From: Oscillospiraceae bacterium
GTDB lineage: Bacteria; Bacillota; Clostridia; Oscillospirales; JAAYOS01
DNA length: 64,000 nt
Direction: 5' to 3'
NCBI GenBank assembly: GCA_031264245.1
Contig: JAISEG010000005.1
Coordinates: 62,001-126,000, forward strand
Under the pieces are notes generated by a model, which made no database searches, was not told where the DNA came from, and saw only the letters and a list, made by a program, of their open reading frames with translations. The position numbers and the translations under genes were made by a program. Below, piece by piece: positions 1 to 64,000 of the stretch; the first letter of the stretch is position 1; every line of letters starts with the position of its first letter.

Positions 1-1360
1 TATACGCTCCGTATTTCTCATACATCTCATTCATCGCGTCACGCAGGTTTTTCCCCTTTTCGGCGTAGCTTGCCGCCATTTCGCATATCAGCATCGACGC
101 CGTAACCGCGTCCTTGTCCCGGCAATAATCCCCCACAAGATACCCGAAGGACTCCTCGTAGGAGAAGATATAATGCCTGCCCTCAGGCTCAAGCTCCCCG
201 ATCCTCTCCGCGATGAACTTAAAGCCGGTGAAGGTTTCCTCCACCTCAAGCCCGTAATTTTCGCATATCGCGTCTATCATGTCGGAGGAAACAATGGTGC
301 GTATGGCGTAGGACTTTTCCGGGATAGCGCCCATGCGCTTCCTTGCCGACGCGATATATTCAAGCAGCAGCGCCCCGGTCTGGTTGCCGCTGAGCAGCGT
401 ATATTCGCCGTCCCTTTCACGGAACATCAGCCCCACCCTGTCCGAGTCCGGGTCTGTCCCTATAATGATATCCCCGCCGTGCCTTTTCGCGTATTCCAGC
501 GCGAGAGTGTAGCCCACAGCGTACTCGGGATTTGGATTTGCCACCGTCGGAAAGTTTCCGTCCGGTATCATCTGTTCCGCCACCGGGATTATATTCTTAA
601 CCCCGATCCGCCTGAGTATCTCAGGCACAAGCCTGTAGCCCGCTCCGTGAAACGGAGTGTAAACCACCTTAAACTCATCAGCTATCCTCCCCACAGTCCC
701 CCTGTCGATTGACTGCCCGAGCGCGCACGCCAAAAATTCCTCGTCGGTCTCTCCCCCCAGCATGGTGATGAGCCCGCCGCTCACAGCGCGGTCAAAGCCG
801 GTGAGCCTTGCCCCGGTGAATATATCGGTGTCCCTTATCTCCGCTTCAACAATCCGCGCATGCTCCGGCGGCAGCTGCGCCCCGTCCTCCCAGTAGGCCT
901 TATATCCGTTGTATTCCTTCGGATTGTGCGACGCCGTAACATTGATTCCGGCAATGCACCCGTACCTTTTTATGGCAAAGCTAAGCTCGGGGGTGGGGCG
1001 CAGCCCGTCAAACAAAAATACCTTTATCCCGTTTGCCGCCAGCACGCAGGCAGCTTCACGCGCGAAGCGCTCGGAGTTTATCCGGCAGTCATACGCTATC
1101 GCCGCCCCGCGCTCCTCCCCGCCGTTCGCTTTTATAAGCTTCGCGAGGGCCTGGGTGGTCTGACGGATGACATAGATGTTCATCCGGTTAAGCCCCATCG
1201 CCATTACCCCTCTGAGTCCCGCGGTGCCGAACCCCAGCGGCGCGTAAAACCTGCTCTCCAGCTCCTTTTCGTTTCCCTCGAGCTGCAAAAGCTCGTTTCT
1301 TTCTTCCTCTGTCAATACGGGCGTTTCCAGCCACCTCCGGTACTCGTCATTGTAGCTCAT
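1..1360 (-). CDS. phosphoglucomutase/phosphomannomutase family enzyme, C-terminus cut by window edge
   Basis: This enzyme interconverts hexose 1- and 6-phosphates through a phosphoserine, feeding glycolysis or nucleotide-sugar synthesis in the cytoplasm. The visible 453 codons carry the three family signatures in order: the active-site serine loop TASHNPKEYNG, the metal loop GTDPDSDRVG and the sugar-recognition loop YEESFGYLVG. Length and order fit the large (about 570 aa) PgcA-like type. The start is taken at the ATG at 1360 (protein begins MSYNDEYRRWL), which aligns with the start supplied by the same hairpin element in front of the GntR gene; an in-frame ATG at 1372 is possible. The gene lies 172 bp downstream of rel on the same strand. 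Glucose versus mannose specificity cannot be read from sequence. Confidence 0.93.
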   Translation of the reverse strand, partial: MSYNDEYRRWLETPVLTEEERNELLQLEGNEKELESRFYAPLGFGTAGLRGVMAMGLNRMNIYVIRQTTQALAKLIKANGGEERGAAIAYDCRINSERFAREAACVLAANGIKVFLFDGLRPTPELSFAIKRYGCIAGINVTASHNPKEYNGYKAYWEDGAQLPPEHARIVEAEIRDTDIFTGARLTGFDRAVSGGLITMLGGETDEEFLACALGQSIDRGTVGRIADEFKVVYTPFHGAGYRLVPEILRRIGVKNIIPVAEQMIPDGNFPTVANPNPEYAVGYTLALEYAKRHGGDIIIGTDPDSDRVGLMFRERDGEYTLLSGNQTGALLLEYIASARKRMGAIPEKSYAIRTIVSSDMIDAICENYGLEVEETFTGFKFIAERIGELEPEGRHYIFSYEESFGYLVGDYCRDKDAVTASMLICEMAASYAEKGKNLRDAMNEMYEKYGAY

Positions 1361-1446
1361 ATCAACCGCCATTTCTCAGGCGACACAAAATAGTTGTGAA
1401 TTATGCGCACTCGTCATCCATCGCCTGAGAGATGATAAGCGGTTTA
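1358..1446 (-). promoter_or_regulatory. dispersed leader hairpin, copy A, overlapping the mutase start
   Basis: On the minus strand TCTCAGGCGA (1430-1421) pairs with TCGCCTGAGA (1383-1374). AACCGC (near 1445) pairs with GCGGTT (1369-1364), just upstream of the ATG at 1360. The loop shares ATTCACAACTA with copy B at 49239-49332. Copy B has AACCTC/GAGGTT where this copy has AACCGC/GCGGTT, so the pairing is kept although the bases differ. Here the stem is imperfect, with an internal loop next to the start codon. Its function is unknown; control of translation is an inference. Confidence 0.6.
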
Positions 1447-1459
1447 TTTTTTTAATATT

Positions 1460-1487
1460 TGATAGCGTGAATTTATTCACGCTATCA
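1460..1487. terminator. hairpin between rel and the mutase gene
   Basis: GATAGCGTGAAT and ATTCACGCTATC form a 12-13 bp stem with a 2-4 nt loop. On the minus strand it follows rel, but no clean U-run follows it, so it may be a processing or stability hairpin rather than an efficient terminator. Confidence 0.4.
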
Positions 1488-1544
1488 GTCCTTTTCCGCT
1501 TTGTTATAAGTTAGGGCACACCCCAATTATATACCGCCCGTTTG

Positions 1545-3731
1545 TCAATTGTCGTAGCTTTTTCGCGACACCCTCACAACGCCGTTTATTCTTGCCAGTC
1601 TCGTCAGCGCAAGGCGCAGCTGTTCAATATCCTTGACGTCAAACGCCATGTTGACGACATTGTAGCCATCGCTGAAGCGCCTGGCGTTCAACAGGTTTAC
1701 CGATATGTGCATCGCGGACAGCGCCGTCATGATGTCAACCACCAGGTCCGGACGGTCCTTTGCCGAAAGCTCGATGCTTGTTTCGTATTTATCCCCCGTC
1801 TCCTCCGCCCAGTAGACCTTAAGCCACCGCCCCTCATCGTGGGCGCGCTCCAGCGCCGACACGTTCTGGCAGTCCTTGCAGTGTATCGAAACGCCGTACC
1901 CCCTGGTGACAAAGCCGATGATATCGTCCCCCGGAACAGGGGTGCAGCATCTGGAAAACTTCACAAGACAGTTGTCTATCCCCTCGACTATTACCCCCGA
2001 TTCGGAGCGCTTCGGCTTCTTTGGCGGCGCCTTTACCGCCGTTTCCTCTTTGCCCAGCTTATTTAGCCTGACAAGCTCGTCTCTGACCCTGTTCGCCGCC
2101 CGTATGGACGTAATGCCTCCGTAGCCTATGGCGGCGTACAGCTCCTCAAGGCTTCCGAAGCTCACCCGCTTTAAAACGCTGGGAAGCACATCCTCGCCGG
2201 ATATGTCGGCGGGGGAAAAGCCCAGCTTCCTTATCTGGGTTTCAAACATCTCTCTTCCCCGGGCGATGTTTTCCTCACGCTTCTCCTTTTTGAACCATTG
2301 CCTTATTTTGTTCCTCGCCTCCGGGGTCTTTGCAATTTCAAGCCAGCCCCGGCTGGGACCGTGAATGGTCTTGGAGGTGATTATCTCGACTATGTCCCCG
2401 TTTTGCAGGAGGTAATCGTAGGTCGCGATCTTCCCGTTCACCTTTGCCCCGGTCATACGGTTGCCGACGGCGGAGTGTATCGCGTACGCGAAATCGATCG
2501 GGGTCGCGCCGGCGGGCAGGTTTATCACGTCCCCCTTCGGGGTAAACACAAACACCTCGTCCGCGAACATGTCTATTTTCAGGGTGCGTATAAATTCGTC
2601 CGCATCCGCATCCTCCTGTGTTTCAAGCAGCCGCCGCACCCACTCCAGCTTCTGGTCAAGCGAGACTCCGCCCTGCACACCGGACTTGTACTTCCAGTGC
2701 GCCGCGATCCCGTATTCCGCCGTGTGGTGCATCTCCCACGTGCGTATCTGCACCTCGAACGGCATCCCCTCCCTGCCTATCACGGTCGTGTGGAGGGATT
2801 TGTACAGGTTGGGCTTAGGGGTTGAAATATAGTCCTTAAACCGCCCCGGTATCGGCTTGTATACGTCGTGTACTATCCCGAGCACATTGTAGCAGTCCAC
2901 CATCTCGTCCACAACTATCCTCACCGCGTACAGGTCGTAAATCTCGTACATCGCCTTCTGCTGGTTGTACATCTTTCGGTATATTGAATAGACGTGCTTT
3001 ATCCTGCTCTGTATTTCCGCCTTTATCCCATATTCAACCAATTTCTCCGAAAGATTTTCTTTTATATGAGCTAAAAAATTCTGATGATTTGCCTCCCTCT
3101 CGCTCAGCTCATCAGTAATTTCCTTGTATCCGACCGGGTCAAGACATTTAAGCGCCAGATCCTCAAGCTCGCTTTTGATCCTCTGTATTCCCAGCCTGTG
3201 TGCAAGCGGCGCGTATATCTCCATCGTTTCCAGCGCCTTGTCCCGTCGCTTTTGCTCATCCCAGTATTCGCTTGTACGCATGTTGTGCAGCCTGTCGGCA
3301 ATCTTTATAAGTATTACCCTTATGTCCTTTGCCATGGCGAGCAGCATCTTTCTCAGGTTTTCCATCTGCTCGTCTTCCTTGTAGGTGTACTGCACCCTTG
3401 TCAGCTTTGTTACGCCGTCCACAATAGTCGCCACCGACTGCCCGAACTCACGCTTTATGTCCTCATACCCGTACTCCGTGTCCTCGATGACGTCGTGTAA
3501 AAGCGCGGATATCATGGAATCCTCATCCATCCCCATCTCGAATATGATCTTGGCGACCTCGAGTGGGTGGATTATATACGGTTCACCTGATTTCCTCATT
3601 TGACCGGCGTGTGAGTCGCGGGCATATTCATACGCCTTCTTTATCCTGTCCGTATTCACCGCAGGGCTGCCCTGCGCCATTTTGCCCAGTATGTCTTCAA
3701 ATCTTTTGTCCGTTTCAAAATCGGTATTCAT
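1545..3731 (-). CDS. relA: bifunctional (p)ppGpp synthetase/hydrolase (RelA/SpoT family)
   Basis: A 728-residue long RSH protein that makes and degrades the stringent-response alarmone (p)ppGpp. Domains in order: HD hydrolase (about 30-180, with H55, the HD pair at 79-80 and ED at 83-84 intact), synthetase (about 230-350, with RFKDYISTPKPNLYKSLHT), TGS (about 395-455), a cysteine-containing linker (RCCTPVPGD) and a C-terminal ACT domain (about 655-728). Both catalytic halves look intact, as expected for the single Rel enzyme of Firmicutes. Its ATG overlaps the recJ stop by 4 bp (ATGA), so the two are translationally coupled; recJ-rel adjacency is common in Clostridia and Bacilli. Confidence 0.97.
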   Translation of the reverse strand: MNTDFETDKRFEDILGKMAQGSPAVNTDRIKKAYEYARDSHAGQMRKSGEPYIIHPLEVAKIIFEMGMDEDSMISALLHDVIEDTEYGYEDIKREFGQSVATIVDGVTKLTRVQYTYKEDEQMENLRKMLLAMAKDIRVILIKIADRLHNMRTSEYWDEQKRRDKALETMEIYAPLAHRLGIQRIKSELEDLALKCLDPVGYKEITDELSEREANHQNFLAHIKENLSEKLVEYGIKAEIQSRIKHVYSIYRKMYNQQKAMYEIYDLYAVRIVVDEMVDCYNVLGIVHDVYKPIPGRFKDYISTPKPNLYKSLHTTVIGREGMPFEVQIRTWEMHHTAEYGIAAHWKYKSGVQGGVSLDQKLEWVRRLLETQEDADADEFIRTLKIDMFADEVFVFTPKGDVINLPAGATPIDFAYAIHSAVGNRMTGAKVNGKIATYDYLLQNGDIVEIITSKTIHGPSRGWLEIAKTPEARNKIRQWFKKEKREENIARGREMFETQIRKLGFSPADISGEDVLPSVLKRVSFGSLEELYAAIGYGGITSIRAANRVRDELVRLNKLGKEETAVKAPPKKPKRSESGVIVEGIDNCLVKFSRCCTPVPGDDIIGFVTRGYGVSIHCKDCQNVSALERAHDEGRWLKVYWAEETGDKYETSIELSAKDRPDLVVDIMTALSAMHISVNLLNARRFSDGYNVVNMAFDVKDIEQLRLALTRLARINGVVRVSRKSYDN

Positions 3732-5821
3732 ATCCCCGTCTCACCATCCTTCGCGCAGTCAACTTCAGTGAACTCCTTCAGTCTCCTGATAATTTTTGAA
3801 TCGTTTAGGTTTATAGGCGTCTCCTCAAGCAGGGTAATAACAAGCGAATCGTCCCGCCCGTCATAGGTCAGGCGGTTCATCTCCCTGAGCGCGTCCATGC
3901 AGACGAGCAGCTTCACGCAGGTCTCGGTCTCCATATGCTCCTCTCTGCATATATTCCGGCACATCGGCCCGAGCCTCGCGTATACCCGCCTGTTTTCATC
4001 GCAGTTGCGTTTCAGATGCCGCAAAAGCGCAATAAATTCCTTCTTCCCCGGAAAGAGCCGCAGCGCCTCCTCCCGCGAAAGCCCCTCGCCTCTTTCCAGC
4101 CGCTCATACAGCTCCTTCTCCCGCCTGTATTTTTCTTGCTCATCAGGGGACAGCCTCATTTCAAATATTATAAATTTGAGAGCTTCCTCACCCCTGCGCC
4201 CGTTTATTTCCACTCTGCAAACGATGTCTGCCGTATCGCCGTCACACGCGTCCATCCGCGCCATATCCATGCCGTAATAAAAGGCGTGATATGTCTTAAA
4301 GCCCTTTGCCGCCTTCATCCTCAGGTTTCTGCCCCAACCCAGCGGCACTATCTCGGAAAGCTTTACCCCGCGTATAAGAAACAGCGGCGGGCAATTCTCC
4401 GCGCCATACGGCTCCAGCGCCTCCAGCTCCCGTATGCTTTCCACCGGGGGCAGATTCTCCTCGCAGACAATATCTACGTTTAAATGCGTCGGCGCAAGCT
4501 CGCCTGAAACCGCCTTAACCGCCTCGCTCAGCGCCGGGATGTTTTCTTCGTCAATTGTAAACCCCGCCGCGTATTCGTGTCCTCCCCATGAGGAAAACAG
4601 CTGCGAAATCCTTGTCATGGCGTCGTAAATGTTGATTCCGAAAAAGCTCCGCGCCGAGCCCTTTCCGATTCCGTCCCGGACGGCTATTAAAAATACCGGG
4701 CAGGCGTATCTCTCGGACAGGCGGGACGCGACGATCCCGATCACTCCCTGATGCCACCCCTCGCCGGACAGCACAAGCACATCCTGTTTCCCCTCCCGCG
4801 ATATTATCCCTTCAGCAAGGCTCGCCGCTTCCTCGTATATGTCGTTTTCTATATTTTGACGCTGCTTGTTCAGCCCGCAGAGACGCTTTACAAGCTTCTC
4901 CGCGACCGCGTTGTCCTCGGTCAGCAAAAGCTCGACCGCGTCCCGCGGATCTCCCAGCCTCCCGGCGGCGTTTATCCGCGGCGCCACGGAATACCCGAGA
5001 ACTCCGGTGTTTACCTGCTTCACCTCTCCGACCGCCTCGCAAATCAGCGCCCTCAGCCCCAGCCTTTTGTTTTGATTTATAATCCCGATCCCCCGTGAAA
5101 CGAGCGCCCTGTTCACTCCTGTCAGCGGCATTACGTCCGCGATCGTCCCCAGCGCCGCCAGGTCGCAATACCTCTCCAGCAGATTCTCAAGCATATCCCC
5201 GCCATCATACGCAAGCATAAGCAGAAAGGTTACCGTTACCCCCGATATCAGCTTCACGGGGTAACCGCAGTCCTTTCTGCAAGGATTGACCACCGTTGAA
5301 GCCGGCAGCCTTCCGCAGCTTTCGTGGTGGTCGGTAATTATAAATTCAATGCCCGCGGTCTTTGCGTACTCGACCTCATCATACGCCGTCACGCCGGTAT
5401 CCACCGTAATGACCAGCGAGACCCCCTCGCCCTTCAGATAGTCTATTCCACACCTGCTGATACCGTACCCGTCCTCCTGCCTGTGCGGGATGTAGTACAT
5501 GCAGTCTGCGCCCTTTTCCCTCAACCAGTCGTAAAGCAGGCATACGGAGGTTATCCCGTCCACATCATAGTCCCCGTATACCGCGATTTTTTCCCCGCGT
5601 TCCAGCGCCCTTCCCAGCCTGTCAACCGCGGCGTCCATGTCCTTTAGAAGCATTGGGTCGTCCAGACGCAGCCGCGTATCCAAAAAATCCGCCGCCGACT
5701 CAGGCGTGTCAAAGCCTCTGGCTATCAGTGTTTTCGCGACATATTCATTAATTCCGTTTGAAACGAGCAGTTTTTCCGCCTGGGTATCCGTCTTTGGCAT
5801 TATCCATTGCTTGCCCTGCAT
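3728..5821 (-). CDS. recJ: single-stranded-DNA-specific exonuclease RecJ
   Basis: A 5'-3' ssDNA exonuclease of recombination and mismatch repair. The 697-residue protein has the DHH-phosphoesterase motifs VYGDYDVDG (81-89) and DHH (164-166), the later GTIADVMPL and GGHEYAAGF motifs, and a long C-terminal OB-fold/RecJ-specific region. The start at 5821 has a strong AAGGAGG about 10 nt upstream. It lies 24 bp downstream of the metallophosphoesterase gene and overlaps rel at its 3' end, forming a NYN-phosphoesterase-recJ-rel operon. Nothing appears damaged. Confidence 0.96.
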   Translation of the reverse strand: MQGKQWIMPKTDTQAEKLLVSNGINEYVAKTLIARGFDTPESAADFLDTRLRLDDPMLLKDMDAAVDRLGRALERGEKIAVYGDYDVDGITSVCLLYDWLREKGADCMYYIPHRQEDGYGISRCGIDYLKGEGVSLVITVDTGVTAYDEVEYAKTAGIEFIITDHHESCGRLPASTVVNPCRKDCGYPVKLISGVTVTFLLMLAYDGGDMLENLLERYCDLAALGTIADVMPLTGVNRALVSRGIGIINQNKRLGLRALICEAVGEVKQVNTGVLGYSVAPRINAAGRLGDPRDAVELLLTEDNAVAEKLVKRLCGLNKQRQNIENDIYEEAASLAEGIISREGKQDVLVLSGEGWHQGVIGIVASRLSERYACPVFLIAVRDGIGKGSARSFFGINIYDAMTRISQLFSSWGGHEYAAGFTIDEENIPALSEAVKAVSGELAPTHLNVDIVCEENLPPVESIRELEALEPYGAENCPPLFLIRGVKLSEIVPLGWGRNLRMKAAKGFKTYHAFYYGMDMARMDACDGDTADIVCRVEINGRRGEEALKFIIFEMRLSPDEQEKYRREKELYERLERGEGLSREEALRLFPGKKEFIALLRHLKRNCDENRRVYARLGPMCRNICREEHMETETCVKLLVCMDALREMNRLTYDGRDDSLVITLLEETPINLNDSKIIRRLKEFTEVDCAKDGETGI

Positions 5822-5845
5822 AAAAAAACTGCCCTCCTTTTAAAA

Positions 5846-6691
5846 TTATTTGCTCCTCAGTGTGATTATGGGGATATGCGGCCGGTTAAAGACCCTGAAG
5901 CTTATCCCCGCGTTGCCGATCCCCCGGCTTGTAACCATTGTAAGCCCATCTATTTCGTACAGCCCGTTTGTGTACTTGGGAAATATTACCCTCCCCGGTC
6001 CTATGAGCCCGTCGGTGAAGGGCAGCCTGATAAGTCCGCCGTGAGCATGTCCCGTAAGCGCGAGCGCCACATCCAGCTTTGCTATTTCCTCCGCCCGGTC
6101 GTATCTGTGATTGAGCATCACTATGGGCGCCCGGCTTTTATCCCGGACAAGCTCGACCGCCCTCTGCATGGTTATCATGCCCGCGGGACCGTTCGGATCG
6201 TCAATACCCAGCAATATCAGCTCTTCCCCGCCGATATTCAATATCTCGGACTGGTTTCTAAGTACGTTTACCCCCGCGGTTTCAAGGTCCTTAAATACCG
6301 CCGAGGCAATTTTTGAGCCGTATTCATGGTTTCCCGGCACATAATAGACCGGAGCCACACCGCATAACGTCCTCGCGGTCGTGTACACCATCCCGACGTC
6401 CCCCGCGTTATCAATATAATCCCCCGTTATAACTATTATATCAGGCTTTTCCTCCCTGATAACGTTCGCCAGATCAATATTATACTTGCCGAACTCGGCT
6501 CCGTGCAGGTCGGAAATGTGGGCGATCCTGTATCCGTCAAAGACCTTCGGAAGACCTTTTATAAAGACCTCAAGCCTTTCCACCTCCAGCGCCCTGTTGG
6601 AGATATACAGCTCGGTGACGCTCATCGCCACAAATATGACCGTAAAAACCGCGAATACCTTGTTCTTTGTCCTTTTTTTATTGTTTCCCAT
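5846..6691 (-). CDS. membrane-anchored metallophosphoesterase (YkuE-like)
   Basis: A calcineurin-type phosphoesterase of 281 residues with one N-terminal membrane segment (about residues 10-30) after a lysine-rich start. The metal-binding blocks are visible in order: ISDLHG, GDYID, GNHEYG, LNH and TGHAHGG. Related proteins act on nucleotides or phospholipids at the cell surface; the substrate here is unknown. The start at 6691 is preferred because TAGGA lies about 9 nt upstream, while the ATG at 6709 has no ribosome binding site. The start overlaps the end of the upstream NYN gene, indicating one operon. Confidence 0.88.
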   Translation of the reverse strand: MGNNKKRTKNKVFAVFTVIFVAMSVTELYISNRALEVERLEVFIKGLPKVFDGYRIAHISDLHGAEFGKYNIDLANVIREEKPDIIVITGDYIDNAGDVGMVYTTARTLCGVAPVYYVPGNHEYGSKIASAVFKDLETAGVNVLRNQSEILNIGGEELILLGIDDPNGPAGMITMQRAVELVRDKSRAPIVMLNHRYDRAEEIAKLDVALALTGHAHGGLIRLPFTDGLIGPGRVIFPKYTNGLYEIDGLTMVTSRGIGNAGISFRVFNRPHIPIITLRSK

Positions 6692-7439
6692 TCTTTTTGT
6701 TCCTAACATATATGTGCTTGATGTTCGAGTTTCCCGTCTCCCTCACATCTATCTCGAGGCTGTCTATGGATTTTACCAGCGGGGTCAGACTTCTGTATCC
6801 GCAGTTTCTGGGGTCAAAGTCCGGCTGCTTCTTGATAAGCAAATTCCCAAGCTCGCCTAAAAACGCCCAGCCGTCCTCATCCCCCAGGTCCTGGATGGAG
6901 GTCGTAATCAGCTTGAGCGTCTTTTTAGGTATATTCTTGTCCGCCACCTTTTTCCTTTCACCGCCGGTCGTCTGCGTCTCCGCAGCGGTTTCATTGTTGC
7001 TTGCAAGTATCTCGAGATACAAAAATTTGTCGCAGGCTACTATGAAGGGATTCGGCGTTTTCTTCTCCCCAAAGCCTATGACAGTGAGCCCCGATTCCCG
7101 GATTCTTAAAGCGAGCCTGGTAAAATCCGAGTCGGAGGAAATCAGGCAGAACCCGTCCACCTTTCCGTCATACAATATGTCCATCGCATCAATTATCATG
7201 GCGGAGTCGGTTGAGTTCTTCCCCGTTGTGTAGCCGAATTGCTGTACGGGAGTTATCGCGTTTTCCAGCAGCTCGCTTTTCCAGCCCGCCAGCTCGTTTC
7301 TTGTGAAGTCGCCGTATATACGCTTGATTGTCGGGGTTCCGTATATGGCGATCTCCTCCATTACGTTCTTAATGCTCTTCTTAGGCACGTTGTCGGCGTC
7401 TATCAAAACCGCCAGCCTCAAGTCGGTTAATTTTTGCAT
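6678..7439 (-). CDS. NYN-domain ribonuclease-like protein with C-terminal OST-HTH/LOTUS domain
   Basis: A 253-residue protein. Residues 1-140 form a NYN (PIN-like) fold with the acidic positions AVLIDADN, STDSAMIIDAMD and SSDSDF, plus GYTTGKN. The C-terminal 80 residues resemble an OST-HTH/LOTUS RNA-binding domain (KTLKLITTSIQ, LGNLLIKKQPDFDPRNCG). Such proteins are thought to bind or cleave structured RNA; the target is unknown. The ATG at 7439 (MQKLTDLRLAVLI) is preferred over an upstream ATG at 7487 because the domain begins there and GAGG lies upstream. It is the first gene of the operon with the phosphoesterase, recJ and rel. Confidence 0.87.
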   Translation of the reverse strand: MQKLTDLRLAVLIDADNVPKKSIKNVMEEIAIYGTPTIKRIYGDFTRNELAGWKSELLENAITPVQQFGYTTGKNSTDSAMIIDAMDILYDGKVDGFCLISSDSDFTRLALRIRESGLTVIGFGEKKTPNPFIVACDKFLYLEILASNNETAAETQTTGGERKKVADKNIPKKTLKLITTSIQDLGDEDGWAFLGELGNLLIKKQPDFDPRNCGYRSLTPLVKSIDSLEIDVRETGNSNIKHIYVRNKKNGKQ

Positions 7440-7518
7440 TGCATACTCGTTTCCTCGGGATTTGTGCTTCCCAATATTAATAATCAAATTGACGGCGAAG
7501 AACCTGCTTTACGCCACA

Positions 7519-7657
7519 GCGGGATATATATGTTATATAGGCGATTAACTTTAGAATGAGTTCTGTTTCCGGCTTAAAGCCGGAAAAGGACTTTACTCAT
7601 TCTTAAGTTAATTGACTATAATAGCCGCTTTCAGCTATTATAACATATATATCCCGC
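7519..7657. repeat. 139-bp nested palindromic element
   Basis: Three stems are nested. The outer arms are GCGGGATATATATGTTATA and its complement near 7639-7657. The middle arms are TTAACTTTAGAATGAGT (7545-7561) and ACTCATTCTTAAGTTAA (7595-7611). The inner hairpin is TTTCCGGCTT/AAGCCGGAAA. The middle arm recurs at 11063-11089 and 41304-41330. No coding sequence is present. The shape suggests a small non-autonomous (MITE-like) element. Confidence 0.7.
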
Positions 7658-7686
7658 TTATAAAAGAAAAAAGCGCAAATAAGTTG

Positions 7687-7794
7687 CTATAATACCAATC
7701 TCGGGTAAAAACATAGACAAGCCCTTCGGGGCGTAAAAGCATATATCCAACTTTTTCGCCCCGAAGGGCTATGTTTTTAACCCGGATTGGTATA
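7687..7794. repeat. 108-bp imperfect palindrome
   Basis: The left arm (7687-7733) contains ACCAATC, GGGT, AAAACATAG and CCCTTCGGGGCG. The right arm (7757-7794) is its near complement, with a 4-nt bulge (ACAA) in the left arm. It lies 30 bp from the nested palindrome and no gene is between them. It could fold as RNA or be a MITE-like insertion. Confidence 0.65.
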
Positions 7795-7872
7795 AATTGT
7801 TATTTTGAAAATTGCAGTATAATAACGTATTGGAACGGCATGACGCGGCTGTTTCCCGGGCAAACCTGCCGT

Positions 7873-8340
7873 TTATTTGGTGGGGCAATATATTACAGGC
7901 TTCAGTACGGCAGGTATTACAAAGCTTTTATACTCCTCATATTCGGAAAATTCCACCGAGGCGCTCGCTCCTCCGTTCTCCCTTTTCACTTCTATCAAAG
8001 CATCCCTTTCCTCGCCTGCTTTATTCCTGTAAAAATACCTCATAAGTATCTCCTCGTACACGTTCGGGGTGTATGACGTCATCCCGCGCAATTCAAATTC
8101 CTCCTTCGATATAAGCTTCTTTTCCCCATCCCGCAAAAAGAGAAGAAATATTTCGTTGTCAAGCCTCTTCCCCTCCTCTATGGAGCCGTTCACCGCGCTG
8201 AGAAGCTCATCGCCGAAAATTTGATGAACAAGCTTTACTTCACCGCCGGAGTATTCCTCAGTTCTAAGGATAAGGTGAAGCCCCGGCGTTTCCTCCCCTT
8301 TGAAATCACCCTCCACCTCATAATTTATAACAAGCCTCAC
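7873..8340 (-). CDS. hypothetical protein, 155 aa
   Basis: No family is recognised. The product is soluble, acidic and about one third charged. It has no signal peptide, membrane segment or metal motif, and β-strand-like alternation is prominent (MRLVINYEVEG, LHLILRTEEYSG). The start is a GTG at 8340 with GGAA about 8 nt upstream. The gene stands alone between the repeat cluster at 7519-7794 and the intergenic region upstream of the glycosidase on the other strand. Codon use matches neighbouring housekeeping genes, so it is probably a real gene. Confidence 0.6.
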   Translation of the reverse strand: MRLVINYEVEGDFKGEETPGLHLILRTEEYSGGEVKLVHQIFGDELLSAVNGSIEEGKRLDNEIFLLFLRDGEKKLISKEEFELRGMTSYTPNVYEEILMRYFYRNKAGEERDALIEVKRENGGASASVEFSEYEEYKSFVIPAVLKPVIYCPTK

Positions 8341-8623
8341 AATACCAATTCCTTTCCGTACGTATATTAATCCTGCCTCATTATATTTCCTTCGGGCAAA
8401 TAACGTTAACGATCTCTCCGCCGTGTGAATCCAGCAATAGATTTCCCCGCGAAATCCACTTCGTTAATTTGATATATTATCGTACAGAATTTGATATAAA
8501 TATAACCGCTCACGTACTTTATTTTCAAAAAACCGCCTGTTCATTTGATAAAAATGAATTTCTGATACTGATGTACATTTTATAATAATCGCTGCCGCCC
8601 CACAATGAACTATATAGTTTTTA

Positions 8624-8652
8624 TTGACAATAAAATGCTGTTGTTATATAAT
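8624..8652 (+). promoter_or_regulatory. sigma-A promoter for the glycosidase-like gene
   Basis: A perfect TTGACA (8624-8629) and TATAAT (8647-8652) are separated by 17 bp. Downstream in the leader, TTTCACTT (8669-8676) and AAGTGAAA (8698-8705) form an inverted repeat that could be an operator. The remaining 8341-8623 is AT-rich with no gene seen. Confidence 0.85.
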
Positions 8653-8767
8653 TATAGTATTCATATATGTTTCACTTAATGAAAGTTTTCTGTCCAAAAG
8701 TGAAATAAAGTGCGGTTCATTATTCAAGAAGTTTAATAAACTTAATTATTTATTTGGGAGGAAGACA

Positions 8768-10915
8768 ATGGAACATCAAAAAAATACGAAAACTCCTTGG
8801 TACAAGGAAGTTCATCGATGGTGCCAGATCAATCTCAATGAAATGGACCCTGTCAGCTGCGATGTGGGGTTCTGGCGCAAATACTGGCGTGAGCTCGGCG
8901 CGCAGGGAATCATCGTCAACGCGGGCGGGCTGGTCGCCTTCTATCCGACCGGGCTTGAGTTCCAGACCCGGGCGGCCGGGCTCGGCGACAGGGATTTGTT
9001 CGGCGAGTTCGCGGCGGCGGCAAAGGAGGACGGTCTGGCTGTGCTTGCGCGCACCGACACGAACGCGATTTTTAAGGACGTATACGAAGCCCATCCGGAC
9101 TGGGTCGTCGTCAGACCGGATGGCGCTCCGTTCAGGAACGGCAACAATCTCTATGTCACGTGCATCAACGGTCCCTACCATCTGGAGTTTCTTCCGAAAA
9201 TAATAAAGGAAATCACCGAACGCTATGGCGTCAACGGCTTTGCGGACAACAACTGGGCCAGCGCCACAAAAATGACCGGCATCATCTGCCACTGCGATAA
9301 CTGCAAAAAGGGCTTCATGGAGGCTTACGGGCTGGAGCTTCCGGAAAAGCCGGACATGAACGATATGACCTACAAAAAGTGGATAAAATGGAACTGCGAC
9401 CTCCGCACCCATTTCTGGGATTACATAAACCAAAAGACCGCGGAGCTTGGCGGGGAGGACTGCCTGTATCTCGGTATGATGCCCGCCGAACCCATTGAGG
9501 CCGGATTCCTTTCCCAGGACATTAAGGCAATCGGGGAGCGGGCGAAGTATCTATTGTTCGACCACCAGTCCCGCTATCAGGGCGACGGCTTTGAAACCAA
9601 CAGCTTATCCGGCAACCTGGTTCACGAGGTTGCCGGGTGGGATAAAATTATCGCCTGCTGTCTGCCCATGTACTTCGGTCCCGGCAACTTCCGCAGAATG
9701 CGCAACGCCCCGCTGGAAGCCAGCCTGTGGATGCTTGAGGGGATAAGCGGAGGCTATTCGCCTTGGGCGCATCATATCGGCGCGACATTGAACGACAAGA
9801 GGCAGCTCGCCATTGCCCCGCCGATATTCAAGTGGCACAAGCAAAACGAGCAATACCTGTACGACAGGGAGCCTGTTGCCGCCGCCGGAATTGTATGGAG
9901 CCAGGACAACGTGGATTTCTACGTCCGCGAAAAGTCGCAGGAACGTCACACGTTCCAGTGGAATGGATTTAAACGCGCGATGACCCGGAGCAGAATACCG
10001 TTCATCCCCATACACGCCGACAACATCGCGAAGTACACAGATAAATTGAAGGTGCTGATCCTGCCCAATTTCGCCGCCATGTCCGACGAACAGTGCCGTG
10101 CCGTAACCGATTTTGTAGAGGCAGGCGGCAGTCTTGTGTTCAGCGGAGCCACCGCCACGCTGGATAAGTGGGGGGATGAGCGGAAGGACTACCCTCTTGA
10201 GCGGATCACGGGGATCAAGCGGCTCTATATGACCGACGAGCTTGCAAGCGACGGCGGCGGAGGTGTGTTCATGTCGTCCCGGATTCACACATATATGAGA
10301 TTGCCCGAGCAGCGCCATCCCTTGCTGCGCGGCTTCGAGGAAACCGACCTGCTGCCCCTGGGCATCGGCGTCCACAGCCTGGAGAGCAATGGAATGCTTA
10401 AGCCTGTCGCCACCTACGTGCCGCCCTTCCCTTATTTTCCACCCGATCTCAGCTGGATGAGGGAGCCCGAAACGGACATTCCCGTTGTTCTGGCCGGAGA
10501 GCACCCGTCCGGCGGACGTATCGTATATTTCGCCGGAAATATCGACGGCTGCTATGGTCAAAAGCTCCTGTCCGACCACGGAGACCTGCTCGCTAACGCT
10601 GTACGCTGGGCGGCGGCTGACGATTTGCCGTTCGAGGCGGACGGACCTGGCTATATAGACTTCAAGCTGTACCGCCAGGGGAACCGGCTGATCCTTCATG
10701 CGGTAAATCTGAGCGGATGCAACTATTCCCGTGCCTACGCGGAGGAGGCGCTGCCGGTGGGACCGGTGAAGGTCACCTTCAAAACCGGAGGACTTTCTCC
10801 CAGCCGCGTTCTTCTAACGGTAAGCGGAAAAGAATTTAAGGTCGAACCGCGGGATTCCCGGGTGAGCATAGTCATCGACAGTATAACCGACCACGAGCTT
10901 ATAGTGGTTGAATAG
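8768..10915 (+). CDS. putative glycoside hydrolase with β-galactosidase trimerisation-like domain
   Basis: A 715-residue cytoplasmic protein without a signal peptide. The N-terminal half looks like a TIM-barrel glycosidase: GFWRKYWRELGAQGIIVNAGG, an ITERYGVNGFADNNW strand end and a CHCDNCKKGF cysteine cluster. Residues about 390-600 resemble the flavodoxin-like trimerisation domain of GH42 enzymes (LKVLILPNFAAMSDEQC, VEAGGSLVFSG), followed by a small β domain. Substrate and exact family are not identified; GH42-like or a related unassigned family is most likely. The ATG at 8768 is chosen because GGGAGG precedes it. The gene has its own promoter and terminator. Confidence 0.75.
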   Translation: MEHQKNTKTPWYKEVHRWCQINLNEMDPVSCDVGFWRKYWRELGAQGIIVNAGGLVAFYPTGLEFQTRAAGLGDRDLFGEFAAAAKEDGLAVLARTDTNAIFKDVYEAHPDWVVVRPDGAPFRNGNNLYVTCINGPYHLEFLPKIIKEITERYGVNGFADNNWASATKMTGIICHCDNCKKGFMEAYGLELPEKPDMNDMTYKKWIKWNCDLRTHFWDYINQKTAELGGEDCLYLGMMPAEPIEAGFLSQDIKAIGERAKYLLFDHQSRYQGDGFETNSLSGNLVHEVAGWDKIIACCLPMYFGPGNFRRMRNAPLEASLWMLEGISGGYSPWAHHIGATLNDKRQLAIAPPIFKWHKQNEQYLYDREPVAAAGIVWSQDNVDFYVREKSQERHTFQWNGFKRAMTRSRIPFIPIHADNIAKYTDKLKVLILPNFAAMSDEQCRAVTDFVEAGGSLVFSGATATLDKWGDERKDYPLERITGIKRLYMTDELASDGGGGVFMSSRIHTYMRLPEQRHPLLRGFEETDLLPLGIGVHSLESNGMLKPVATYVPPFPYFPPDLSWMREPETDIPVVLAGEHPSGGRIVYFAGNIDGCYGQKLLSDHGDLLANAVRWAAADDLPFEADGPGYIDFKLYRQGNRLILHAVNLSGCNYSRAYAEEALPVGPVKVTFKTGGLSPSRVLLTVSGKEFKVEPRDSRVSIVIDSITDHELIVVE

Positions 10916-10940
10916 AGGTTACCTAAAATAACCTGGTTTT

Positions 10941-10986
10941 CCCCCTTGCTTCACCGAATACGGTGAAGCAAGGGGGATTTCTTTTT
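10941..10986 (+). terminator. intrinsic terminator
   Basis: CCCCCTTGCTTCACCG and CGGTGAAGCAAGGGGG form a perfect 16-bp stem with the loop AATA, followed by ATTTCTTTTT. It ends the glycosidase transcript. Confidence 0.93.
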
Positions 10987-11062
10987 CAGCAATATCCATA
11001 ATATTCCATTTGGGCGCAGTCTCCTTTCCCCGCGCAGTGTGCTATTCTGTCGTAAAGTCCAC

Positions 11063-11089
11063 TATAGACAGGCTAACTTTAGAATGAGT
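11063..11089 (+). repeat. dispersed TAACTTTAGAATGAGT repeat
   Basis: TATAGACAGGCTAACTTTAG followed by AATGAGT matches the middle arms of the palindrome at 7545-7611 and the copy at 41304-41330. The next bases, AAAGTTAACCTG, pair back with part of it. It sits just upstream of the phage cassette. Confidence 0.6.
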
Positions 11090-11137
11090 AAAGTTAACCT
11101 GAATATGTTCCCGCTCAGCGGGCAAACGGAGGCTCAC

Positions 11138-11404
11138 ATGCCAAGAAAAAAAATATCCGAAACCCCTAAAATCCCCGCGCGCGCAAGCGAATTTGAGGAA
11201 ATGGGTCTCAGCGCCCCAAAGAAGCTGCGCGACATAGCCGACGACCCCGACACCCCCGTAAAGCTAAAAGCGGACATCGAGAGATGGTTTTCCGAGATGG
11301 TGTTCGGCAAGCCGCAATCCGGTTCGGTCAAATCCGAAAGCGGCGAAAAAAAACCGGTCGTAGTTATCAAATTTGAAGGTGAGCTTGAAAAATGGAGCAA
11401 ATAG
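11138..11404 (+). CDS. small phage protein, possible small terminase subunit
   Basis: An 88-residue charged protein encoded directly upstream of the large terminase gene and overlapping it by 13 bp. The start at 11138 (MPRKKISETPK) has GGAGG five nt upstream; an upstream ATG lacks a ribosome binding site. The sequence ASEFEEMGLSAPKKLRDIAD looks helical. No clear helix-turn-helix is seen, and it is shorter than typical small terminases, so the small-terminase assignment rests on position. Confidence 0.6.
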   Translation: MPRKKISETPKIPARASEFEEMGLSAPKKLRDIADDPDTPVKLKADIERWFSEMVFGKPQSGSVKSESGEKKPVVVIKFEGELEKWSK

Positions 11405-12834
11405 GAAAGAAGCGCCCGGGAAAGGAGCCGTATATCTTCACCTTGCTCCGCACCGAGATCCCCAACCCAAGGCAGATCGAGTTTTTCAACGCCGAGGCTC
11501 CGCATATCGCCTACGGCGGCGCGCGGGGCGGGGGCAAGAGCTGGGCCATGAGAAGAAAATTTGTAATGCTGGCGATGCGTTATCCGCGGCTCAAAATATT
11601 GCTGCTCCGACGAAGTATCCCGGAGCTTCGGGAAAACCATATCATCCCGCTTCGCGGCGAGCTTGCCGGCTATGCCAGCTACCGCGGGGATGAGCAGACC
11701 TTCGAATTTCCAAACAGCGCCCGGTTAAAGCTGGGCTACTGCGACAACGAAGGCGACCTCATACAGTATCAGGGGCAGGAGTTTGACGTCATCGGCTTCG
11801 AGGAGGCGACAAATTTCCCTGAGGAGTGGATAGTTTTTATCTGCACCTGCCTGAGAACGACAAAGGGCTATTTCTCCCCCAGAAGCTATTACACCATGAA
11901 TCCCGGCGGACCCGGGCACGAGTATATGAAGCGGCTCTTCATAGACAGGCGCTACAGAAACGGGGAGGAGGCCGAAAATTATATCTTTATCCCCGCCCGC
12001 GTCTATGACAATGCCGTGCTGATGAAGGCGGACCCGAAGTACATCCAGCGGCTTGAGGCGCTCCCGCCGCAAAAGAGAAAGGCGCATCTCGAGGGCGACT
12101 GGAATATCTACGAGGGACAGGTCTTTGAGGAATTCAAGGACGACCCCGCGCGCTACGACGACAGGCTTTACACCCATGTCATCTCCCCCTTTGAGATTCC
12201 GGCGGGCTGGCAGATATACCGCTCCTTTGACTTCGGCTACGCAAAGCCGTTCTCAGTCGGCTGGTGGGCTGTGGACTACGACAAGAGGCTTTACCGGATA
12301 CTCGAGCTTTACGGTTGCGTACACGACGAACCGGACACAGGCATAAAGTGGTCCCCCGACGAAATATTCGGCGAGATACGCAGAATAGAGGAGGAGCACC
12401 GCTGGCTCTCCGGAAAAAAGATTCAGGGCGTCGCCGACCCCTCGATATTTGACGCGTCCAGGGGTGAGAGCATAGCCCAGATGGCGGAAAAGTACCGCAT
12501 ATACTTCGAGCCGGGGGAAAACAGGCGTATTCCCGGCTGGATGCAGCTTCATTACAGGTTTAATTTTGATGCTGGCGGCATCCCCATGATATATATTTTT
12601 TCCTCCTGCAAGGCGTTTATCCGCACAATACCCCTCTTGCAGTATGACAAAAATAAGCCGGAGGACCTGGACACACGGCAGGAGGATCACGTCGCCGACG
12701 AATCGCGTTACATATGCATGGCTCAGATAATCGGTCCCAAGGCGGTAAGCGGCCGGGCGGCACGCATACACGACCCGCTGAGCGAGGATACAAGCTCCGC
12801 CTCGGGCCGCTACGACTGGTACATAAGCAATTAG
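11392..12834 (+). CDS. phage terminase large subunit
   Basis: The packaging motor ATPase/nuclease, 480 residues. It has a Walker A motif GGARGGGKS (42-50), a Walker B-like DVIGFEEA about 90 residues later and the coupling motif SYYTMNPGG. The RNase H-like nuclease domain carries acidic residues in SFDFGYAKP, GVADPSIFD and DHVADESRY. ATPase and nuclease motifs are all present, so the gene looks functional rather than decayed. It overlaps the preceding small gene and is followed 53 bp later by the portal gene. No capsid or tail genes follow. Confidence 0.93.
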   Translation: MEQIGKKRPGKEPYIFTLLRTEIPNPRQIEFFNAEAPHIAYGGARGGGKSWAMRRKFVMLAMRYPRLKILLLRRSIPELRENHIIPLRGELAGYASYRGDEQTFEFPNSARLKLGYCDNEGDLIQYQGQEFDVIGFEEATNFPEEWIVFICTCLRTTKGYFSPRSYYTMNPGGPGHEYMKRLFIDRRYRNGEEAENYIFIPARVYDNAVLMKADPKYIQRLEALPPQKRKAHLEGDWNIYEGQVFEEFKDDPARYDDRLYTHVISPFEIPAGWQIYRSFDFGYAKPFSVGWWAVDYDKRLYRILELYGCVHDEPDTGIKWSPDEIFGEIRRIEEEHRWLSGKKIQGVADPSIFDASRGESIAQMAEKYRIYFEPGENRRIPGWMQLHYRFNFDAGGIPMIYIFSSCKAFIRTIPLLQYDKNKPEDLDTRQEDHVADESRYICMAQIIGPKAVSGRAARIHDPLSEDTSSASGRYDWYISN

Positions 12835-12887
12835 CGTAATTAATAAAACAGTAAAACCACGCCAAATAAGGAAGGATGGTCACAGCA

Positions 12888-14843
12888 ATGAGTAAAAGAG
12901 AAGCTTCACAGCAAAATGATATCGGTCCCGTGCAGACCGAAGGTTCACAGCTCGCCCCGCCGCTCCCGGAAATACCTCCCGCTGGGCAGATATTTCCCAT
13001 CCCCCCCGACAATATCACAGTCGAGGACATCCGCAAGGCGGCGGTCACCCTGCAAAGGTATAAAAACGGGAAAGCAAACCTGGAAAGCCGCATTATAGAA
13101 GACGAGGAGTGGTACAAGCTAAACCACTGGGGGGTTATCCGGCGTCAGAACCAGAGCAAAAATCCGGGTGAAAACCGCCCCGAACCGACCTCCGCGTGGC
13201 TTTTTAACTCAATACTCAACAAGCACGCCGACGCCATGGACAACTACCCCGAGCCCAACGTGCTGCCCCGTGAGCGCAGCGACGAGCCTGACGCCGAGGC
13301 GCTGTCCTCCATACTCCCGGTGATAATGGAGCACAACCGCTTTGAACAAACTTACTCCGACAACTGGTGGGAAAAGCTCAAGCACGGGACGGCCGCGTAC
13401 GGGGTGTTCTGGAACAATGAGCTGGACGGCGGCATGGGGGACATAGACATAACCGCCATCGACCTTCTCAACATATTCTGGCAGCCCGGCATCACAGATA
13501 TCCAAAAGAGCCGCAATCTCTTTATCATCGACCTAAAGGACAAGGATATTGTTGAAGCCGAGTACCCCCACCTCAAGGACAAGCTCGCCGCAAACGCTTA
13601 CGAGGTTAAGCAGTACATACACGACGACGCCATCGACACCTCGGACAAGGTCGTTATAGTGGACTGGTATTACAAGGTCAAAACACCTTCCGGCAGAACC
13701 CTGCTCCACTATGTAAAGTTTACGGGTGAGCACCTGCTTTTCGCGTCGGAAAACATGCCGGAGTATGCCGGCATCGGTTGGTATGACCATGGGATGTATC
13801 CCGTGATTTTTGACAATCTCTTCCCGGAAAAGGGCAGTCCCGTCGGCTTTGGCTACGTCGCCATTACAAAGGATCCCCAGCTGTACATAGACAAGCTCGG
13901 TCAGAATATCCTTGAAAACGCGATGATGGCCACAAAGCCCCGCTATTTCGCCGGGCAGAACACAGGCGTCAACGAGGAGGAATTTCTCGACTGGTCCAAG
14001 CCTATCGTCCATGTGGAGGGCAGCATAAACGAGGAACGGCTTCGTCCCATCGGCGTGACCCCGCTCGACGGAGTATACGTCAATGTGCTTCAAATGAAGA
14101 TAAACGAGCTCAAGGAGACCTCCGCAAACCGCGATTTTTCACAGGGCGGCACCTCCTCCGGCGTCACCGCCGCCGCCGCGATCGCCGCCTTGCAGGAGTC
14201 GGGAAGCAAATCCAGCCGCGATATGATTTCCGCCGCCTACAGAAGCTATACGCAAATCAACTACCTCTGTATCGAGCTTATACGGCAATTTTACGACGAG
14301 GCCAGAGCCTTTAGAATAGTTGGCGGCGGCGTGGGAGCTTATGGCTTTATAGACTACTCCAACAAAAACCTCAGAGGGATATTGCCTCAGGAGGCTCAAG
14401 ACCTGCTTATTTCGGACAGCCCCGTTTCCTCCCGCCGTCCCATATTCGACATTTCCATAAGGGCGCAGAAGCGAAACCCGTACAGCAGGATGTCTCAAAA
14501 TGAGCTTGCAAAGCAGCTCTACAGCATGGGCTTCTTTGACCCGGCGAGGGCGGAGCAGTCGCTCTGCGCGCTTGAGCTTATGGAGTTTGAGGGGAAGGAA
14601 TCGGTCGTCGGGCAGATATCCCGGGGGCAGACCCTCCTGGCGGCGAATGGCGAGCTCAAGGAACAGCTCGACAAGCTTTCCGCCGCTGTAAAGCAGCTGC
14701 TGAGCAGGGTTTCGGGCGCGGGGATGCCCCCCATCGCGGGACCGAACCGGGAGGGTAACGCAAAACCGGAAGCGGGTCGGGTACCGCCGGACGAAAAACC
14801 TGCGGCAAAAAGCATACCGGATGAAAACCCGGATGAAATGTGA
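12888..14843 (+). CDS. phage portal protein
   Basis: A 651-residue protein with features of the large portal family: an N-terminal proline-rich tail, RRQNQSKNPGENRPEPTSAWLFNSILNKHADAMDN, then KHGTAAYGVFWNN and a C-terminal helical/Pro-rich region. It forms the dodecameric DNA gateway at a capsid vertex, to which terminase docks. The ATG at 12888 is preferred because AAGGAAGG lies about 10 nt upstream; the ATG at 12876 would sit on that site. The stop overlaps the next start by 4 bp (GTGA), so the two are translationally coupled. Confidence 0.85.
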   Translation: MSKREASQQNDIGPVQTEGSQLAPPLPEIPPAGQIFPIPPDNITVEDIRKAAVTLQRYKNGKANLESRIIEDEEWYKLNHWGVIRRQNQSKNPGENRPEPTSAWLFNSILNKHADAMDNYPEPNVLPRERSDEPDAEALSSILPVIMEHNRFEQTYSDNWWEKLKHGTAAYGVFWNNELDGGMGDIDITAIDLLNIFWQPGITDIQKSRNLFIIDLKDKDIVEAEYPHLKDKLAANAYEVKQYIHDDAIDTSDKVVIVDWYYKVKTPSGRTLLHYVKFTGEHLLFASENMPEYAGIGWYDHGMYPVIFDNLFPEKGSPVGFGYVAITKDPQLYIDKLGQNILENAMMATKPRYFAGQNTGVNEEEFLDWSKPIVHVEGSINEERLRPIGVTPLDGVYVNVLQMKINELKETSANRDFSQGGTSSGVTAAAAIAALQESGSKSSRDMISAAYRSYTQINYLCIELIRQFYDEARAFRIVGGGVGAYGFIDYSNKNLRGILPQEAQDLLISDSPVSSRRPIFDISIRAQKRNPYSRMSQNELAKQLYSMGFFDPARAEQSLCALELMEFEGKESVVGQISRGQTLLAANGELKEQLDKLSAAVKQLLSRVSGAGMPPIAGPNREGNAKPEAGRVPPDEKPAAKSIPDENPDEM

Positions 14844-15145
14844 TCGAGGTCAAGCTTTCCTCAGACAAGGATTTTTATACCCTTGAAATATCAGGACACG
14901 CGGGCTATGCGGAGTCAAACGACATTGTATGCGCCGGCGTATCCGCGGTAGCCTTTTCCCTTCTGGGCTACATACTGAGCCTGTCCCCCGAGGTCAGCGG
15001 CTTGAATTATACTGCCGAAAGCGGATATTTTAAGCTTGAAGCGGGCGGCGGAGACTTTGTTAAGGCTGCGTTCGGCATGGCTGGGACAGGCATAGCCCAG
15101 ATATGCGGGAGTTATCCTCAAAACGTAAAAATATCCCTCCGATAA
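14840..15145 (+). CDS. Prp-family cysteine protease in a phage cassette
   Basis: A 101-residue Prp (DUF464) protein starting at a GTG that overlaps the portal stop. The catalytic pair of the family is visible: H20 in SGHAGYAESND and C31 in IVCAGVSAV. Host Prp trims the N-terminal extension of ribosomal protein L27, and in staphylococcal phages it also processes capsid or scaffold proteins. Coupling to a portal gene suggests a phage-owned copy that matured virion proteins. The L27 operon is not in this window, so a host role cannot be excluded. Confidence 0.88.
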   Translation: MIEVKLSSDKDFYTLEISGHAGYAESNDIVCAGVSAVAFSLLGYILSLSPEVSGLNYTAESGYFKLEAGGGDFVKAAFGMAGTGIAQICGSYPQNVKISLR

Positions 15146-15164
15146 CCAAGCCTTATCAGATAAC

Positions 15165-15203
15165 TTTCCCGGCAAAACCCACCTTGCGGGTTTTGCCGGG
15201 AAA
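15165..15203. terminator. hairpin between the phage cassette and htrA
   Basis: TTTCCCGGCAAAACCC and its complement form a 16-bp stem with a 7-nt loop. It lies between two convergent genes and can serve both; U-runs are short. Confidence 0.75.
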
Positions 15204-15205
15204 TT

Positions 15206-16387
15206 CTAATATATATCCCCCGAGGATTGAAGCCGGGTCTTTTCGGCAAGCTCGACCTCGAGGGTGGTCTTTACCCCGCCGCGCTTTACCGTTATCTCAA
15301 GGACGTCCCCGACCTCGTGCTCATTTATTATCCTCTTAACCTCGGCTTCGGAAATTATTTCCCTGCCGTCCATGCTGACAAGCATATCCCATGCCTCAAG
15401 TCCATTTCTGTTCATGATCGAGTATACGTATACCCCGTACTCGCTGCGCCGGTACTGGTAAGCTGAGGACATATTGCTGACCGTGACAAGCTGGGCTCCA
15501 AGACCGGGTCTGCCCGTGACATATCCGTGCTCTATAAGCTCCGGGACGACCTTTTTGACCGTGTTTGACGGTATCGCAAAGCCTATGCCCTCAATGTCGT
15601 TTCCTGTGGACTTCGCGTTTACAACGCCTATAAGATACCCGCCGCTGTCAAAGAGCGCGCCGCCCGAGTTTCCCGGATTTATCGCCGCCGAGGTCTGGAG
15701 CAAGGTCATCACATCGCCGTCTATGGAAATTTCCCTGTCCTTCGAACTGATTATCCCCTCTGTCACAGTGCCGCCCAGAGTGCCGAGCGGGTTGCCTATG
15801 GCGACCACCGGCTGTCCTGTCTTCGCCTCGGAGGAATCGGAAAAAGCGACCGCCTTCAAATTTGCCGCCTCAATTTTCAGCACAGCGAGGTCAGTCGCCG
15901 AATCAGCTCCGACAAGCGACGCGGTGTAGTCGGTTCCGTCGCTTGTACGCACCTGTATGGAGGTCGAACCGCTGATAACATGGTTGTTGGTGACGATGTA
16001 CCCGTCACTGCTTATAATTACTCCGCTTCCCGCGCCGCTCTGAATATAGCTGCCGAAAAACGGATGTGTCACCTTAAATTCGGTGGTCACCTCCACCACC
16101 GACTCGGAGCAGCTTGCCGCCACCTTCTCCGCGTAGGCTTGATACTCGGCGGCGTTTTCCGTGCCGCCGGGCTGACTCGTCTGTCCCTCATTGATCACCG
16201 CCGCCCCGTCATACGCATACCCGGCTATGCTGTCCTTCAATACATAGTATACGGCGCCGCCGCCCGCGCAGCCCGCGATTATTGAGGTAATAATCACAAT
16301 GACAATCAACGACGCGGCGGAGCGCCCCTTCCCCGGTCTCCCGCCGCCGTTGTAGGGTCTGAAAGCATCGTTTTGACCGTAATTCAT
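15206..16387 (-). CDS. htrA: HtrA/DegP-family membrane-anchored serine protease
   Basis: A 393-residue surface protease for misfolded secreted proteins. The order is a short basic, glycine-rich cytoplasmic N-terminus, one transmembrane helix (about residues 28-50), a trypsin-like domain and a PDZ domain. The catalytic triad is visible as His in NNHVISG, Asp in ATDLAVLKI and Ser in NPGNSGGALF. The start at 16387 (MNYGQNDAF) has AGGAGG six nt upstream, better than the ATG at 16441. It is a single-gene unit convergent with the phage cassette. Confidence 0.94.
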   Translation of the reverse strand: MNYGQNDAFRPYNGGGRPGKGRSAASLIVIVIITSIIAGCAGGGAVYYVLKDSIAGYAYDGAAVINEGQTSQPGGTENAAEYQAYAEKVAASCSESVVEVTTEFKVTHPFFGSYIQSGAGSGVIISSDGYIVTNNHVISGSTSIQVRTSDGTDYTASLVGADSATDLAVLKIEAANLKAVAFSDSSEAKTGQPVVAIGNPLGTLGGTVTEGIISSKDREISIDGDVMTLLQTSAAINPGNSGGALFDSGGYLIGVVNAKSTGNDIEGIGFAIPSNTVKKVVPELIEHGYVTGRPGLGAQLVTVSNMSSAYQYRRSEYGVYVYSIMNRNGLEAWDMLVSMDGREIISEAEVKRIINEHEVGDVLEITVKRGGVKTTLEVELAEKTRLQSSGDIY

Positions 16388-16475
16388 CTTAGTCCTCCTA
16401 TACCAAAAAGGCTCTTTCTTATCTTTACATAGTATCTGCATAAAGCCATTATATTAATATTACTGCTGAAATATA

Positions 16476-16495
16476 TTTTTTGCAAATCGGCTTTT
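16476..16495. repeat. 20-bp direct repeat, copy 1
   Basis: TTTTTTGCAAATCGGCTTTT is identical to 21393-21412 in the same orientation. The two copies bracket the SLH surface-protein gene. Confidence 0.75.
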
Positions 16496-16502
16496 GCTAA
16501 TA

Positions 16503-16608
16503 ATACTAATCCTCATAAGAAGCATCACGATAAAATCGGCATAAAAACGCTTATATTCAACATTTTTACGCCAATTTTATCGACTGCTCTTCCAATGAAA
16601 ATTAGTAT
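16503..16608. repeat. imperfect palindrome near the SLH gene
   Basis: Outer arms ATACTAAT (16503-16510) and ATTAGTAT (16601-16608), and inner arms CGATAAAATCGGCATAAAAA (from 16528) and TTTTTACGCCAATTTTATCG (16563-16582), pair with few mismatches. The space between htrA and the SLH gene (16388-16703) holds this and a terminator, but no gene. Confidence 0.6.
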
Positions 16609-16660
16609 GAGGAGTGGACAGGATACGATTCTATTTCTAAGAAAGCCATAATACGACAAA

Positions 16661-16693
16661 ACCTCAAGATAAAGCTGACGTTTATCTTGAGGT
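16661..16693 (-). terminator. intrinsic terminator of the SLH protein gene
   Basis: ACCTCAAGATAAA and TTTATCTTGAGGT form a 13-bp stem with a 7-nt loop. On the minus strand it is followed by TTTTGT. Confidence 0.85.
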
Positions 16694-16703
16694 CTGCCGA
16701 ATG

Positions 16704-19700
16704 TTAATCTAAGCTGTTGTATTCTTCTGTTATAGCAAATTTGATGATACGATACAGTATGGTTGCTATTTCCGCACGGGTACTGTTGGCTTGAGGATCA
16801 AATAAATTGCCCGGCTTGCCTTCCACAACACCGTATTTTTGTATTTCAAGTACCGCGTCCAGCGCCCAGCCGCTGACCAGGTTTTCATCCTCAAATGGAC
16901 TGAAATCGGATTCAGGCAAAGCTATTCCCATGTATTTTAGGAATCTGACAATCATTAAGGCAATTTCCTGCCGTGTAATATTGCTGTCGGGATTGAACTT
17001 GTTGTTTCCGTCTCCCAGTACAATTTCTTTGTCAAGCGCCCATGCAACCGCCGGTCCGAACCATGAATCAGGATCAACATCGTCAAACACACGGGACTCG
17101 TAGCCGCTGACATCCGCCAACGCCATACGCGCGAGAACCGTTGCAAACATCGCGCGGGTCATTGGAATATCCTGCCTGAATTCTCCGCCGGGATATCCTT
17201 GGAACGCTTCCCTTGAAGCTGTAAACAGGATGTTGTCGAATGCCCAATGTCCGGCGATATCGCTGAATTCCTTTGGATTTGGCTTCACGAAGTACTCGAT
17301 AAGCGGGTTGCCAAAGAAGTAAATCTTACCTTCTATTACAAAGCAGAACGGAACAAATATTATATTGTCCTCTTCATAATAGTATACAATGCCATCATCA
17401 GACTCAACGTCCAGCCACATCAGTGAGAACATTCCGGAAAGCGCTATGTCATCGTCATCAATCTCTTCATCAGTTGGATTGCTGGATCCGGTCGGCCCGG
17501 TTGGCCCGGTCGGTCCGACAGGTCCGGTCTGTCCGCTGTTATCTGTCCAGCTTGCGGTAAGAGTAACATTTCCTGTGACAGTATAGGAAGCTCCTCCAAC
17601 ACCTGCATTAGTGGTCCCGTCAAGCCAACCGTTGAAGGTGTGGTTTGCCCTGGTTGCTGCGGGCAGTGTGATGTCGGTGCCTTTCTTAACCGTGACCGGA
17701 GAAACAGCCCCCTCGGCAAGAGTGCCGCCGTTCGGATCGAAGGTGACTGCAACCATATCCGGAGGCTCCGCAATTTCAGTCCATTGCGCCGTAAGCGTGA
17801 TATCTTTCGTTACTTCATAAATGTCTCCCGCGTCGCCGGCATATACATCCTCTTCATCGTACCAGCCCGCGAAGCTATAGTCCGTCCTTGCCGCTGCCGG
17901 GAGGTATATCAAAGTGCCTTCCCCAACCGTGACCGGAGAAACAGCCTCCTCGGCAAGGGTACCGCCGTTTGGCTCGAAAGTGACTGTATAGGTAACCGGA
18001 TCCACATCTTCCTCGGTCCATTTTGCTGTAAGAGTTACATTTCGGATAGCTTTATAGGAATCTCCCGCGCCACCGACATAGACGCCCATTTCGTCGTACC
18101 AGCCCGCGAATCTATAGTCCGTCTTTACCGCTCCCGGCAGGGCGATGATTTCATTTTCCTTAACCGTGACCGGAGAAACATCCCCCTCGGCAAGTGCGCC
18201 GCCGTTCGGATCGAAGGTGACTGTATAGGTAACCGGATCCGGGCTTGGGCTTGGAACATCCGGATCCTCAGAGGCTATTGTCACCAAAACCTGCGTGGTC
18301 GCCAGCGCCGCGATTCTGAACTCGCAGCCCTTATAATTCAGGGTAAGCACGTATGCGACTTTAACCTGATATTCTCCGGCGTCGGGACTGTCAGACTTCA
18401 ATATGCTGCCATCAATGCTGAACGGAGCGTCGGAGGGAGCTGTCCAGTTTATTTCATAGCCGGGGGTGATGCCGAGCTTTTTGAGCAGCTTGCAAAGCTC
18501 CGTCCAGTACACGTTGTCATCGTAACTAGTGCTGAATATGTAATGTTCGCCGACTGTGTCCTCAACCTCAGCCGCTTCTATCAGGAATGTATCCGGGTTC
18601 ATAATGAACCGTACAAGGTCACGGATTTCTCCCGCTATGTCCTCAACCTTCTGTGCCAGCAGTGGCAGGTTTGAGTTTCTCACACATTCGGCAATTGCCG
18701 ATTTAAACTCGTCTCTGTAATGCTCAAGAACAGCGCACAAGAAAGCCTCGATGTTTTCTTTCGTGAGATTTGTTCCCGCCCATTTATAGAAATTCTCAAT
18801 CTCGCTGTATGCTCCGCATATTTCTTTAACGAAGTCCTTTATACCTTCAGCCTTGAGGCGGAGCTGTTCAAGCTTCATTTGCTTTGCGTCATGACCGTTA
18901 GCCGAATCTGCCATGAACGCGGAGACCGCCACAATCTCAGCGTTGAGCGGCTGTATCAGCGCGTTAATATCTTCGCCGTCAATCAGCGCAAGCCTTGTGC
19001 TTCCCGCGGCGTGATCAACGAAACCAAGCAGTTCCCCAATGAAATCGTATACCTGAACCACCACGTCGAACACATCGGAAACGACGCTTAGAACATCGAT
19101 GATCTGACCAAGACCGAGACCGTTTATCACCGGTTCAAGTATCCCGGAAATCGTATCTCCCAGTTCAAGGCTTATGCCTGTATCCTGCAACAGTCCGCCT
19201 ATGATTCCGTCTACAACTCCGGGCAGGCTGCCGGTCACGAAGTCCTTAACGAGGTCTGATACCGATTGACCTAAAATTGAAGACAGGCTGCTGTCTATCA
19301 GGTCAATTGACTGGAGTATCGCAAGCGCTCCATACAGGTCGCCCTGAACGTAATGAAGCAGATTATCAATGTCTCCGGCAATATCGTCAAATCGCAGGTT
19401 TTCATATTTAGTGTAAATCCTTCCGCTCGCTATGTCTTCTACCATCTTGATCATGGCGTCAATTTTGATTCCCGCGAGTCCATTGCGCAGATCGGTGAGG
19501 ACAGGTATTATACTGTCAATTAGCTCCGCTATGCCTTTAAGCGACATGCCGCTTAAATCCAGACCGCCGAGGAGGTCGCCGAGTATACCTCCCAGGTCGA
19601 TGCCGCCCAAATCAAGGTTGCCGTCGCCTATGATGCCGCCTATAATGCTTTCCAGACCGCCGTCAAAAGCGTTATCCATGCCCAGCAGCCCCAGGACAGA

Positions 19701-21290
19701 TTCAAGCAGGGCGGAGGGGTCGCCGTTAAGCCCAAGCAATCCAAGCAGCCTGTCGGCGACAACTAATGTGGCGCTGATGTTGCCCATATCTTTTATGAGG
19801 TATTCCAACAGCTGATCAGCGCCGACGCCGGCATATTCAAAGCTGATGGACTCGTATTTAGAGATAAAGCTTCCGTCAAAAAGCTCAGAAATCAGGTGGT
19901 ATGACGCTGTGATATCTACTTTGCCGTCGTCTATGTCTGTTTTGAGGTCTCCCAGCACAGCAATCAGGCTGTCTAAAAGGTTAAGTATGTCATCCGTCTT
20001 GAGTGAACTCAGATCGACCCCGCCCAAAATGCCGTCGAGTATGCCCCCAAGACCGGGTAATATCCCGTCCGCGATGTCTCCCAGACCGCCTGAGACGTCA
20101 CCGCTCATGCCGAGCAGTGTCAATATTGTGCCGATGATATCGCCGCCGTCAAGACCAATCAGCTTACCGATTTCGCTTGTGCTCAACGTTTGCAGAAGGT
20201 TAAGTGCGGCTTTTGCGCCTCCCAGATCATCTATCAGATAACCGGTCAGCTCCGAAGCTCCGTTGTTTGGATCAGAAAAGTCAATATTGCCGTACTTTTC
20301 GAACATGGCGCCGGAGGTTATATCTGAAACGAATCCCAAAAGCTTCGTCAGGTCAGTGAGCGCGTCTCCGTCAATACCCAATGTGCCAAACAGAATGTCT
20401 CTGACTGTGGCAATCAGATTATAGCCTGCGCCGTATGTTTTCCATAATTCGTCAAATACCCCCAATGCGGTATAATTCTTAGTTTGCGGAATTATCGAGC
20501 CACTTTTTACTGTAAGGTAACTTGCGTTATCTATCTGATTTCTTAAATCAGATAGTTTGGTGCTCAGATCGTCCGCACTGAAAGACAGCACCGTTTGGAA
20601 CCCGTCAATAATAGCCTGTGAATCGGTTAAACTCAGGTTATCGGAATACACAGCTACAACCATGCTGAGCATTGATTCAACAGCTTGCGCGACATACAAG
20701 TTAAGATCCTGCGCAGCAACTTTTGTCGATAAGCTCTGTGCCGGCAATGTCGTATTGTTTATCGTCTGATTTTGTCCCATAATGCCATCCTGGAAAATTA
20801 CATTCTGCGAAGTAAGTATTCCTGAAACAGTCACACCCCAAAGCGTTCCGCTCAGAGAAGTTACAGGTAGAGTAACCGTTTGATTTTTCCCAAACAGAAC
20901 ATCATTCAATTTTGCCGCACTGCCAATAAGAGACAGGGAAACAGAGGCAGTTAAGATTTTCCCTTCCAATGCATACCCTTCAATAAAGCTCTTGAGTATT
21001 TCGTATGTACTTAACGATGCTAAGTTGGTACCAAGTAATGCACCAAAATCAATGTCCAGCTTCCCCGCATCTTCCAGCGCTTTTAATTCAACCAGCAAAG
21101 CTTTGAAGCTTTGATCCAGCCTTTCAAGCTCCAGAGCGTTTGCGGCAAACTGTTCCTCCAACGTCATTCCGCCTTCATCCTCGGGAGAGGCAAGCGCCCA
21201 TAACGGAAACAAACTGAACAGCATAGAAAGAACCAGCAGCAGTGACAGCGCCTTCCTTCCGATCCTGGGGATTTTTCCTGTGATACTCAT
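16704..21290 (-). CDS. S-layer-homology surface protein with novel internal repeats
   Basis: A secreted 1528-residue cell-wall protein. In order it has a signal peptide (residues 1-35, ending near ALA-SPED), an N-terminal β region, and three imperfect repeats of about 150-170 residues rich in Leu, Ile, Gly and Asp (anchors FEKYGNIDF, SKYESISF, TKYENLRF). These are followed by a helical region, an Ig-like segment, three Listeria-Bacteroides-type (Flg_new/InlB-like) repeats, a short collagen-like GPTGPTGPTG linker and three SLH domains that bind wall polymers. The start at 21290 has GGAGG upstream; the ATG at 21329 has none. Probably an adhesin or S-layer component; the ligand is unknown. Confidence 0.88.
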   Translation of the reverse strand: MSITGKIPRIGRKALSLLLVLSMLFSLFPLWALASPEDEGGMTLEEQFAANALELERLDQSFKALLVELKALEDAGKLDIDFGALLGTNLASLSTYEILKSFIEGYALEGKILTASVSLSLIGSAAKLNDVLFGKNQTVTLPVTSLSGTLWGVTVSGILTSQNVIFQDGIMGQNQTINNTTLPAQSLSTKVAAQDLNLYVAQAVESMLSMVVAVYSDNLSLTDSQAIIDGFQTVLSFSADDLSTKLSDLRNQIDNASYLTVKSGSIIPQTKNYTALGVFDELWKTYGAGYNLIATVRDILFGTLGIDGDALTDLTKLLGFVSDITSGAMFEKYGNIDFSDPNNGASELTGYLIDDLGGAKAALNLLQTLSTSEIGKLIGLDGGDIIGTILTLLGMSGDVSGGLGDIADGILPGLGGILDGILGGVDLSSLKTDDILNLLDSLIAVLGDLKTDIDDGKVDITASYHLISELFDGSFISKYESISFEYAGVGADQLLEYLIKDMGNISATLVVADRLLGLLGLNGDPSALLESVLGLLGMDNAFDGGLESIIGGIIGDGNLDLGGIDLGGILGDLLGGLDLSGMSLKGIAELIDSIIPVLTDLRNGLAGIKIDAMIKMVEDIASGRIYTKYENLRFDDIAGDIDNLLHYVQGDLYGALAILQSIDLIDSSLSSILGQSVSDLVKDFVTGSLPGVVDGIIGGLLQDTGISLELGDTISGILEPVINGLGLGQIIDVLSVVSDVFDVVVQVYDFIGELLGFVDHAAGSTRLALIDGEDINALIQPLNAEIVAVSAFMADSANGHDAKQMKLEQLRLKAEGIKDFVKEICGAYSEIENFYKWAGTNLTKENIEAFLCAVLEHYRDEFKSAIAECVRNSNLPLLAQKVEDIAGEIRDLVRFIMNPDTFLIEAAEVEDTVGEHYIFSTSYDDNVYWTELCKLLKKLGITPGYEINWTAPSDAPFSIDGSILKSDSPDAGEYQVKVAYVLTLNYKGCEFRIAALATTQVLVTIASEDPDVPSPSPDPVTYTVTFDPNGGALAEGDVSPVTVKENEIIALPGAVKTDYRFAGWYDEMGVYVGGAGDSYKAIRNVTLTAKWTEEDVDPVTYTVTFEPNGGTLAEEAVSPVTVGEGTLIYLPAAARTDYSFAGWYDEEDVYAGDAGDIYEVTKDITLTAQWTEIAEPPDMVAVTFDPNGGTLAEGAVSPVTVKKGTDITLPAATRANHTFNGWLDGTTNAGVGGASYTVTGNVTLTASWTDNSGQTGPVGPTGPTGPTGSSNPTDEEIDDDDIALSGMFSLMWLDVESDDGIVYYYEEDNIIFVPFCFVIEGKIYFFGNPLIEYFVKPNPKEFSDIAGHWAFDNILFTASREAFQGYPGGEFRQDIPMTRAMFATVLARMALADVSGYESRVFDDVDPDSWFGPAVAWALDKEIVLGDGNNKFNPDSNITRQEIALMIVRFLKYMGIALPESDFSPFEDENLVSGWALDAVLEIQKYGVVEGKPGNLFDPQANSTRAEIATILYRIIKFAITEEYNSLD

Positions 21291-21333
21291 AGATTTATTC
21301 CTCCATTTTGTTTTTTTATTTATAGACATTGAT

Positions 21334-21362
21334 ATTTTATCCTAATACAACACAATTTGCAA
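21334..21362 (-). promoter_or_regulatory. promoter of the SLH protein gene
   Basis: Minus strand: TTGCAA (21362-21357), a 17-bp spacer, then TAAAAT (21339-21334), with the start codon about 45 bp downstream. The -35 and -10 each differ from consensus by one or two bases. Confidence 0.55.
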
Positions 21363-21392
21363 TAATTTATATAAAAAATTTTGTTTTAATGT

Positions 21393-21412
21393 TTTTTTGC
21401 AAATCGGCTTTT
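21393..21412. repeat. 20-bp direct repeat, copy 2
   Basis: TTTTTTGCAAATCGGCTTTT is identical to 16476-16495. It lies upstream of the SLH gene promoter and also upstream of argS on the other strand. Confidence 0.75.
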
Positions 21413-21506
21413 CCCCCTTGCAATTTCCTCTCATTATTGGTATTTTACTAGTAATACTTATTAATATGCATTTTTATATGTGTTTAAGCTCTTTTGGAGG
21501 TCTAAA

Positions 21507-23261
21507 ATGATATTCAGGCAACTTCTCACCGAAATAGTGTCCGACGCGTTTGAAAGCTGCGGCTACAGCAGGGAATTTGGCGGCGTAACCGTGTCCAGCC
21601 GTCCCGACCTGTGCCAGTTTCAGTGCAACGGCTCCATGTCCGCCGCCAAGGTATACAAAAAAGCTCCTGTTCAAATTGCGTTGGAGGTCGTGGAAAAGCT
21701 GTCCGCGGACGACCGTTTTTCCGCTGTCAGCGCCGTACCTCCCGGGTTTATCAACCTGGATATATCCGGCGGGCTTGTATCGGATAAAATAAACGCGATG
21801 CTGGAGGACAGCCGTATGCTGCTCCCGGTTTTCGATAAAAAGACAATTGTTGTGGACTACGGAGGACCGAACCTCGCAAAGCCGCTTCACGTCGGGCATC
21901 TGCGCCCCGCCATCATCGGCGAGACGCTGTGCCGTATAGCCCGTTTTATGGGGCATGAGGTCATCGGCGATATCCACCTCGGCGACTGGGGGCTTCAAAT
22001 GGGGCTTGTCATCTCGGAAATCAGGCTTCGCACGCCCGGGCTCTGCTATTTCGACCCGGAATATTCCGGCTCCTATCCCGACAGCTCCCCCGTGACGGTC
22101 GACGAGCTAAACGAAATTTACCCCACCGCCTCAAAGCGCTCAAAAACCGACAAGGAATTTGCCACCGCCGCCGCCGCCGCGACTGTGGAGCTGCAAAACG
22201 GCCGCCGCGGGTATCTCGCGCTGTGGAAAAGTATACGCGATATCTCTGTCGCGGACATGAAGAAAACCTATGACATACTCGACGTGCATTTTGATAAATG
22301 GCTGGGTGAGAGCGACGCCGACCCCTATATCCCCCGGGTGATAAAAATGCTCACCGACAGCGGCGCGCTTTACGAGTCCGGCGGAGCGATGGTGGTGGAC
22401 GTCGCGACCGAGGAGGACAGGGAGCCTGTCCCGCCGATCATCATCGTCAAATCCAACGGCGGCGACATCTACGGTACCACAGACCTCGGGGCATTGCTCC
22501 AGCGCAAGACCGACTGGAACCCCGACGAAGTCTGGTATGTGACGGATAACCGCCAGGCGCTGCACTTCAAGCAGGTGTTCCGCTGCGCCGAAATCGCCGG
22601 GTTCCTAGGCGATACCAAGTGCTTTCACTTCAGCAACGGCACCATGAACGGCAGGGACGGAAAGCCGTACAAAACCCGCGACGGCGGCGTAATGCGCCTT
22701 TCCGACTTTATCGAATCGGTGACCGGCAGCTCCTACGAAAAGACCTCCCAGTCCAGCGTGGAGATGGACGAGGAAAAGAAGCGGACTACGGCGCGGCAAA
22801 CCGGTATCGCCGCGATAAAAATAGGCGATATGCTCAACCACAGATCAAAGGATTATATCTTCGATATCGATCGGTTCCTCGCCTCCGACGGCAAAACGGG
22901 ACCGTATCTCCAGTACGCGTCGGTCCGAATCAATTCTGTATTGGACAAGGCGTTCACCCAGGGCGCGAAGGCGTCGGCGGTTCTTCCCGCGGAGTCTCAG
23001 ACCGAAAGCGAGCTCATGCTTTCCCTGCTCTCCGTCTCCGACTCCCTTCTCCGCGCCTACAATGAAAAGGCCCCCAATATCATATGCGAGGCGCTCTTTG
23101 ACATCGCGGGTCTGTTCAGCCGCTTCTACTCGGAAAACAGGATAATCTCCTGTCCCGACGAAACGAGAAAGGGCTCATGGCTCTCCCTTTTGACCCTGAC
23201 CGGCAGGATGTTCGGGACGCTGCTGGAACTCCTCGGGATAGCCGTGCCGGACAGGATGTAA
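21507..23261 (+). CDS. argS: arginyl-tRNA synthetase
   Basis: A class I aminoacyl-tRNA synthetase of 584 residues that charges tRNA-Arg. It has the N-terminal additional domain, the HIGH-box equivalent HVGHLRPAIIGE after DYGGPNLAKPL, the ArgRS signature GRDGKPYKTRDGG and the C-terminal anticodon-binding helical domain (LLRAYNEKAPNIICEALFDI). As in other ArgRS enzymes there is no standard KMSKS. The start at 21507 (MIFRQLL) has GGAGG about 8 nt upstream. It is a single-gene unit divergent from the SLH gene. No T-box leader is visible. Confidence 0.96.
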   Translation: MIFRQLLTEIVSDAFESCGYSREFGGVTVSSRPDLCQFQCNGSMSAAKVYKKAPVQIALEVVEKLSADDRFSAVSAVPPGFINLDISGGLVSDKINAMLEDSRMLLPVFDKKTIVVDYGGPNLAKPLHVGHLRPAIIGETLCRIARFMGHEVIGDIHLGDWGLQMGLVISEIRLRTPGLCYFDPEYSGSYPDSSPVTVDELNEIYPTASKRSKTDKEFATAAAAATVELQNGRRGYLALWKSIRDISVADMKKTYDILDVHFDKWLGESDADPYIPRVIKMLTDSGALYESGGAMVVDVATEEDREPVPPIIIVKSNGGDIYGTTDLGALLQRKTDWNPDEVWYVTDNRQALHFKQVFRCAEIAGFLGDTKCFHFSNGTMNGRDGKPYKTRDGGVMRLSDFIESVTGSSYEKTSQSSVEMDEEKKRTTARQTGIAAIKIGDMLNHRSKDYIFDIDRFLASDGKTGPYLQYASVRINSVLDKAFTQGAKASAVLPAESQTESELMLSLLSVSDSLLRAYNEKAPNIICEALFDIAGLFSRFYSENRIISCPDETRKGSWLSLLTLTGRMFGTLLELLGIAVPDRM

Positions 23262-23282
23262 TGCCAATATCGGTTAGAACTA

Positions 23283-23720
23283 TTAAAGCTTTTTGCTGTT
23301 GCGATACAGAAACGCAAAGTAACTGATAACATGAACTGCCATTACCCCAATAACTATAAAGCACGGTATCATATAATCAAGAAACAAAAACACAAATTCA
23401 AGAGCCAGCAAACTAGTCAGCGTGACATACCACGTGCTTTGCGCGGATTTTTCCCGAATTTTGATAAACCGCTCGTCATTTTCGTTGATTTCTTGTTGCC
23501 GCGCGTCCTCCGGCTTTCTTCTGAGCAGTATCAAACCCACGGAACCTAAAGCAGCAGCCGCGCTGCCTAACCCGGCTCCGAAGCCTAAAAAGCGGCCGGG
23601 AAGTCCGCTCGCAAAGCTGCTCTGTTCCGCGATTGCTCCCGCAGCCATCAGCGCTAACCCTAAGCAGACGAGAAGTATATACAGCTTCTTTGAGTGCTTT
23701 ACAATTGGTTTCTTATTCAT
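23283..23720 (-). CDS. DUF2178-like small membrane protein
   Basis: A 145-residue protein with four predicted membrane helices in two pairs, separated by a charged cytoplasmic loop (RRKPEDARQQEINENDERFIKIREKSA). The NDERF...REKS loop is typical of DUF2178-type proteins, whose function is unknown. It overlaps the upstream XRE regulator gene by 4 bp; such regulator/membrane-protein pairs are common in Firmicutes and the regulator probably controls the pair. Confidence 0.75.
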   Translation of the reverse strand: MNKKPIVKHSKKLYILLVCLGLALMAAGAIAEQSSFASGLPGRFLGFGAGLGSAAAALGSVGLILLRRKPEDARQQEINENDERFIKIREKSAQSTWYVTLTSLLALEFVFLFLDYMIPCFIVIGVMAVHVISYFAFLYRNSKKL

Positions 23721-23920
23721 TGGGCATCCTCCTCATAAATAAAGATTTCCTCAACGCTCATGCCAAAAAAACGGGCTATTTTAATCGCCAGGGTAATCGA
23801 CGGATTGTATCTTCCGTTTTCAAGAGAACCGATTGTTTGCCTTGACACCTCCAGCCGGTCAGCCAGCTCTTCCTGTTTGATACCGCGCTGCTTTCGCAAT
23901 TCTTCAAGCCGGTTTTTCAA
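23717..23920 (-). CDS. XRE-family helix-turn-helix regulator
   Basis: A short regulator of about 67 residues made almost entirely of an HTH_3 domain: KNRLEELRKQRGIKQEELAD, then LEVSRQTIGSLENG and NPSITLAIKIARFF. A TTG start at 23920 is proposed because AGGGAGAG lies 7 nt upstream and the protein then begins like YozG-type regulators. An ATG at 23956 gives 79 residues but has no ribosome binding site. It is translationally coupled to the DUF2178 gene. Confidence 0.85.
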   Translation of the reverse strand: MKNRLEELRKQRGIKQEELADRLEVSRQTIGSLENGRYNPSITLAIKIARFFGMSVEEIFIYEEDAQ

Positions 23921-23999
23921 CCTATCACTCTCCCTTATGTAAAGTACGCTTTCCATTGTTATGATAACATAGGTCCATATAAATGTCAAGCATACTTTC

Positions 24000-24326
24000 C
24001 AGTATTGGTTTACATTGTACGACTGACAGCCGATTCAAGAGAAAACGGCAAGGTGTTAGAATTTGCTGCTGAAGAAGCTGCTGTCTTCAAGGCTTTTCTG
24101 GCGTTATTCTGTGGATGGCGGTATAATATCATTCAGACTTTGCCAATCCATCCACAGTAAAGCGACGCCGCTACGTTACTGGGTCAACTTGACCCGAAGT
24201 AAGCGGGTTTTGGGTGCAACCCCAACAAGCATTTTTCAAGTGTGTATATACACTTGAATTGCTTGCCATTTAGCAGTGGGGATAAAAACATACATAATTT
24301 ATATACTGTACAAACAGGAGAAATTT
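24000..24326. other. AT-rich intergenic segment with inverted repeats, no gene seen
   Basis: It holds an inverted relative (about 24008-24028, TTTACATTGTACGACTGACAG) of the 20-bp repeat found after both GNAT genes. It also holds an inverted repeat CTGTGGATGG/CCATCCACAG (around 24110-24158), and TTCAAGTGT/ACACTTGAA (about 24235-24256), which could be a terminator or operator. No credible coding sequence. Confidence 0.45.
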
Positions 24327-24881
24327 ATGATAACACATAAAGGCACACAAACGATTCAAACACAGCGGCTTATACTGCGAAAAATGACTTCTGATGATAT
24401 GGAAATGATCTATTGTTGGATGAGTGATCCAGAAATAACTAAATATGAAGATTGGGTACCACACGAAAGTGTGGATTATACTCGTGGATTTATTTCGTGG
24501 TTGACCGGTGATTACAAAGACGATCAAACATATTGTTGGGGAATGCAGTTAGGTGAAGAAATTATCGGCTTTGCTTTGATGGCGGGCGTTAACGAATGGA
24601 GCGGCAGTGTAGCGTATTACATTAAAAGGGAACTTTGGTCAAACGGATATGCAACAGAAGCTGTAAACGCAATTATAGATTTTATGTTTTCAGAGGTGGG
24701 CGTGGATAGAATTACCGCCAAACACTCGATAAAAAACATAGCCTCGGGTAAAGTGCTGAAGAAAGCGGGCATGAGGTATAGAGGTCATGTTAAGGAGTTT
24801 GAATATTATACCAGCAAGTCCGAATGGCACGATTGCGATTTTTATGCTATAACAAAAGAACAATACTTATGTAGAAAATAA
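24327..24881 (+). CDS. GNAT-family N-acetyltransferase (RimJ/RimL type)
   Basis: A 184-residue acetyl-CoA-dependent acyltransferase. It begins with the RimJ-like QTQRLILRKMTSDDMEMIY. It then has the β4/β5 region YCWGMQLGEEIIGFALM, the acetyl-CoA loop region LWSNGYATEAVNAII and the typical ending ASGKVLKKAGMRYRG. Substrate unknown; relatives acetylate ribosomal protein N-termini or antibiotics. CAGGAG precedes the ATG at 24327. The gene is clearly more AT-rich than argS or the sugar operon and is followed directly by the 20-bp repeat, suggesting acquisition. Confidence 0.88.
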   Translation: MITHKGTQTIQTQRLILRKMTSDDMEMIYCWMSDPEITKYEDWVPHESVDYTRGFISWLTGDYKDDQTYCWGMQLGEEIIGFALMAGVNEWSGSVAYYIKRELWSNGYATEAVNAIIDFMFSEVGVDRITAKHSIKNIASGKVLKKAGMRYRGHVKEFEYYTSKSEWHDCDFYAITKEQYLCRK

Positions 24882-24885
24882 GCAT

Positions 24886-24905
24886 TATCCGCAGTTGTAC
24901 ATTGT
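24886..24905 (+). repeat. 20-bp repeat after first GNAT gene
   Basis: TATCCGCAGTTGTACATTGT is identical to 25772-25791; an inverted relative lies near 24008-24028. Each full copy lies within 20 bp of a GNAT stop codon. Confidence 0.75.
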
Positions 24906-24981
24906 AAACAATCGTCAGTATTACCATGTACACCGTTGTCAGGTTATGCGTGATAGGATAAAAAACAAAGGGGGAATGGAA

Positions 24982-25752
24982 ATGACAGAACAAGAAATCA
25001 TTCGATATGTAAATAGTGGAGCGAATTTTTACCTTCGTCTTTTCGGCGACGCAGAACACATGGAATATCATAAAAACGATTTTTACAGTTTCATTCAGCC
25101 AAAGCATGGAGAACATGGTGTTAGGTTTGCTTTCGACGTTAAGCTTGAAAATTTGTCCGAAAAAGAACAGCTTGAGAAAATATCAAAATTAAAATTACTC
25201 AAAATGCCCGTTTGGTGGGATTTGCAAGTCTCCGACAACCTGTACAGACTTATTAATGGAAAGAGCAAAGCAAAACCGATTTCAGAACCTGTTGATGGTG
25301 ACGAACTATATATGGCTATTTTCCCCAATGAGCGGATGAATCCCACAAGAATGCCCGCTAATGTTGTTGTTAAAATGGCGGATACCCCCGCCGCTTTTGA
25401 GGAATGGGCAACAGCGGTAAATACTATCATGTTTGACGGTTACGCCGATATTCACCCTGTTAATCATTATCATCTGTGTGAAAAAGGTCTAATAAATTGT
25501 TTTACTTGCTATTATGACGGTATCGCTGTTGCTTTCGCTTCCGTTATGGATGACGCAAAAATATGCTCTCTTGAATTTGTTGCTACTGACCCGAATTACA
25601 GACGGCAAGGTTTTGCCACAGTGGTTTGTTCGGAAGCTATGTCACATGCTTTTAGCAATGGCGCACAAATTATTACGCTTAGGGCTCTTCAACCGGGAAC
25701 AAAAGAATTATATACTTCTCTTGGATTCAAAATATACAATTATGCGTTATAG
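24982..25752 (+). CDS. GNAT-family N-acetyltransferase, 256 aa
   Basis: A two-part protein. The N-terminal 130 residues (NSGANFYLRLFGDAEHMEYH, PVWWDLQVSDNLYRLI) are not recognised. The C-terminal half is a GNAT fold with the acetyl-CoA motif region DPNYRRQGFATVVCSEAM and the final GTKELYTSLGFKIY. The ATG at 24982 has GGGGG 7 nt upstream; the upstream in-frame ATG has no site. It is AT-rich like the first GNAT gene and lies between two copies of the same 20-bp repeat, so the pair looks like imported cargo. Confidence 0.85.
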   Translation: MTEQEIIRYVNSGANFYLRLFGDAEHMEYHKNDFYSFIQPKHGEHGVRFAFDVKLENLSEKEQLEKISKLKLLKMPVWWDLQVSDNLYRLINGKSKAKPISEPVDGDELYMAIFPNERMNPTRMPANVVVKMADTPAAFEEWATAVNTIMFDGYADIHPVNHYHLCEKGLINCFTCYYDGIAVAFASVMDDAKICSLEFVATDPNYRRQGFATVVCSEAMSHAFSNGAQIITLRALQPGTKELYTSLGFKIYNYAL

Positions 25753-25771
25753 GTACGTACAAAATAAATAA

Positions 25772-25791
25772 TATCCGCAGTTGTACATTGT
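25772..25791 (+). repeat. 20-bp repeat after second GNAT gene
   Basis: TATCCGCAGTTGTACATTGT, second identical copy. The AT-rich segment appears to end here; GC-rich hairpins start about 35 bp later. Confidence 0.75.
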
Positions 25792-25828
25792 GAATTGTTA
25801 TCATAAAAGAGGTTGTTGCAAAACAAAA

Positions 25829-25857
25829 AAGTGTCGCGGTATCTCACCGCGACGCTT
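25829..25857 (-). terminator. intrinsic terminator of the desulfoferrodoxin transcript
   Basis: AAGTGTCGCGGT and ACCGCGACGCTT form a 12-bp stem with the loop ATCTC. On the minus strand TTTTTTG follows. Confidence 0.85.
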
Positions 25858-25907
25858 GAGGCTGTCAAAAAGGAACCGTTTTTCACGGACGCACGGGTGC
25901 GCGCGGG

Positions 25908-25940
25908 CAGGGGCGGACGAACTGTGTTCGTCCGCCCCTG
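25908..25940. terminator. second strong hairpin downstream of desulfoferrodoxin
   Basis: CAGGGGCGGACGAAC and its exact complement form a 15-bp stem with a 3-nt loop. It lies between the end of the gene (25969) and the terminator at 25829-25857. Confidence 0.7.
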
Positions 25941-25968
25941 TCATTCTGAGCTTCCCCGTGTTCTTACC

Positions 25969-26349
25969 TTATTTAACCTCTTTTTTCCAAAGCCCGTGCA
26001 GGTTGCAGTACGCAAATACGCTCAATTCCCCGTCCGGATTCACCGTAAAATCAGCCTTCGGTTTATCCTGCGGCGTCAGCGACACGCGCTGTGTCTTATT
26101 CCCCTGCGTTACCATGATCCATACGATATAATGCTCCCCGGTCATCGGATGCTCGGCGCCGCCTATCATAACGCTCAGCTTCTCACCGTCGCGTGAAACC
26201 ACCGGCACATGCTTCTCGTGTGACGCGTCCACCGAGTTCGGCTCCAGCCTTTGCATCTTCTCGCCGCAGCACATCATCGGCGCTCCCCCATCCTCGACCA
26301 GTCCCACCAGGTTTCCGCACACCTTGCATCTGTAAAATATCTTTTCCAT
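25969..26349 (-). CDS. dfx: desulfoferrodoxin (superoxide reductase)
   Basis: A 126-residue two-domain iron protein that reduces superoxide to peroxide without making oxygen, typical of anaerobes. The N-terminal rubredoxin-like domain has CKVCGN and the adjacent cysteines MMCCGE. The C-terminal neelaredoxin domain has the Fe(His)4-Cys ligands in HEKHVP, EHPMTGEH and CNLHG. The start has AAGGA about 10 nt upstream. It is monocistronic, with terminators at its 3' end. This is a good indication that the host is a strict anaerobe. Confidence 0.96.
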   Translation of the reverse strand: MEKIFYRCKVCGNLVGLVEDGGAPMMCCGEKMQRLEPNSVDASHEKHVPVVSRDGEKLSVMIGGAEHPMTGEHYIVWIMVTQGNKTQRVSLTPQDKPKADFTVNPDGELSVFAYCNLHGLWKKEVK

Positions 26350-26406
26350 ATATCCGCCATCCTTTCTTTAACCCCAAAACTCAGTCTGTCATTTACACCG
26401 ATTTTC

Positions 26407-27366
26407 TTACGCCCACCACATCGCGCCCGGCTTCTCGAAGACAAGTACATTCTTTAAAACGGCTATCGCCTTTTCAAGACCCTCCTTCACGGACATCATC
26501 CCGTCCTCGTGCTCGATACTGAGCGCTCCGTCATAGCCCACCGTTTGCAGCGCGGTGACAATTTCCTTCCAGAAAAATTCGTCATGCCCATATCCGACAG
26601 ATCGGAATACCCACGCGCGGTCCTTGATATTCCCGTAGTGCTTTGTGTCCAAAACACCATTTTTAAGCACATTTGCCGCATCCATACGGGTATCCTTCGC
26701 GTGAAAATGGAAAATCGCGCCGCCCAGCTCCTTTATCGCCTGAACAGCGTCCATCCCCTGCCAGATTAAATGGCTGGGGTCAAAATTAGCGCCGATTTCC
26801 GGACCAACCGCGGCGCGAAGCCTGAGAAGGGTCTCAGGGTTGTACACCAGAAAGCCGGGATGCATCTCAAACGCGAATTTTGTAACGCCGTGCTTCCTGC
26901 CGAATTCGACAGTCCTTTTCCAGTATGGAATGAGCACGTCGTTCCACTGATACTCCAAAACAGCCAGAAAATCCTCCGGCCACGGGCAGGTCACCCAGTT
27001 CGGATATTTTGCGCCCGGAGCGTCGCCCGGACATCCGGAAAATACGTTCACCGTGTCCACGCCGAGCTTTTCCGCAAGCAGTATCCCCTCCTCAAATTCC
27101 TTTTGGAATTTCGCCGCCGTCTCCGGATTCGGGTGTATCTGATTGCCCTGCAAGGCTATGGCGCTCACGGTCAGGTTGTATTTCTCAAGCAGCGCCTTTA
27201 GCTCCTCCACACTCTTTTCCCCGGTTATGTAGGGCAGTGTGTGGGTGCTGCCCGGATAGCAGCCTCCGCCCAGCTCGACCGTCTGCACGCCGAGAGACTC
27301 GAGGTATTTCATAGCTTCCTCAAGCTCCATTGAATAAAGGGGTACTGTCAATACTCCAAGCTTCAT
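26407..27366 (-). CDS. sugar phosphate isomerase/epimerase-like TIM barrel (319 aa)
   Basis: A xylose-isomerase-like (AP-endonuclease 2 fold) enzyme. Putative metal ligands are in AFEMHPG, NFDPSH, FHFHAKD and SIEHED. The size and the WVTCPWPEDF insert match the long subgroup that usually neighbours Gfo/Idh/MocA dehydrogenases. AAGGAG precedes the ATG at 27366. It is the last gene of the unit dehydrogenase-isomerase-isomerase. The likely role is isomerisation, epimerisation or keto-sugar elimination in use of an uncommon sugar; the substrate is not known. Confidence 0.85.
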   Translation of the reverse strand: MKLGVLTVPLYSMELEEAMKYLESLGVQTVELGGGCYPGSTHTLPYITGEKSVEELKALLEKYNLTVSAIALQGNQIHPNPETAAKFQKEFEEGILLAEKLGVDTVNVFSGCPGDAPGAKYPNWVTCPWPEDFLAVLEYQWNDVLIPYWKRTVEFGRKHGVTKFAFEMHPGFLVYNPETLLRLRAAVGPEIGANFDPSHLIWQGMDAVQAIKELGGAIFHFHAKDTRMDAANVLKNGVLDTKHYGNIKDRAWVFRSVGYGHDEFFWKEIVTALQTVGYDGALSIEHEDGMMSVKEGLEKAIAVLKNVLVFEKPGAMWWA

Positions 27367-27460
27367 AAATCATTGCTCCTTCCCGCGGGATATATTTTGA
27401 ACCGGAACAGACCCGGGGCGCGCCAGCAACCGCCCGGCACGCCCCCGGATCAAGCTCCGG

Positions 27461-28294
27461 CTATACGGTCTTCATAAACTCCACATCTTCTTTTACGCAC
27501 TGGAAAATGTCGTCGAGATAATCCCACTCGCGTTCAACAATGTACGCCCGGGCGCCCTGGGCGTCGGCGGCGGTTTTTACGCCTTTCCAGTCGACAATTC
27601 CCTTGCCCTGGGGCGAGTTCATCTTCCTTGTCTCGTTCATCTCTTCCATAAGCTTCATAAATTCCGGGGTCATCACAGGCCTTCCTGACTCGTCCCGCTG
27701 TATCCCGGAGAAATCAAGCGGCTTCTGTACTCCCGTGACCTTTCCGGCTTCCTTTGCGTGTATAAGCTCAAAGCGTCCAGCATACTTGTTGATAAAATCA
27801 ACCGCGTTTACCCCCGCCGTCGTGCACCAGCCCACATCGAGCTGAAATACAACCTTGTCCGGATCCGTATTTTCTATCAAAATTTCAAGCAAGTACTTGC
27901 CGTCTATTTCCATAAACTCTTGGGTGTGGTTGTGATATCCGTACTTAAGCCCATATTTTTTGCATCTTTCGCCAACGGCGTTAAGCTGACCGGCAAGGGA
28001 AATCGCTTCATCATATGTGGTCGCGACCGCCATAGGGCATATTATGTAACGCGCCCCCACCTTTGCCAGGAATTCGATCTCATCGTCCGCAATGTCAAGC
28101 CTTACATGGGAGGATATGGCGTCCAGTTTGTACTTTTTCAGTATTTCGATAAGCTCCTCCGCACTCTTTCCGCCGTAGCCGCCCGCAAATTCTACGCCGC
28201 AGTATCCCATTTCAGACAGCTTTTTAAGAGAACCCTCAAAATCCTTTGCCATGTTATCTCCCAGTGAATATGTTTGTATATAAACCTTTTTCAC
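27461..28294 (-). CDS. sugar phosphate isomerase/epimerase-like TIM barrel (277 aa)
   Basis: A second xylose-isomerase-like TIM barrel, divergent from its neighbour. Conserved stretches are GYCGVEFAGG, YGYHNHTQEF (metal-binding Glu and His), FQLDVGW, ELIHAKE and AYIVEREWD. The GTG at 28294 is chosen because AAGGAG lies 6 nt upstream; an upstream TTG would swallow that site. It lies 45 bp after the Gfo/Idh/MocA gene and 94 bp before the third gene. Proteins of this shape act on 3-keto or inositol-type sugars in known pathways; its exact reaction is unknown. Confidence 0.85.
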   Translation of the reverse strand: MKKVYIQTYSLGDNMAKDFEGSLKKLSEMGYCGVEFAGGYGGKSAEELIEILKKYKLDAISSHVRLDIADDEIEFLAKVGARYIICPMAVATTYDEAISLAGQLNAVGERCKKYGLKYGYHNHTQEFMEIDGKYLLEILIENTDPDKVVFQLDVGWCTTAGVNAVDFINKYAGRFELIHAKEAGKVTGVQKPLDFSGIQRDESGRPVMTPEFMKLMEEMNETRKMNSPQGKGIVDWKGVKTAADAQGARAYIVEREWDYLDDIFQCVKEDVEFMKTV

Positions 28295-28339
28295 GCTGAT
28301 CTCCTTCTTCAAAAATTACAGCCGGCTTGTACCCGTCAC

Positions 28340-29464
28340 TTAAAATGTAACAAGCTGTCCCGTCGCCGAGGATTTGTATATGGCGTCGAGTATCTGCGTA
28401 ACTACCAACGCCTGCTCCGGCTTTACCAGCAATTCGCCCTTGCCTTCTATAGCGTCAAGCCAAAACTTGGCTTCCAGATCCTGCGCCTGGTTCAACGCGC
28501 CGGAGAAGAAGTCAACTCCCGGCATCGTACGCACCTCAGGTCTGATAACCGTCTGCTTGTCAGCCATAACCGTGTTGATTCTCAGGCTGTTGTAGCCGTA
28601 TGACGCCCCGCTCTCGTCGTCCGGCAGCATATCCGCTCCGGCCTTTGTCCCGCAGAGCAGCGTCCTTGCCTCACCAACCTGCAATGAGTTGAGCGCCCAT
28701 GAGGATTCAACTATGATAACAGCGCCGTTTTCCATGGTGACAAAGCCGAAGGCTGAGTCCTCGACCTCGAAGGTCTTGTTGTCCCAGGTTCCCATACTGT
28801 TGCCCTGGTTGCCCGGCTCGAGCAGTCTGCCAAGCTTTTCAAACGAAGCGCCCATTACGCTCTTCGGCTTGTAGTTGTCCATCATCCACAGCGTGATGTC
28901 AAGGGCATGGGTTCCGATGTCTATCAGCGGACCGCCGCCCTGCTTCGACTTGTCCGGGAAAACCCCCCAGGTCGGAACGCCGCGGCGGCGTATGGCCTGC
29001 GCCTTGGCAAAGTATATTTCGCCCAAAACATCCTCTTCACAGAGCTTTTTCAGTGTGAGGGCGTCGGTGCGGTAGCGGTTCTGATATCCGATTGAGAAGA
29101 GCTTCCCACTCTTTTTATAAGCCGCCATCATCTTCTCAGCGTCCGAGGCTGTCGCCGCCATCGGCTTTTCGCACAGGACATGCTTGCCCGCCTCGAGCGC
29201 GGCTATAGTGATTTCGCAGTGTGATACGTTCGGCGTGCAAATGTGTACGTCGTCTATGCTCTTGTCCTCAAGCAGCTGCCTGTAGTCCGTATAGGTCTTT
29301 GCGCCGGCAGCGCCGTATTTTTCCGCCGTCTTCTCCGCTCTCTCCGGAACAATGTCGCAAAACGCGACGATTTCGACCCTGTCCTTAAAATTCGCGAGCG
29401 CGGGCAGGTGCTTTTGGTTGGCGATGCCTCCGCATCCGATAATACCTGTTTTGATCTTTGCCAT
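28340..29464 (-). CDS. Gfo/Idh/MocA-family NAD(P)-dependent oxidoreductase
   Basis: A 374-residue sugar dehydrogenase. The N-terminal Rossmann fold begins KTGIIGCGGIANQKHLPAL; the family motif CEKPMAATASDAEKM carries the catalytic-region lysine, and GGGPLIDIGTHALDITLWMM carries the active-site Asp and His. The C-terminal α/β domain is complete. The ATG at 29464 has AGGAGG 8 nt upstream. It heads the three-gene unit under the promoter at 29538-29566. It likely oxidises a sugar, possibly a glycoside to the 3-keto form, for the two isomerase-like partners. Confidence 0.92.
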   Translation of the reverse strand: MAKIKTGIIGCGGIANQKHLPALANFKDRVEIVAFCDIVPERAEKTAEKYGAAGAKTYTDYRQLLEDKSIDDVHICTPNVSHCEITIAALEAGKHVLCEKPMAATASDAEKMMAAYKKSGKLFSIGYQNRYRTDALTLKKLCEEDVLGEIYFAKAQAIRRRGVPTWGVFPDKSKQGGGPLIDIGTHALDITLWMMDNYKPKSVMGASFEKLGRLLEPGNQGNSMGTWDNKTFEVEDSAFGFVTMENGAVIIVESSWALNSLQVGEARTLLCGTKAGADMLPDDESGASYGYNSLRINTVMADKQTVIRPEVRTMPGVDFFSGALNQAQDLEAKFWLDAIEGKGELLVKPEQALVVTQILDAIYKSSATGQLVTF

Positions 29465-29537
29465 TGTTAAATCCTCCTGCAATCTTTAATCGGCACAAAT
29501 ATTTTATTCCATATTCTCACATTATTAATATGGGATT

Positions 29538-29566
29538 ATTATACCTCAGCAATAATGAGAAATCAA
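29538..29566 (-). promoter_or_regulatory. promoter of the dehydrogenase/isomerase operon
   Basis: Minus strand: TTGATT (29566-29561), 17 bp, TATAAT (29543-29538), about 75 bp before the start codon. Confidence 0.75.
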
Positions 29567-29720
29567 GAGAATTATTAATTATTTTGTCATAAATATAGTA
29601 TAGTAAACATTTACATTTTGTTTTTCAGAACTTTTTTGATGATTTTATAATGCATTATGCATGTTTTATCTTTGTCCGGCATATATTTAACTGAATAATT
29701 GCCGGCCTGGAGGAACATTT

Positions 29721-30191
29721 ATGTTTATATTTTCAGCAAAACTTACAAGAAAAAAGCTTTCCCTTGTCGTCCTTGCGTCGGGCGCGTTTCTCTGTGTAAT
29801 AATTATGCTGGTCTCGCTCTATAAGAGCAGCACATATTTAGCCGGATACTCCAAGGTGGAGACCGCGCTTGACCGCGCCATCTTCATCCGCTCCTTTGGC
29901 TGGGAGGTGGATGAGAATCCGGCGGAGGTGGCGGAGGTAACCATCCCGCAGGAATTTGACTCCGTATATAGCAAGTATAATCAGCTTCAAAAGGCGCAGG
30001 GCTTCAACCTTGAGACCTGCGCGGGAAAAAAGGTGAAGCAATATACATATGAGGTTATAAATTACCCCACCGGCGAGGCTGGGGTGCTTATACATCTGCT
30101 CGTGTACAAGGATACCGTCGTCGGCGCCGATGTGATGTCTCCGCGGCTGGACGGCTTCATGCACGGACTTCTGTCCGAAACGGCGGATTGA
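29721..30191 (+). CDS. DUF4830-like secreted/membrane-anchored protein
   Basis: A 156-residue protein with one N-terminal membrane helix (about residues 13-35) and an extracytoplasmic domain containing IRSFGWEVDENPAEVAEVTIPQEF and the end VGADVMSPRLDGFMHGL. These resemble DUF4830, a sporulation-era Firmicutes family of unknown function. GGAGG precedes the ATG. It stands alone, divergent from the sugar operon. Confidence 0.75.
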   Translation: MFIFSAKLTRKKLSLVVLASGAFLCVIIMLVSLYKSSTYLAGYSKVETALDRAIFIRSFGWEVDENPAEVAEVTIPQEFDSVYSKYNQLQKAQGFNLETCAGKKVKQYTYEVINYPTGEAGVLIHLLVYKDTVVGADVMSPRLDGFMHGLLSETAD

Positions 30192-30279
30192 AAACCTGTG
30201 CTCAAAATTATTTCCTTGTAAATGACCTGTCTATGGAATATAATTAAGATACTGAATTTTACAGCTTGCAAGGAAGGAA

Positions 30280-30906
30280 GTGTCCGGCTTTATAATGACG
30301 TCTGATTTTTATGATTGCAGCAGACCTATCGACAGCTCCACCCCCGTATATCCCGGGGACACCCCGCCTGTCGTCACCACCCGGGAGGATATGAACCTCA
30401 GCGACATAACCATGGGTCTTCACACCGCCACACATATCGACGCTCCCCTTCACTCCTTCGACGGAGCCAAAAACCTGGATGAAATACCGCTTGACAGGTA
30501 TGTCGGAAAATGCCGCCTGCTCGAGATAACGGGTGCGCCGGTCATAACCGCGGAGCATCTGAAGGCGTACGATTTGCTCAGGGACGAAATAATACTGCTC
30601 AAGACCGACAACAGCTCGAAACCGCTTGGCGGACCGTTCGACCACAGCTTTGTCGGGATTGACAAATCAGCCGCCGACCTGCTCGTCTCCCGCGGCGTTA
30701 AAACCATAGGCATAGACTACAACTCCATAGAAAACGGCACCAAGGACGTGCACCTCACCGTCCTCGGCGCGGAAATGAGCATAATCGAAGGCTTGTATTT
30801 CAGGGACGTGCCGGCGGGCGAGTACTTCATATGCGCTGCGCCCCTGAGGATAACAGGGGTGGAGGGAGCCCCGTGCCGCGCGCTGCTGTTTGGGCTTCCC
30901 CGCTAG
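30280..30906 (+). CDS. cyclase-family (kynurenine-formamidase-like) metal hydrolase
   Basis: A 208-residue hydrolase of the cyclase/KynB fold. It has the N-terminal DCSRPIDSSTPVYPGDTPP and the metal-binding HTATHIDAPLHSFDG, a close match to HxGTHxDAPxH. Relatives hydrolyse N-formylkynurenine or other amides; no tryptophan genes are nearby, so the substrate is open. The GTG at 30280 follows AAGGAAGGA closely. The ATG at 30295 is the alternative and would lose only five residues. A strong bidirectional terminator follows. Confidence 0.87.
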   Translation: MSGFIMTSDFYDCSRPIDSSTPVYPGDTPPVVTTREDMNLSDITMGLHTATHIDAPLHSFDGAKNLDEIPLDRYVGKCRLLEITGAPVITAEHLKAYDLLRDEIILLKTDNSSKPLGGPFDHSFVGIDKSAADLLVSRGVKTIGIDYNSIENGTKDVHLTVLGAEMSIIEGLYFRDVPAGEYFICAAPLRITGVEGAPCRALLFGLPR

Positions 30907-30952
30907 AGCGCTGAGGCATGGCAAAGATACCGTACATGGAATATAATATACC

Positions 30953-31002
30953 AAAAGGACCTCTTGCGAATCCGGTTTACCGGATTCGCGGGAGGTCCTT
31001 TT
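30953..31002. terminator. bidirectional intrinsic terminator
   Basis: AAAAGGACCTCTTGCGAATC, then CGG, pairs with its near-complete complement (30980-31002) across the loop TTTA. Both strands end in U-runs. It separates the cyclase gene from the convergent 31032-31736 gene. Confidence 0.92.
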
Positions 31003-31031
31003 AGTGTCAGCCTATTTTAAGGCTCGTTTTT

Positions 31032-31736
31032 TTAATTTGCCTTTTCCGTAGCAGTAAAGCTTTCTTCGATATGCCTGAACAGCTCATATATATCTGAGCC
31101 CGTGTATTTATCGAGGCTTTCATATTTTTCGGCGGATACCGCATTGTCATTATCAGTTACATAGTAAAAACCGCTGCAACTGGTTGAGTAAAAATCTAAT
31201 TCATTGTATTTATTGTGGCTTATGAAAAGTATAACTTTGTCGCCTTTGCCAACCGGCGGGAAGACCAGTTCATTCCTGTCCAGGTGAGACCCGGCAGCTA
31301 TCCTTAGTGTCATTGTATCTCCGGTTTTTAATTCGTCTCCGGCTGATTTTTGTACAAGAACTTCGATTTCGTAGTATTTAACATCCACCGAAACCTCCTC
31401 AAGGGATTTGCCATACTCCTCCGCCACCGACATATGAGCCCTGTATTCCGGAGTGCCCTTCTCCGGAATCAGTTTATATGATTTGATTTCACCTGACGCG
31501 GGGGTGATAATCTTGCCTATTATTGCGGCGTCATAGTTTTTCGCAAGCAGTTCTATTGTCATATCCCGCATAATAGCCATTTCAGACGCTGGATATACCG
31601 CAGAGATATCTGTGACACTAAGCCCCACGTAGGGATATTTTCCCCGGGATATTGCATTATCATCTTTTGCAAATATAAATGACAACGCAGCGACTATGCA
31701 AAGTAACGGTAAAATTATTGCTATTTTCTTTTTCAT
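31032..31736 (-). CDS. hypothetical secreted/membrane-anchored protein, 234 aa
   Basis: No family is recognised. The N-terminus MKKKIAIILPLLCIVAALSF is a signal sequence or membrane anchor; C13 lacks a proper lipobox context. The exported part is soluble and mixed α/β (YPYVGLSVTDISAVYPASEM, TMTLRIAAGSHLDRNELVFP, GDKVILFISHNKY). It is a single-gene unit ending at the bidirectional terminator. TAGGAA precedes the ATG. Confidence 0.65.
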   Translation of the reverse strand: MKKKIAIILPLLCIVAALSFIFAKDDNAISRGKYPYVGLSVTDISAVYPASEMAIMRDMTIELLAKNYDAAIIGKIITPASGEIKSYKLIPEKGTPEYRAHMSVAEEYGKSLEEVSVDVKYYEIEVLVQKSAGDELKTGDTMTLRIAAGSHLDRNELVFPPVGKGDKVILFISHNKYNELDFYSTSCSGFYYVTDNDNAVSAEKYESLDKYTGSDIYELFRHIEESFTATEKAN

Positions 31737-31886
31737 GAGTTCACTTTCCTACGTAATGTTTTTTGCGAATGCGCATTTGTAATCTGGATAAATTATATCA
31801 ATGAATATGTGTATGCGTCAATAAATATTGTGATATATTACAAATAATTTTTGTTGTTGAAAATATAATAAGATATGCGGTCCCGC

Positions 31887-31915
31887 TTGAATATTGCGCG
31901 ATAATAATATATAAT
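31887..31915 (+). promoter_or_regulatory. promoter of the esterase/acyltransferase operon
   Basis: TTGAAT (31887-31892), 17 bp, TATAAT (31910-31915), 44 bp before the ATG at 31960. Confidence 0.75.
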
Positions 31916-31959
31916 CAAATAAATTTGTTATAAAGTAAAATATTAAAAAAGGTGCTTTA

Positions 31960-32916
31960 ATGGCTATAAATAAATTTATGCTCTCCGCCCTGCGCGCCCT
32001 CTCCTACGCCGATATCGACGTAAAGAAAAATTATGCCGCGGAGCGCAAGCTGCAATTGCAAGGCGCACTTCCCCTTTCTTCGCCTCTTTTGTATAAAATT
32101 GACGACAGGACCATCACCCTTGACGGCTATGATATACCTGTACGGATCTTTGAGCCGAAGAATAAAATAAGCGACCAGCTCCTTCTGTTTTTTCACGGCG
32201 GGGGATGGGTCACGGGCAATATAGACTCCTACTCAAGGGTATGCTCTGTTTTGGCAAGCAGAACAGGACGGGCTGTCTTCTCGGTCGATTACCGTTTGGC
32301 TCCGGAGCATCCCTTTCCCCATGCGGTAAATGATTGCTATTTTGTCACAAGGGAGCTGTTTTTGAATAAAAGCTTCGGGTTAAACGGGGACGACATCATA
32401 CTCATCGGTGACAGCGCGGGCGGCAACCTTGCCGCCGCCGTCAGCCTTATGGCGCGGGACAAGGGTGAGTTCGCGGTGAAAAATCAGATATTGATTTACC
32501 CCTCCACCTACAACGACCACACCGATTCCTCCCCCTTCCCGTCAGTCAGGGAAAACGGGACGGACTATCTGCTTACCTCCAAAAAGATATGCGACTATAT
32601 GGCGCTGTACTGTCAGTCCCCCGGCGACATTGCAAGCCCGTATTTCGCGCCGCTGCTGACCGAAACCTTCCGTGATCAGCCGCGCACGCTCATCATAACC
32701 GCGGAGTACGACCCGCTGAGGGACGAGGGCGAGGCGTACGGTCTGCGGCTTCGCGACTATGGCGGCTATGCCGAGATACACAGGATGCCGGACGCCCTGC
32801 ACGGATTTTTTTCACTCCCATACCGCTATGTACATGTAAAAAACAGCTATGAGCTCATCAACCGTTTTATAGCCCGCGGAGGCGGGGCGGAAAGGAGACA
32901 TGCCTATGAACAATGA
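31960..32916 (+). CDS. α/β-hydrolase, hormone-sensitive-lipase type esterase
   Basis: A 318-residue esterase of the HSL family. The oxyanion-hole motif FFHGGGWVTGN, the nucleophile elbow IGDSAGGNLAAA, the acid in EYDPLRDEGEAY and the histidine in DALHGFF complete the catalytic set. No signal peptide is present, so it acts in the cytoplasm, probably on short acyl esters. It is the first gene of a three-gene operon; its end overlaps the acyltransferase start by about 11 bp. Confidence 0.92.
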   Translation: MAINKFMLSALRALSYADIDVKKNYAAERKLQLQGALPLSSPLLYKIDDRTITLDGYDIPVRIFEPKNKISDQLLLFFHGGGWVTGNIDSYSRVCSVLASRTGRAVFSVDYRLAPEHPFPHAVNDCYFVTRELFLNKSFGLNGDDIILIGDSAGGNLAAAVSLMARDKGEFAVKNQILIYPSTYNDHTDSSPFPSVRENGTDYLLTSKKICDYMALYCQSPGDIASPYFAPLLTETFRDQPRTLIITAEYDPLRDEGEAYGLRLRDYGGYAEIHRMPDALHGFFSLPYRYVHVKNSYELINRFIARGGGAERRHAYEQ

Positions 32917-34168
32917 TTGGAAAAAATTGGACAACGCCGCCAAGATATTCCCCTCCTCCATTCATCATACCGACACCCACGTCTTCCGCTTTGTCTGTGA
33001 GCTGAATGAGCCTGTCGATGCGGAAGTATTGCAGTCCGCCTTTGAAGCGACCCTTGACGAATTTGACTCTTACAATGTCATACTTAAACGGGGGGTTTTC
33101 TGGTACTATCTTGAGCCCGCCGACCTGTCCCCCGAGGTCTATATGGAAAGCTCCAAGATCTGCGCCGGCATATATAATAAGCAGGAAAAAAACCTGCTTT
33201 TATCAGTAACCTATTTCAAATGCAGAATCAATCTTGAAATTTTTCATGTTCTCACCGACGGAACCGGCGCGCTGAACTTTCTTCGGATGCTTATAACCAA
33301 ATACCTCTCAAAAAAGCACAAAATCGACGAGCCGCCGCTGGATTTTGACGCGTCAAAGACCCAGATGCAGGACGACAGCTTCCTCAAATATTACTCGGGC
33401 GAAAGCCTGTTTCGCATGAAAGCGAAAAAGCTCCGCCCCGCCGCGCAGCTTCAGGGCTTCCGTTACTGGGAGGAGCGGCTTCGAGTAATCACCGGAACTA
33501 TGAGGACAAGCGATGTGCTGCGGCTCGCTCATGAGCACAATACCACCCTTACAATCTACCTCTGCGCCTGCCTGTACACAGCTATCGCCAATGTTATGTC
33601 AACCCGCGACAGGAAGAAGCCTGTCGTCCTCTGCGTACCGGTAAACCTGAGAAAGTATTTCCCGTCGGAATCGGTGCGAAACTTTTTTGCCACCACATAT
33701 GTGCCGTACAATTTTTCGCAGAGGGACGGGAGCTTTTCCGACATCGTCGCTTCTGTTTCCAACGCGTTTAAGGATAATCTTACGGAGGAAAACCTCGGCT
33801 TTATATTGAACAATTACTCCGCGGCGGAAAACAATATTATCGCAAAAATCGCGCCCCTAAAGATAAAGGACGCTTACCTGCGAAGGGCGTATATGAAAAA
33901 TATCAAAAACAGCACCGCCACCCTCTCCAATGTGGGCGTCGTAAAAATGCCGCCGGAGCTGGAAAAATATATCCGCTCGTTTGATGTGCTGTCCGCCACC
34001 GAGAAGCTGCACGTCTGCCTGTGTTCATATAATGATACTCTGAGCATCAGCTTTACAACACCCTTCCGCAGCTCGGACGTCGAAAGGAATTTTTTTCGTA
34101 TCTTCACCGGAGCGGGCGTCCGGGTTGAAATCGCCTCAAATGACTTGGATGAACAGGAAGAGGATTGA
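32906..34168 (+). CDS. alcohol acetyltransferase / condensation-domain-like acyltransferase
   Basis: A 420-residue protein of the chloramphenicol-acetyltransferase/condensation superfamily. The catalytic motif is FHVLTDGTGALNFL (HxxxDG), with the later structural blocks CVPVNLRKYFPSESVRNFF and STATLSNVGVV. It resembles AATase and mycobacterial PapA-type acyltransferases. The start at 32906 has AGGAG 8 nt upstream; the ATG six bases earlier is too close to it. Coupling to an esterase suggests that one makes and the other removes an acyl ester. The acceptor is unknown. Confidence 0.85.
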   Translation: MNNDWKKLDNAAKIFPSSIHHTDTHVFRFVCELNEPVDAEVLQSAFEATLDEFDSYNVILKRGVFWYYLEPADLSPEVYMESSKICAGIYNKQEKNLLLSVTYFKCRINLEIFHVLTDGTGALNFLRMLITKYLSKKHKIDEPPLDFDASKTQMQDDSFLKYYSGESLFRMKAKKLRPAAQLQGFRYWEERLRVITGTMRTSDVLRLAHEHNTTLTIYLCACLYTAIANVMSTRDRKKPVVLCVPVNLRKYFPSESVRNFFATTYVPYNFSQRDGSFSDIVASVSNAFKDNLTEENLGFILNNYSAAENNIIAKIAPLKIKDAYLRRAYMKNIKNSTATLSNVGVVKMPPELEKYIRSFDVLSATEKLHVCLCSYNDTLSISFTTPFRSSDVERNFFRIFTGAGVRVEIASNDLDEQEED

Positions 34169-34174
34169 CGCGTT

Positions 34175-34834
34175 ATGAGATATTGTGATAAATGCAAGGT
34201 TGAGGTCCGCGGCGCGGCGCGGCGCTGTCCGCTTTGCCAGCACACCCTGAGCGGCAAAACAGGAAGTCCCGTGTATCCGGTCATTGTTTCTATCTATAAG
34301 GCGCACGAGCTGATGTTTAAGGTTATGATTTTCGCCAGCGCCTTTATCGCCGTCATATCTCTGGCTATAAATTTGATGGTAAGGGACGCCGGGTTTTGGT
34401 CCCTCTTCGTTCTGCTCGGTCTCAGCTGCTTTTGGCTTATATTCGGACTGGGTATGCGCAAGAGGAGAAACCTGCCCAAAAACATTGTCTACCAGGTCTT
34501 TGTGGTCTCGATAATAAGCATCGTATGGGATTTTATCACCGGATGGCGGGGTTGGTCGGTGGATTTTATTATACCTATCACCTGTGTGCTCGCAATGCTC
34601 GCGATGCTGCTTGTCGCGTGGATACAAAAAATAGCGGCAAGCGAATATATCACCTGCCTTGTTGCTGACGCGATATTCGGTCTGCTTCCTCTTGTGCTGT
34701 ACCTGCTTGATTTGACAAATGTTGTCATCCCCTCCATACTCTGCTGCGCCATCAGCCTCATCTCGCTTATTGCAATTATTTTGTTCCAGTGGAAAACTAT
34801 AAAGCTGGAGCTCATGAAGCGCTTTCATCTGTAG
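34175..34834 (+). CDS. zinc-ribbon membrane protein (DUF6320-like)
   Basis: A 219-residue protein. An N-terminal zinc ribbon with C4, C7, C18 and C21 (YCDKCKVEV, RRCPLCQHTL) is followed by a linker and about six hydrophobic helices from residue 45 onward. The overall shape matches DUF6320 proteins, which I associate with esterase/acyltransferase neighbours as here. It starts 6 bp after the acyltransferase stop. It may anchor or regulate the pathway at the membrane; the function is unknown. The hairpin at 34867-34917 ends the operon. Confidence 0.75.
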   Translation: MRYCDKCKVEVRGAARRCPLCQHTLSGKTGSPVYPVIVSIYKAHELMFKVMIFASAFIAVISLAINLMVRDAGFWSLFVLLGLSCFWLIFGLGMRKRRNLPKNIVYQVFVVSIISIVWDFITGWRGWSVDFIIPITCVLAMLAMLLVAWIQKIAASEYITCLVADAIFGLLPLVLYLLDLTNVVIPSILCCAISLISLIAIILFQWKTIKLELMKRFHL

Positions 34835-34866
34835 GTCGGCGCCGGTCATCACGGAAGAAACCCGTT

Positions 34867-34917
34867 ATTATAGCCCGGCTTGAAAAGGACGACGTCTTTT
34901 TCAAGCCGGGCTATAAT
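34867..34917. terminator. bidirectional terminator
   Basis: ATTATAGCCCGGCTTGAAAA and its exact complement (34898-34917) form a 20-bp stem. It lies between convergent genes ending at 34834 and 34919. Confidence 0.88.
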
Positions 34918-34918
34918 A

Positions 34919-35485
34919 TCATCCAATTCCCGTAAACGCGTAAAGCGCCTTTTCCACAGCCACCGAACTGAGCGCCGCGTAGCCCGCCTCCTCAGATACT
35001 GTAAGCTCGGCGATTGCCGCCGCGCTTTGCCCTGACGCGTCGGAGATGGAAAACTGAACCTGGACCTTTGTCCTTCCGTCCTCCAGCTCCTGTATGTCCG
35101 ATATGTACCATCCGTCTATTGTTTTTTCATCGGCGGGGAAAAGCAGTCCCCCGTATTTCCCCTCAGCGACGGAAAGATACTGCTCCTTGAGCTCGGAGTT
35201 CATAACCGAATACTGCGTAAGCCCGTTTCTGGCGCACACTCCCTTCGACCATATGTCCACAGCCTCCTCAGCCGAAGAGGCGCCAAAATATTCCAAGGTG
35301 CTGAGCGCCGCGCTTATGGACGATTCATCCGCTCTTACATTTGTCGGTGAAAGCACACCCTTCTCACTGGGATTTCCCGATATGTTGTATAAAACCACAA
35401 CAAACGCCAAAAGCAGTGTGGCCGCAATGGCGGCGACAGGCGCTTTCATAATATTCCTTTTGTTTCCCGCTACAATTACCTTCAT
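34919..35485 (-). CDS. hypothetical membrane-anchored extracytoplasmic protein, 188 aa
   Basis: Not recognised. A basic N-terminus and one membrane helix (about residues 14-35) are followed by an extracytoplasmic domain with STLEYFGASSAEEAVDIWSK, YSVMNSELKEQYL and a C-terminal β-rich part (TKVQVQFSISDASG). The layout resembles small Firmicutes proteins with an NTF2-like or cystatin-like fold, but this is a guess. It is convergent with the acyltransferase operon. Confidence 0.6.
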   Translation of the reverse strand: MKVIVAGNKRNIMKAPVAAIAATLLLAFVVVLYNISGNPSEKGVLSPTNVRADESSISAALSTLEYFGASSAEEAVDIWSKGVCARNGLTQYSVMNSELKEQYLSVAEGKYGGLLFPADEKTIDGWYISDIQELEDGRTKVQVQFSISDASGQSAAAIAELTVSEEAGYAALSSVAVEKALYAFTGIG

Positions 35486-35620
35486 AGCCTTCCCTCCCGT
35501 ATTACATCGAAATTCGAAATTAGAGCTTCAAGTTGAAAATCAGACAGGTCCAATCTCCGCTTGCAATATTTTTATGCCGGAAAATTCCGTTATATGCGGA
35601 CTTGCCCAAAATAAAAAAAT

Positions 35621-35649
35621 TTGACTGTTAAGCCGTGATATTATATACT
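35621..35649 (+). promoter_or_regulatory. promoter of the LysR gene
   Basis: TTGACT (35621-35626), 17 bp, TATACT (35644-35649), 51 bp before the ATG. Confidence 0.7.
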
Positions 35650-35699
35650 GAATCAGTATTAATTATATAACGTCCGAGCATTTAGCGGGGAGGTTTTGG

Positions 35700-36710
35700 A
35701 TGGCTGTCAATCTGGAGCTTTATAGGGTATTTCTTGTGGTCGCCCATGCAAAGAGCATCTCGCAGGCGGCAAGGAAGCTGTACATTTCACAGCCTGCCGT
35801 CACACAGGCGATAAAGCAGCTTGAGCGCGAGCTTGGCGGAGCGCTGTTTTCCCGCGGAGCGCACGGCGTAAAGCTCACGCACGAGGGTGAGCTTATGCTG
35901 GAATTTATCGAAAAAGCTCTTGCGCTGATAGATACCGCCGAGGATCACTTTACCGAAATGCTGAATCTTGACCGCGGTCACATAAGCATCGGAGCCAGCG
36001 ACACAATATGTAAATATTTCCTTCTCCCTTATATAGAGAAATTCCGCAACATGTTTCCCATGCTTGAGATTCACGTCACAAATAAAATATCCTCCGAAAC
36101 AATTGAGCTTGTAAAAAGCGGCGCAGTGGATCTCGGCTTTGTAAATCTGCCTGTCCGGGACGACAACCAGCTGGAGGTCATTCCCTGCTTTGATCTGCAC
36201 GACTGCTTTGTGTGCTCCCCGTCATATCAAATATGCGGTTCGGCCGGCTCTCACCAAGCTGAAGACCGCGGAGCGTCCTCTCTGTGGAGCGCGGCGGCGA
36301 ATAAGGAACCGCCGTCCGGGGCGAGCGCCGTCCCGTCCAGTCATAGGATAACCCCCGCCGAGCTTGCGGCTCACCCGCTTCTCCTTTTGGAAAAGGGCAG
36401 CAACACCCGTTATCTTATGGACAACTTTTTCGAGGAGCGTTCAGTCGCCATAAAGCCCGCCTTCGAGCTTGGAAGCTTTGACCTCATAGTCGAATTCGCG
36501 AAAATCGGCCTTGGCGTCGCATGCGTATACGAAGAATTTGTAAAAGAGGAGCTTGAAAGAGGAGAGCTTGTCAAGGTGGAGCTTTCGGAGGCTTTGCCCA
36601 CCCGCTCCATAGGGCTTGTCCATATGCAGAAGATTCCCATGTCACTGGCAGCGGAAAATTTTACATCTCTTATATTTAATGCTAAACATTCAGACGGTTC
36701 TCCTAAATAA
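35700..36710 (+). CDS. LysR-family transcriptional regulator with an internal insertion
   Basis: A 336-residue regulator. The N-terminal winged HTH (residues 1-65: LELYRVFLVVAHAKSISQAA, SQPAVTQAIKQLE) is canonical and is followed by the linker helix and a periplasmic-binding-type effector domain. Between CSPSYQICG and ITPAELAAHPL there is about 36 residues of Ser/Ala/Gly-rich sequence not expected in the family; without it the protein would have the usual length near 300. GGGAGG precedes the ATG. No divergent target gene adjoins it, so its regulon is unclear. The terminator hairpin includes its stop codon in the loop. Confidence 0.92.
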   Translation: MAVNLELYRVFLVVAHAKSISQAARKLYISQPAVTQAIKQLERELGGALFSRGAHGVKLTHEGELMLEFIEKALALIDTAEDHFTEMLNLDRGHISIGASDTICKYFLLPYIEKFRNMFPMLEIHVTNKISSETIELVKSGAVDLGFVNLPVRDDNQLEVIPCFDLHDCFVCSPSYQICGSAGSHQAEDRGASSLWSAAANKEPPSGASAVPSSHRITPAELAAHPLLLLEKGSNTRYLMDNFFEERSVAIKPAFELGSFDLIVEFAKIGLGVACVYEEFVKEELERGELVKVELSEALPTRSIGLVHMQKIPMSLAAENFTSLIFNAKHSDGSPK

Positions 36711-36738
36711 TTATTTGCGAGAACCGTCCCGGTTTTTT
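36693..36738 (+). terminator. intrinsic terminator of the LysR gene
   Basis: GACGGTTCTC and GAGAACCGTC pair across a 16-nt loop that contains the stop codon; CCGGTTTTTT follows. Confidence 0.85.
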
Positions 36739-36771
36739 AAAAATTTTTATATAAAAATAATGTATTAAAAG

Positions 36772-36800
36772 TTGACATTTTACCTGCTTTCATGTAATAT
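36772..36800 (+). promoter_or_regulatory. tRNA-Leu promoter
   Basis: TTGACA (36772-36777), 17 bp, TAATAT (36795-36800). The mature tRNA begins 92 bp after the -10, leaving a leader that must be processed. Confidence 0.75.
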
Positions 36801-36892
36801 GTTTTCTAGTGGAATTCGGACGCTCCCAGACTCGGCGAACCAAACCCATCCGGCTTGGCTTCGGCGTCGGGAATTTGTCCGGTTTCATATGT

Positions 36893-36978
36893 GCGGGTAT
36901 GGCGGAATGGCAGACGCGCATGGTTCAGGTCCATGTGCTCGCAAGGGCATGGAGGTTCAAGTCCTCTTACCCGCACCA
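36893..36978 (+). tRNA. tRNA-Leu(CAG)
   Basis: The acceptor GCGGGTA pairs with TACCCGC, and there is an encoded ACCA end. The anticodon loop TTCAGGT between CATGG and CCATG gives anticodon CAG. The long variable arm GTGCTCGCAAGGGCAT is typical of leucine tRNAs. The T arm GGTTCAAGTCC is intact. Confidence 0.95.
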
Positions 36979-36982
36979 AAAA

Positions 36983-37027
36983 GAATAGCCATAAGGAATC
37001 TAAAGTTCCTTATGGCTATTCGTTTTG
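36983..37027 (+). terminator. intrinsic terminator of tRNA-Leu
   Basis: GAATAGCCATAAGGAA and its exact complement form a 16-bp stem with a 7-nt loop, followed by GTTTTGT. Confidence 0.9.
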
Positions 37028-37187
37028 TAAAACACCGATAAGAAGCCGTAAATTGACCTTTGTCATCGGCAGTCTCCCGGAGCGTACCCACACTAAAACA
37101 ACCGCACTCCTCCGACAACTCCAATCGGATAAACGGCAGGAGACCGTTGAAGCAAGTAGCGCGTTTCCCCCCGGCATTTTATCGGTT

Positions 37188-37478
37188 TTACGGACGCAGA
37201 GCCTCGTCCGCACTTATGGCGGGCATATAGTTCGGCATGTAATTGTTGACAGTATCGGTGGGATCCATCGTATACGTATCTGCGAAAAGCTTAGTGGAGT
37301 TGGCTGCCGACGCGTTAATCTGCAACACGTTTGTCAACTTGGTGCCGGCTATCATGAGCTGATATATCTCAATCTCGGAGCCTGCGGGAGGATTCGTGAA
37401 ATCGATATGTGCATTCGTTCTTTTTTCAAGCTCCTTAAAAGCGGTGCGCTCGCTGAGCGAGGAAACCTTTTTTCCATT
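37188..37478 (-). pseudogene. remnant of an LplA-type extracellular solute-binding protein
   Basis: Minus-strand reading without a start codon gives NGKKVSSLSERTAFKELEKR, then THAIDF-like NAHIDFTNPPAGSEIEIYQL, MIAGTKLTNVL, and a degraded VNNYMPNYMPAI before a stop. These match the N-terminal part of family 1 solute-binding lipoproteins of the LplA/YtcQ type used for oligosaccharide uptake. The signal peptide and the rest of the roughly 500-residue protein are missing. It is probably left from a lost sugar ABC transporter of the neighbouring glycosidase region. Confidence 0.65.
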
Positions 37479-37710
37479 GATCTTTCTTCTCCTTTTTGAT
37501 ATTCATAGATTCTATGAAAACAGGATATCACAATCAATGACGTTCGAATATGATGTAATTTGTGTTGTTGTTAACTATATTTGTTTTTTATACCTTATTT
37601 TGTTAACACTCCATAGTAGGAATTATTACAGTACTAATTAAACTATTTATAAAATAACAATATTTTATAACAAAAATGTCAAAAATTCAAACTTCCCTCC
37701 AAAATCTCCC

Positions 37711-37739
37711 TTGAAATGGTATGTTTCTTATGTTATAAT
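37711..37739 (+). promoter_or_regulatory. promoter upstream of the GH3 remnant and rhamnosidase
   Basis: TTGAAA (37711-37716), 17 bp, TATAAT (37734-37739). No terminator is seen before the GH78 gene at 38444, so this promoter may now serve it. The rest of 37479-37796 is very AT-rich and holds no gene. Confidence 0.75.
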
Positions 37740-37796
37740 TGAACGCATACATAAGCTTAAAATAACGCGGAATATGATAAATTGAGAGGTCTTATT

Positions 37797-38387
37797 ATGG
37801 AACGATATCTTGATACGTCGCTCACTCCGGAGAAGCGCGGAGGAGCTGCTGAGTCTGATGGGCCTTGAGGAAAAAATGGGGCAGGTCGCAAGGATCATGC
37901 CTTTTTTCCATGCCGCGGTTCATGGATAGTATAAAAAGCAAATGCCCTCACGGAATAGGGGCAATGTCCTGCCTTTGGATGATGTATCTTGGGGATATTC
38001 AGGATGTTGCAAAGTATCAAAGACAATTTCAGGACCTCGCTATGCCGCTCAGCGAGCGCCGTATTCCGGCAATGTTTCATCTGTATGGCTCAACGGCGAG
38101 CCGCTTCCCTCCCCCGCGGTCTATTTGACCGAGCTGTTAAGAAATGAAATGGGCTTTGACGGGGTTGCGGTTTTAGGCTGCACGGCTATTTCAGAATTAT
38201 ATGAACGGCATAAAGTTGCGGACAGCCTGGCACAGGCGGGTTATCTGTCGCTGTCAGCAGGTATGGATATTGAATTGCCTAACAAAAATGCGGCTGGTGA
38301 TGAGTTCGCGTCCATATTTGCAGGCGTACCCAGACCGAATGTCTCCTGTAAACCGAATTTTTTAAGTGTGGAGCAATACCTGAGCTA
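37797..38387 (+). pseudogene. decayed GH3-family β-glucosidase
   Basis: The reading starts normally (MERYLDTSLTPEK), shifts frame at about 37836 (LLSLMGLEEKMGQVARIM), then continues in frame 2 (CPHGIGAMSCLWMM, DVAKYQRQFQDLAMPLSERR) and again in another frame (VYLTELLRNEMGFDGVAVLG, LSAGMDIELPNKNAAGDEFA). About 100 residues that normally lie before the ELLRNEMGFDG block are deleted, and the C-terminal domain is absent. Multiple frameshifts plus deletions make it non-functional. A separate intact GH3 gene lies at 44636-46897. Confidence 0.85.
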
Positions 38388-38443
38388 ACTGATTGAGCTA
38401 ACCCTAAATAACCATATAGAATCATATAGAAAGAAGGTATAAA

Positions 38444-41308
38444 ATGAATATCACAAAACTAAAAACGGGACACATCACATCTCCTCTCGGCTTCGAGACA
38501 GAGCAGGCGGTATTTTCTTGGGTGACGGAGGATACCCCGTCCAAAAAGCAAGCTGCGGCACGTGTTGAGGTATCCGCTGACGACCGCTTTTCCACCCTGC
38601 TTTTCGACTCCGGAAAAAGCGGTGAGGTCAGCAGCCTCGCCTTTGCGCCTGATATCGCGTTGAAGCCGCGCACACGCTATTTCTGGCGGGTAACGGTTTG
38701 GGGGGACGCCGGCGACAGCGCCACCAGCGAAACTGCTTGGTTTGAAACCGGCAAAATGGAGGAAAAATGGGACGCCGAATGGATCACCCCTGATTGGGAG
38801 GATAAATCCGTACACCCCTATCTTCGCCGTTCCTTCGTCCTGCCGGGAAACGTGAAATCAGCACGGGTATACGCGACCGGCATGGGTCTGTACCATCTCG
38901 AAATCAATGGGAGCCGCGCGGGCAGCGAATATCTTACGCCGTACTTCAACGCCTATAACCATTGGGTGCAATACCAAACCTACGACGTCACCGGGCTTCT
39001 GCGGGGCGGGGAAAACGTCATCGGCGCCATGCTGGGCAACGGCTGGGCAAAGGGACGCTTCGGTCTTTCCAATACTGACGGCTGCAACTATACGGACCGC
39101 TTCAGCTTTCTCTGCGAGCTGCGCGCCTGCCTGGAGGACGGGAGCGAATTCATACTCGGCACCGACGGAACATGGAAAGCCGCATCCTCCCCGGTAACCG
39201 ACAGCAGCATTTACGACGGCGAGACCTTTGACGCGGGCAAAATCCGCCGCGGATGGTCGGAGCCTGCCTTTGACGACTCAACCTGGGAAAAGGTAAAGCC
39301 CTATAACTATACGCTGGGCAAACTTACCGCCCGGCTCAGTCCGCCGGTAGTTATCAAGCATGTGCTTAAGCCCGCCGCTATTATCAAAACCCCCAAGGGC
39401 GAAACCGTGCTGGACGTCGGTCAGAACATGACCGGCTGGCTGCGCTTTAAAGCGAATGTTCCAAAAGGAACCAAGCTTTCCCTGTACCATGGAGAGGTTC
39501 TTCAGGAAGATTGCTTCTATAACGAAAACCTTCGCTCAGCCAAGGCAGAATATCACTATATTTCAGACGGTACGCCGACTGTTTGCGAGCCGCTGTTTAC
39601 CTTCTACGGCTTCCGGTACGTAAAGCTTGAGGGATGGCCGTCCGAGCCTGATATTGCGGATTTCGAGGCCTGTGTGGTATATTCCGACCTTGAGCAAATC
39701 GGAAATATCGAAACCTCCTCGCCGAAGGTCAACCGGCTTTTCCTCAATGCCCTCTGGGGTCAGCGCGGCAATTTCCTGGATGTTCCGACCGACTGCCCTC
39801 AGCGCGACGAACGCATGGGCTGGACGGGAGACGCGCAGGTATTCAGCGGCACTGCCAGCTTCAATATGGATACATACGCGTTCTACGCAAAATATCTGCA
39901 CGACATGTATCAGGAGCAGCTTAACAATAATGGCTATGTGCCGGATTTTGTGCCGAACATTGCGTGGTCCGAAGGTTCCCATCACCAAGGCAACGGCTCC
40001 TGTGCCTGGGCGGACGCGGCGTGCGTCATACCGTGGGAGGTGTATCTGCACACAGGCGACAAGTCGATTCTGGAAAGGCAATTTGACAGCATGTGCGGGT
40101 GGGTCGATTATGTTACTCGCACGGGTGCGGAAATCGGAGGCAAGGACGACTGGCTGAAGGGCTTCCATTACGGTGACTGGCTGGCGCTGGACAATCCCGA
40201 TCCCACAGGCTATAAGGGCGCTACGGAGGATTATTACCTTGCGGCGGTATATTACGCGTTCTCGTCCGAGCTCACCTCCAAAGCGGCGGCTGTGCTTGGA
40301 AAAACCGAGCTGTCCCAAAAATACGCCGACCTGTCACAAAGGATGAAGTCGGATATCAGGAATGAATATTTTACTTCGACGGGACGCATGGCGCTTACCA
40401 ACCAGACCGCTTACGTCACAGCCCTGTACATGGATGTCGCGAAAAAGGAGCACCGCCCGAAGGTGCTTGGAGAGCTGAAAAAACGTCTGGAGGAAAGCGG
40501 TATGCACCTCAAAACGGGCTTTATCGGAACGCCGTATCTGTGCCGGGTGCTCTCTGACAACGGGGCTTCGGATTACGCGTACAGGCTCTTCCTCAACGAG
40601 GATTATCCCAGCTGGCTGTATGAGGTCAATATGGGCGCGACCACCGTATGGGAGCGCTGGAACTCGGTAAATCCCGACGGAAAAATATCCTCCACCGGCA
40701 TGAATTCGCTTAACCACTACGCCTACGGCTCCATCGCCGAGTGGATGTACCGCAACATGTGCGGCATCAACCCGTGCGAGGATGAGCCGGGCTTCAAAAA
40801 AGCTGTAATCCGTCCCCAGCCCAACGGAGCCCTTCGCTTCGCGAAAGCGTCTCTTGACTCCGCCATGGGCTTGTACGAGTCGGGCTGGAAGCTGGAGGAC
40901 GACGGGAGCCTTGTGTTTGATGTGACGGTTCCCTTCGGCGCGGAGGCGGAGCTGCTCCTGCCTGACGCGAAGCCCTGTGCCTTAAACGGCGCGGATGGGC
41001 TGGCGGCTGTGCAGACGGGAAATGCAGTGAGCATAGCGCTTGAAGCCGGGAAATACCATATCAGCTACATGCCGACAAAAAAATATCTGCTGGCCTTCGA
41101 TTTGGAAACCCCGATCGACGAGCTTCTGTTCAATGCGGACGCCAGAAAGGTTCTTGAAAAGCACATCCCTGAAATAGTAAGTCACGGAGCGATGATGAAG
41201 ATCATGGGGGTTACCTCACTAAATGTGTTTCGCGCAAATCCCATGACAACCGAACGGGGTGGCGCGGAGTTCTGGGATATGATCGAAAAGGAGCTCTCGG
41301 ATATATAG
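38444..41308 (+). CDS. α-L-rhamnosidase, GH78 family
   Basis: A 954-residue cytoplasmic enzyme that removes terminal α-L-rhamnose from plant glycans or flavonoid glycosides. It has an N-terminal Fn3-like domain, a Bac_rhamnosid_N-type β-sandwich (SARVYATGMGLYHLEINGSR), an (α/α)6 barrel with DCPQRDERMGWTGDAQ and GATTVWERWNS, and a C-terminal β domain. The last 75 residues (from about LLAFDLETPIDELL) are a helical appendage beyond the usual GH78 end. GAAGG precedes the ATG. It is probably transcribed from the promoter at 37711. Confidence 0.95.
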   Translation: MNITKLKTGHITSPLGFETEQAVFSWVTEDTPSKKQAAARVEVSADDRFSTLLFDSGKSGEVSSLAFAPDIALKPRTRYFWRVTVWGDAGDSATSETAWFETGKMEEKWDAEWITPDWEDKSVHPYLRRSFVLPGNVKSARVYATGMGLYHLEINGSRAGSEYLTPYFNAYNHWVQYQTYDVTGLLRGGENVIGAMLGNGWAKGRFGLSNTDGCNYTDRFSFLCELRACLEDGSEFILGTDGTWKAASSPVTDSSIYDGETFDAGKIRRGWSEPAFDDSTWEKVKPYNYTLGKLTARLSPPVVIKHVLKPAAIIKTPKGETVLDVGQNMTGWLRFKANVPKGTKLSLYHGEVLQEDCFYNENLRSAKAEYHYISDGTPTVCEPLFTFYGFRYVKLEGWPSEPDIADFEACVVYSDLEQIGNIETSSPKVNRLFLNALWGQRGNFLDVPTDCPQRDERMGWTGDAQVFSGTASFNMDTYAFYAKYLHDMYQEQLNNNGYVPDFVPNIAWSEGSHHQGNGSCAWADAACVIPWEVYLHTGDKSILERQFDSMCGWVDYVTRTGAEIGGKDDWLKGFHYGDWLALDNPDPTGYKGATEDYYLAAVYYAFSSELTSKAAAVLGKTELSQKYADLSQRMKSDIRNEYFTSTGRMALTNQTAYVTALYMDVAKKEHRPKVLGELKKRLEESGMHLKTGFIGTPYLCRVLSDNGASDYAYRLFLNEDYPSWLYEVNMGATTVWERWNSVNPDGKISSTGMNSLNHYAYGSIAEWMYRNMCGINPCEDEPGFKKAVIRPQPNGALRFAKASLDSAMGLYESGWKLEDDGSLVFDVTVPFGAEAELLLPDAKPCALNGADGLAAVQTGNAVSIALEAGKYHISYMPTKKYLLAFDLETPIDELLFNADARKVLEKHIPEIVSHGAMMKIMGVTSLNVFRANPMTTERGGAEFWDMIEKELSDI

Positions 41309-41330
41309 TCAAGTCAACTTAAGAATGAGT
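41304..41330 (+). repeat. dispersed TAACTTTAGAATGAGT-type repeat
   Basis: TATAGTCAAGTCAACTTAAG followed by AATGAGT nearly matches the complement of 7595-7620 and the copy at 11063-11089. It overlaps the stop codon of the rhamnosidase gene. Confidence 0.6.
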
Positions 41331-41424
41331 TAACCTGCCATAGACCGCGGCAATCATATGCTTCCCGAAAGTCTCCTGTTTTTCCTGCTGAACCTCTGAA
41401 GCTCACTATGTAATTTCCGGAAAA

Positions 41425-41467
41425 AGCTGATATACATGCGCACACATGTGCGCATGTATATCAGCTT
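41425..41467 (-). terminator. intrinsic terminator of the transporter transcript
   Basis: AGCTGATATACATGCGCAC pairs with its exact complement around a 4-nt centre. On the minus strand TTTTT follows. It also lies after the convergent rhamnosidase gene. Confidence 0.85.
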
Positions 41468-41548
41468 AAACTATTTATTTTCCTTTGTATACCAATATTT
41501 TTTACTTAAGGTTTGCGCCGAACTCAGGTCATGTCTGGAAAAATCACG

Positions 41549-42067
41549 CTAACAATTTAAAGCGTTTGCCTCGTCACACGCGCTGTACAGTATATCGTAT
41601 TGCTCGTCAACCGAACGTTCGATTTGTTCGTTCTGCCTGTTGTTGATGTTCATATATAACGGAAGGGGTATTCTCCAGCCGGAAACCCCCGGGATTAACA
41701 GTATCACACACAGCGGGATATTGCCCGCCATATAACTGAATACGGCGCCCACAATAAACGCGGTCCCGGCAAGCCCGACACTTATCGCCAGCATTATTGC
41801 CCGCATACCCTGCTTCCCCTCCAGCCGTTCGATCGCCTTAAACGCGGCTTCGCATTTTTTCTGGAGTCTGGTCAGATCCTCGCGGTTTTTTATCTTCCTG
41901 TCTCTTTTTAGCTTTAAAACAACAGTGCCGGAACCGTTTTGCTCCTGTTCCTTTTCGGCCACCCAGCCAAAATGCCTGTAGCAATCAATGTAGACCTGCT
42001 CCATTCTGTCCTTTACAGTTATTGTAAGGTACTCATACGCTGTAAAAGTGTTCTCTGTTCCGTCCAC
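41549..42067 (-). CDS. hypothetical two-helix membrane protein, 172 aa
   Basis: Not recognised. The N-terminal half is cytoplasmic and charged (YLTITVKDRMEQVYIDCYRH, then a basic KLKRDRKIKNRE). Two membrane helices at about residues 85-135 enclose a short loop, and the C-terminus is acidic. The start is a GTG at 42067 with AAGGGGG upstream. It follows the transporter gene by 14 bp and probably shares its transcript; it may be an accessory protein, but nothing in the sequence proves this. Confidence 0.7.
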   Translation of the reverse strand: MDGTENTFTAYEYLTITVKDRMEQVYIDCYRHFGWVAEKEQEQNGSGTVVLKLKRDRKIKNREDLTRLQKKCEAAFKAIERLEGKQGMRAIMLAISVGLAGTAFIVGAVFSYMAGNIPLCVILLIPGVSGWRIPLPLYMNINNRQNEQIERSVDEQYDILYSACDEANALNC

Positions 42068-42081
42068 AATAAACCCCCTTA

Positions 42082-43731
42082 TTATACCGGCTTTTTCCCT
42101 TTCTTTGCAAGCCTTGCCTGATATCTTGCCTCTTCCTCCTCAAATGCCAAGCCTTTCTTTGCACACTTCGCCTTTAGCTCCTGGGTTCGTTTCTCTTCCG
42201 CTACACGGTTAAGCTCCTCCTGCTCCAGCCTCGTTTTTTCTTCGGGTGATATGTATTGAATTCCCGCTGCCTCCGCCTCCGCCTTGTGACGGGCTAAAAT
42301 GCCTTCGGTAATAGCCGCGGCTTTCTTGTCCGCCTTATAGAACAGCAACGGAATAACCGCGGCAATAAACGCTGCCATAGGTATGCCGTAAAAGCCCCAG
42401 ACAAATAGGTTCTGTACCGACGCGCCCTGGGAAATAAGCCCACCCGAAGCCGCCGGAGCTATATATCCGGTCGCCGACAGTCCCCAGTTGAACAGCCCGA
42501 TACCGATTCCGCTGCTGACAGCGGTAATAACGCTGATAACCGAAGCTGACAATCCGTCACACCGGAAGCCGTTCTTCCACTCCACATGGTCCAGCGTGTC
42601 CGCTATCATCGCGGACATAACGTAGCTGGGCAGCATACCGATGGACTTTATCATCAAACCGCCTAAAACCGGTCCCATACTCCGCGGGAACAGCATACAT
42701 ACGGCGCAGCCCACTGCGCCCAATAAAAACCCCACCGCCGTTATATTGCGTTTTCCGAATTTTTTGCACAGCGGCCACATAATAAAGACGCCAAACCCCA
42801 TAGGAGCCTGCCCCACGGCATTGATCATAGTCATGGTTATGCCGTCGTTATATGTACCCAGAACCCAGTTGCTGTAATAAATCATGCTGATTCCGGAGAA
42901 GCTGTTGCTCAGCTGCATAAGCAGAGTAACGACCATGATTATAACCCAATATTTGCTCGATAAGCACGCTTTCAGCTGCTCCTTCATTGAACGCACTATA
43001 CTTCCGCTTGCCGACCCCGCCGACTCCTCGGTAACACGCTCGCGGGTGAAGTAAAATTCCAGAATCACACCCGGCAGCGCGAGGGCGGACAGCGCGGCCA
43101 TCACCGTAATCCACATCCCCTGATTGACCCCCATCAGCGGCAGGGCTATCATCGGAAACCCCAGACTGACAAGCGTTCCCGGTATCATCCCCGCGCCCAT
43201 CGAGGTAACAAGGGCAAGTCCGTCGCGCTGCTTTGTGTTGCGGGTAGACAGCGGAACCATCAGCGCGTGACTCATACCGTACATTGTGGACGCAAAAGCG
43301 AAGAAGAGGTTATAGCTTATAATTATCCAAATTATTTGTGTGACAAGACTCGCGTTGGGAACGGTAAACAGCAATATGCCGGAGAGGACTACCAAAGGAC
43401 CCGAGATCAAAAGCCATGGGCGCGCCTTCCCGTGACGGCTGCGGGTGCTGTCGATCACCCGTCCCATTGCAACGTTGGCCGCCGCGGCTATTATCTTGGA
43501 AATTATGGGCAGAAGCGCTAAAAACAAGCCGCCCGCGACGTTGCCGAGATTTAGCACGTCGGTGTAGAAAACGTTCAGATATGTACCGCTCGCGGCGGAA
43601 ATAGCCGTCGCCATAAGCGCCGGAGCCAAAAAATATGCCAACCAGCGTTCGCTTCTCTGTATGTTCGCCGATTTAATGCGGGTATTAAAGAGCCGGGACG
43701 AAAACATCTCTCTGGGTTTGACAGACGCCAT
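42082..43731 (-). CDS. GPH-type sugar:cation symporter (MFS superfamily)
   Basis: A 549-residue transporter with twelve hydrophobic segments. The GPH-like N-terminal signature region FYTDVLNLGNVAGGLFLALL, VIDSTRSRHGKARPWLLISG and the mid-protein block GKRNITAVGFLLGAVGC support uptake of a glycoside or oligosaccharide with a cation. The C-terminus carries an extra charged tail of about 85 residues (KADKKAAAITEG to KKGKKPV), likely cytoplasmic and helical. It is divergent from the TetR-GH3 unit, so it probably supplies the cytoplasmic glycosidases with substrate. Confidence 0.9.
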   Translation of the reverse strand: MASVKPREMFSSRLFNTRIKSANIQRSERWLAYFLAPALMATAISAASGTYLNVFYTDVLNLGNVAGGLFLALLPIISKIIAAAANVAMGRVIDSTRSRHGKARPWLLISGPLVVLSGILLFTVPNASLVTQIIWIIISYNLFFAFASTMYGMSHALMVPLSTRNTKQRDGLALVTSMGAGMIPGTLVSLGFPMIALPLMGVNQGMWITVMAALSALALPGVILEFYFTRERVTEESAGSASGSIVRSMKEQLKACLSSKYWVIIMVVTLLMQLSNSFSGISMIYYSNWVLGTYNDGITMTMINAVGQAPMGFGVFIMWPLCKKFGKRNITAVGFLLGAVGCAVCMLFPRSMGPVLGGLMIKSIGMLPSYVMSAMIADTLDHVEWKNGFRCDGLSASVISVITAVSSGIGIGLFNWGLSATGYIAPAASGGLISQGASVQNLFVWGFYGIPMAAFIAAVIPLLFYKADKKAAAITEGILARHKAEAEAAGIQYISPEEKTRLEQEELNRVAEEKRTQELKAKCAKKGLAFEEEEARYQARLAKKGKKPV

Positions 43732-43918
43732 TATAAATACCTGACCTTTTTATTGTAAATGAAGTTTGTCGATTTAACGACTGCTATTTAATTAACTGCA
43801 TGTGTACATTATAGTAAGCACCCAGGCTCTCTTCAATGGGCATTTATAGTTGATTTGTTCATTAATCGACATTTCAAATAACATTGTTCAGGAACTGCGC
43901 AAGCTCTAAAACGCACTA

Positions 43919-43947
43919 TTGAACTATGACCATGTGTATGTTATAAT
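43919..43947 (+). promoter_or_regulatory. promoter of the tetR-GH3 unit
   Basis: TTGAAC (43919-43924), 17 bp, TATAAT (43942-43947). The 292-bp divergent region 43732-44023 should also hold the transporter promoter and a TetR operator, but no clear palindrome was pinpointed. Confidence 0.65.
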
Positions 43948-44023
43948 ACAATAGTCTTTAAAATAGGCATATATCTGATAATGTACCGCAATGGTATAAT
44001 TCTTGGGATTGAGGTGACATATC

Positions 44024-44599
44024 ATGGCGGAAAATTCAACCGACCGCAGAACACTGAGAACGAGAAGATTGTTAAAACAGGCTATGCTTACCCTGCTGGA
44101 GAAATACGATATAACAAAAATAACCGTCGGCGATTTAGCTGAGCTCGCCGATATCGGCAGAGGAACCTTCTACCTGCATTATCAGGACCCGTACGACCTG
44201 CTTGACAAAATAGAGGATGAAATCATCGACAATATCAAGGATATTGTCAGCTCGCTCTATGAGGGCGACAAAGAGGGCGACAAAAACGCAAACATGCTGA
44301 TCTGCATAGAAAAATCATGGGAATACGTCTATAACAACAATGAGCTTATCGCCGTGCTCGTCAAAAACCCGGCGGGTTATAAATTTGTGGAGAAATGCAA
44401 GGAATGCTTCTACAACATTCTGATAGACACTTTGCCCGAGTCCAAACAGACCGAATTATTCAAATATAAAATGTTCTATCTTATCTCCGGCTCATGGGGC
44501 ATATTCCAGCGCTGGATTCGGGAAGGCATGAATCTGTCTCCCCGGCAAATTGCCGAGATACTTGCCGGAGTCATTGACGAAGGAAATCATTTATTGTAA
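44024..44599 (+). CDS. TetR-family transcriptional regulator
   Basis: A 191-residue regulator with an N-terminal TetR HTH (RRLLKQAMLTLLEKYDITKI then DLAELADIGRGTFYLHYQDP) and a C-terminal helical ligand domain ending YLISGSWGIFQRWIREGM. It lies between the divergent transporter gene and the GH3 glucosidase gene 36 bp downstream, so it likely controls both. The inducer is probably a sugar or its breakdown product, which would be unusual for TetR and is inferred only from position. Confidence 0.93.
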   Translation: MAENSTDRRTLRTRRLLKQAMLTLLEKYDITKITVGDLAELADIGRGTFYLHYQDPYDLLDKIEDEIIDNIKDIVSSLYEGDKEGDKNANMLICIEKSWEYVYNNNELIAVLVKNPAGYKFVEKCKECFYNILIDTLPESKQTELFKYKMFYLISGSWGIFQRWIREGMNLSPRQIAEILAGVIDEGNHLL

Positions 44600-44635
44600 A
44601 TTTGATGCTTTTAGCAGCAATAAGGGGGAAGTAAT

Positions 44636-46897
44636 ATGCGAAACATACAGGAAGTCATCGCAAAGCTCACGCTGGAGGAAAAGGCGTCGCTGTGCGGCGG
44701 AGCGGGGTTTTGGAACACTGCGGCTCTGCCTCAGCGCGATATCCCGGCTATGATGCTCACAGACGGTCCCCACGGACTGAGAAAGCAACCCGGAGAGGCG
44801 GATCACTTAGGTCTGAACGAAAGCACGAAAACCACCTGCTTTCCCACGGCGGCCGGACTTGCCTGCTCATGGAATCCGGAGCTTGCCCGCAAAATCGGCG
44901 CGGCGATCGGCGAGGAGTGTCAGGCGGAGGATGTGCAGATCATCCTCGGACCGGGCGCGAATATCAAGCGCTCCCCCCTTTGCGGCAGAAACTTTGAATA
45001 TTATTCGGAAGACCCGTATTTGTCGTCAAAGCTTGCCGCCGGTCATATCGCAGGGGTTCAGTCCCAAGGGGTCGGCACGTCGCTTAAGCATTTCGCCGTA
45101 AACAATCAGGAGACAAAGCGCTTTAATATCGATGCGGTCGTCGACGAAAGGACTCTGCGCGAGATATACCTTGCAAGCTTCGAGGGCGCGGTGAAGGCTA
45201 GCCAGCCGTGGACGGTCATGTGCGCATATAACAAAATCAACGGCGAATTCTGTTCGCAAAATAAAATGCTGCTTACCGACATCTTGAAAAACGAGTGGGG
45301 CTTTGAGGGCTTTGTGGTGTCCGACTGGTTTGCGACGTCTGAGCGGGATTTAGGACTGCTGGCGGGACTGGATTTGGAAATGCCTACAAGCGCGGGGGCA
45401 GGTGCGGAGAAAATTGTAAACGCAGTGGAAAACGGCGCCGTTCCGGAGGCTGTACTCGACGCTTCGGTGGAGCGGCTGCTTAAAATCATCTTCAAATCCG
45501 TTGAACAGAAGAAGGCGAATGCCGTATATGACAGGGAAAGCCATCACGCGCTGGCACGGGAAGCCGCGCGGGAGAGCATGGTGCTGCTCAAAAACGAGGG
45601 CAATATACTGCCGCTCGGCAAGTCGGGAAGCATAGCCGTCATAGGCGCCTTCGCCAAACAGCCGCGATACCAGGGCGCCGGCAGCTCCCAGATCAACCCG
45701 ACGCGGTTTGATATCCCCTATGATGAAATCGTGAAAACAGCGGGCGGCGCGGCGGTGTCCTACGCGGACGGCTACTCCTTGGACGGCGAGACCGACGGCG
45801 CGGCGCTGAGGGACGCTGTAAAGACCGCCGCCTCGGCGGATGTCTGTGTCGTTTTTGCGGGACTGCCGGGCAGCTATGACTCGGAGGGTTCCGACAGAAA
45901 GCACATGAGCCTCCCCGCGGAGCAGAACACTTTGATAGCGGAAATCGCCAAGGCGCAGAAGAAGGTCGTCGTCGTCCTGTTTAACGGCTCGGCGGTGGAA
46001 ATGCCCTGGCTCTCACAGGTAGAGGGTGTGCTTGAGGCGTATCTCGGCGGGCAGGCTATGGCCGGCGCGGTCGCCGATATACTGTTCGGCGACTGTAACC
46101 CCTGCGGAAAGCTCGCCGAAACCTTCCCGGCAAAGCTCAGCGACACCCCCTGCTTCATCAATTTCCCCGGCGAAAGCACAAAGGTGGAGTACCGAGAGGG
46201 TCTCTTTGTGGGCTACCGCCACTATGACAAGGCGGCGGTTGAGCCGTTGTTCCCCTTCGGTCACGGCTTGTCATACACGTCGTTTGAATACTCCGACATG
46301 CGCTTGGACAAAAATGAATTGACCGATGCGGAGGAGCTTCGTGTAACTGTAACCGTCAAAAACACCGGATCCCGCGCCGGAAAGGAGATTGTCCAGCTGT
46401 ACGTCGCGGATCGGGAGTGCAGCGTAATAAGACCGGCAAAGGAACTCAAGGGCTTCGCGAAGATTTCCTTGAACCCCGGAGAGTCCGGTGAGGTCTTCTT
46501 CACCTTGGGTAAAAGAGCGTTTGCCTTCTACGACACCCGGCTAAAGGACTGGCGGGTCGAAAGCGGAGCGTTTGACATAATCACCGGGAAATCGTCAAGG
46601 GATATACAGCTTAAGGAGACGGTCAATGTAAGCTCGACAGCTGTCATGGTGAAAAATTACACACTCGACTCCACCATAGCGGACGTTAAAAACGAACCCG
46701 CGGCCGCGGGGCTTGTCAGCATGATGTCCAGCGGCTTGCAGGGAGGTCACTCGCTTGGCATGGATATGGACGCGTTGTTGTCCAGCGTCAAGCTGCGCTC
46801 CATCGTCGCCATGAGCTCTATGGGCAGTCAGTCCGCCGACAGACCCTCTGTGACCGAAAAGGATCTGCTCGCCCTTGTGGACGCAATGAACGGCTAG
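44636..46897 (+). CDS. β-glucosidase-type GH3 glycoside hydrolase
   Basis: A 753-residue cytoplasmic GH3 enzyme. It has the N-terminal (β/α)8 domain with KHFAVNNQETKRF and the nucleophile aspartate in GFVVSDWFAT, the (α/β)6 sandwich domain (VAVIGAFAKQPRYQGAGSSQ equivalent) and the Fn3-like domain (LRVTVTVKNTGSRAGKEIVQ). Then comes an extra C-terminal segment of about 90 residues (YTLDSTIADVKNEPAAAGLV onward) reminiscent of the appendage on the GH78 enzyme. GGGGGAAG precedes the ATG. It removes terminal β-linked glucose or a similar sugar from imported oligosaccharides. Confidence 0.95.
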   Translation: MRNIQEVIAKLTLEEKASLCGGAGFWNTAALPQRDIPAMMLTDGPHGLRKQPGEADHLGLNESTKTTCFPTAAGLACSWNPELARKIGAAIGEECQAEDVQIILGPGANIKRSPLCGRNFEYYSEDPYLSSKLAAGHIAGVQSQGVGTSLKHFAVNNQETKRFNIDAVVDERTLREIYLASFEGAVKASQPWTVMCAYNKINGEFCSQNKMLLTDILKNEWGFEGFVVSDWFATSERDLGLLAGLDLEMPTSAGAGAEKIVNAVENGAVPEAVLDASVERLLKIIFKSVEQKKANAVYDRESHHALAREAARESMVLLKNEGNILPLGKSGSIAVIGAFAKQPRYQGAGSSQINPTRFDIPYDEIVKTAGGAAVSYADGYSLDGETDGAALRDAVKTAASADVCVVFAGLPGSYDSEGSDRKHMSLPAEQNTLIAEIAKAQKKVVVVLFNGSAVEMPWLSQVEGVLEAYLGGQAMAGAVADILFGDCNPCGKLAETFPAKLSDTPCFINFPGESTKVEYREGLFVGYRHYDKAAVEPLFPFGHGLSYTSFEYSDMRLDKNELTDAEELRVTVTVKNTGSRAGKEIVQLYVADRECSVIRPAKELKGFAKISLNPGESGEVFFTLGKRAFAFYDTRLKDWRVESGAFDIITGKSSRDIQLKETVNVSSTAVMVKNYTLDSTIADVKNEPAAAGLVSMMSSGLQGGHSLGMDMDALLSSVKLRSIVAMSSMGSQSADRPSVTEKDLLALVDAMNG

Positions 46898-46936
46898 AAA
46901 ACCGCGGCAATATTCAGCGTATAATTAAATTAGTAT

Positions 46937-46980
46937 AAATATCAGACGTCCGCCACTCACGAGGCGGACGTCTGATATTT
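46937..46980. terminator. bidirectional terminator
   Basis: AAATATCAGACGTCCGCC and its exact complement form an 18-bp stem with an 8-nt loop. It lies between the convergent GH3 and GH5-like genes. Confidence 0.88.
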
Positions 46981-47019
46981 ATTGTTCCCGCTATGTTCGC
47001 GCCTCATCTCACATTTACC

Positions 47020-48516
47020 CTATCTCACCGCGGAGGTTGGTCCAAAGCCCCAGCTTGCCCGCTCCGTGAAGGAATTGTCCTTCGGACGCACCGTGACGCA
47101 GACCTCCTTCGCATTTTCGTCGTTTTCAAGCACCACCCACGCCGAGGTTTCGTGAGATTTCACCGCCGCGCCGCTTACCTCCACCGAATAGCCCGTCGGA
47201 TAGTGCCGAACCGGAATGAAGATTTCGGTCGCCGCTCCCGGAGCAATGGGAGTTTTCCCCGCCGGAGCGGTGGAATATTTGTATTCCAGAACCTTTGTGT
47301 CCCGGTTGAAATTACACGAAACGGGAGTACCGGCGGTCAGTTGGGCATATGGAACAACAAACGCATCCCAGAAGTCGTCTTTAACGTTATCCGGCGCGGC
47401 CGTCTTGGCAGGATCCTTTAAAAGCGACAGCTTCGAGTCGGTAGGTCCCGCCTGTACTCCCCTGAAGGTGAAGTAGGTCCACGGGATATTTCGCGCCGCC
47501 AGCGTGTCAATGAAATTCGCGTAGACCGAAGGCTCCAGCGTGTGGCGGAAACCGGAGACAACGAAGGCAATATCGGATTCGGCGGCGTGTCCCCATTGAT
47601 TGTCCAGCGCTTTGTTGATATTGCTCCTGAATTTTTCCGGCGTCAGCTTCCCCGCATCATGGCAGGATATGTGTGTGCTGTAGCCGATGTTCTCATCGTC
47701 CGAGAAATTCGCCGGCATGTTCACCTTGAAGTTTGCGTACTGCTCCGAGGTGTGGTAGCAGCTCCCCGCATAAAACAGGATGTGCCTTTTATCCGCCTCC
47801 CGGACTTCCCTGATGAATTTTCTGTGGAAGCGCCAGAGCTTCTTTATCTCAAACAGCACAGGCTCGGTGAAAAACCTCACCTCGTCGTGCAAAACCTCAA
47901 ATTCATATCCGGGAGCGGGCTCATGGAACAGGTCAAGGGCAAAGACGTTGGACTTGCTTTCCAGCCGGGAGGCAAGCCGCTTCCACGTGTTTGCGCAGTG
48001 TGTCATAACACCCACATCGTCCGGCGCCAGAGCGTCCGCGTAAAAGTTGTCCCATGCCTCCATCTCCCGTTCGGAGCGCTTTGTTGTCCCATCCAATCCG
48101 CCGGTCTGCGGTTCCCTCTCCTCGGCGAAATACTCCATCAACGTCCTGTTTCGACCGAAATACCGGTTGACATGCGCCCAAGCCGGCGCGTGAAAGCCGC
48201 CAAAGCTGCCCACCATGCCGATCAAGCTGCGGATGCCGAATTTTGCCAGCCGGTCGTTGAGGGTTACGATACTGTCAAGGTACTCGTCGTTGTATACCCC
48301 AGGCTCCGGCTCGGCGTGTCCCCATGTCCAGTTAACCCGCATGGCGTTGAGACCCTCGCTTGCGAGAAACGCCAGATCCTCGTCGGATATCTCCTCCATA
48401 TACGGGGGATCCTTAATATAGTTTACGCGCAGACCGTGTACCTGCACAACCCGCCCGGCTTCGTCGGTGAGCCATGTGCCGGCGTGAGAGATGTAGCTCA
48501 TGTTTTTGTCCTGCAT
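47020..48516 (-). CDS. GH5-like (endoglycoceramidase-related) protein lacking a canonical nucleophile
   Basis: A 498-residue protein without a signal peptide. The TIM barrel opens with GRVVQVHGLRVNYIKDPPY and NAMRVNWTWGHAEPEPGVYN, as in GH5 enzymes of the endoglycoceramidase type, and a C-terminal β-sandwich follows. The acid/base strand reads LDLFHEPAPG, with His in place of the usual Asn before the Glu. Where the nucleophile Glu is expected (normally xTEFG) the strand reads FVVSGFRHTLEP. It may be inactive, use another residue, or bind sugar only. AAAGGAG precedes the ATG. Confidence 0.82.
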   Translation of the reverse strand: MQDKNMSYISHAGTWLTDEAGRVVQVHGLRVNYIKDPPYMEEISDEDLAFLASEGLNAMRVNWTWGHAEPEPGVYNDEYLDSIVTLNDRLAKFGIRSLIGMVGSFGGFHAPAWAHVNRYFGRNRTLMEYFAEEREPQTGGLDGTTKRSEREMEAWDNFYADALAPDDVGVMTHCANTWKRLASRLESKSNVFALDLFHEPAPGYEFEVLHDEVRFFTEPVLFEIKKLWRFHRKFIREVREADKRHILFYAGSCYHTSEQYANFKVNMPANFSDDENIGYSTHISCHDAGKLTPEKFRSNINKALDNQWGHAAESDIAFVVSGFRHTLEPSVYANFIDTLAARNIPWTYFTFRGVQAGPTDSKLSLLKDPAKTAAPDNVKDDFWDAFVVPYAQLTAGTPVSCNFNRDTKVLEYKYSTAPAGKTPIAPGAATEIFIPVRHYPTGYSVEVSGAAVKSHETSAWVVLENDENAKEVCVTVRPKDNSFTERASWGFGPTSAVR

Positions 48517-48532
48517 AGTTCGTCTCCTTTAG

Positions 48533-48580
48533 TTTCCTGGCTGTATTAATCAATAATTATTGATTAATACAGCCAGGAAA
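48533..48580. terminator. perfect palindrome overlapping the gntR stop
   Basis: A 48-bp perfect palindrome built on TTTCCTGGCTGTATTAATCA contains the stop codon of the GntR gene (48564). It could terminate gntR or act as an operator upstream of the GH5-like gene, which starts 17 bp further on. Confidence 0.75.
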
Positions 48581-49241
48581 AATGATCCTTGATCGCCTGT
48601 ATCCCTTTTTCCCGGTCTCCATCGGTCAAAGCGTCGGCAATCGCGTGATGAAATTCCTGCAGGCGCTCAAATCCGGCAGTTTTCTTGGAAACCGTCTCAA
48701 GGAACACTTTTGACATGTATTCCGTAATGACATTGGAGAGCGCCTGAAAATTGATGGTGATCAGGGCATTTTGCGACGCTTCCACAAGCAAAGTGTGAAA
48801 CCGGTTGTCCAGGCTGATTCTCAGCCCGCTGTCCGCGGTTATATCCAGCAAATCGACAATTTGCCTCATCTCGGCTTTCTGGGCCTCGGTCGCGTTTTTA
48901 ATAGCCAGCTCAAAGGACTGAAGCTCCAGCATTTGCCTGAAAACGGTGAAGCCGTCGAAATCCACGATATCCCGAAGATACATGATCTTCATGATTTTGC
49001 CGAACGTTTTATCATAGGTGTTGGTTACATAGTTGCCGGAGCCATGGTTGCTGTCGACAAAACCCAAATAATTCAGCACCTTAATCGCTTCCCGGACTGT
49101 TGTCCGGTTTACCTTAAGCTGCTGCGCCAGAACTCTTTCGGGCGGAAGCCTGTCTCCGGCGTTGTATTCCTTCCTCTCCACCTGACCGATTACATAATCC
49201 ACAACAACTCCGCAGGCGGCGCTCGTCACAGGCTCTTGCAT
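48564..49241 (-). CDS. GntR-family (FadR subgroup) transcriptional regulator
   Basis: A 225-residue regulator with an N-terminal winged HTH (YNAGDRLPPERVLAQQLKVN, RTTVREAIKVLNYLGFV) and a C-terminal FCD all-helical ligand domain with the metal-ligand type residues D...R and H (LDNRFHTLLVEAS, LQEFHHAIADAL). It probably controls the GH5-like gene 47 bp downstream and itself. Its ATG lies directly at the foot of a 31-bp perfect hairpin and its GAGAGG ribosome binding site is inside the 3' arm, so translation should depend on opening the hairpin. Confidence 0.93.
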   Translation of the reverse strand: MQEPVTSAACGVVVDYVIGQVERKEYNAGDRLPPERVLAQQLKVNRTTVREAIKVLNYLGFVDSNHGSGNYVTNTYDKTFGKIMKIMYLRDIVDFDGFTVFRQMLELQSFELAIKNATEAQKAEMRQIVDLLDITADSGLRISLDNRFHTLLVEASQNALITINFQALSNVITEYMSKVFLETVSKKTAGFERLQEFHHAIADALTDGDREKGIQAIKDHFSWLY

Positions 49242-49332
49242 ATTAAACCTCTCATCATCTCTCAGGCGACAAGGTAGTTGTGAATCATACGCTCTATCAT
49301 CTGTCGCCTGAGAGATGATGAGAGGTTTAATA
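49239..49332 (-). promoter_or_regulatory. dispersed leader hairpin, copy B, enclosing the gntR ribosome binding site
   Basis: Arms 49241-49271 and 49302-49332 are exact 31-bp complements around a 30-nt loop. The arm nearest the gene ends GAGAGG-TTTAAT-ATG, so Shine-Dalgarno and start codon are in or at the stem. The loop shares ATTCACAACTA with copy A at 1358-1446. Confidence 0.8.
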
Positions 49333-49359
49333 ATTTTAATCTTTTATTAATATATTTAT

Positions 49360-49388
49360 ATTATAAATTGGTCTGGACAATTTGTCAA
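49360..49388 (-). promoter_or_regulatory. gntR promoter with palindromic spacer
   Basis: Minus strand: TTGACA (49388-49383), spacer AATTGTCCAGACCAATT, TATAAT (49365-49360). The spacer is itself a near-palindrome (AATTG...CAATT, with GTCC/GACC), similar to FadR-type operators, which suggests autoregulation. The rest of 49333-49566 is AT-rich with no gene. Confidence 0.75.
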
Positions 49389-49566
49389 TAGCCTATTAAT
49401 ATTTTTTATTGGGTTTATAATGCTTTTGCTTTTATGCAAATCCTTTTTATTGCATGTTTTTTCCTGCGGTGCTATAATATGCGGGAAGCGTGTGGGGCAT
49501 ATGACATAATATACTTGCTCCGCCGATTAAAAACTCGGATATGTTTACAGCAAAAAAAGGAAAGGA

Positions 49567-50799
49567 ATGATTGCAGAAATGATCGCAGTTATTGGACTGG
49601 GCTATGTCGGACTGCCAATGTCGCTTATGATGGCGGCAAACGGGCTTGCCGTCACCGGCGTTGATATAAATGAAGAGGTTATTTCAAGCCTGAAAAACGG
49701 AAAAACGACTTTTGACGAGGAGGGCATGGACGCCCTCTATGCCCGGGCGGTGGAAAACGGCATAAGGTTTGATACCTCCTGCCCCAAGGCTGACACCTAT
49801 ATCGTCTCGGTTCCCACGCCATACATGAAGCTTTCCAAAAAAATTGACCCCACCTATGTAACAAGCGCCGTCAGCGGTGTTTTGGACGTGTGCGAAAAGG
49901 GATGCCTGATAGTGGTGGAGTCCACGATTTCACCCGGCACAATCGATACTCACGTGCGGCCGCTGATCGAAAAAAGGGGACTTAAAATAGGCGGGGACGT
50001 ACACCTGGCACACGCGCCGGAGCGCATATTCCCCGGAAACACATTGTACGAGCTTAAAAACGTGTCCCGCACCATCGGAGCCGACAGCCGGGAGATCGCG
50101 GAAAGGGTGAGGGCGATATATTCCTCCTTCTGCACAGCGGAAATCTCCCTGACCGACATCCGCACCGCGGAGATGTCAAAGGTCGTTGAAAATACGTACC
50201 GCGACATAAACATCGCGTACGCAAACGAGCTGGCAAGAATATGTCGGGTAACCGGACTTGACGTATATGAAACGATAAGGATCGCAAACACCCATCCGCG
50301 AGTCAATATATTGAACCCCGGACCGGGGGTGGGCGGACACTGTATCCCTATCGACCCTTGGTTTCTTGTGGGCGATTACCCGGGGCTTGCGAATTTGATA
50401 TTCACAGCCAGAAAATGCAATGACTCCATGCCCGAATATGTCCTCGAACGCGCCTGCGACATCATGCGGGAGCACGGCATAAAGGATGTCAGCCGTGTCG
50501 GGCTGTACGGTATCAGCTACAAGGAGGATGTGGACGACACAAGGGAAAGCCCCACGCTCCAAATTTTGAAGTGCATGGAAAAGCACCTCTCCTTTGGCGT
50601 AAAAGCGTACGACCCGTTTGTAAAAAAACCGGTTATGGACGGTCAATATATGGATTTTAACGAGTTTCTTTCATCCGTCGACCTTGTAATAATCATGGTG
50701 GGACACACCCATATAATCGAGAATATGGATGCGCTTAAAAGCAAGGTCGTCCTTGACACGAAAAACGTGTGCCCGTTTGAAACAGCGCACAGACTGTAA
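49567..50799 (+). CDS. nucleotide-sugar dehydrogenase (UDP-ManNAc dehydrogenase type)
   Basis: A 410-residue UDP-glucose/GDP-mannose dehydrogenase family enzyme that oxidises a nucleotide sugar at C6 to the uronic acid with two NAD. It has an N-terminal Rossmann fold (VIGLGYVGLPMSLMMAANG), VESTISPGT, HAPERIFPG and KVVENTYRDINIAYANELAR. The catalytic cysteine is in GPGVGGHCIPIDPWF, and the C-terminal domain has LYGISYKEDVDDTRESP. HAPERIFPG and GHCIPIDPWF favour the WecC-like subgroup. The ATG at 49579 is an equally plausible start. Its product would feed cell-surface polysaccharide, though no such genes adjoin it. Confidence 0.93.
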   Translation: MIAEMIAVIGLGYVGLPMSLMMAANGLAVTGVDINEEVISSLKNGKTTFDEEGMDALYARAVENGIRFDTSCPKADTYIVSVPTPYMKLSKKIDPTYVTSAVSGVLDVCEKGCLIVVESTISPGTIDTHVRPLIEKRGLKIGGDVHLAHAPERIFPGNTLYELKNVSRTIGADSREIAERVRAIYSSFCTAEISLTDIRTAEMSKVVENTYRDINIAYANELARICRVTGLDVYETIRIANTHPRVNILNPGPGVGGHCIPIDPWFLVGDYPGLANLIFTARKCNDSMPEYVLERACDIMREHGIKDVSRVGLYGISYKEDVDDTRESPTLQILKCMEKHLSFGVKAYDPFVKKPVMDGQYMDFNEFLSSVDLVIIMVGHTHIIENMDALKSKVVLDTKNVCPFETAHRL

Positions 50800-50829
50800 G
50801 CTTAATCCGCCGCAAACCAGCCCAATACT

Positions 50830-51420
50830 TTAATATTTGCGGTAGAGCGCCTTGACAACGCCGATGATCACACACTCCGAGCCGTCTATGGGTTCGTAAA
50901 TCGGGTTCCTCGGCATGAGCCAGATATCGCCGTTGCCGATCCTTAAGGTCTTGACAGTCGCCTCCTCGCCCAGCAGCGCGACCACTATATCGCCGTTTTC
51001 CGCCGTCGGCTGCTCATGCACTATGACATAATCGTCGCTGTTTATTCCGGCTTCTATCATAGAGTCGCCCCGCACCCGAAGCGCGAAGAAATTACCCGAC
51101 ATTCCGTCAGCGTCGAACGGAAGATAGCCCTCGACCTCTTCAATGGCAAGAATAGGCTCCCCTGCCGTAACCCTGCCGAGCACCGGAATCTTTCCGTAAA
51201 AGGCGGAGCCGGTCGCCGGTATCAGGGCGCGGGTCTTGTTGTCCTCCTTCTTGATATATCCGGCTTCCTGCAACGTCTTTATATGGGTATGTACCGAGGA
51301 CGGAGACTTAAGCCCGACAGCGGCGCAGATTTCGCGAATTGAAGGCGGATATCCCTGCCTCCCTGTGAAATCCAGAATAAAGTCATAAATTTCTCTTTGT
51401 TTAACTGATATTTTTCGCAT
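50830..51420 (-). CDS. lexA: LexA repressor
   Basis: The SOS repressor, 196 residues. The N-terminal winged HTH (QREIYDFILDFTGRQGYPPS, GLKSPSSVHTHIKTLQEAGY) is followed by the S24 autoprotease domain with the cleavage site A86-G87 (VTAGEPI) and the Ser120/Lys157 dyad (RGDSM, EATVKTL). All functional residues are present. The upstream region contains a perfect palindrome (51452-51479) and a near-match to the Firmicutes SOS box (51570-51581), both candidates for autoregulation. Confidence 0.97.
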   Translation of the reverse strand: MRKISVKQREIYDFILDFTGRQGYPPSIREICAAVGLKSPSSVHTHIKTLQEAGYIKKEDNKTRALIPATGSAFYGKIPVLGRVTAGEPILAIEEVEGYLPFDADGMSGNFFALRVRGDSMIEAGINSDDYVIVHEQPTAENGDIVVALLGEEATVKTLRIGNGDIWLMPRNPIYEPIDGSECVIIGVVKALYRKY

Positions 51421-51445
51421 TTTTATATACCTCGCTCATCTAAAA

Positions 51446-51492
51446 TTTGTGGTATAATGTCCGCAAGCGGACATTATACGCTGATTAAATAA
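51446..51492. repeat. GTGGTATAAT hairpin family, copy 1
   Basis: GTATAATGTCCGC-AA-GCGGACATTATAC is a perfect palindrome (51452-51479) flanked by TTTGTG and GATTAAATAAA. A second copy with different stem bases but the same flanks lies at 52551-52598. Copy 1 lies 32 bp upstream of lexA and could be its operator or leader hairpin. Confidence 0.6.
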
Positions 51493-51493
51493 A

Positions 51494-51553
51494 TATACCA
51501 TTACGGCATAAACGCCTATGGTATAATAACTTTAACTAAGTTATTATACCATA
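51494..51553. repeat. nested palindromes upstream of lexA
   Basis: ATACCAT...GGC/GCC...ATGGTAT is followed and overlapped by GGTATAATAACTT/AAGTTATTATACC (about 51520-51550, exact 13-bp arms, 5-nt loop). These could serve as a bidirectional terminator or operators between lexA and the divergent membrane-protein gene. Confidence 0.55.
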
Positions 51554-51569
51554 TACTCAAAGCAATTGC

Positions 51570-51581
51570 AAACACACGTTC
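51570..51581. promoter_or_regulatory. possible LexA (SOS) box
   Basis: AAACACACGTTC differs by one base from the Firmicutes half-site arrangement GAAC-N4-GTTC. It lies 56 bp before the membrane-protein gene at 51637 and 150 bp upstream of lexA, so it could serve the former. Confidence 0.35.
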
Positions 51582-51636
51582 AATATTTTTTAAAATTTAT
51601 TTTTCTGTTGCAGAAGAAATCAAATGAGGAAATCAC

Positions 51637-52473
51637 ATGAAACAAAAAAAATCGCTTATATTTTTGTCATTGTCATTATTGCTGGGAGTTATCGGCGGTA
51701 TCTTGCGGTCAAGGCAGGTCGCGTTCGCGTTTGAGGCGGGTACGGACCTGCTTATAAAGGGAAATTTTGAAACTGTAGGTCTGCACATCATCTGTATTGT
51801 TTCCGTCCTGTTGTTTTTGGCGGCGGCAATGTATATGCGGCTTACCTCAGGGAAGTACAATGACGAAAGCGCCGGCTTTATATTCACAGAGAAGCTTCTC
51901 TACATTGTCTCAGCCTTTGTACTGCTTTTCGGCGTCGCGTACGAGCTGATAAAAGGCGGCGCGCCCGCGGCTTCACGGATCATATTTATGGCGCTGAGCA
52001 TATTTGCGGCGGCTTCGGTTTTAATTGCGGCTAAGCATAATCGGGTAAATACCTCCAAGGATTATGCGTTTTTCAGGCTTGTACCTGTTTTTTGGAATTG
52101 CTTTTGGCTTATTCTGTTTTACAGGGACAGGTCGTCAAACCCCAATGTCGAGACATATTCATACGAGCTTCTCGCCCTTGCGATGTCCGCTTTAATGTTT
52201 TATTACTCCGCCGGAGACGGCTTCGGCGCGCCGAAGCCGTCGATAGGACTGTTTTTCTGCATGGGTACGGTCTTCTTTTCCACAACCGCAGTGGTCGGAC
52301 AAATTGCCGGCAGTGTTATCTATATGTCTCAGTCCTTCCACATCGACAGCGCCGTTTATCTTTTAGCCTGCGCCGCGTTTGCGTTTGCCGCCGGCTTGGG
52401 ACTGTACGTGCCCGGACCGGTCACACAGGAGAACGGCATGACCGAAGACCCGCCTGAGCCGGAGGACGAGTAA
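51637..52473 (+). CDS. hypothetical polytopic membrane protein, 278 aa
   Basis: Not recognised. About eight hydrophobic helices (for example IFLSLSLLLGVIGGIL, IICIVSVLLFLAAAMYM, IIFMALSIFAAASVLIA, YLLACAAFAFAAGLGLYV) run through the protein, with an acidic, proline-rich C-terminus (TEDPPEPEDE). No transporter signature is visible. A ribosome binding site (GAGGAAATCAC) precedes the ATG. Position opposite lexA with a possible SOS box raises the chance of damage-related control; this is inference only. Confidence 0.7.
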   Translation: MKQKKSLIFLSLSLLLGVIGGILRSRQVAFAFEAGTDLLIKGNFETVGLHIICIVSVLLFLAAAMYMRLTSGKYNDESAGFIFTEKLLYIVSAFVLLFGVAYELIKGGAPAASRIIFMALSIFAAASVLIAAKHNRVNTSKDYAFFRLVPVFWNCFWLILFYRDRSSNPNVETYSYELLALAMSALMFYYSAGDGFGAPKPSIGLFFCMGTVFFSTTAVVGQIAGSVIYMSQSFHIDSAVYLLACAAFAFAAGLGLYVPGPVTQENGMTEDPPEPEDE

Positions 52474-52535
52474 AAAAACATATGCTGAAGCCTTCATGCC
52501 GCAGAATTTTGCCCTGAATTTTGCTCAAAGAAGCG

Positions 52536-52564
52536 TTGACACCTTTTTGCGTTTGTGGTATTAT
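52536..52564 (+). promoter_or_regulatory. tRNA-Pro promoter
   Basis: TTGACA (52536-52541), 17 bp, TATTAT (52559-52564), 39 bp before the mature tRNA. The -10 lies in the left arm of the hairpin repeat at 52551-52598. Confidence 0.85.
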
Positions 52565-52598
52565 AACCGCAGTCGGTTATAATACCGCGATTAAATCA
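52551..52598. repeat. GTGGTATAAT hairpin family, copy 2
   Basis: GGTATTATAACCG and CGGTTATAATACC pair exactly around CAGT, flanked by TTTGT and GCGATTAAATCAA. Copy 1 (51446-51492) shares the flanks while both stem arms differ in concert. Confidence 0.65.
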
Positions 52599-52603
52599 AG
52601 CAT

Positions 52604-52679
52604 CCGGGTGTGGCGCAGCTGGTAGCGCGCTTGACTGGGGGTCAAGAGGCCGCATGTTCAAGTCATGTCACTCGGACCA
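52604..52679 (+). tRNA. tRNA-Pro(GGG)
   Basis: The acceptor CCGGGTG pairs with CACTCGG (one G-T), discriminator A, CCA encoded. The anticodon loop CTGGGGG between CTTGA and TCAAG gives GGG. The D arm GCGCAGCTGGTAGCGC and T arm GCATGTTCAAGTCATGT are intact. Confidence 0.93.
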
Positions 52680-53599
52680 GTCGGAGTGGTGGTAACTCCC
52701 TTTTAGGGGTTTGCTATCGCTCCGTTTCTATGTGCAGATACACAAGAGGTCTTAGGAGAATTGTTCTCCTAACAAGGGCATTTGTAATACTAATGCTATA
52801 CTTGCCGCAACACGTTAAAACATTTTTACCTATCGAAAAGAAGTCGGTTTCAGGAGGAAAGTTCATCTTTCTTTCGTTAGGTGGAGCGTTAGCGACTTTA
52901 TGGTTGATTATTTGCAATTAGTTTGATATAGTATGAACGTAGAAAATTTTATATTAGATACGGTAGGCGAAAAATGATTATTTCAGATAAAACAATCCGA
53001 GAATTATTATTAAACGGAGACCTTGGTATTGATCCGATTGAAGATATTCAAATACAACCCGCAAGCGTTGATATTCGTTTAGGCAATTCTTTCAGCGTAA
53101 TAAGAAGCGGAAATAATATTCTAAAAATGGATGAAATGGTTGAGTATCACTTAATTACAGCCGATACATTTCTTTTACTGCCCAAACAATTTGTTTTAGC
53201 GACAACAATAGAATACTTCCATTTGCCAGACAATTTAACGGCTTTTGTTGAAGGGCGCAGTTCTATCGGGCGTTTGGGATTATTCATTCAAAATGCAGGC
53301 TGGGTAGATCCCGGATTTGAAGGTGAAATTACTTTAGAATTGTATAACGCAAGTGACCATGCCATTGAGCTTTGTACAGGGCGCAGAGTAGGGCAACTTG
53401 TATTTGCCAAAATGGATTGTAATGCAGACAAACCATATCGCGGAAAATATCAAGGTCAGCGCAATGCAACAGGTTCACGTATTCAATTAGATGATGATGT
53501 GTAATGTCCCTAATAAACATTAACTACATTTTTAATTGCCCTCAAACCATTGATATTACTGAATTTTTCGGAAGTGGTGTTACTACCACTCCGACCAGT
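52675..53599 (+). mobile_element. candidate non-autonomous element carrying dcd, next to tRNA-Pro
   Basis: GACCAGT occurs directly repeated at 52675-52681 (the last bases of the tRNA gene plus two) and 53593-53599. Just inside lie inverted repeats CGGAGTGGTGGTAAC (52682-52696) and GTTACTACCACTCC (53579-53592), one mismatch. The segment is AT-rich compared with both flanks and contains only dcd. No integrase or transposase is present. The 3' repeat also forms a small local hairpin, so a terminator is an alternative reading of that end. Confidence 0.5.
52974..53504 (+). CDS. dcd: dCTP deaminase
   Basis: A 176-residue trimeric dUTPase-fold enzyme that deaminates dCTP to dUTP (possibly also hydrolysing it). 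Family blocks visible are the start MIISDKTIRELL, QPASVDIRLGNSF, ATTIEYFHLPDNLTAFVEGR with the catalytic SSIGRLGL, NAGWVDPGFEGEITLEL (catalytic Glu) and the C-terminal GKYQGQRNATGSR. All key residues are present. Unlike a chromosomal housekeeping copy in a nucleotide operon, this one is alone, AT-rich, and within repeats beside a tRNA, so it may be acquired cargo. It may serve nucleotide balance or, by analogy with known dCTP deaminase defences, phage resistance. Confidence 0.94.
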   Translation: MIISDKTIRELLLNGDLGIDPIEDIQIQPASVDIRLGNSFSVIRSGNNILKMDEMVEYHLITADTFLLLPKQFVLATTIEYFHLPDNLTAFVEGRSSIGRLGLFIQNAGWVDPGFEGEITLELYNASDHAIELCTGRRVGQLVFAKMDCNADKPYRGKYQGQRNATGSRIQLDDDV

Positions 53600-53650
53600 A
53601 TAAATAACCATAAGGGACCTGAATAATTCTAATCTCGGTTAGAATTACAG

Positions 53651-53684
53651 CAAAACGGCGCGGTGTTCTCACCGCGCCGTTTTG
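53651..53684. terminator. bidirectional terminator
   Basis: CAAAACGGCGCGGTG and CACCGCGCCGTTTTG pair exactly around TTCT. It ends the thiamine operon on the minus strand. A second small hairpin AATTCTAA/TTAGAATT lies just upstream (about 53626-53645). Confidence 0.9.
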
Positions 53685-53699
53685 TCGCAGTCCCCCTCG

Positions 53700-54440
53700 T
53701 CACGCCTGCTGTATCAGCCGCGCAACATACTCCTTTGCCAGTCTCACGCTTTCCTCTAAATCCTGCCCCAGCGCTAAATTGCAGGCTACGCAGGATGAAA
53801 AAGTGCAGCCTGTCCCGTGGGTGTTTTCGCTTTCGATTTTTTCTCCGTGAAACCAGGTAAGCTTGCCGTCCGCAAATAACAAATCGTCGCAAGCGCCGTT
53901 TAAATGCCCGCCGGTGATAATGATATTGCCGCGAAAAATATTTGAAAGCCTGACCGCGCAAGCTTCCATATCCGCCGCGCCGCTTATCCTCATTCCGGTC
54001 AAAAATTCCGCCTCGGGAATGTTGGGGGTTATCACGTCGCAGAGGGGCAGCAGCTTTTCCCTTAACGCGGTTATTCCCTCGCCGCTCAACAAAGCATGTC
54101 CGCTGGACGACATGAAAACCGTATCCAATACTATGCTTTTCCCGCCGTGTTCACATATTTTCTCCGCCACAGCTTCAACAATTTCCCCGCTTCCAAGCAT
54201 ACCTATTTTGATCACATCAGGGGTTCGGTCATTAAAAACCGCGTCCAGCTGCTTTGCGACAAGCTCCGGCGGTGTCAGCAGGACGTCCCGGACTCCAAGC
54301 CTTGTTTGCGCCGTCAGCGCGGTAATTACACTCATGGGAAATAATCCGTGCAGCACAGCCGTGCGCATATCCGCCTGAACACCCGCTCCGCCGGAGCAAT
54401 CACTTCCCGCTATGGTTAAGAAGCTTTTCAACAACATCAT
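53700..54440 (-). CDS. thiD: hydroxymethylpyrimidine (phosphate) kinase
   Basis: A ribokinase-fold kinase of 246 residues that phosphorylates HMP and HMP-P to HMP-PP for thiamine synthesis. It begins with LTIAGSDCSGGAGVQADMRT and contains KIGMLGS, DTVFMSSSGHALLS (usually DPVM, here DTVF), and the catalytic anion-hole region ENTHGTGCTFSSC. It overlaps the thiE gene by about 40 bp. The first two codons are both ATG and TTG codons follow, so the true start is uncertain by a few residues. It is the last gene of the TPP-controlled operon. Confidence 0.94.
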   Translation of the reverse strand: MMLLKSFLTIAGSDCSGGAGVQADMRTAVLHGLFPMSVITALTAQTRLGVRDVLLTPPELVAKQLDAVFNDRTPDVIKIGMLGSGEIVEAVAEKICEHGGKSIVLDTVFMSSSGHALLSGEGITALREKLLPLCDVITPNIPEAEFLTGMRISGAADMEACAVRLSNIFRGNIIITGGHLNGACDDLLFADGKLTWFHGEKIESENTHGTGCTFSSCVACNLALGQDLEESVRLAKEYVARLIQQA

Positions 54441-55056
54441 TCCTTAACAGTTTAGTTTCAAGCTCGCTGTCCTCCGCGTCCAGAATAGCCGCGATGACCG
54501 CTATTCCCGCTATCGGAGTCCCTGCGAGCTGCGCCAAATTCCCTCTGTTTATCCCGCTTATCGCAACCGTCGGGATATTTACGCTCCCCGCTATCTCACC
54601 TAATTTTTCAATGCTTGTCCGCTGGGTTTTCACCTTGACTGTGGGCGGGAAAATCGCTCCCGTTCCCAAATAATCCGCACCCTCACGCTCCGCCTGCACA
54701 GCGCGTTCAACGGTTTTCGCGGTCGCCCCGACTATTTTGTCTCCGCCCAAAAGCCGCCTTGCGTCCGCCACACTGATATCGTCGAGCCCAACGTGTACGC
54801 CGTCAGCCCCCGCCGCAAATGCGATATCGACCCGGTCGTCAACCACAAGCGGCACCTTGTATTTATGCGTAATTTCCATCATCCTTTTTGCCATGGAAAT
54901 ATACTCCTGCGCGGTACATTCCTTTTCTCTGAGCTGTACCAGCCCCACCCCTCCCCTGCACGCCTGGTCCACCTTATCCAACAGCTGCTCAAAGGACAGA
55001 CCTGTGCTTGGTCTGTCGGTTACTAAATAAAGGGTCAAATCAAGTCCGTTTTTCAT
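54400..55056 (-). CDS. thiE: thiamine-phosphate synthase
   Basis: A 218-residue TIM-barrel enzyme joining HMP-PP and thiazole phosphate to thiamine monophosphate. Signatures: LYLVTDRPS, GGVGLVQLREKE, VPLVVDDRVDIAFAAGADGV, HVGLDDISVADARRLLG, ADYLGTGAIFPPTVK and VAISGINRGN. The product is complete. GGAGG lies 8 nt before the ATG, and the gene overlaps thiW by 17 bp and thiD by about 40 bp. No thiazole-synthesis genes (thiG, thiH, thiS) or thiM are in this window. Confidence 0.95.
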   Translation of the reverse strand: MKNGLDLTLYLVTDRPSTGLSFEQLLDKVDQACRGGVGLVQLREKECTAQEYISMAKRMMEITHKYKVPLVVDDRVDIAFAAGADGVHVGLDDISVADARRLLGGDKIVGATAKTVERAVQAEREGADYLGTGAIFPPTVKVKTQRTSIEKLGEIAGSVNIPTVAISGINRGNLAQLAGTPIAGIAVIAAILDAEDSELETKLLRNDVVEKLLNHSGK

Positions 55057-55564
55057 GTGCTTTTCCTCCGAGCTGTATTTGTATTTTTGCCAGCATACCC
55101 GCTTTTTGCAATATTTTCAGCAATATGTAGGCGACGCTGCCGCCTATTAAGGTCGCGCCGATAAACATGGGGGTATAGAAAAACCAGGTCAGCTCACCGC
55201 GCCCCCATAGAAACGTCATAACAGGATAGGACACTATGGAGCCTATAATTCCTGTTCCTATGACCTCCCCGACCACCGCGAATATCAATTTCCCTTTGCT
55301 CGCCCTATATAAAACCCCGGACAGAAAAGCTCCGAACACCGCGCCGGTCAAAGCAAGCGGTGGTATCCCCATAAGCCCCATACGAATAATTCCGACGGCG
55401 GTCGCGCACCCGAGCGCATAATACGGTCCTAAGAATACCGCGCACACAACATTCACCAAATGCGCCGTCGGACACATGCCCTCGATCCGCAGTATCGGCG
55501 AAATAACAACCCCGATCGCGACAAACATCGCAAGCATAACAAGCTTTAACAGTCTTTTGTTCAT
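55040..55564 (-). CDS. thiW: ThiW-type energy-coupling-factor thiazole transporter S component
   Basis: A 174-residue membrane protein with about five or six helices. It has the S-component-type opening [20 protein letters not shown] and the conserved [19 protein letters not shown] followed by [20 protein letters not shown], as in ThiW. It likely binds the thiazole precursor and uses a shared ECF ATPase module encoded elsewhere. The ATG at 55564 overlaps the thiC stop as ATGA. Together with the lack of thiazole-synthesis genes nearby it suggests thiazole salvage combined with de novo pyrimidine synthesis. Confidence 0.9.
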
Positions 55565-56859
55565 ATATCCAGCGCCGCTCCTTCTAAAATTGTATTTGTG
55601 ATCCGCATAGCGCACATTTTTCCGCACATGGAGCAGGTATGCTCATTTTCAACCGCCACGCTCTCGCGGTATTCCCTCGCCTTTTCGGGGTCCAGGGCAC
55701 AGGCGTACATGCCCTCCCAGTCCACACGCCGTCTCGCGTCCGACATTTTCCTGTCTATGTCCCCCGCGCCGGGTATTCCTTTCGCGATGTCCGCCGCGTG
55801 CGCCGCTATTTTCGCCGCTATAATCCCATCCTTGACATCCTGCAAATCGGGTAATCTCAAATGCTCCGCAGGGGTAACGTAGCAGAGGAAATCCGCTCCG
55901 CTTGCTGCCGCGATAGCCCCGCCGATCGCGGAGGTTATGTGGTCATAGCCCGGCGCGATGTCGGTCACAAGCGGTCCCAGCACGTAAAACGGCGCGTTGT
56001 GGCACAGGCGTTTTTGCAGCCGCATATTCGCTTCAATTTCGTTTATCGCCATGTGTCCCGGCCCCTCGACCATTACCTGCACATCCCTTGCCCACGCGCG
56101 TTTGGTAAGCAAGCCTAATTCAATCAGCTCGGTTATCTGCCCGCAGTCGGTGCTGTCAGCTATCGAGCCGGGACGGAGCGCGTCGCCCAGGCTGATTGTT
56201 ACGTCGTATTGATTGAAAATATCAAGCAGGTCATCAAAATATTCGTAAAAGGGGTTTTCATTGCCGGTCAGCTCCATCCACGCGAAAAGCAATGAGCCGC
56301 CGCGTGAAACAATATTGGTCAGCCGCCCGCTCTCTTTAAATTTTGATATAGTGTTACGGTTGATTCCCGCGTGTATCGTCATAAAGTCAACCCCCTGCTT
56401 CGCGTGGAGCAGCACGACCTCCAGAAAATCCTTCGCGGTGATGCTTGCCAAATCCTTTTCAAGATACCCGATAGCGTCGTATATCGGCACGGTTCCGATC
56501 ATGGCGGGGGAATATTCGATCAGCTGCTTGCGGAAATCAAAGGTCTTTCCGTAATTGCTCAAATCCATAATAGCCTCGGCTTTTAAGCCTATGGACAGCT
56601 TCACCTTCTCAAATTCTTTTGCATAATCGGCGCAATCTCCCGAAACACCGAGATTTACATTTATTTTTGTACGCAGCCCCTCGCCAACCCCTTCGGGATC
56701 CAAAGCCGGGTGATTTATGTTGGCGGGAATGGCGACCGAGCCTCCTGCGACACGCCCGGCAAGAACGTCCGCCGGCAGCCTCTCTTTATTCGCCACAATT
56801 TTCATTTGTTCGGTAATGATCCCTTTTTTCGCCGCTTCCATCTGTGTTTTGTAATTCAT
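55561..56859 (-). CDS. thiC: phosphomethylpyrimidine synthase
   Basis: A radical-SAM enzyme of 432 residues making HMP-P from aminoimidazole ribotide. Signatures: [63 protein letters not shown] and the C-terminal iron-sulfur [10 protein letters not shown]. It is the short form lacking the long N-terminal extension, as usual in Clostridia. AGGAGG precedes the ATG. It is first gene after the TPP riboswitch and is coupled to thiW by ATGA. Confidence 0.97.
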
Positions 56860-56879
56860 AAAAAACCTCCTGTTAAAAA

Positions 56880-56910
56880 TTAAAAAAACGCACCCACATA
56901 GGATACGTTC
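56880..56910 (-). terminator. leader terminator between TPP riboswitch and thiC
   Basis: Minus strand: AACGTATCC and GGGTGCGTT pair (with G-U pairs) around a 5-nt loop and run into TTTTTTT. This is where TPP binding would stop transcription. Confidence 0.75.
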
Positions 56911-56920
56911 GTAAAAACAG

Positions 56921-57003
56921 TGTTCCCTACGTTGGCATTACCCAAATCAGGTACGGTCAGTATCTATCAGATACTATCTCAGCCGGTCACACCAGCCCCC
57001 GAA
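56921..57003 (-). ncRNA. TPP riboswitch (THI element)
   Basis: Minus strand: GGGGGCTGGTGTGACCGGCT, then GAGATAGTATC, GACCGTACCTGATTTGGGTA and ATGCCAACGTAGGGAAC. These are the conserved pyrimidine- and pyrophosphate-sensor segments, with CTGAGA and ACCTGA. It controls the thiC-thiW-thiE-thiD operon by transcription termination at 56880-56910. Confidence 0.97.
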
Positions 57004-57092
57004 TATTAAGTTGTTTTTTATACAATAGCACAAATATATCAGCGTGTCAACATTAAACTTCCCCATAAAATTTCTGTGCTTTTTACCGTCAA

Positions 57093-57126
57093 AAAGTCAG
57101 TTTTGAATATACTCAAAACTGACTTT
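57093..57126 (-). terminator. intrinsic terminator of the HD-GYP operon
   Basis: AAAGTCAGTTTTGA and its exact complement form a 14-bp stem with the loop ATATAC; on the minus strand the stem runs into TTTTT. Confidence 0.88.
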
Positions 57127-57140
57127 AACTGCCCGTCCTC

Positions 57141-59687
57141 TTAAGCGTTGACTACAAACGCCATGCTTTTGGAGATATCCCCGTTTCGTATCAACTCTAC
57201 AAATACTTGCGCCAGCTTGGGATCAAACTGACTTCCGGCGCCTTTTTCAATCTGCTCTACGGCAAATTCGATGGACATTCCCTTCCTGTATGGCCGGTCT
57301 GACGTCATCGCGTCAAAGGCGTCCGCTATGGCAAGGCATCTCGCGCCGATGGGAATACTCTCCCCCGCTATGCCGCGCGGATAGCCTTTTCCGTCCCACC
57401 GTTCATGGTGTCCTATGGCGGCGGGTATCACATAGTCCATTGACGGCAGATGGCGTATCATCTCAATAGAGTTGTTTACGTGACTCTTCATCACACGGTA
57501 CTCTTCATCGGTAAGCCTGTCTCCCTTGCTCAGTATTGTCTCGGGAATACTTATCTTTCCGATATCGTGCAGAAGCGCCGCCTCGTATATCATCCGTATT
57601 TGGTCGTCATTCAGACCTGCCGCGGTGGCTAAAACACTTGAGTAAAACGCGACGTTCCTGCTGTGATTGTAGGTGTAGTGATCCTTTGCGTCTATTGCCG
57701 CGGTCAACGCCAGCACCGTTGAGGAATAAGCGGCGTATGTACTCTCATCCCTCCTCGTTCCGCGTTCCACTATCTGCATTGCCCGCTCTGTAACATTCAT
57801 CGGCTCCGCCGTCGACATAACAAAGACATTTATCTTCCCTTTGCCGTTGCTTTTCGCGTTAAACACAGCAAGGTCCGCGTTTTCAATCAGCTCCTTGGCG
57901 CTTGAAGCCGCGTACGGGGCTACGCAGATACCTCCGCTCAGGCTTATTGATTTCGTCTTTTGCTTATCAGGTATGTTGCCCAGTTCCATTATCTGTTTTT
58001 GCACCTCAGTGGCAAGCGCCTTTGCCTTCCTCACATCATACCCGGGAAGAAGCGCGGCAAAGATTTTGCCGCTGTGCCGGAAAATTGTGCCCGACTCCCC
58101 AACCGCGTTAACCAGCGTGTCCGCTACCTTTCTTAGGACAAAGTCGCCTTCTTCGGTTCCGTAGAGCTGGTTATACAGCTTTAAATCGTCAATATCGAAG
58201 AAAATGAGCGCAAGACTGCTGTCTTTGCAGACTTCAAACTCGGCGTTGACTTTTTCAAGGAAGTATTTAAAGTTGTACACCCCTGTAAGGCTGTCTATCC
58301 TCGCCTCTCTATACATCCGTTCATACAGCACCGCGTTTTTCATAGCTATCGACGCTATCGAGCTTACCGTATCCAGAAACGACAGTTCGACATTCGTGTA
58401 GGATATCCTTTTATCCTTTGCCGGGAGCAGTATGATTCCCACTATGTCCTTTCCGTCCTTAAGCGCCACAACACACTGTATGCCCAATGTGCTGTACAGC
58501 TCCCTTTCCGATTGCCAAAGCGAGCGGTAGAGCGGAGAGCTTTGGAATTCACTCATCAGAAAATACGTCTTGCCCTTTTTCAGATAATTTACGCAGGCGC
58601 TGTTGACCGACAGGGAAAACGAGAGTGAGTCAAGCGGGTTCGTCCTGTATTTCGCGACAAAATTGTTCCCCACGGCAAGGCAGATATACACCCTGCTGAC
58701 AGGTATCTCCTCGCGTATAATTTTGGCGAGCTGCGTCATTATTTCAGACGTATCCAGCGTCTGTGAAACAGAGCCGCTGAACTCCTTTAGCTGTCTGCCC
58801 TGCTGCTCGTCGCGTGAGAACAGGGAAAATATCAGCCTCCTGAGCAGCGTGTATGTACCCACAAAGAGGATGCTGAAAATCACTACCACTACAGCTGTCA
58901 CGTTGCCGCTTTCCACAGGGAACCTGAGCGCGACAAACCTGTCAATGGGAGTGATAAAATATGCCGCCATTAAAAAGCATATCGCCCCGGAAATAAGCAG
59001 TAACGCGCTCCTGGAAATAAGCAGCGTCATCTTAAATACCCGCTTCTTATAGAGGGCATACATCAGGAATACCGCGAACACTATGCCTGAAAGGGTATCC
59101 CACGGAAATATATTTCCCGGAATGATTTGCAGCATATTGCCCGCTACCAGGGTAATGCACCCGATTATTATATGGAGAAGTCCCGGTGTGCGCACCCCGT
59201 TTTCCCTTACAGTGAGAAAGACAAGCCTTATAAACGAAATGATTATGCAGAAAAAAAAGATACACGGAATCACGATCTGCATTTTCATCTCATATAGGAA
59301 TACCGTCTCGCCTGAGGGCTGTACCTGTACCGTCGGAGGCTCCAGAAAAACTCCCAAGGCGGTCAGCAGCAATATTATAACCGTACCGCATATCCACACC
59401 GTCTTTAAGAAATAGCCCTTATGGTCAACAAAGCTGCATACAAACAGATAAAGCATCAGTGCCACCGTAAAAATCGCGAGTATAGAGACATAAAACCAGA
59501 AGGCTACTCCGGGGAAAATCTGAAGGCGCATCATTATCGACCCGCCCGTCCATAAAATAAAGACAAGCAGCACAAGAATAAACGACCTGTTCTCGGTTGT
59601 TTTCTTTGTCGCCAAAAATGTCGCAAGCATGAGGCAGTAGCAGCAAAGCGCAGTTAAATTTACATAAAGAAACGGAACAGTATTCAT
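57141..59687 (-). CDS. membrane receptor with GAF, degenerate GGDEF and HD-GYP domains
   Basis: An 848-residue signalling protein. An N-terminal block of seven or eight helices (residues about 5-285, like the histidine-kinase 7TM receptor module) is followed by a GAF-like domain (about 320-460), a GGDEF-like domain (about 465-640) and HD-GYP (about 665-845). In the GGDEF domain FFDIDDLK is kept, but the catalytic motif reads RHSGKIF instead of RxGGDEF, so cyclase activity is unlikely. The HD-GYP part is complete (LLHDIGK, GHHERWDGKGYP), predicting cyclic-di-GMP (or related dinucleotide) hydrolysis. It starts directly after the stop of the adenylating enzyme gene, so the two share a transcript. 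Confidence 0.92.
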   Translation of the reverse strand: MNTVPFLYVNLTALCCYCLMLATFLATKKTTENRSFILVLLVFILWTGGSIMMRLQIFPGVAFWFYVSILAIFTVALMLYLFVCSFVDHKGYFLKTVWICGTVIILLLTALGVFLEPPTVQVQPSGETVFLYEMKMQIVIPCIFFFCIIISFIRLVFLTVRENGVRTPGLLHIIIGCITLVAGNMLQIIPGNIFPWDTLSGIVFAVFLMYALYKKRVFKMTLLISRSALLLISGAICFLMAAYFITPIDRFVALRFPVESGNVTAVVVVIFSILFVGTYTLLRRLIFSLFSRDEQQGRQLKEFSGSVSQTLDTSEIMTQLAKIIREEIPVSRVYICLAVGNNFVAKYRTNPLDSLSFSLSVNSACVNYLKKGKTYFLMSEFQSSPLYRSLWQSERELYSTLGIQCVVALKDGKDIVGIILLPAKDKRISYTNVELSFLDTVSSIASIAMKNAVLYERMYREARIDSLTGVYNFKYFLEKVNAEFEVCKDSSLALIFFDIDDLKLYNQLYGTEEGDFVLRKVADTLVNAVGESGTIFRHSGKIFAALLPGYDVRKAKALATEVQKQIMELGNIPDKQKTKSISLSGGICVAPYAASSAKELIENADLAVFNAKSNGKGKINVFVMSTAEPMNVTERAMQIVERGTRRDESTYAAYSSTVLALTAAIDAKDHYTYNHSRNVAFYSSVLATAAGLNDDQIRMIYEAALLHDIGKISIPETILSKGDRLTDEEYRVMKSHVNNSIEMIRHLPSMDYVIPAAIGHHERWDGKGYPRGIAGESIPIGARCLAIADAFDAMTSDRPYRKGMSIEFAVEQIEKGAGSQFDPKLAQVFVELIRNGDISKSMAFVVNA

Positions 59688-61295
59688 TTATGCTCCCTCC
59701 TCTATATAAATCATGTTATACTCGTTTTGAAACTTCAAAAGCTCCGTGATATCCATTAAATCCGGATTTATGCGCGGTAACACGCATCCGGTTTTTTTCT
59801 GATACGCAGATATAACTCCGTATTTTAATATGGTTATCTTTAACGGATCGATGCCGAGCAGCTTTTTAAGGTCGCTGTAATCACTGTCAAAGTATTTAAA
59901 ATATACCGACATGTGCTCCTCAAGCACCTTTTGGCTTAACGCGCTTGTTTCCGCGCTCCCCGAGGATATCTCCGTGTATATGTGCAGGTGAGGATTGTTG
60001 TTCTCATCAAATTCTTTTTTTGCCGTCCAAGCTCCGACGCTTAGCCCTGACAGCGTCATTACCTCTTCAATCGAGGCTTCACTTATCCTTGTAAAGCCCG
60101 CTATGTCAATAATCGAGGGTATTCTGTCCAAATATGTAAATTTGGGAAGAGAGCCGTCCTTCCCCGCGCTTATGCAGCGGTAGACGTCGCCGATGCGGTA
60201 CCGCATAAACGCGCCGCCCTTAAACACGCTTATAACCAACTCATATGTCTCGCCCCCCGAAACCTCGTCCATAAGGCAGGTTCGCGGCTGATACTCCGGA
60301 TTTTCAATATTCCGTTTCATCTCCGCCTCGGGAATGAACTCGTAGAAGCACGCGTCGGGGAAAAATACCATCCCGTCGTGCTCCCATGTCTCTGTCGCGA
60401 TGCAGGTCGATTCGGTACCCGCCGCTATCTCAATAGGTGTGACCCCCCACGCGTTTTTGAGCCTTTCCCTGTAGCAGCCGGCGTCGTTTCCCGTGCTTAC
60501 AAAGCCCTTGATCCTGAATATGTCGCCCGGCATCAGCTTTCTGTTGTCCCTCTTGCATATGTATTTCGCCCTTACATATCTGAGCGCTATGCTCGGTGAA
60601 ATCCTTACTCCGCCCTTTTTCCCGCTATTGCTTCCAAAGCTTTCCGTGATGTAGTTTGCCACGCTGCCAATCGCAAAAAAGAAGTCTATTCCGCCCTTTT
60701 TTGCCATATCAAAGCCTTTTTTGATTCTCTCGCTGAAGCTGAGCTCGGAGCCGGAATTGTTGTCAGGCAGCCATTCGAAGCTGACGTCCTCATCCAACAG
60801 CGACGGAAGGAGGCCCGTTGCGTACGGCAGCGGCGCGCCTCCGTACAGGACGCGCTCCTTTTTTGTCACGTTAAAATCGCCGTCCCCGTTCGAGGAGGCA
60901 AGCATAACCACCGCAACCGTATTGTGCTTATACACCTCAAGCATACCTTTGGTATACGGCGCTACCTTGATGGGGCGGATACCGCCCTCCCATGTTGTTT
61001 GTATCCAGATCACGGGCTCGCCGGGAAGCATGTCCGCGTTTTTTGAAAGCAAGATATCGGCATAGTCGTAATATGTCGTAAGCGGCGCCGCGCGTCTGAA
61101 TTCTTCGACAGTCTCGGGAGTTTCTCCCTTTAATATGCTTTTGCCAAGACCGCTTTTGCTCCACAGCTGAAGCTGCTCCCACATCAAATGGTTTTGTATG
61201 TACATATAATCGGAGATCGAGAGCTCAAGAAATCCGCAGTATTCCTGCCATATCCTTGCCCTGTCCATCTTTTTAAGCTTATCCCCATACTTCAC
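59688..61295 (-). CDS. GH3-auxin-responsive-type acyl-adenylating enzyme
   Basis: A 535-residue member of the GH3/acyl-adenylase superfamily, which in plants conjugates amino acids to auxin or jasmonate by way of an acyl-AMP. Visible blocks: WIQTTWEGGIRPIKVAPYTK, IEIAAGTESTCIATETW (adenylation-type TEST region), FYEFIPEAE, GETYELVISVFKGGAFMRYR and GDVYRC. A GTG at 61295 is chosen because AAGGAG lies 8 nt upstream, immediately after the previous stop codon. Bacterial members have no assigned role. The carboxylate and amine are unknown. The neighbours are a membrane methyltransferase and an HD-GYP receptor. Confidence 0.82.
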   Translation of the reverse strand: MKYGDKLKKMDRARIWQEYCGFLELSISDYMYIQNHLMWEQLQLWSKSGLGKSILKGETPETVEEFRRAAPLTTYYDYADILLSKNADMLPGEPVIWIQTTWEGGIRPIKVAPYTKGMLEVYKHNTVAVVMLASSNGDGDFNVTKKERVLYGGAPLPYATGLLPSLLDEDVSFEWLPDNNSGSELSFSERIKKGFDMAKKGGIDFFFAIGSVANYITESFGSNSGKKGGVRISPSIALRYVRAKYICKRDNRKLMPGDIFRIKGFVSTGNDAGCYRERLKNAWGVTPIEIAAGTESTCIATETWEHDGMVFFPDACFYEFIPEAEMKRNIENPEYQPRTCLMDEVSGGETYELVISVFKGGAFMRYRIGDVYRCISAGKDGSLPKFTYLDRIPSIIDIAGFTRISEASIEEVMTLSGLSVGAWTAKKEFDENNNPHLHIYTEISSGSAETSALSQKVLEEHMSVYFKYFDSDYSDLKKLLGIDPLKITILKYGVISAYQKKTGCVLPRINPDLMDITELLKFQNEYNMIYIEEGA

Positions 61296-61312
61296 AAAAA
61301 AATCTCCTTTTT

Positions 61313-61888
61313 CTATCTTTTGCTTGCCTGCGCGCCTGCGTAGAAGCTGACGCATTTTTTGATACTGTCTAAATTCGGAATCAGAAACGGCGTCTCCTCT
61401 TTATATCCCCGGTAACCGTCTAAAAGCGCTGGAAACACAACGTTATCTTCAAATACAATAAGCAATAAATTCAAGGCACTAAATACGGCGGCGCAGTATA
61501 CCGGAAAACCCACCGACATGCACAGGCTGACATACATGAATATAAACCAAATAACCCCCGGATGCCTGCACAGCGCGTATACCCCCGCCTTGCATACTCT
61601 TCTCCCTGTCCCCGGCATTGTATACGATTCCTTTGCGGGAATGGCAAAGAAAAGAGTATAGATGATAAGCAGAAAGAAAAACAGGGCTGCCGCGAAAAAA
61701 ATAATCCGCTGCGGATTTACGCTGTATCCGCCCGCCGTATAGCTTTTATACGACAGTATCACGGTTGAGACCGTCAAAAGAACAATGCCCGCCGGAAAAC
61801 ATAGCTTCAGCGGCCCATTCTTAAGCTTAAAATCGTTGTAGTCGGCTAAAAAAAGCAATATAAATCCGGCGCATCCAAGTAATGCCAT
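61313..61888 (-). CDS. ICMT/PEMT-like membrane methyltransferase
   Basis: A 191-residue integral membrane protein with about five helices. Its C-terminal part has the isoprenylcysteine-carboxyl/phospholipid-methyltransferase pattern: KAGVYALCRHPGVIWFIFMY (SAM-binding RHP), then FEDNVVFPALLDGYRGYKEE and TPFLIP. Such enzymes methylate carboxyl or amine groups of lipidic substrates. The ATG at 61888 has GATGAGG 6 nt upstream; an ATG at 61900 is possible. It is first in the operon with the adenylating enzyme and the HD-GYP receptor. Confidence 0.8.
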   Translation of the reverse strand: MALLGCAGFILLFLADYNDFKLKNGPLKLCFPAGIVLLTVSTVILSYKSYTAGGYSVNPQRIIFFAAALFFFLLIIYTLFFAIPAKESYTMPGTGRRVCKAGVYALCRHPGVIWFIFMYVSLCMSVGFPVYCAAVFSALNLLLIVFEDNVVFPALLDGYRGYKEETPFLIPNLDSIKKCVSFYAGAQASKR

Positions 61889-62400
61889 ACCAATCCTCAT
61901 CCGCCCGCAAAACGCTTGCAAAAATTTCGGTTTATTATAAAAAGCTTTGATTTATGTGATTCTTAGACTCGTCCATCCCCTCAATTCTTTGAGAGGGCAA
62001 CAGTATTTTGTCAAAAACACCACTATTTGCCAAAATATATTTGGTACTAATTATATTACATGATGTGACCATTTTCAAGGAAATAAGACAAAAAATATGC
62101 ATAAAGTTTGTATAGACCTAATTCCCCCATATCTGGTATATCTAGGAGCAGCTATTAACTAATGATTGATATTATGATAGATTCTTCACCTCAACTTCCT
62201 TTTCCGGGAACATTTTACTTGTTAAAATTGCTATATTTTTTAGTTGCGAAAAAGGTCACACAATGAGACCACTGCATATTTTAAGAAATAAATGTAAATC
62301 TATGTAAGTTTTTTATTTTTAACTGTACATTTCCGGTTCTATATGCTATAATATTTTTGAAAGTAAGGTAATTTCTTTTAAGATTATCCTCCTCTTTTGC
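61889..62400. other. AT-rich intergenic region between the signalling operon and tRNA-Gly
   Basis: About 510 bp with no credible gene. It should contain the promoter of the methyltransferase operon; TATAAT on the minus strand near 61934-61939 is a candidate -10 without a good -35. A TATAAT at 62347-62352, with TGTACA 17 bp upstream, is a likely tRNA-Gly promoter. Confidence 0.45.
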
Positions 62401-62476
<76 letters not shown>

Positions 62477-62532
62477 AAAACGGCGCGTATCCTAGTGTTT
62501 TATCCGCTAATAAACTAGGATACGCGCCATTT
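62477..62532 (+). terminator. intrinsic terminator of tRNA-Gly
   Basis: AAAACGGCGCGTATCCTAGT pairs with ACTAGGATACGCGCCATTTT across a 16-nt loop (one mismatch). Confidence 0.88.
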
Positions 62533-62561
62533 TATAACAGAATATTCGCAGGAGGTTTCGT

Positions 62562-63398
62562 ATGCTTGAGATACCTGAAGCTATAACAATTTCCGGGCAG
62601 CTCGATAAAACCTTGAAGGGCAGAGTTGTCAGCAAGGTGATTGCGGCGGGCTCCCCCCATGGCTTCGCGTTTTATTTTGGCGACCCTGCCCTGTACCCCG
62701 GTATGCTCGAGGGAAAACGTATCGACCGCGCGTACTCCTGTGCCGGGTGGGTCGAAATAGCCGCCGGAGACATACGCCTTGGCTTCAATGACGGCGTAAA
62801 CCCGCGTTATTATGAAGAGGACGCAAAGCTTCCCGCAAAGCACCAGCTTCTTATCCGGTTTGAGGACGGCGGCAGCCTTGTATGTACAGTCCAGATGTAC
62901 GGCGGGATACATGTTTTCCCCGAAGGCTCCATGGACAGTCCGTATTACCTTGGAGCAAAGGAAAAGCCCTCCCCCCTGTCCGACGAATTTGACGAGGCTT
63001 ACTTCGGCTCCATAGTCTCGGCCGCGGCAAAGAACGAAAGCGTCAAAGCGCTTCTCGCCACACATCAGCGTATTCCGGGCTTTGGCAACGGCTGTCTGCA
63101 TGACGTTCTTTTCAACGCCGGAATACACCCAAAGACAAAGCTTTCCTCCGTGAACGACGGCGAAATCGAAGCCCTATACAAAAGCTTGAAGTCCACCCTG
63201 TCCGAAATGACCCGGCTTGGCGGACGTGATACTGAAAAGGACATATTCTCCAATCCGGGTGGATACCGAACCCTGCTTTCCAGTAAAACCGTCGCTTATC
63301 CCTGCCCGAAATGCGGAGGGGGGATAACCCGAAAGGCTTATCTCGGCGGCAATATATATTACTGCGAAAATTGCCAGCCGGAGGCTGTGACGGTTTAG
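62562..63398 (+). CDS. Fpg/Nei-family DNA glycosylase relative lacking the N-terminal proline
   Basis: A 278-residue protein with the two-domain fold of formamidopyrimidine/endonuclease VIII glycosylases. The helix-two-turn-helix region carries the conserved IPGFGNGCLHDVLFNAGIHP, and the C-terminal zinc finger has CPKC...CENC (about residues 248-270). In active enzymes Met is removed and Pro becomes the catalytic base-excision nucleophile (MPELPE). Here the N-terminus is MLEIPEAI, so that residue is Leu while the following Glu is kept. It may have lost lyase chemistry or use another nucleophile. AGGAGG precedes the ATG. Confidence 0.88.
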   Translation: MLEIPEAITISGQLDKTLKGRVVSKVIAAGSPHGFAFYFGDPALYPGMLEGKRIDRAYSCAGWVEIAAGDIRLGFNDGVNPRYYEEDAKLPAKHQLLIRFEDGGSLVCTVQMYGGIHVFPEGSMDSPYYLGAKEKPSPLSDEFDEAYFGSIVSAAAKNESVKALLATHQRIPGFGNGCLHDVLFNAGIHPKTKLSSVNDGEIEALYKSLKSTLSEMTRLGGRDTEKDIFSNPGGYRTLLSSKTVAYPCPKCGGGITRKAYLGGNIYYCENCQPEAVTV

Positions 63399-63444
63399 CC
63401 GGAAACTTGCATATAATATAATACACGAAAGGAAATGATTATAT

Positions 63445-63729
63445 ATGGATCTTAACAACAACAAAAACAACCTTGCCGTCGCGGCGCTTGTATGCGGTAT
63501 TCTCGGCATAATCGGCGGCTGGATACCGGTCGTTCGGTACTTTACCTTCGTGCTGGCTATCCTTGGTATCGTTCTGGGCGTCAAGGCAAGAAGGGAATCC
63601 GCGCCCGAGCAGAGAGGGCTTGCCACCGCCGGTTTTGTTTTGGGGATTATCGGAACGGTACTCGGCGGAGGGTCAATTTTATGCGCGCTCTGCGCCACGA
63701 GTCTCCTCGGCGGGCTTTTACTATTTTAA
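63445..63729 (+). CDS. DUF4190-type small membrane protein
   Basis: A 94-residue protein with two hydrophobic helical hairpins: LAVAALVCGILGIIGGWIPV, YFTFVLAILGIVLGVKARRE and GLATAGFVLGIIGTVLGGGS. It matches the DUF4190 pattern, in which a short polar N-terminus (here Asn/Lys-rich) precedes the membrane part. Function unknown. GAAAGGAAA precedes the ATG. It stands 46 bp after the glycosylase relative. Confidence 0.82.
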   Translation: MDLNNNKNNLAVAALVCGILGIIGGWIPVVRYFTFVLAILGIVLGVKARRESAPEQRGLATAGFVLGIIGTVLGGGSILCALCATSLLGGLLLF

Positions 63730-63793
63730 TTACGGGCTTTGCCGGGTCGTTTTGTCGTCTTATGACAGCTCCGGCTTCCTTTGGTGTCAAAAA

Positions 63794-64000
63794 ATGCTTC
63801 CTGCTTTTTCTTTGTTTGGCAAAGACATAGGCGCGTATTCCGTCTGCGCCGTTGCCGGTATATTAGCTGCCGGCTTTTTTGCGTGTTATCAGGCGAGAAA
63901 GAAGCTCCTTGACGACAACAAGATGATAACCGTATTGCTTTTCGCGTCACTGGGCGCGGTTATCGGTGGCAGCCTGCTGTATTCGCTCACCATGCTCCCG
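63794..64000 (+). CDS. lgt: prolipoprotein diacylglyceryl transferase-like, N-terminal fragment cut by window edge
   Basis: The first 69 codons read MLPAFSLFGKDIGAYSVCAV, then AGILAAGFFACYQARKK and LLFASLGAVIGGSLLYSLTM. The first helix with its preceding GKDIGAYSV and the second helix LGAVIGGSLLY (family pattern xGxxGARxxY) match Lgt-type enzymes, which transfer diacylglycerol to lipoprotein cysteines. The usual Arg of that motif is not seen here (GGSLLY). The ribosome binding site is weak. The rest lies outside the window, so a divergent Lgt paralogue is possible. Confidence 0.7.
   Translation, partial: MLPAFSLFGKDIGAYSVCAVAGILAAGFFACYQARKKLLDDNKMITVLLFASLGAVIGGSLLYSLTMLP

What the first reader, a model, noticed from the sequence alone, without database searches (positions are those of the whole stretch)
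49239..49332. Dispersed hairpin that supplies ribosome binding site and start codon to unrelated genes (copies at 49239-49332 and 1358-1446)
Seen: a perfect 31-bp stem with a 30-nt loop ends exactly at the gntR ATG and contains its GAGAGG site. A related, imperfect copy ends at the start of the phosphosugar mutase gene 48 kb away in the same orientation. The loops share ATTCACAACTA, and the stem base pair set AACCTC/GAGGTT in one copy is AACCGC/GCGGTT in the other, so pairing is kept while sequence changes. Inference: a structured leader that controls translation, or a mobile palindromic element that brings a translation start with it.
Basis: partly seen in the sequence, partly recalled or inferred. 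Interest (0 to 1): 0.72.

Follow-up and report, generated by a model that had tools for sequence, protein, structure and literature searches.

The report
Mobile hairpin elements targeting gene starts
The two hairpins are copies of a small mobile DNA element, apparently a stripped-down relative of IS110-type insertion sequences, that lands exactly between a gene's ribosome-binding site and its start codon, hands the gene a replacement binding site, and does so in front of many unrelated (even essential) genes in several gut bacteria.

Summary
The window's own genome holds 13 copies, and five other Clostridia genomes hold 24 more. In 36 of 37 copies the 3' end is exactly the start codon of an unrelated gene in sense orientation (clpX, leuS, proS, alaS, tmcAL, thiT and others). 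The one exception is the upstream member of a tandem pair. Orthologs without the element start at the same codon with an ordinary Shine-Dalgarno (SD) sequence. Complete copies have the native SD just outside their other end. The element is therefore interposed between native SD and native start codon, and it supplies a substitute SD inside a hairpin whose pairing is kept by compensatory changes. It does not bring the start codon.

Two IMG/VR contigs carry a 1.7-kb IS110-family insertion sequence with the same end, also abutting an ATG. Junctions of the full IS and of complete short copies follow one rule: host-TA|element|TA-TG. Rejoining one IS's flanks restores an intact reading frame. The best explanation is a non-autonomous IS110-type element targeted to translation starts. 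IS900 is the precedent for that target. Short transposase-less forms with a built-in structured ribosome-binding site appear undescribed in the papers searched. Regulation by the hairpin is plausible but untested.

The parts
49239..49241 (-). native start codon (ATG) of the GntR/FCD regulator gene (48564-49241, -)
   Evidence: Pfam GntR 3.5e-14 and FCD 2.7e-19
49241..49332 (-). element copy w49k (hairpin part only): 31-bp arms 49241-49271 / 49302-49332, loop 49272-49301; the arm next to the ATG holds GAGAGG (substitute SD)
   Evidence: 75.7 bits
49360..49388 (-). sigma70-type promoter TTGACA-17-TATAAT upstream of the hairpin, so the hairpin lies in the gntR 5' UTR; a GntR-type operator TTGGTCTGGACAA (49368-49380) lies in its spacer
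   Evidence: read directly from the sequence
1358..1360 (-). native start codon of the phosphoglucomutase/phosphomannomutase gene (continues to position 2, -)
   Evidence: orthologs start at the same codon; Pfam PGM_PMM I-III
1361..1446 (-). element copy w1358, left-end (LE) hairpin half with GGCGG next to the start codon
   Evidence: 91.3 bits
1460..1487 (-). right-end (RE) palindrome of the same copy, TGATAGCGTGAATAAATTCACGCTATCA; element boundary at core TA (1483-1484), so the insert is about 1362-1482
1376..1480 (-). short leader ORF (GTG start 1480-1478, 34 aa) that the native SD would now serve
1489..1495 (-). native SD (AAAAGGA) of the mutase gene, now about 130 nt from its start codon

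Best explanation
Each hairpin is a copy of a non-autonomous, transposase-less relative of IS110-family insertion sequences. The element inserts at a TA-TG site that is a gene's start codon preceded by an SD, always in one orientation, and is left between duplicated TA dinucleotides: SD..TA|RE...LE|TA-TG gene (SHOWN by junctions). Its LE side ends in an SD-like sequence at normal distance from the start codon, so the host gene gets a replacement ribosome-binding site, while the native SD now faces a short GTG leader ORF in the RE (SHOWN as sequence; use INFERRED). Movement would need an IS110-type DEDD transposase and its guide (bridge/seek) RNA acting in trans (INFERRED). In the mRNA the LE folds so that the substitute SD is paired with a 5' arm, which can alternatively pair with the loop. 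Translation of the host gene is therefore probably reduced or conditional on unfolding, for example by a ribosome translating the leader or by RNase (INFERRED).
For: Dispersed copies: 13 in the own genome, 10 plus one degenerate in G059, 2 in G010 (41), 1 in G398 (51), 5 each in G473 and G741 (57, 58); 36 of 37 end at a start codon. Orthologs lacking it start at the same codon with an SD 5-9 nt upstream. Copies that keep the RE have left junction ..SD..TA|RYGTGAA in 11 of 12. In 464 kb of G000, 126 TATG sites are gene starts against 770 noncoding non-starts, and only 6.8% of all TATG sites have an SD. Two contigs share a 1675-bp, 94%-identical unit ending at ATG of different genes, with an IS110 transposase (PF01548 3e-22, PF02371 2.5e-19). 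In L165, joining the IS flanks at TA restores a continuous ORF. LE similarity to the IS is collinear (z = 18.8 for G741, 8.7 for G059 leuS, 3-4.5 for C9). Tandem junction LE-TA-RE in G059. Compensatory changes in 8 pairs, 0/500 shuffles.
Against: No IS110 transposase was found in the 464 kb of G000 examined, 39% of a 47%-complete assembly. The covariance model does not match the full IS ends, so the link for G000/G059 rests on about 20 nt of the loop, the ends and the shared junction rule. Several short copies (C7, C1_283, w49k, most of G059) lack the RE and the native SD, so their junctions cannot be checked. The full-length ISs also insert at internal TATG sites (L165), so start-codon specificity may partly reflect selection. 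Wobble pairs favour the gene-sense strand, opposite to the expected guide RNA.
Confidence: 0.8

Rival explanations
1. A genuine cis-regulatory RNA (translational switch) shared by a regulon: the 5' arm pairs either with the SD arm (off) or with the loop (on), and a ligand or protein decides. Spread between genes would be secondary.
For: The 5' arm has two alternative partners in most copies (29 of 34 with a helix of 7 or more), including G010 and G473/G741 where the sequences differ. Wobble pairs are 38:9 in favour of the gene-sense strand. SD2 is buried in the predicted fold.
Against: Target genes share no function and differ between genomes. Nine same-family genomes lack it while a more distant genome has it. 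No Rfam family matches. Precise TA junctions and IS110 carriers of the same end point to mobility. For the loop pairing alone, shuffles give no covariation support.
Confidence: 0.12
2. An unrelated short palindromic repeat (ERIC/RUP-like MITE of a DDE transposase) whose start-codon position results only from selection against other insertions.
For: Short, palindromic, multicopy, no transposase inside; no IS110 transposase seen in the part of G000 read.
Against: Orientation and position are exact in 36 of 37 copies, though noncoding non-start TATG sites outnumber start sites six to one. The ends match an IS110-family IS and give a TA core, not a DDE-type target duplication.
Confidence: 0.06
3. 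The ribosome binds the native SD and the folded insert brings SD and AUG together, so the insert is skipped during initiation.
For: Native SD is kept at normal distance from the junction in copies with the RE; similar hairpins between SD and AUG are known in phage T4 genes (own knowledge, not checked here).
Against: A substitute SD is present at the other end. Copies without the RE have lost the native SD, yet their genes, including clpX and leuS, remain intact.
Confidence: 0.02

Closest known systems
IS900 of Mycobacterium avium subsp. paratuberculosis (IS110 family)
   Same: Inserts in one orientation at a translation initiation site: target motif CATGNNNNNNTCTCCTT, the reverse complement of SD-N6-CATG, and carries a hed ORF on the strand opposite the transposase (PMC8141618; Doran 1997 cited there).
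   Different: IS900 is a full-length transposase-encoding IS. The copies here are about 120-190 bp with no transposase, use a TA-TG junction, end in a substitute SD within a hairpin, have at most a short leader ORF, and occur in Clostridia.
IS110-type IS in IMG/VR contigs L163-L167 (found here)
   Same: Same left-end sequence next to ATG, same RE start (RYGTGAA), same TA core and orientation.
   Different: About 1.7 kb with a DEDD transposase; not restricted to gene starts (L165 sits at an internal Met codon).
Bridge RNA / seekRNA-guided IS110 and IS1111 elements (IS621, ISEc21)
   Same: Core dinucleotide at both ends, long noncoding end upstream of the transposase, donor or cargo mobilised with transposase and RNA supplied in trans (PMC11208160, PMC11187229).
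   Different: No guide loops identified in the short elements; no activity shown.
Prokaryotic MITEs and palindromic repeats (ERIC, RUP, Rickettsia RPE)
   Same: Short, multicopy, palindromic, non-coding, near genes.
   Different: Those are not tied to start codons; none derived from IS110 is described in the MITE review searched (PMC10969869).

Membership tests
IS110-family mobile element (non-autonomous member) | DEDD (PF01548) + PF02371 transposase | tested here: not met
   Absent from the short copies, which is what non-autonomous means; present in the longer relatives with the same end. None found in 464 kb of G000.
IS110-family mobile element (non-autonomous member) | Core dinucleotide at both junctions, no long terminal inverted repeats | tested here: met
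   TA at the left junction in 11 of 12 RE-bearing copies and at the right junction in most copies; L165 empty-site reconstruction; tandem LE-TA-RE junction.
IS110-family mobile element (non-autonomous member) | Sequence-specific, orientation-specific target | tested here: met
   36 of 37 copies sense-oriented at start codons.
IS110-family mobile element (non-autonomous member) | Guide RNA with target- and donor-binding loops in the noncoding end | not tested
   Loops were not assigned; structure is conserved, but wobble pairs favour the opposite strand.
IS900-like targeting of translation initiation signals | Insertion between SD and start codon | tested here: met
   Native SD left of the junction and native start codon right of it.
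MITE (miniature non-autonomous element) | Short, multicopy, shares ends with an autonomous partner in the same genome | tested here: inconclusive
   Short and multicopy yes; partner found only in other contigs.
Known structured RNA / riboswitch family (Rfam 15) | Match to a covariance model | tested here: not met
   No relevant match for the window, G000, G059, G010, G398, G473 or G741 copies.

The most novel reading that the evidence does not exclude
A transposase-less IS110-type element that is aimed by its guide RNA at SD-start-codon sites and at the same time is a ready-made translational switch: in the mRNA its 5' arm pairs either with the substitute SD or with the loop, so that each landing places an unrelated gene, including essential ones, under the same post-transcriptional control.
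Probability: 0.2. Interest if true: 0.85.

Novelty: new variant of a known kind. Interest (0 to 1): 0.62.

Why it matters
It shows a mobile element solving the problem of landing on gene starts without killing the gene, by supplying its own ribosome-binding site, and it does so in front of essential genes in several bacterial families. It links the start-codon preference of IS900, known since 1997, to the RNA-guided IS110 mechanism and suggests that transposase-less donors exist in nature, as trans-mobilisation experiments predict. If the hairpin regulates translation, it is a natural route by which unrelated genes acquire a common control module, and it would mislead annotation of 5' UTRs and riboswitch searches.

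Tried and rejected
Integron attC or IS200/IS605-type hairpin: considered because of the asymmetric bulge; dropped, since no fixed tetranucleotide target or GTTRRRY core was seen. Known riboswitch or RNA family: Rfam negative. Coding extension VSPEKWRFNM upstream of the ATG: the frame is open in many copies but broken in others (w49k, w1358, C4_217, C1_25), and orthologs start at the ATG, so not needed. Exact 16-19-mer patterns in viral contigs gave mostly chance hits; only GGCGGCGGAATGGAGATT found true relatives. Plasmids: no hit. Shared locus conservation between G000 and G059: none found. IS110 transposase in 464 kb of G000: none. Covariation of the loop pairing on A3/A4: no excess over shuffles because the 5' arm hardly varies; support comes from slid controls, wobble bias and the more distant copies.

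Full report
OBSERVATION. The hairpin at 49239-49332 is real: 31 perfect base pairs, a 30-nt loop, ending at the gntR ATG. It folds far better than shuffles (z -12.7). The copy at 1358-1446 is its imperfect relative and ends at the start codon of a phosphoglucomutase/phosphomannomutase gene. A blastn search and a covariance model found 13 copies in the 1.2-Mb (47% complete) genome of the window.

POSITION RULE. In the own genome each copy, read in one orientation, ends exactly at a start codon. The genes are unrelated: GntR regulator, mutase, thiamine transporter, M42 peptidase, TmcAL-type nucleotidyl transferase, ACT-domain protein, DUF4097, RCC1 repeats, alaS and others (Pfam for some; the rest read by eye). 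A 22-nt pattern lacking the ATG found a termite-gut genome (Oscillospiraceae bacterium Th196P3bin70, G059) with 10 copies, among them clpX, leuS, proS, thioredoxin and a lacI-type gene, and an eleventh degenerate copy. Models extended to the order and class found two copies in G010, one in G398 in front of a hypB-like gene, and five each in G473 and G741. In total 36 of 37 copies end at an ATG, GTG or TTG that starts a long ORF. The exception is the upstream member of a tandem pair in G059. Nine other genomes of the same family have none, although they are closer to G000 than G059 is (mutase 63-65% versus 50% identity). The distribution is therefore patchy.

INTERPOSED, NOT INTRINSIC. Orthologs of alaS, the mutase, M42 peptidase, tmcAL and the ACT protein in relatives, and clpX, leuS and proS in G000, lack the element and begin at the corresponding codon with an ordinary SD. 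Copies with a second palindrome (RE) have the gene's native SD immediately outside it, e.g. AGAGGAGGAAATA|GCGTGAATAAA (C9) and ATAAGGAGGTTAATA|ACGTGAAAG (G473). The element thus lies between native SD and native start codon. A substitute SD (GGAG in G473/G741, GGCGG in G000/G059, GAGAGG in the 49239 copy) ends 5-7 nt before the start codon. For gntR a TTGACA-17-TATAAT promoter lies upstream of the hairpin, so it is part of the 5' UTR.

LINK TO IS110. A pattern from the G741 end, without the ATG, found two contigs that share 1675 bp at 94% identity and diverge exactly at ATG into different genes. The shared unit encodes, on the opposite strand, a transposase with PF01548 and PF02371. Further relatives gave more junctions. 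Full ISs and RE-bearing short copies obey one rule: host..TA|RYGTGAA ... LE|TA-TG. In L165 the IS splits a ribbon-helix-helix-type ORF, and joining the flanks at TA restores it. Left dinucleotide TA is present in 11 of 12 RE-bearing short copies. Loops of the short copies align with the IS left end at the same distance from the boundary: z = 18.8 for G741 and 8.7 for the G059 leuS copy; 3-4.5 for C9 against two of three ISs; not significant for the 49239 copy or the G010 copy tested. The covariance model itself does not detect the full IS ends.

TARGET. In 464 kb of G000, TATG occurs 4265 times; by a crude gene model 126 are start codons and 770 are noncoding non-starts; 6.8% of all TATG have an SD just upstream. 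If insertions were merely tolerated in noncoding DNA, about 14% would be at starts, so 13 of 13 in this genome has a chance of roughly 1e-11 (simple product, ignoring relatedness). Either the target includes the SD, as for IS900 (motif CATGNNNNNNTCTCCTT, PMC8141618), or unusually strong selection removes the rest. The full ISs do hit internal TATG sites, so both may act.

STRUCTURE. Across 23 copies the long stem pairs in 92.9% of cells, with eight pairs changed on both sides (0 of 500 shuffles). The 5' arm is also complementary to a loop segment: 94% paired against 26-55% when slid, mean helix 9.4 pairs with gene-sense wobble against 7.5 with the wobble of the other strand, 29 of 34 copies with 7 or more. 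G010 and G473/G741 keep this pairing with different sequences. Predicted folds bury the substitute SD; opening it costs about 13-40 kcal/mol, pseudoknot pairing not counted. This resembles a translational switch, but the loop pairing has no excess covariation by shuffles, and no expression data exist. The 49239 copy is exceptional: both arms have become perfectly complementary, consistent with template-switch correction of a quasi-palindrome (inference).

MECHANISM. Most likely a transposase-less IS110-type donor moved in trans. Published experiments show that a short donor, or cargo between IS ends, moves when transposase and guide RNA are supplied separately (PMC11208160, PMC11187229). No transposase was seen in the part of G000 read. 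The native SD now serves a short GTG leader ORF in most RE-bearing copies, 7-61 aa, reminiscent of the hed ORF of IS900, which also depends on host signals. Which strand is transcribed, and whether a guide RNA is encoded in the short form, is open.

KNOWN OR NEW. The kind (IS110 family, start-codon targeting) is known from IS900. Short derivatives with a built-in substitute SD were not found in the papers searched or in Rfam. I rate it a new variant of a known kind.

Noticed in passing
window 49360-49388 (-): gntR promoter TTGACA-17-TATAAT with the inverted repeat TTGGTCTGGACAA (GntR-type operator) in its spacer suggests autoregulation.
   Followed up: no
window 56907-57012 (-): TPP riboswitch (62 bits) plus tRNAs at 36893, 52604 and 62401.
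   Followed up: no
L012/L032 (G000:C1:283792-283881): Upstream M42-type peptidase gene reads into the element and stops at the same TAA, in the same frame, as the leader ORF of other copies; translation of the upstream gene could replace the leader.
   Followed up: partly
L058/L059 (G059:C3:31239-31463): Tandem pair of the element with a single TA between LE and RE, as expected for repeated insertion into the same core.
   Followed up: partly
L123 (G010:C17:29831-29936): A copy begins 14 nt after the 3' end of a bacterial large SRP RNA gene.
   Followed up: no
L135 (G741:C25): In this copy the leader ORF spans the whole element (61 aa) and overlaps the gene's start codon, like a miniature hed ORF.
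   Followed up: partly
L146/L164: The IS interrupts a capsid-like gene on the left, but its right flank is an unrelated gene; deletion or chimeric contig.
   Followed up: no
G473/G741 copies, e.g. L126:1470-1500: A strongly conserved GCCTCCGGCGGATTTA segment and a GCCCGTGCG..CGCACATGGGC hairpin lie between RE and LE in the long form; its reverse complement contains GGAGGCATAA, which could be a target guide.
   Followed up: no
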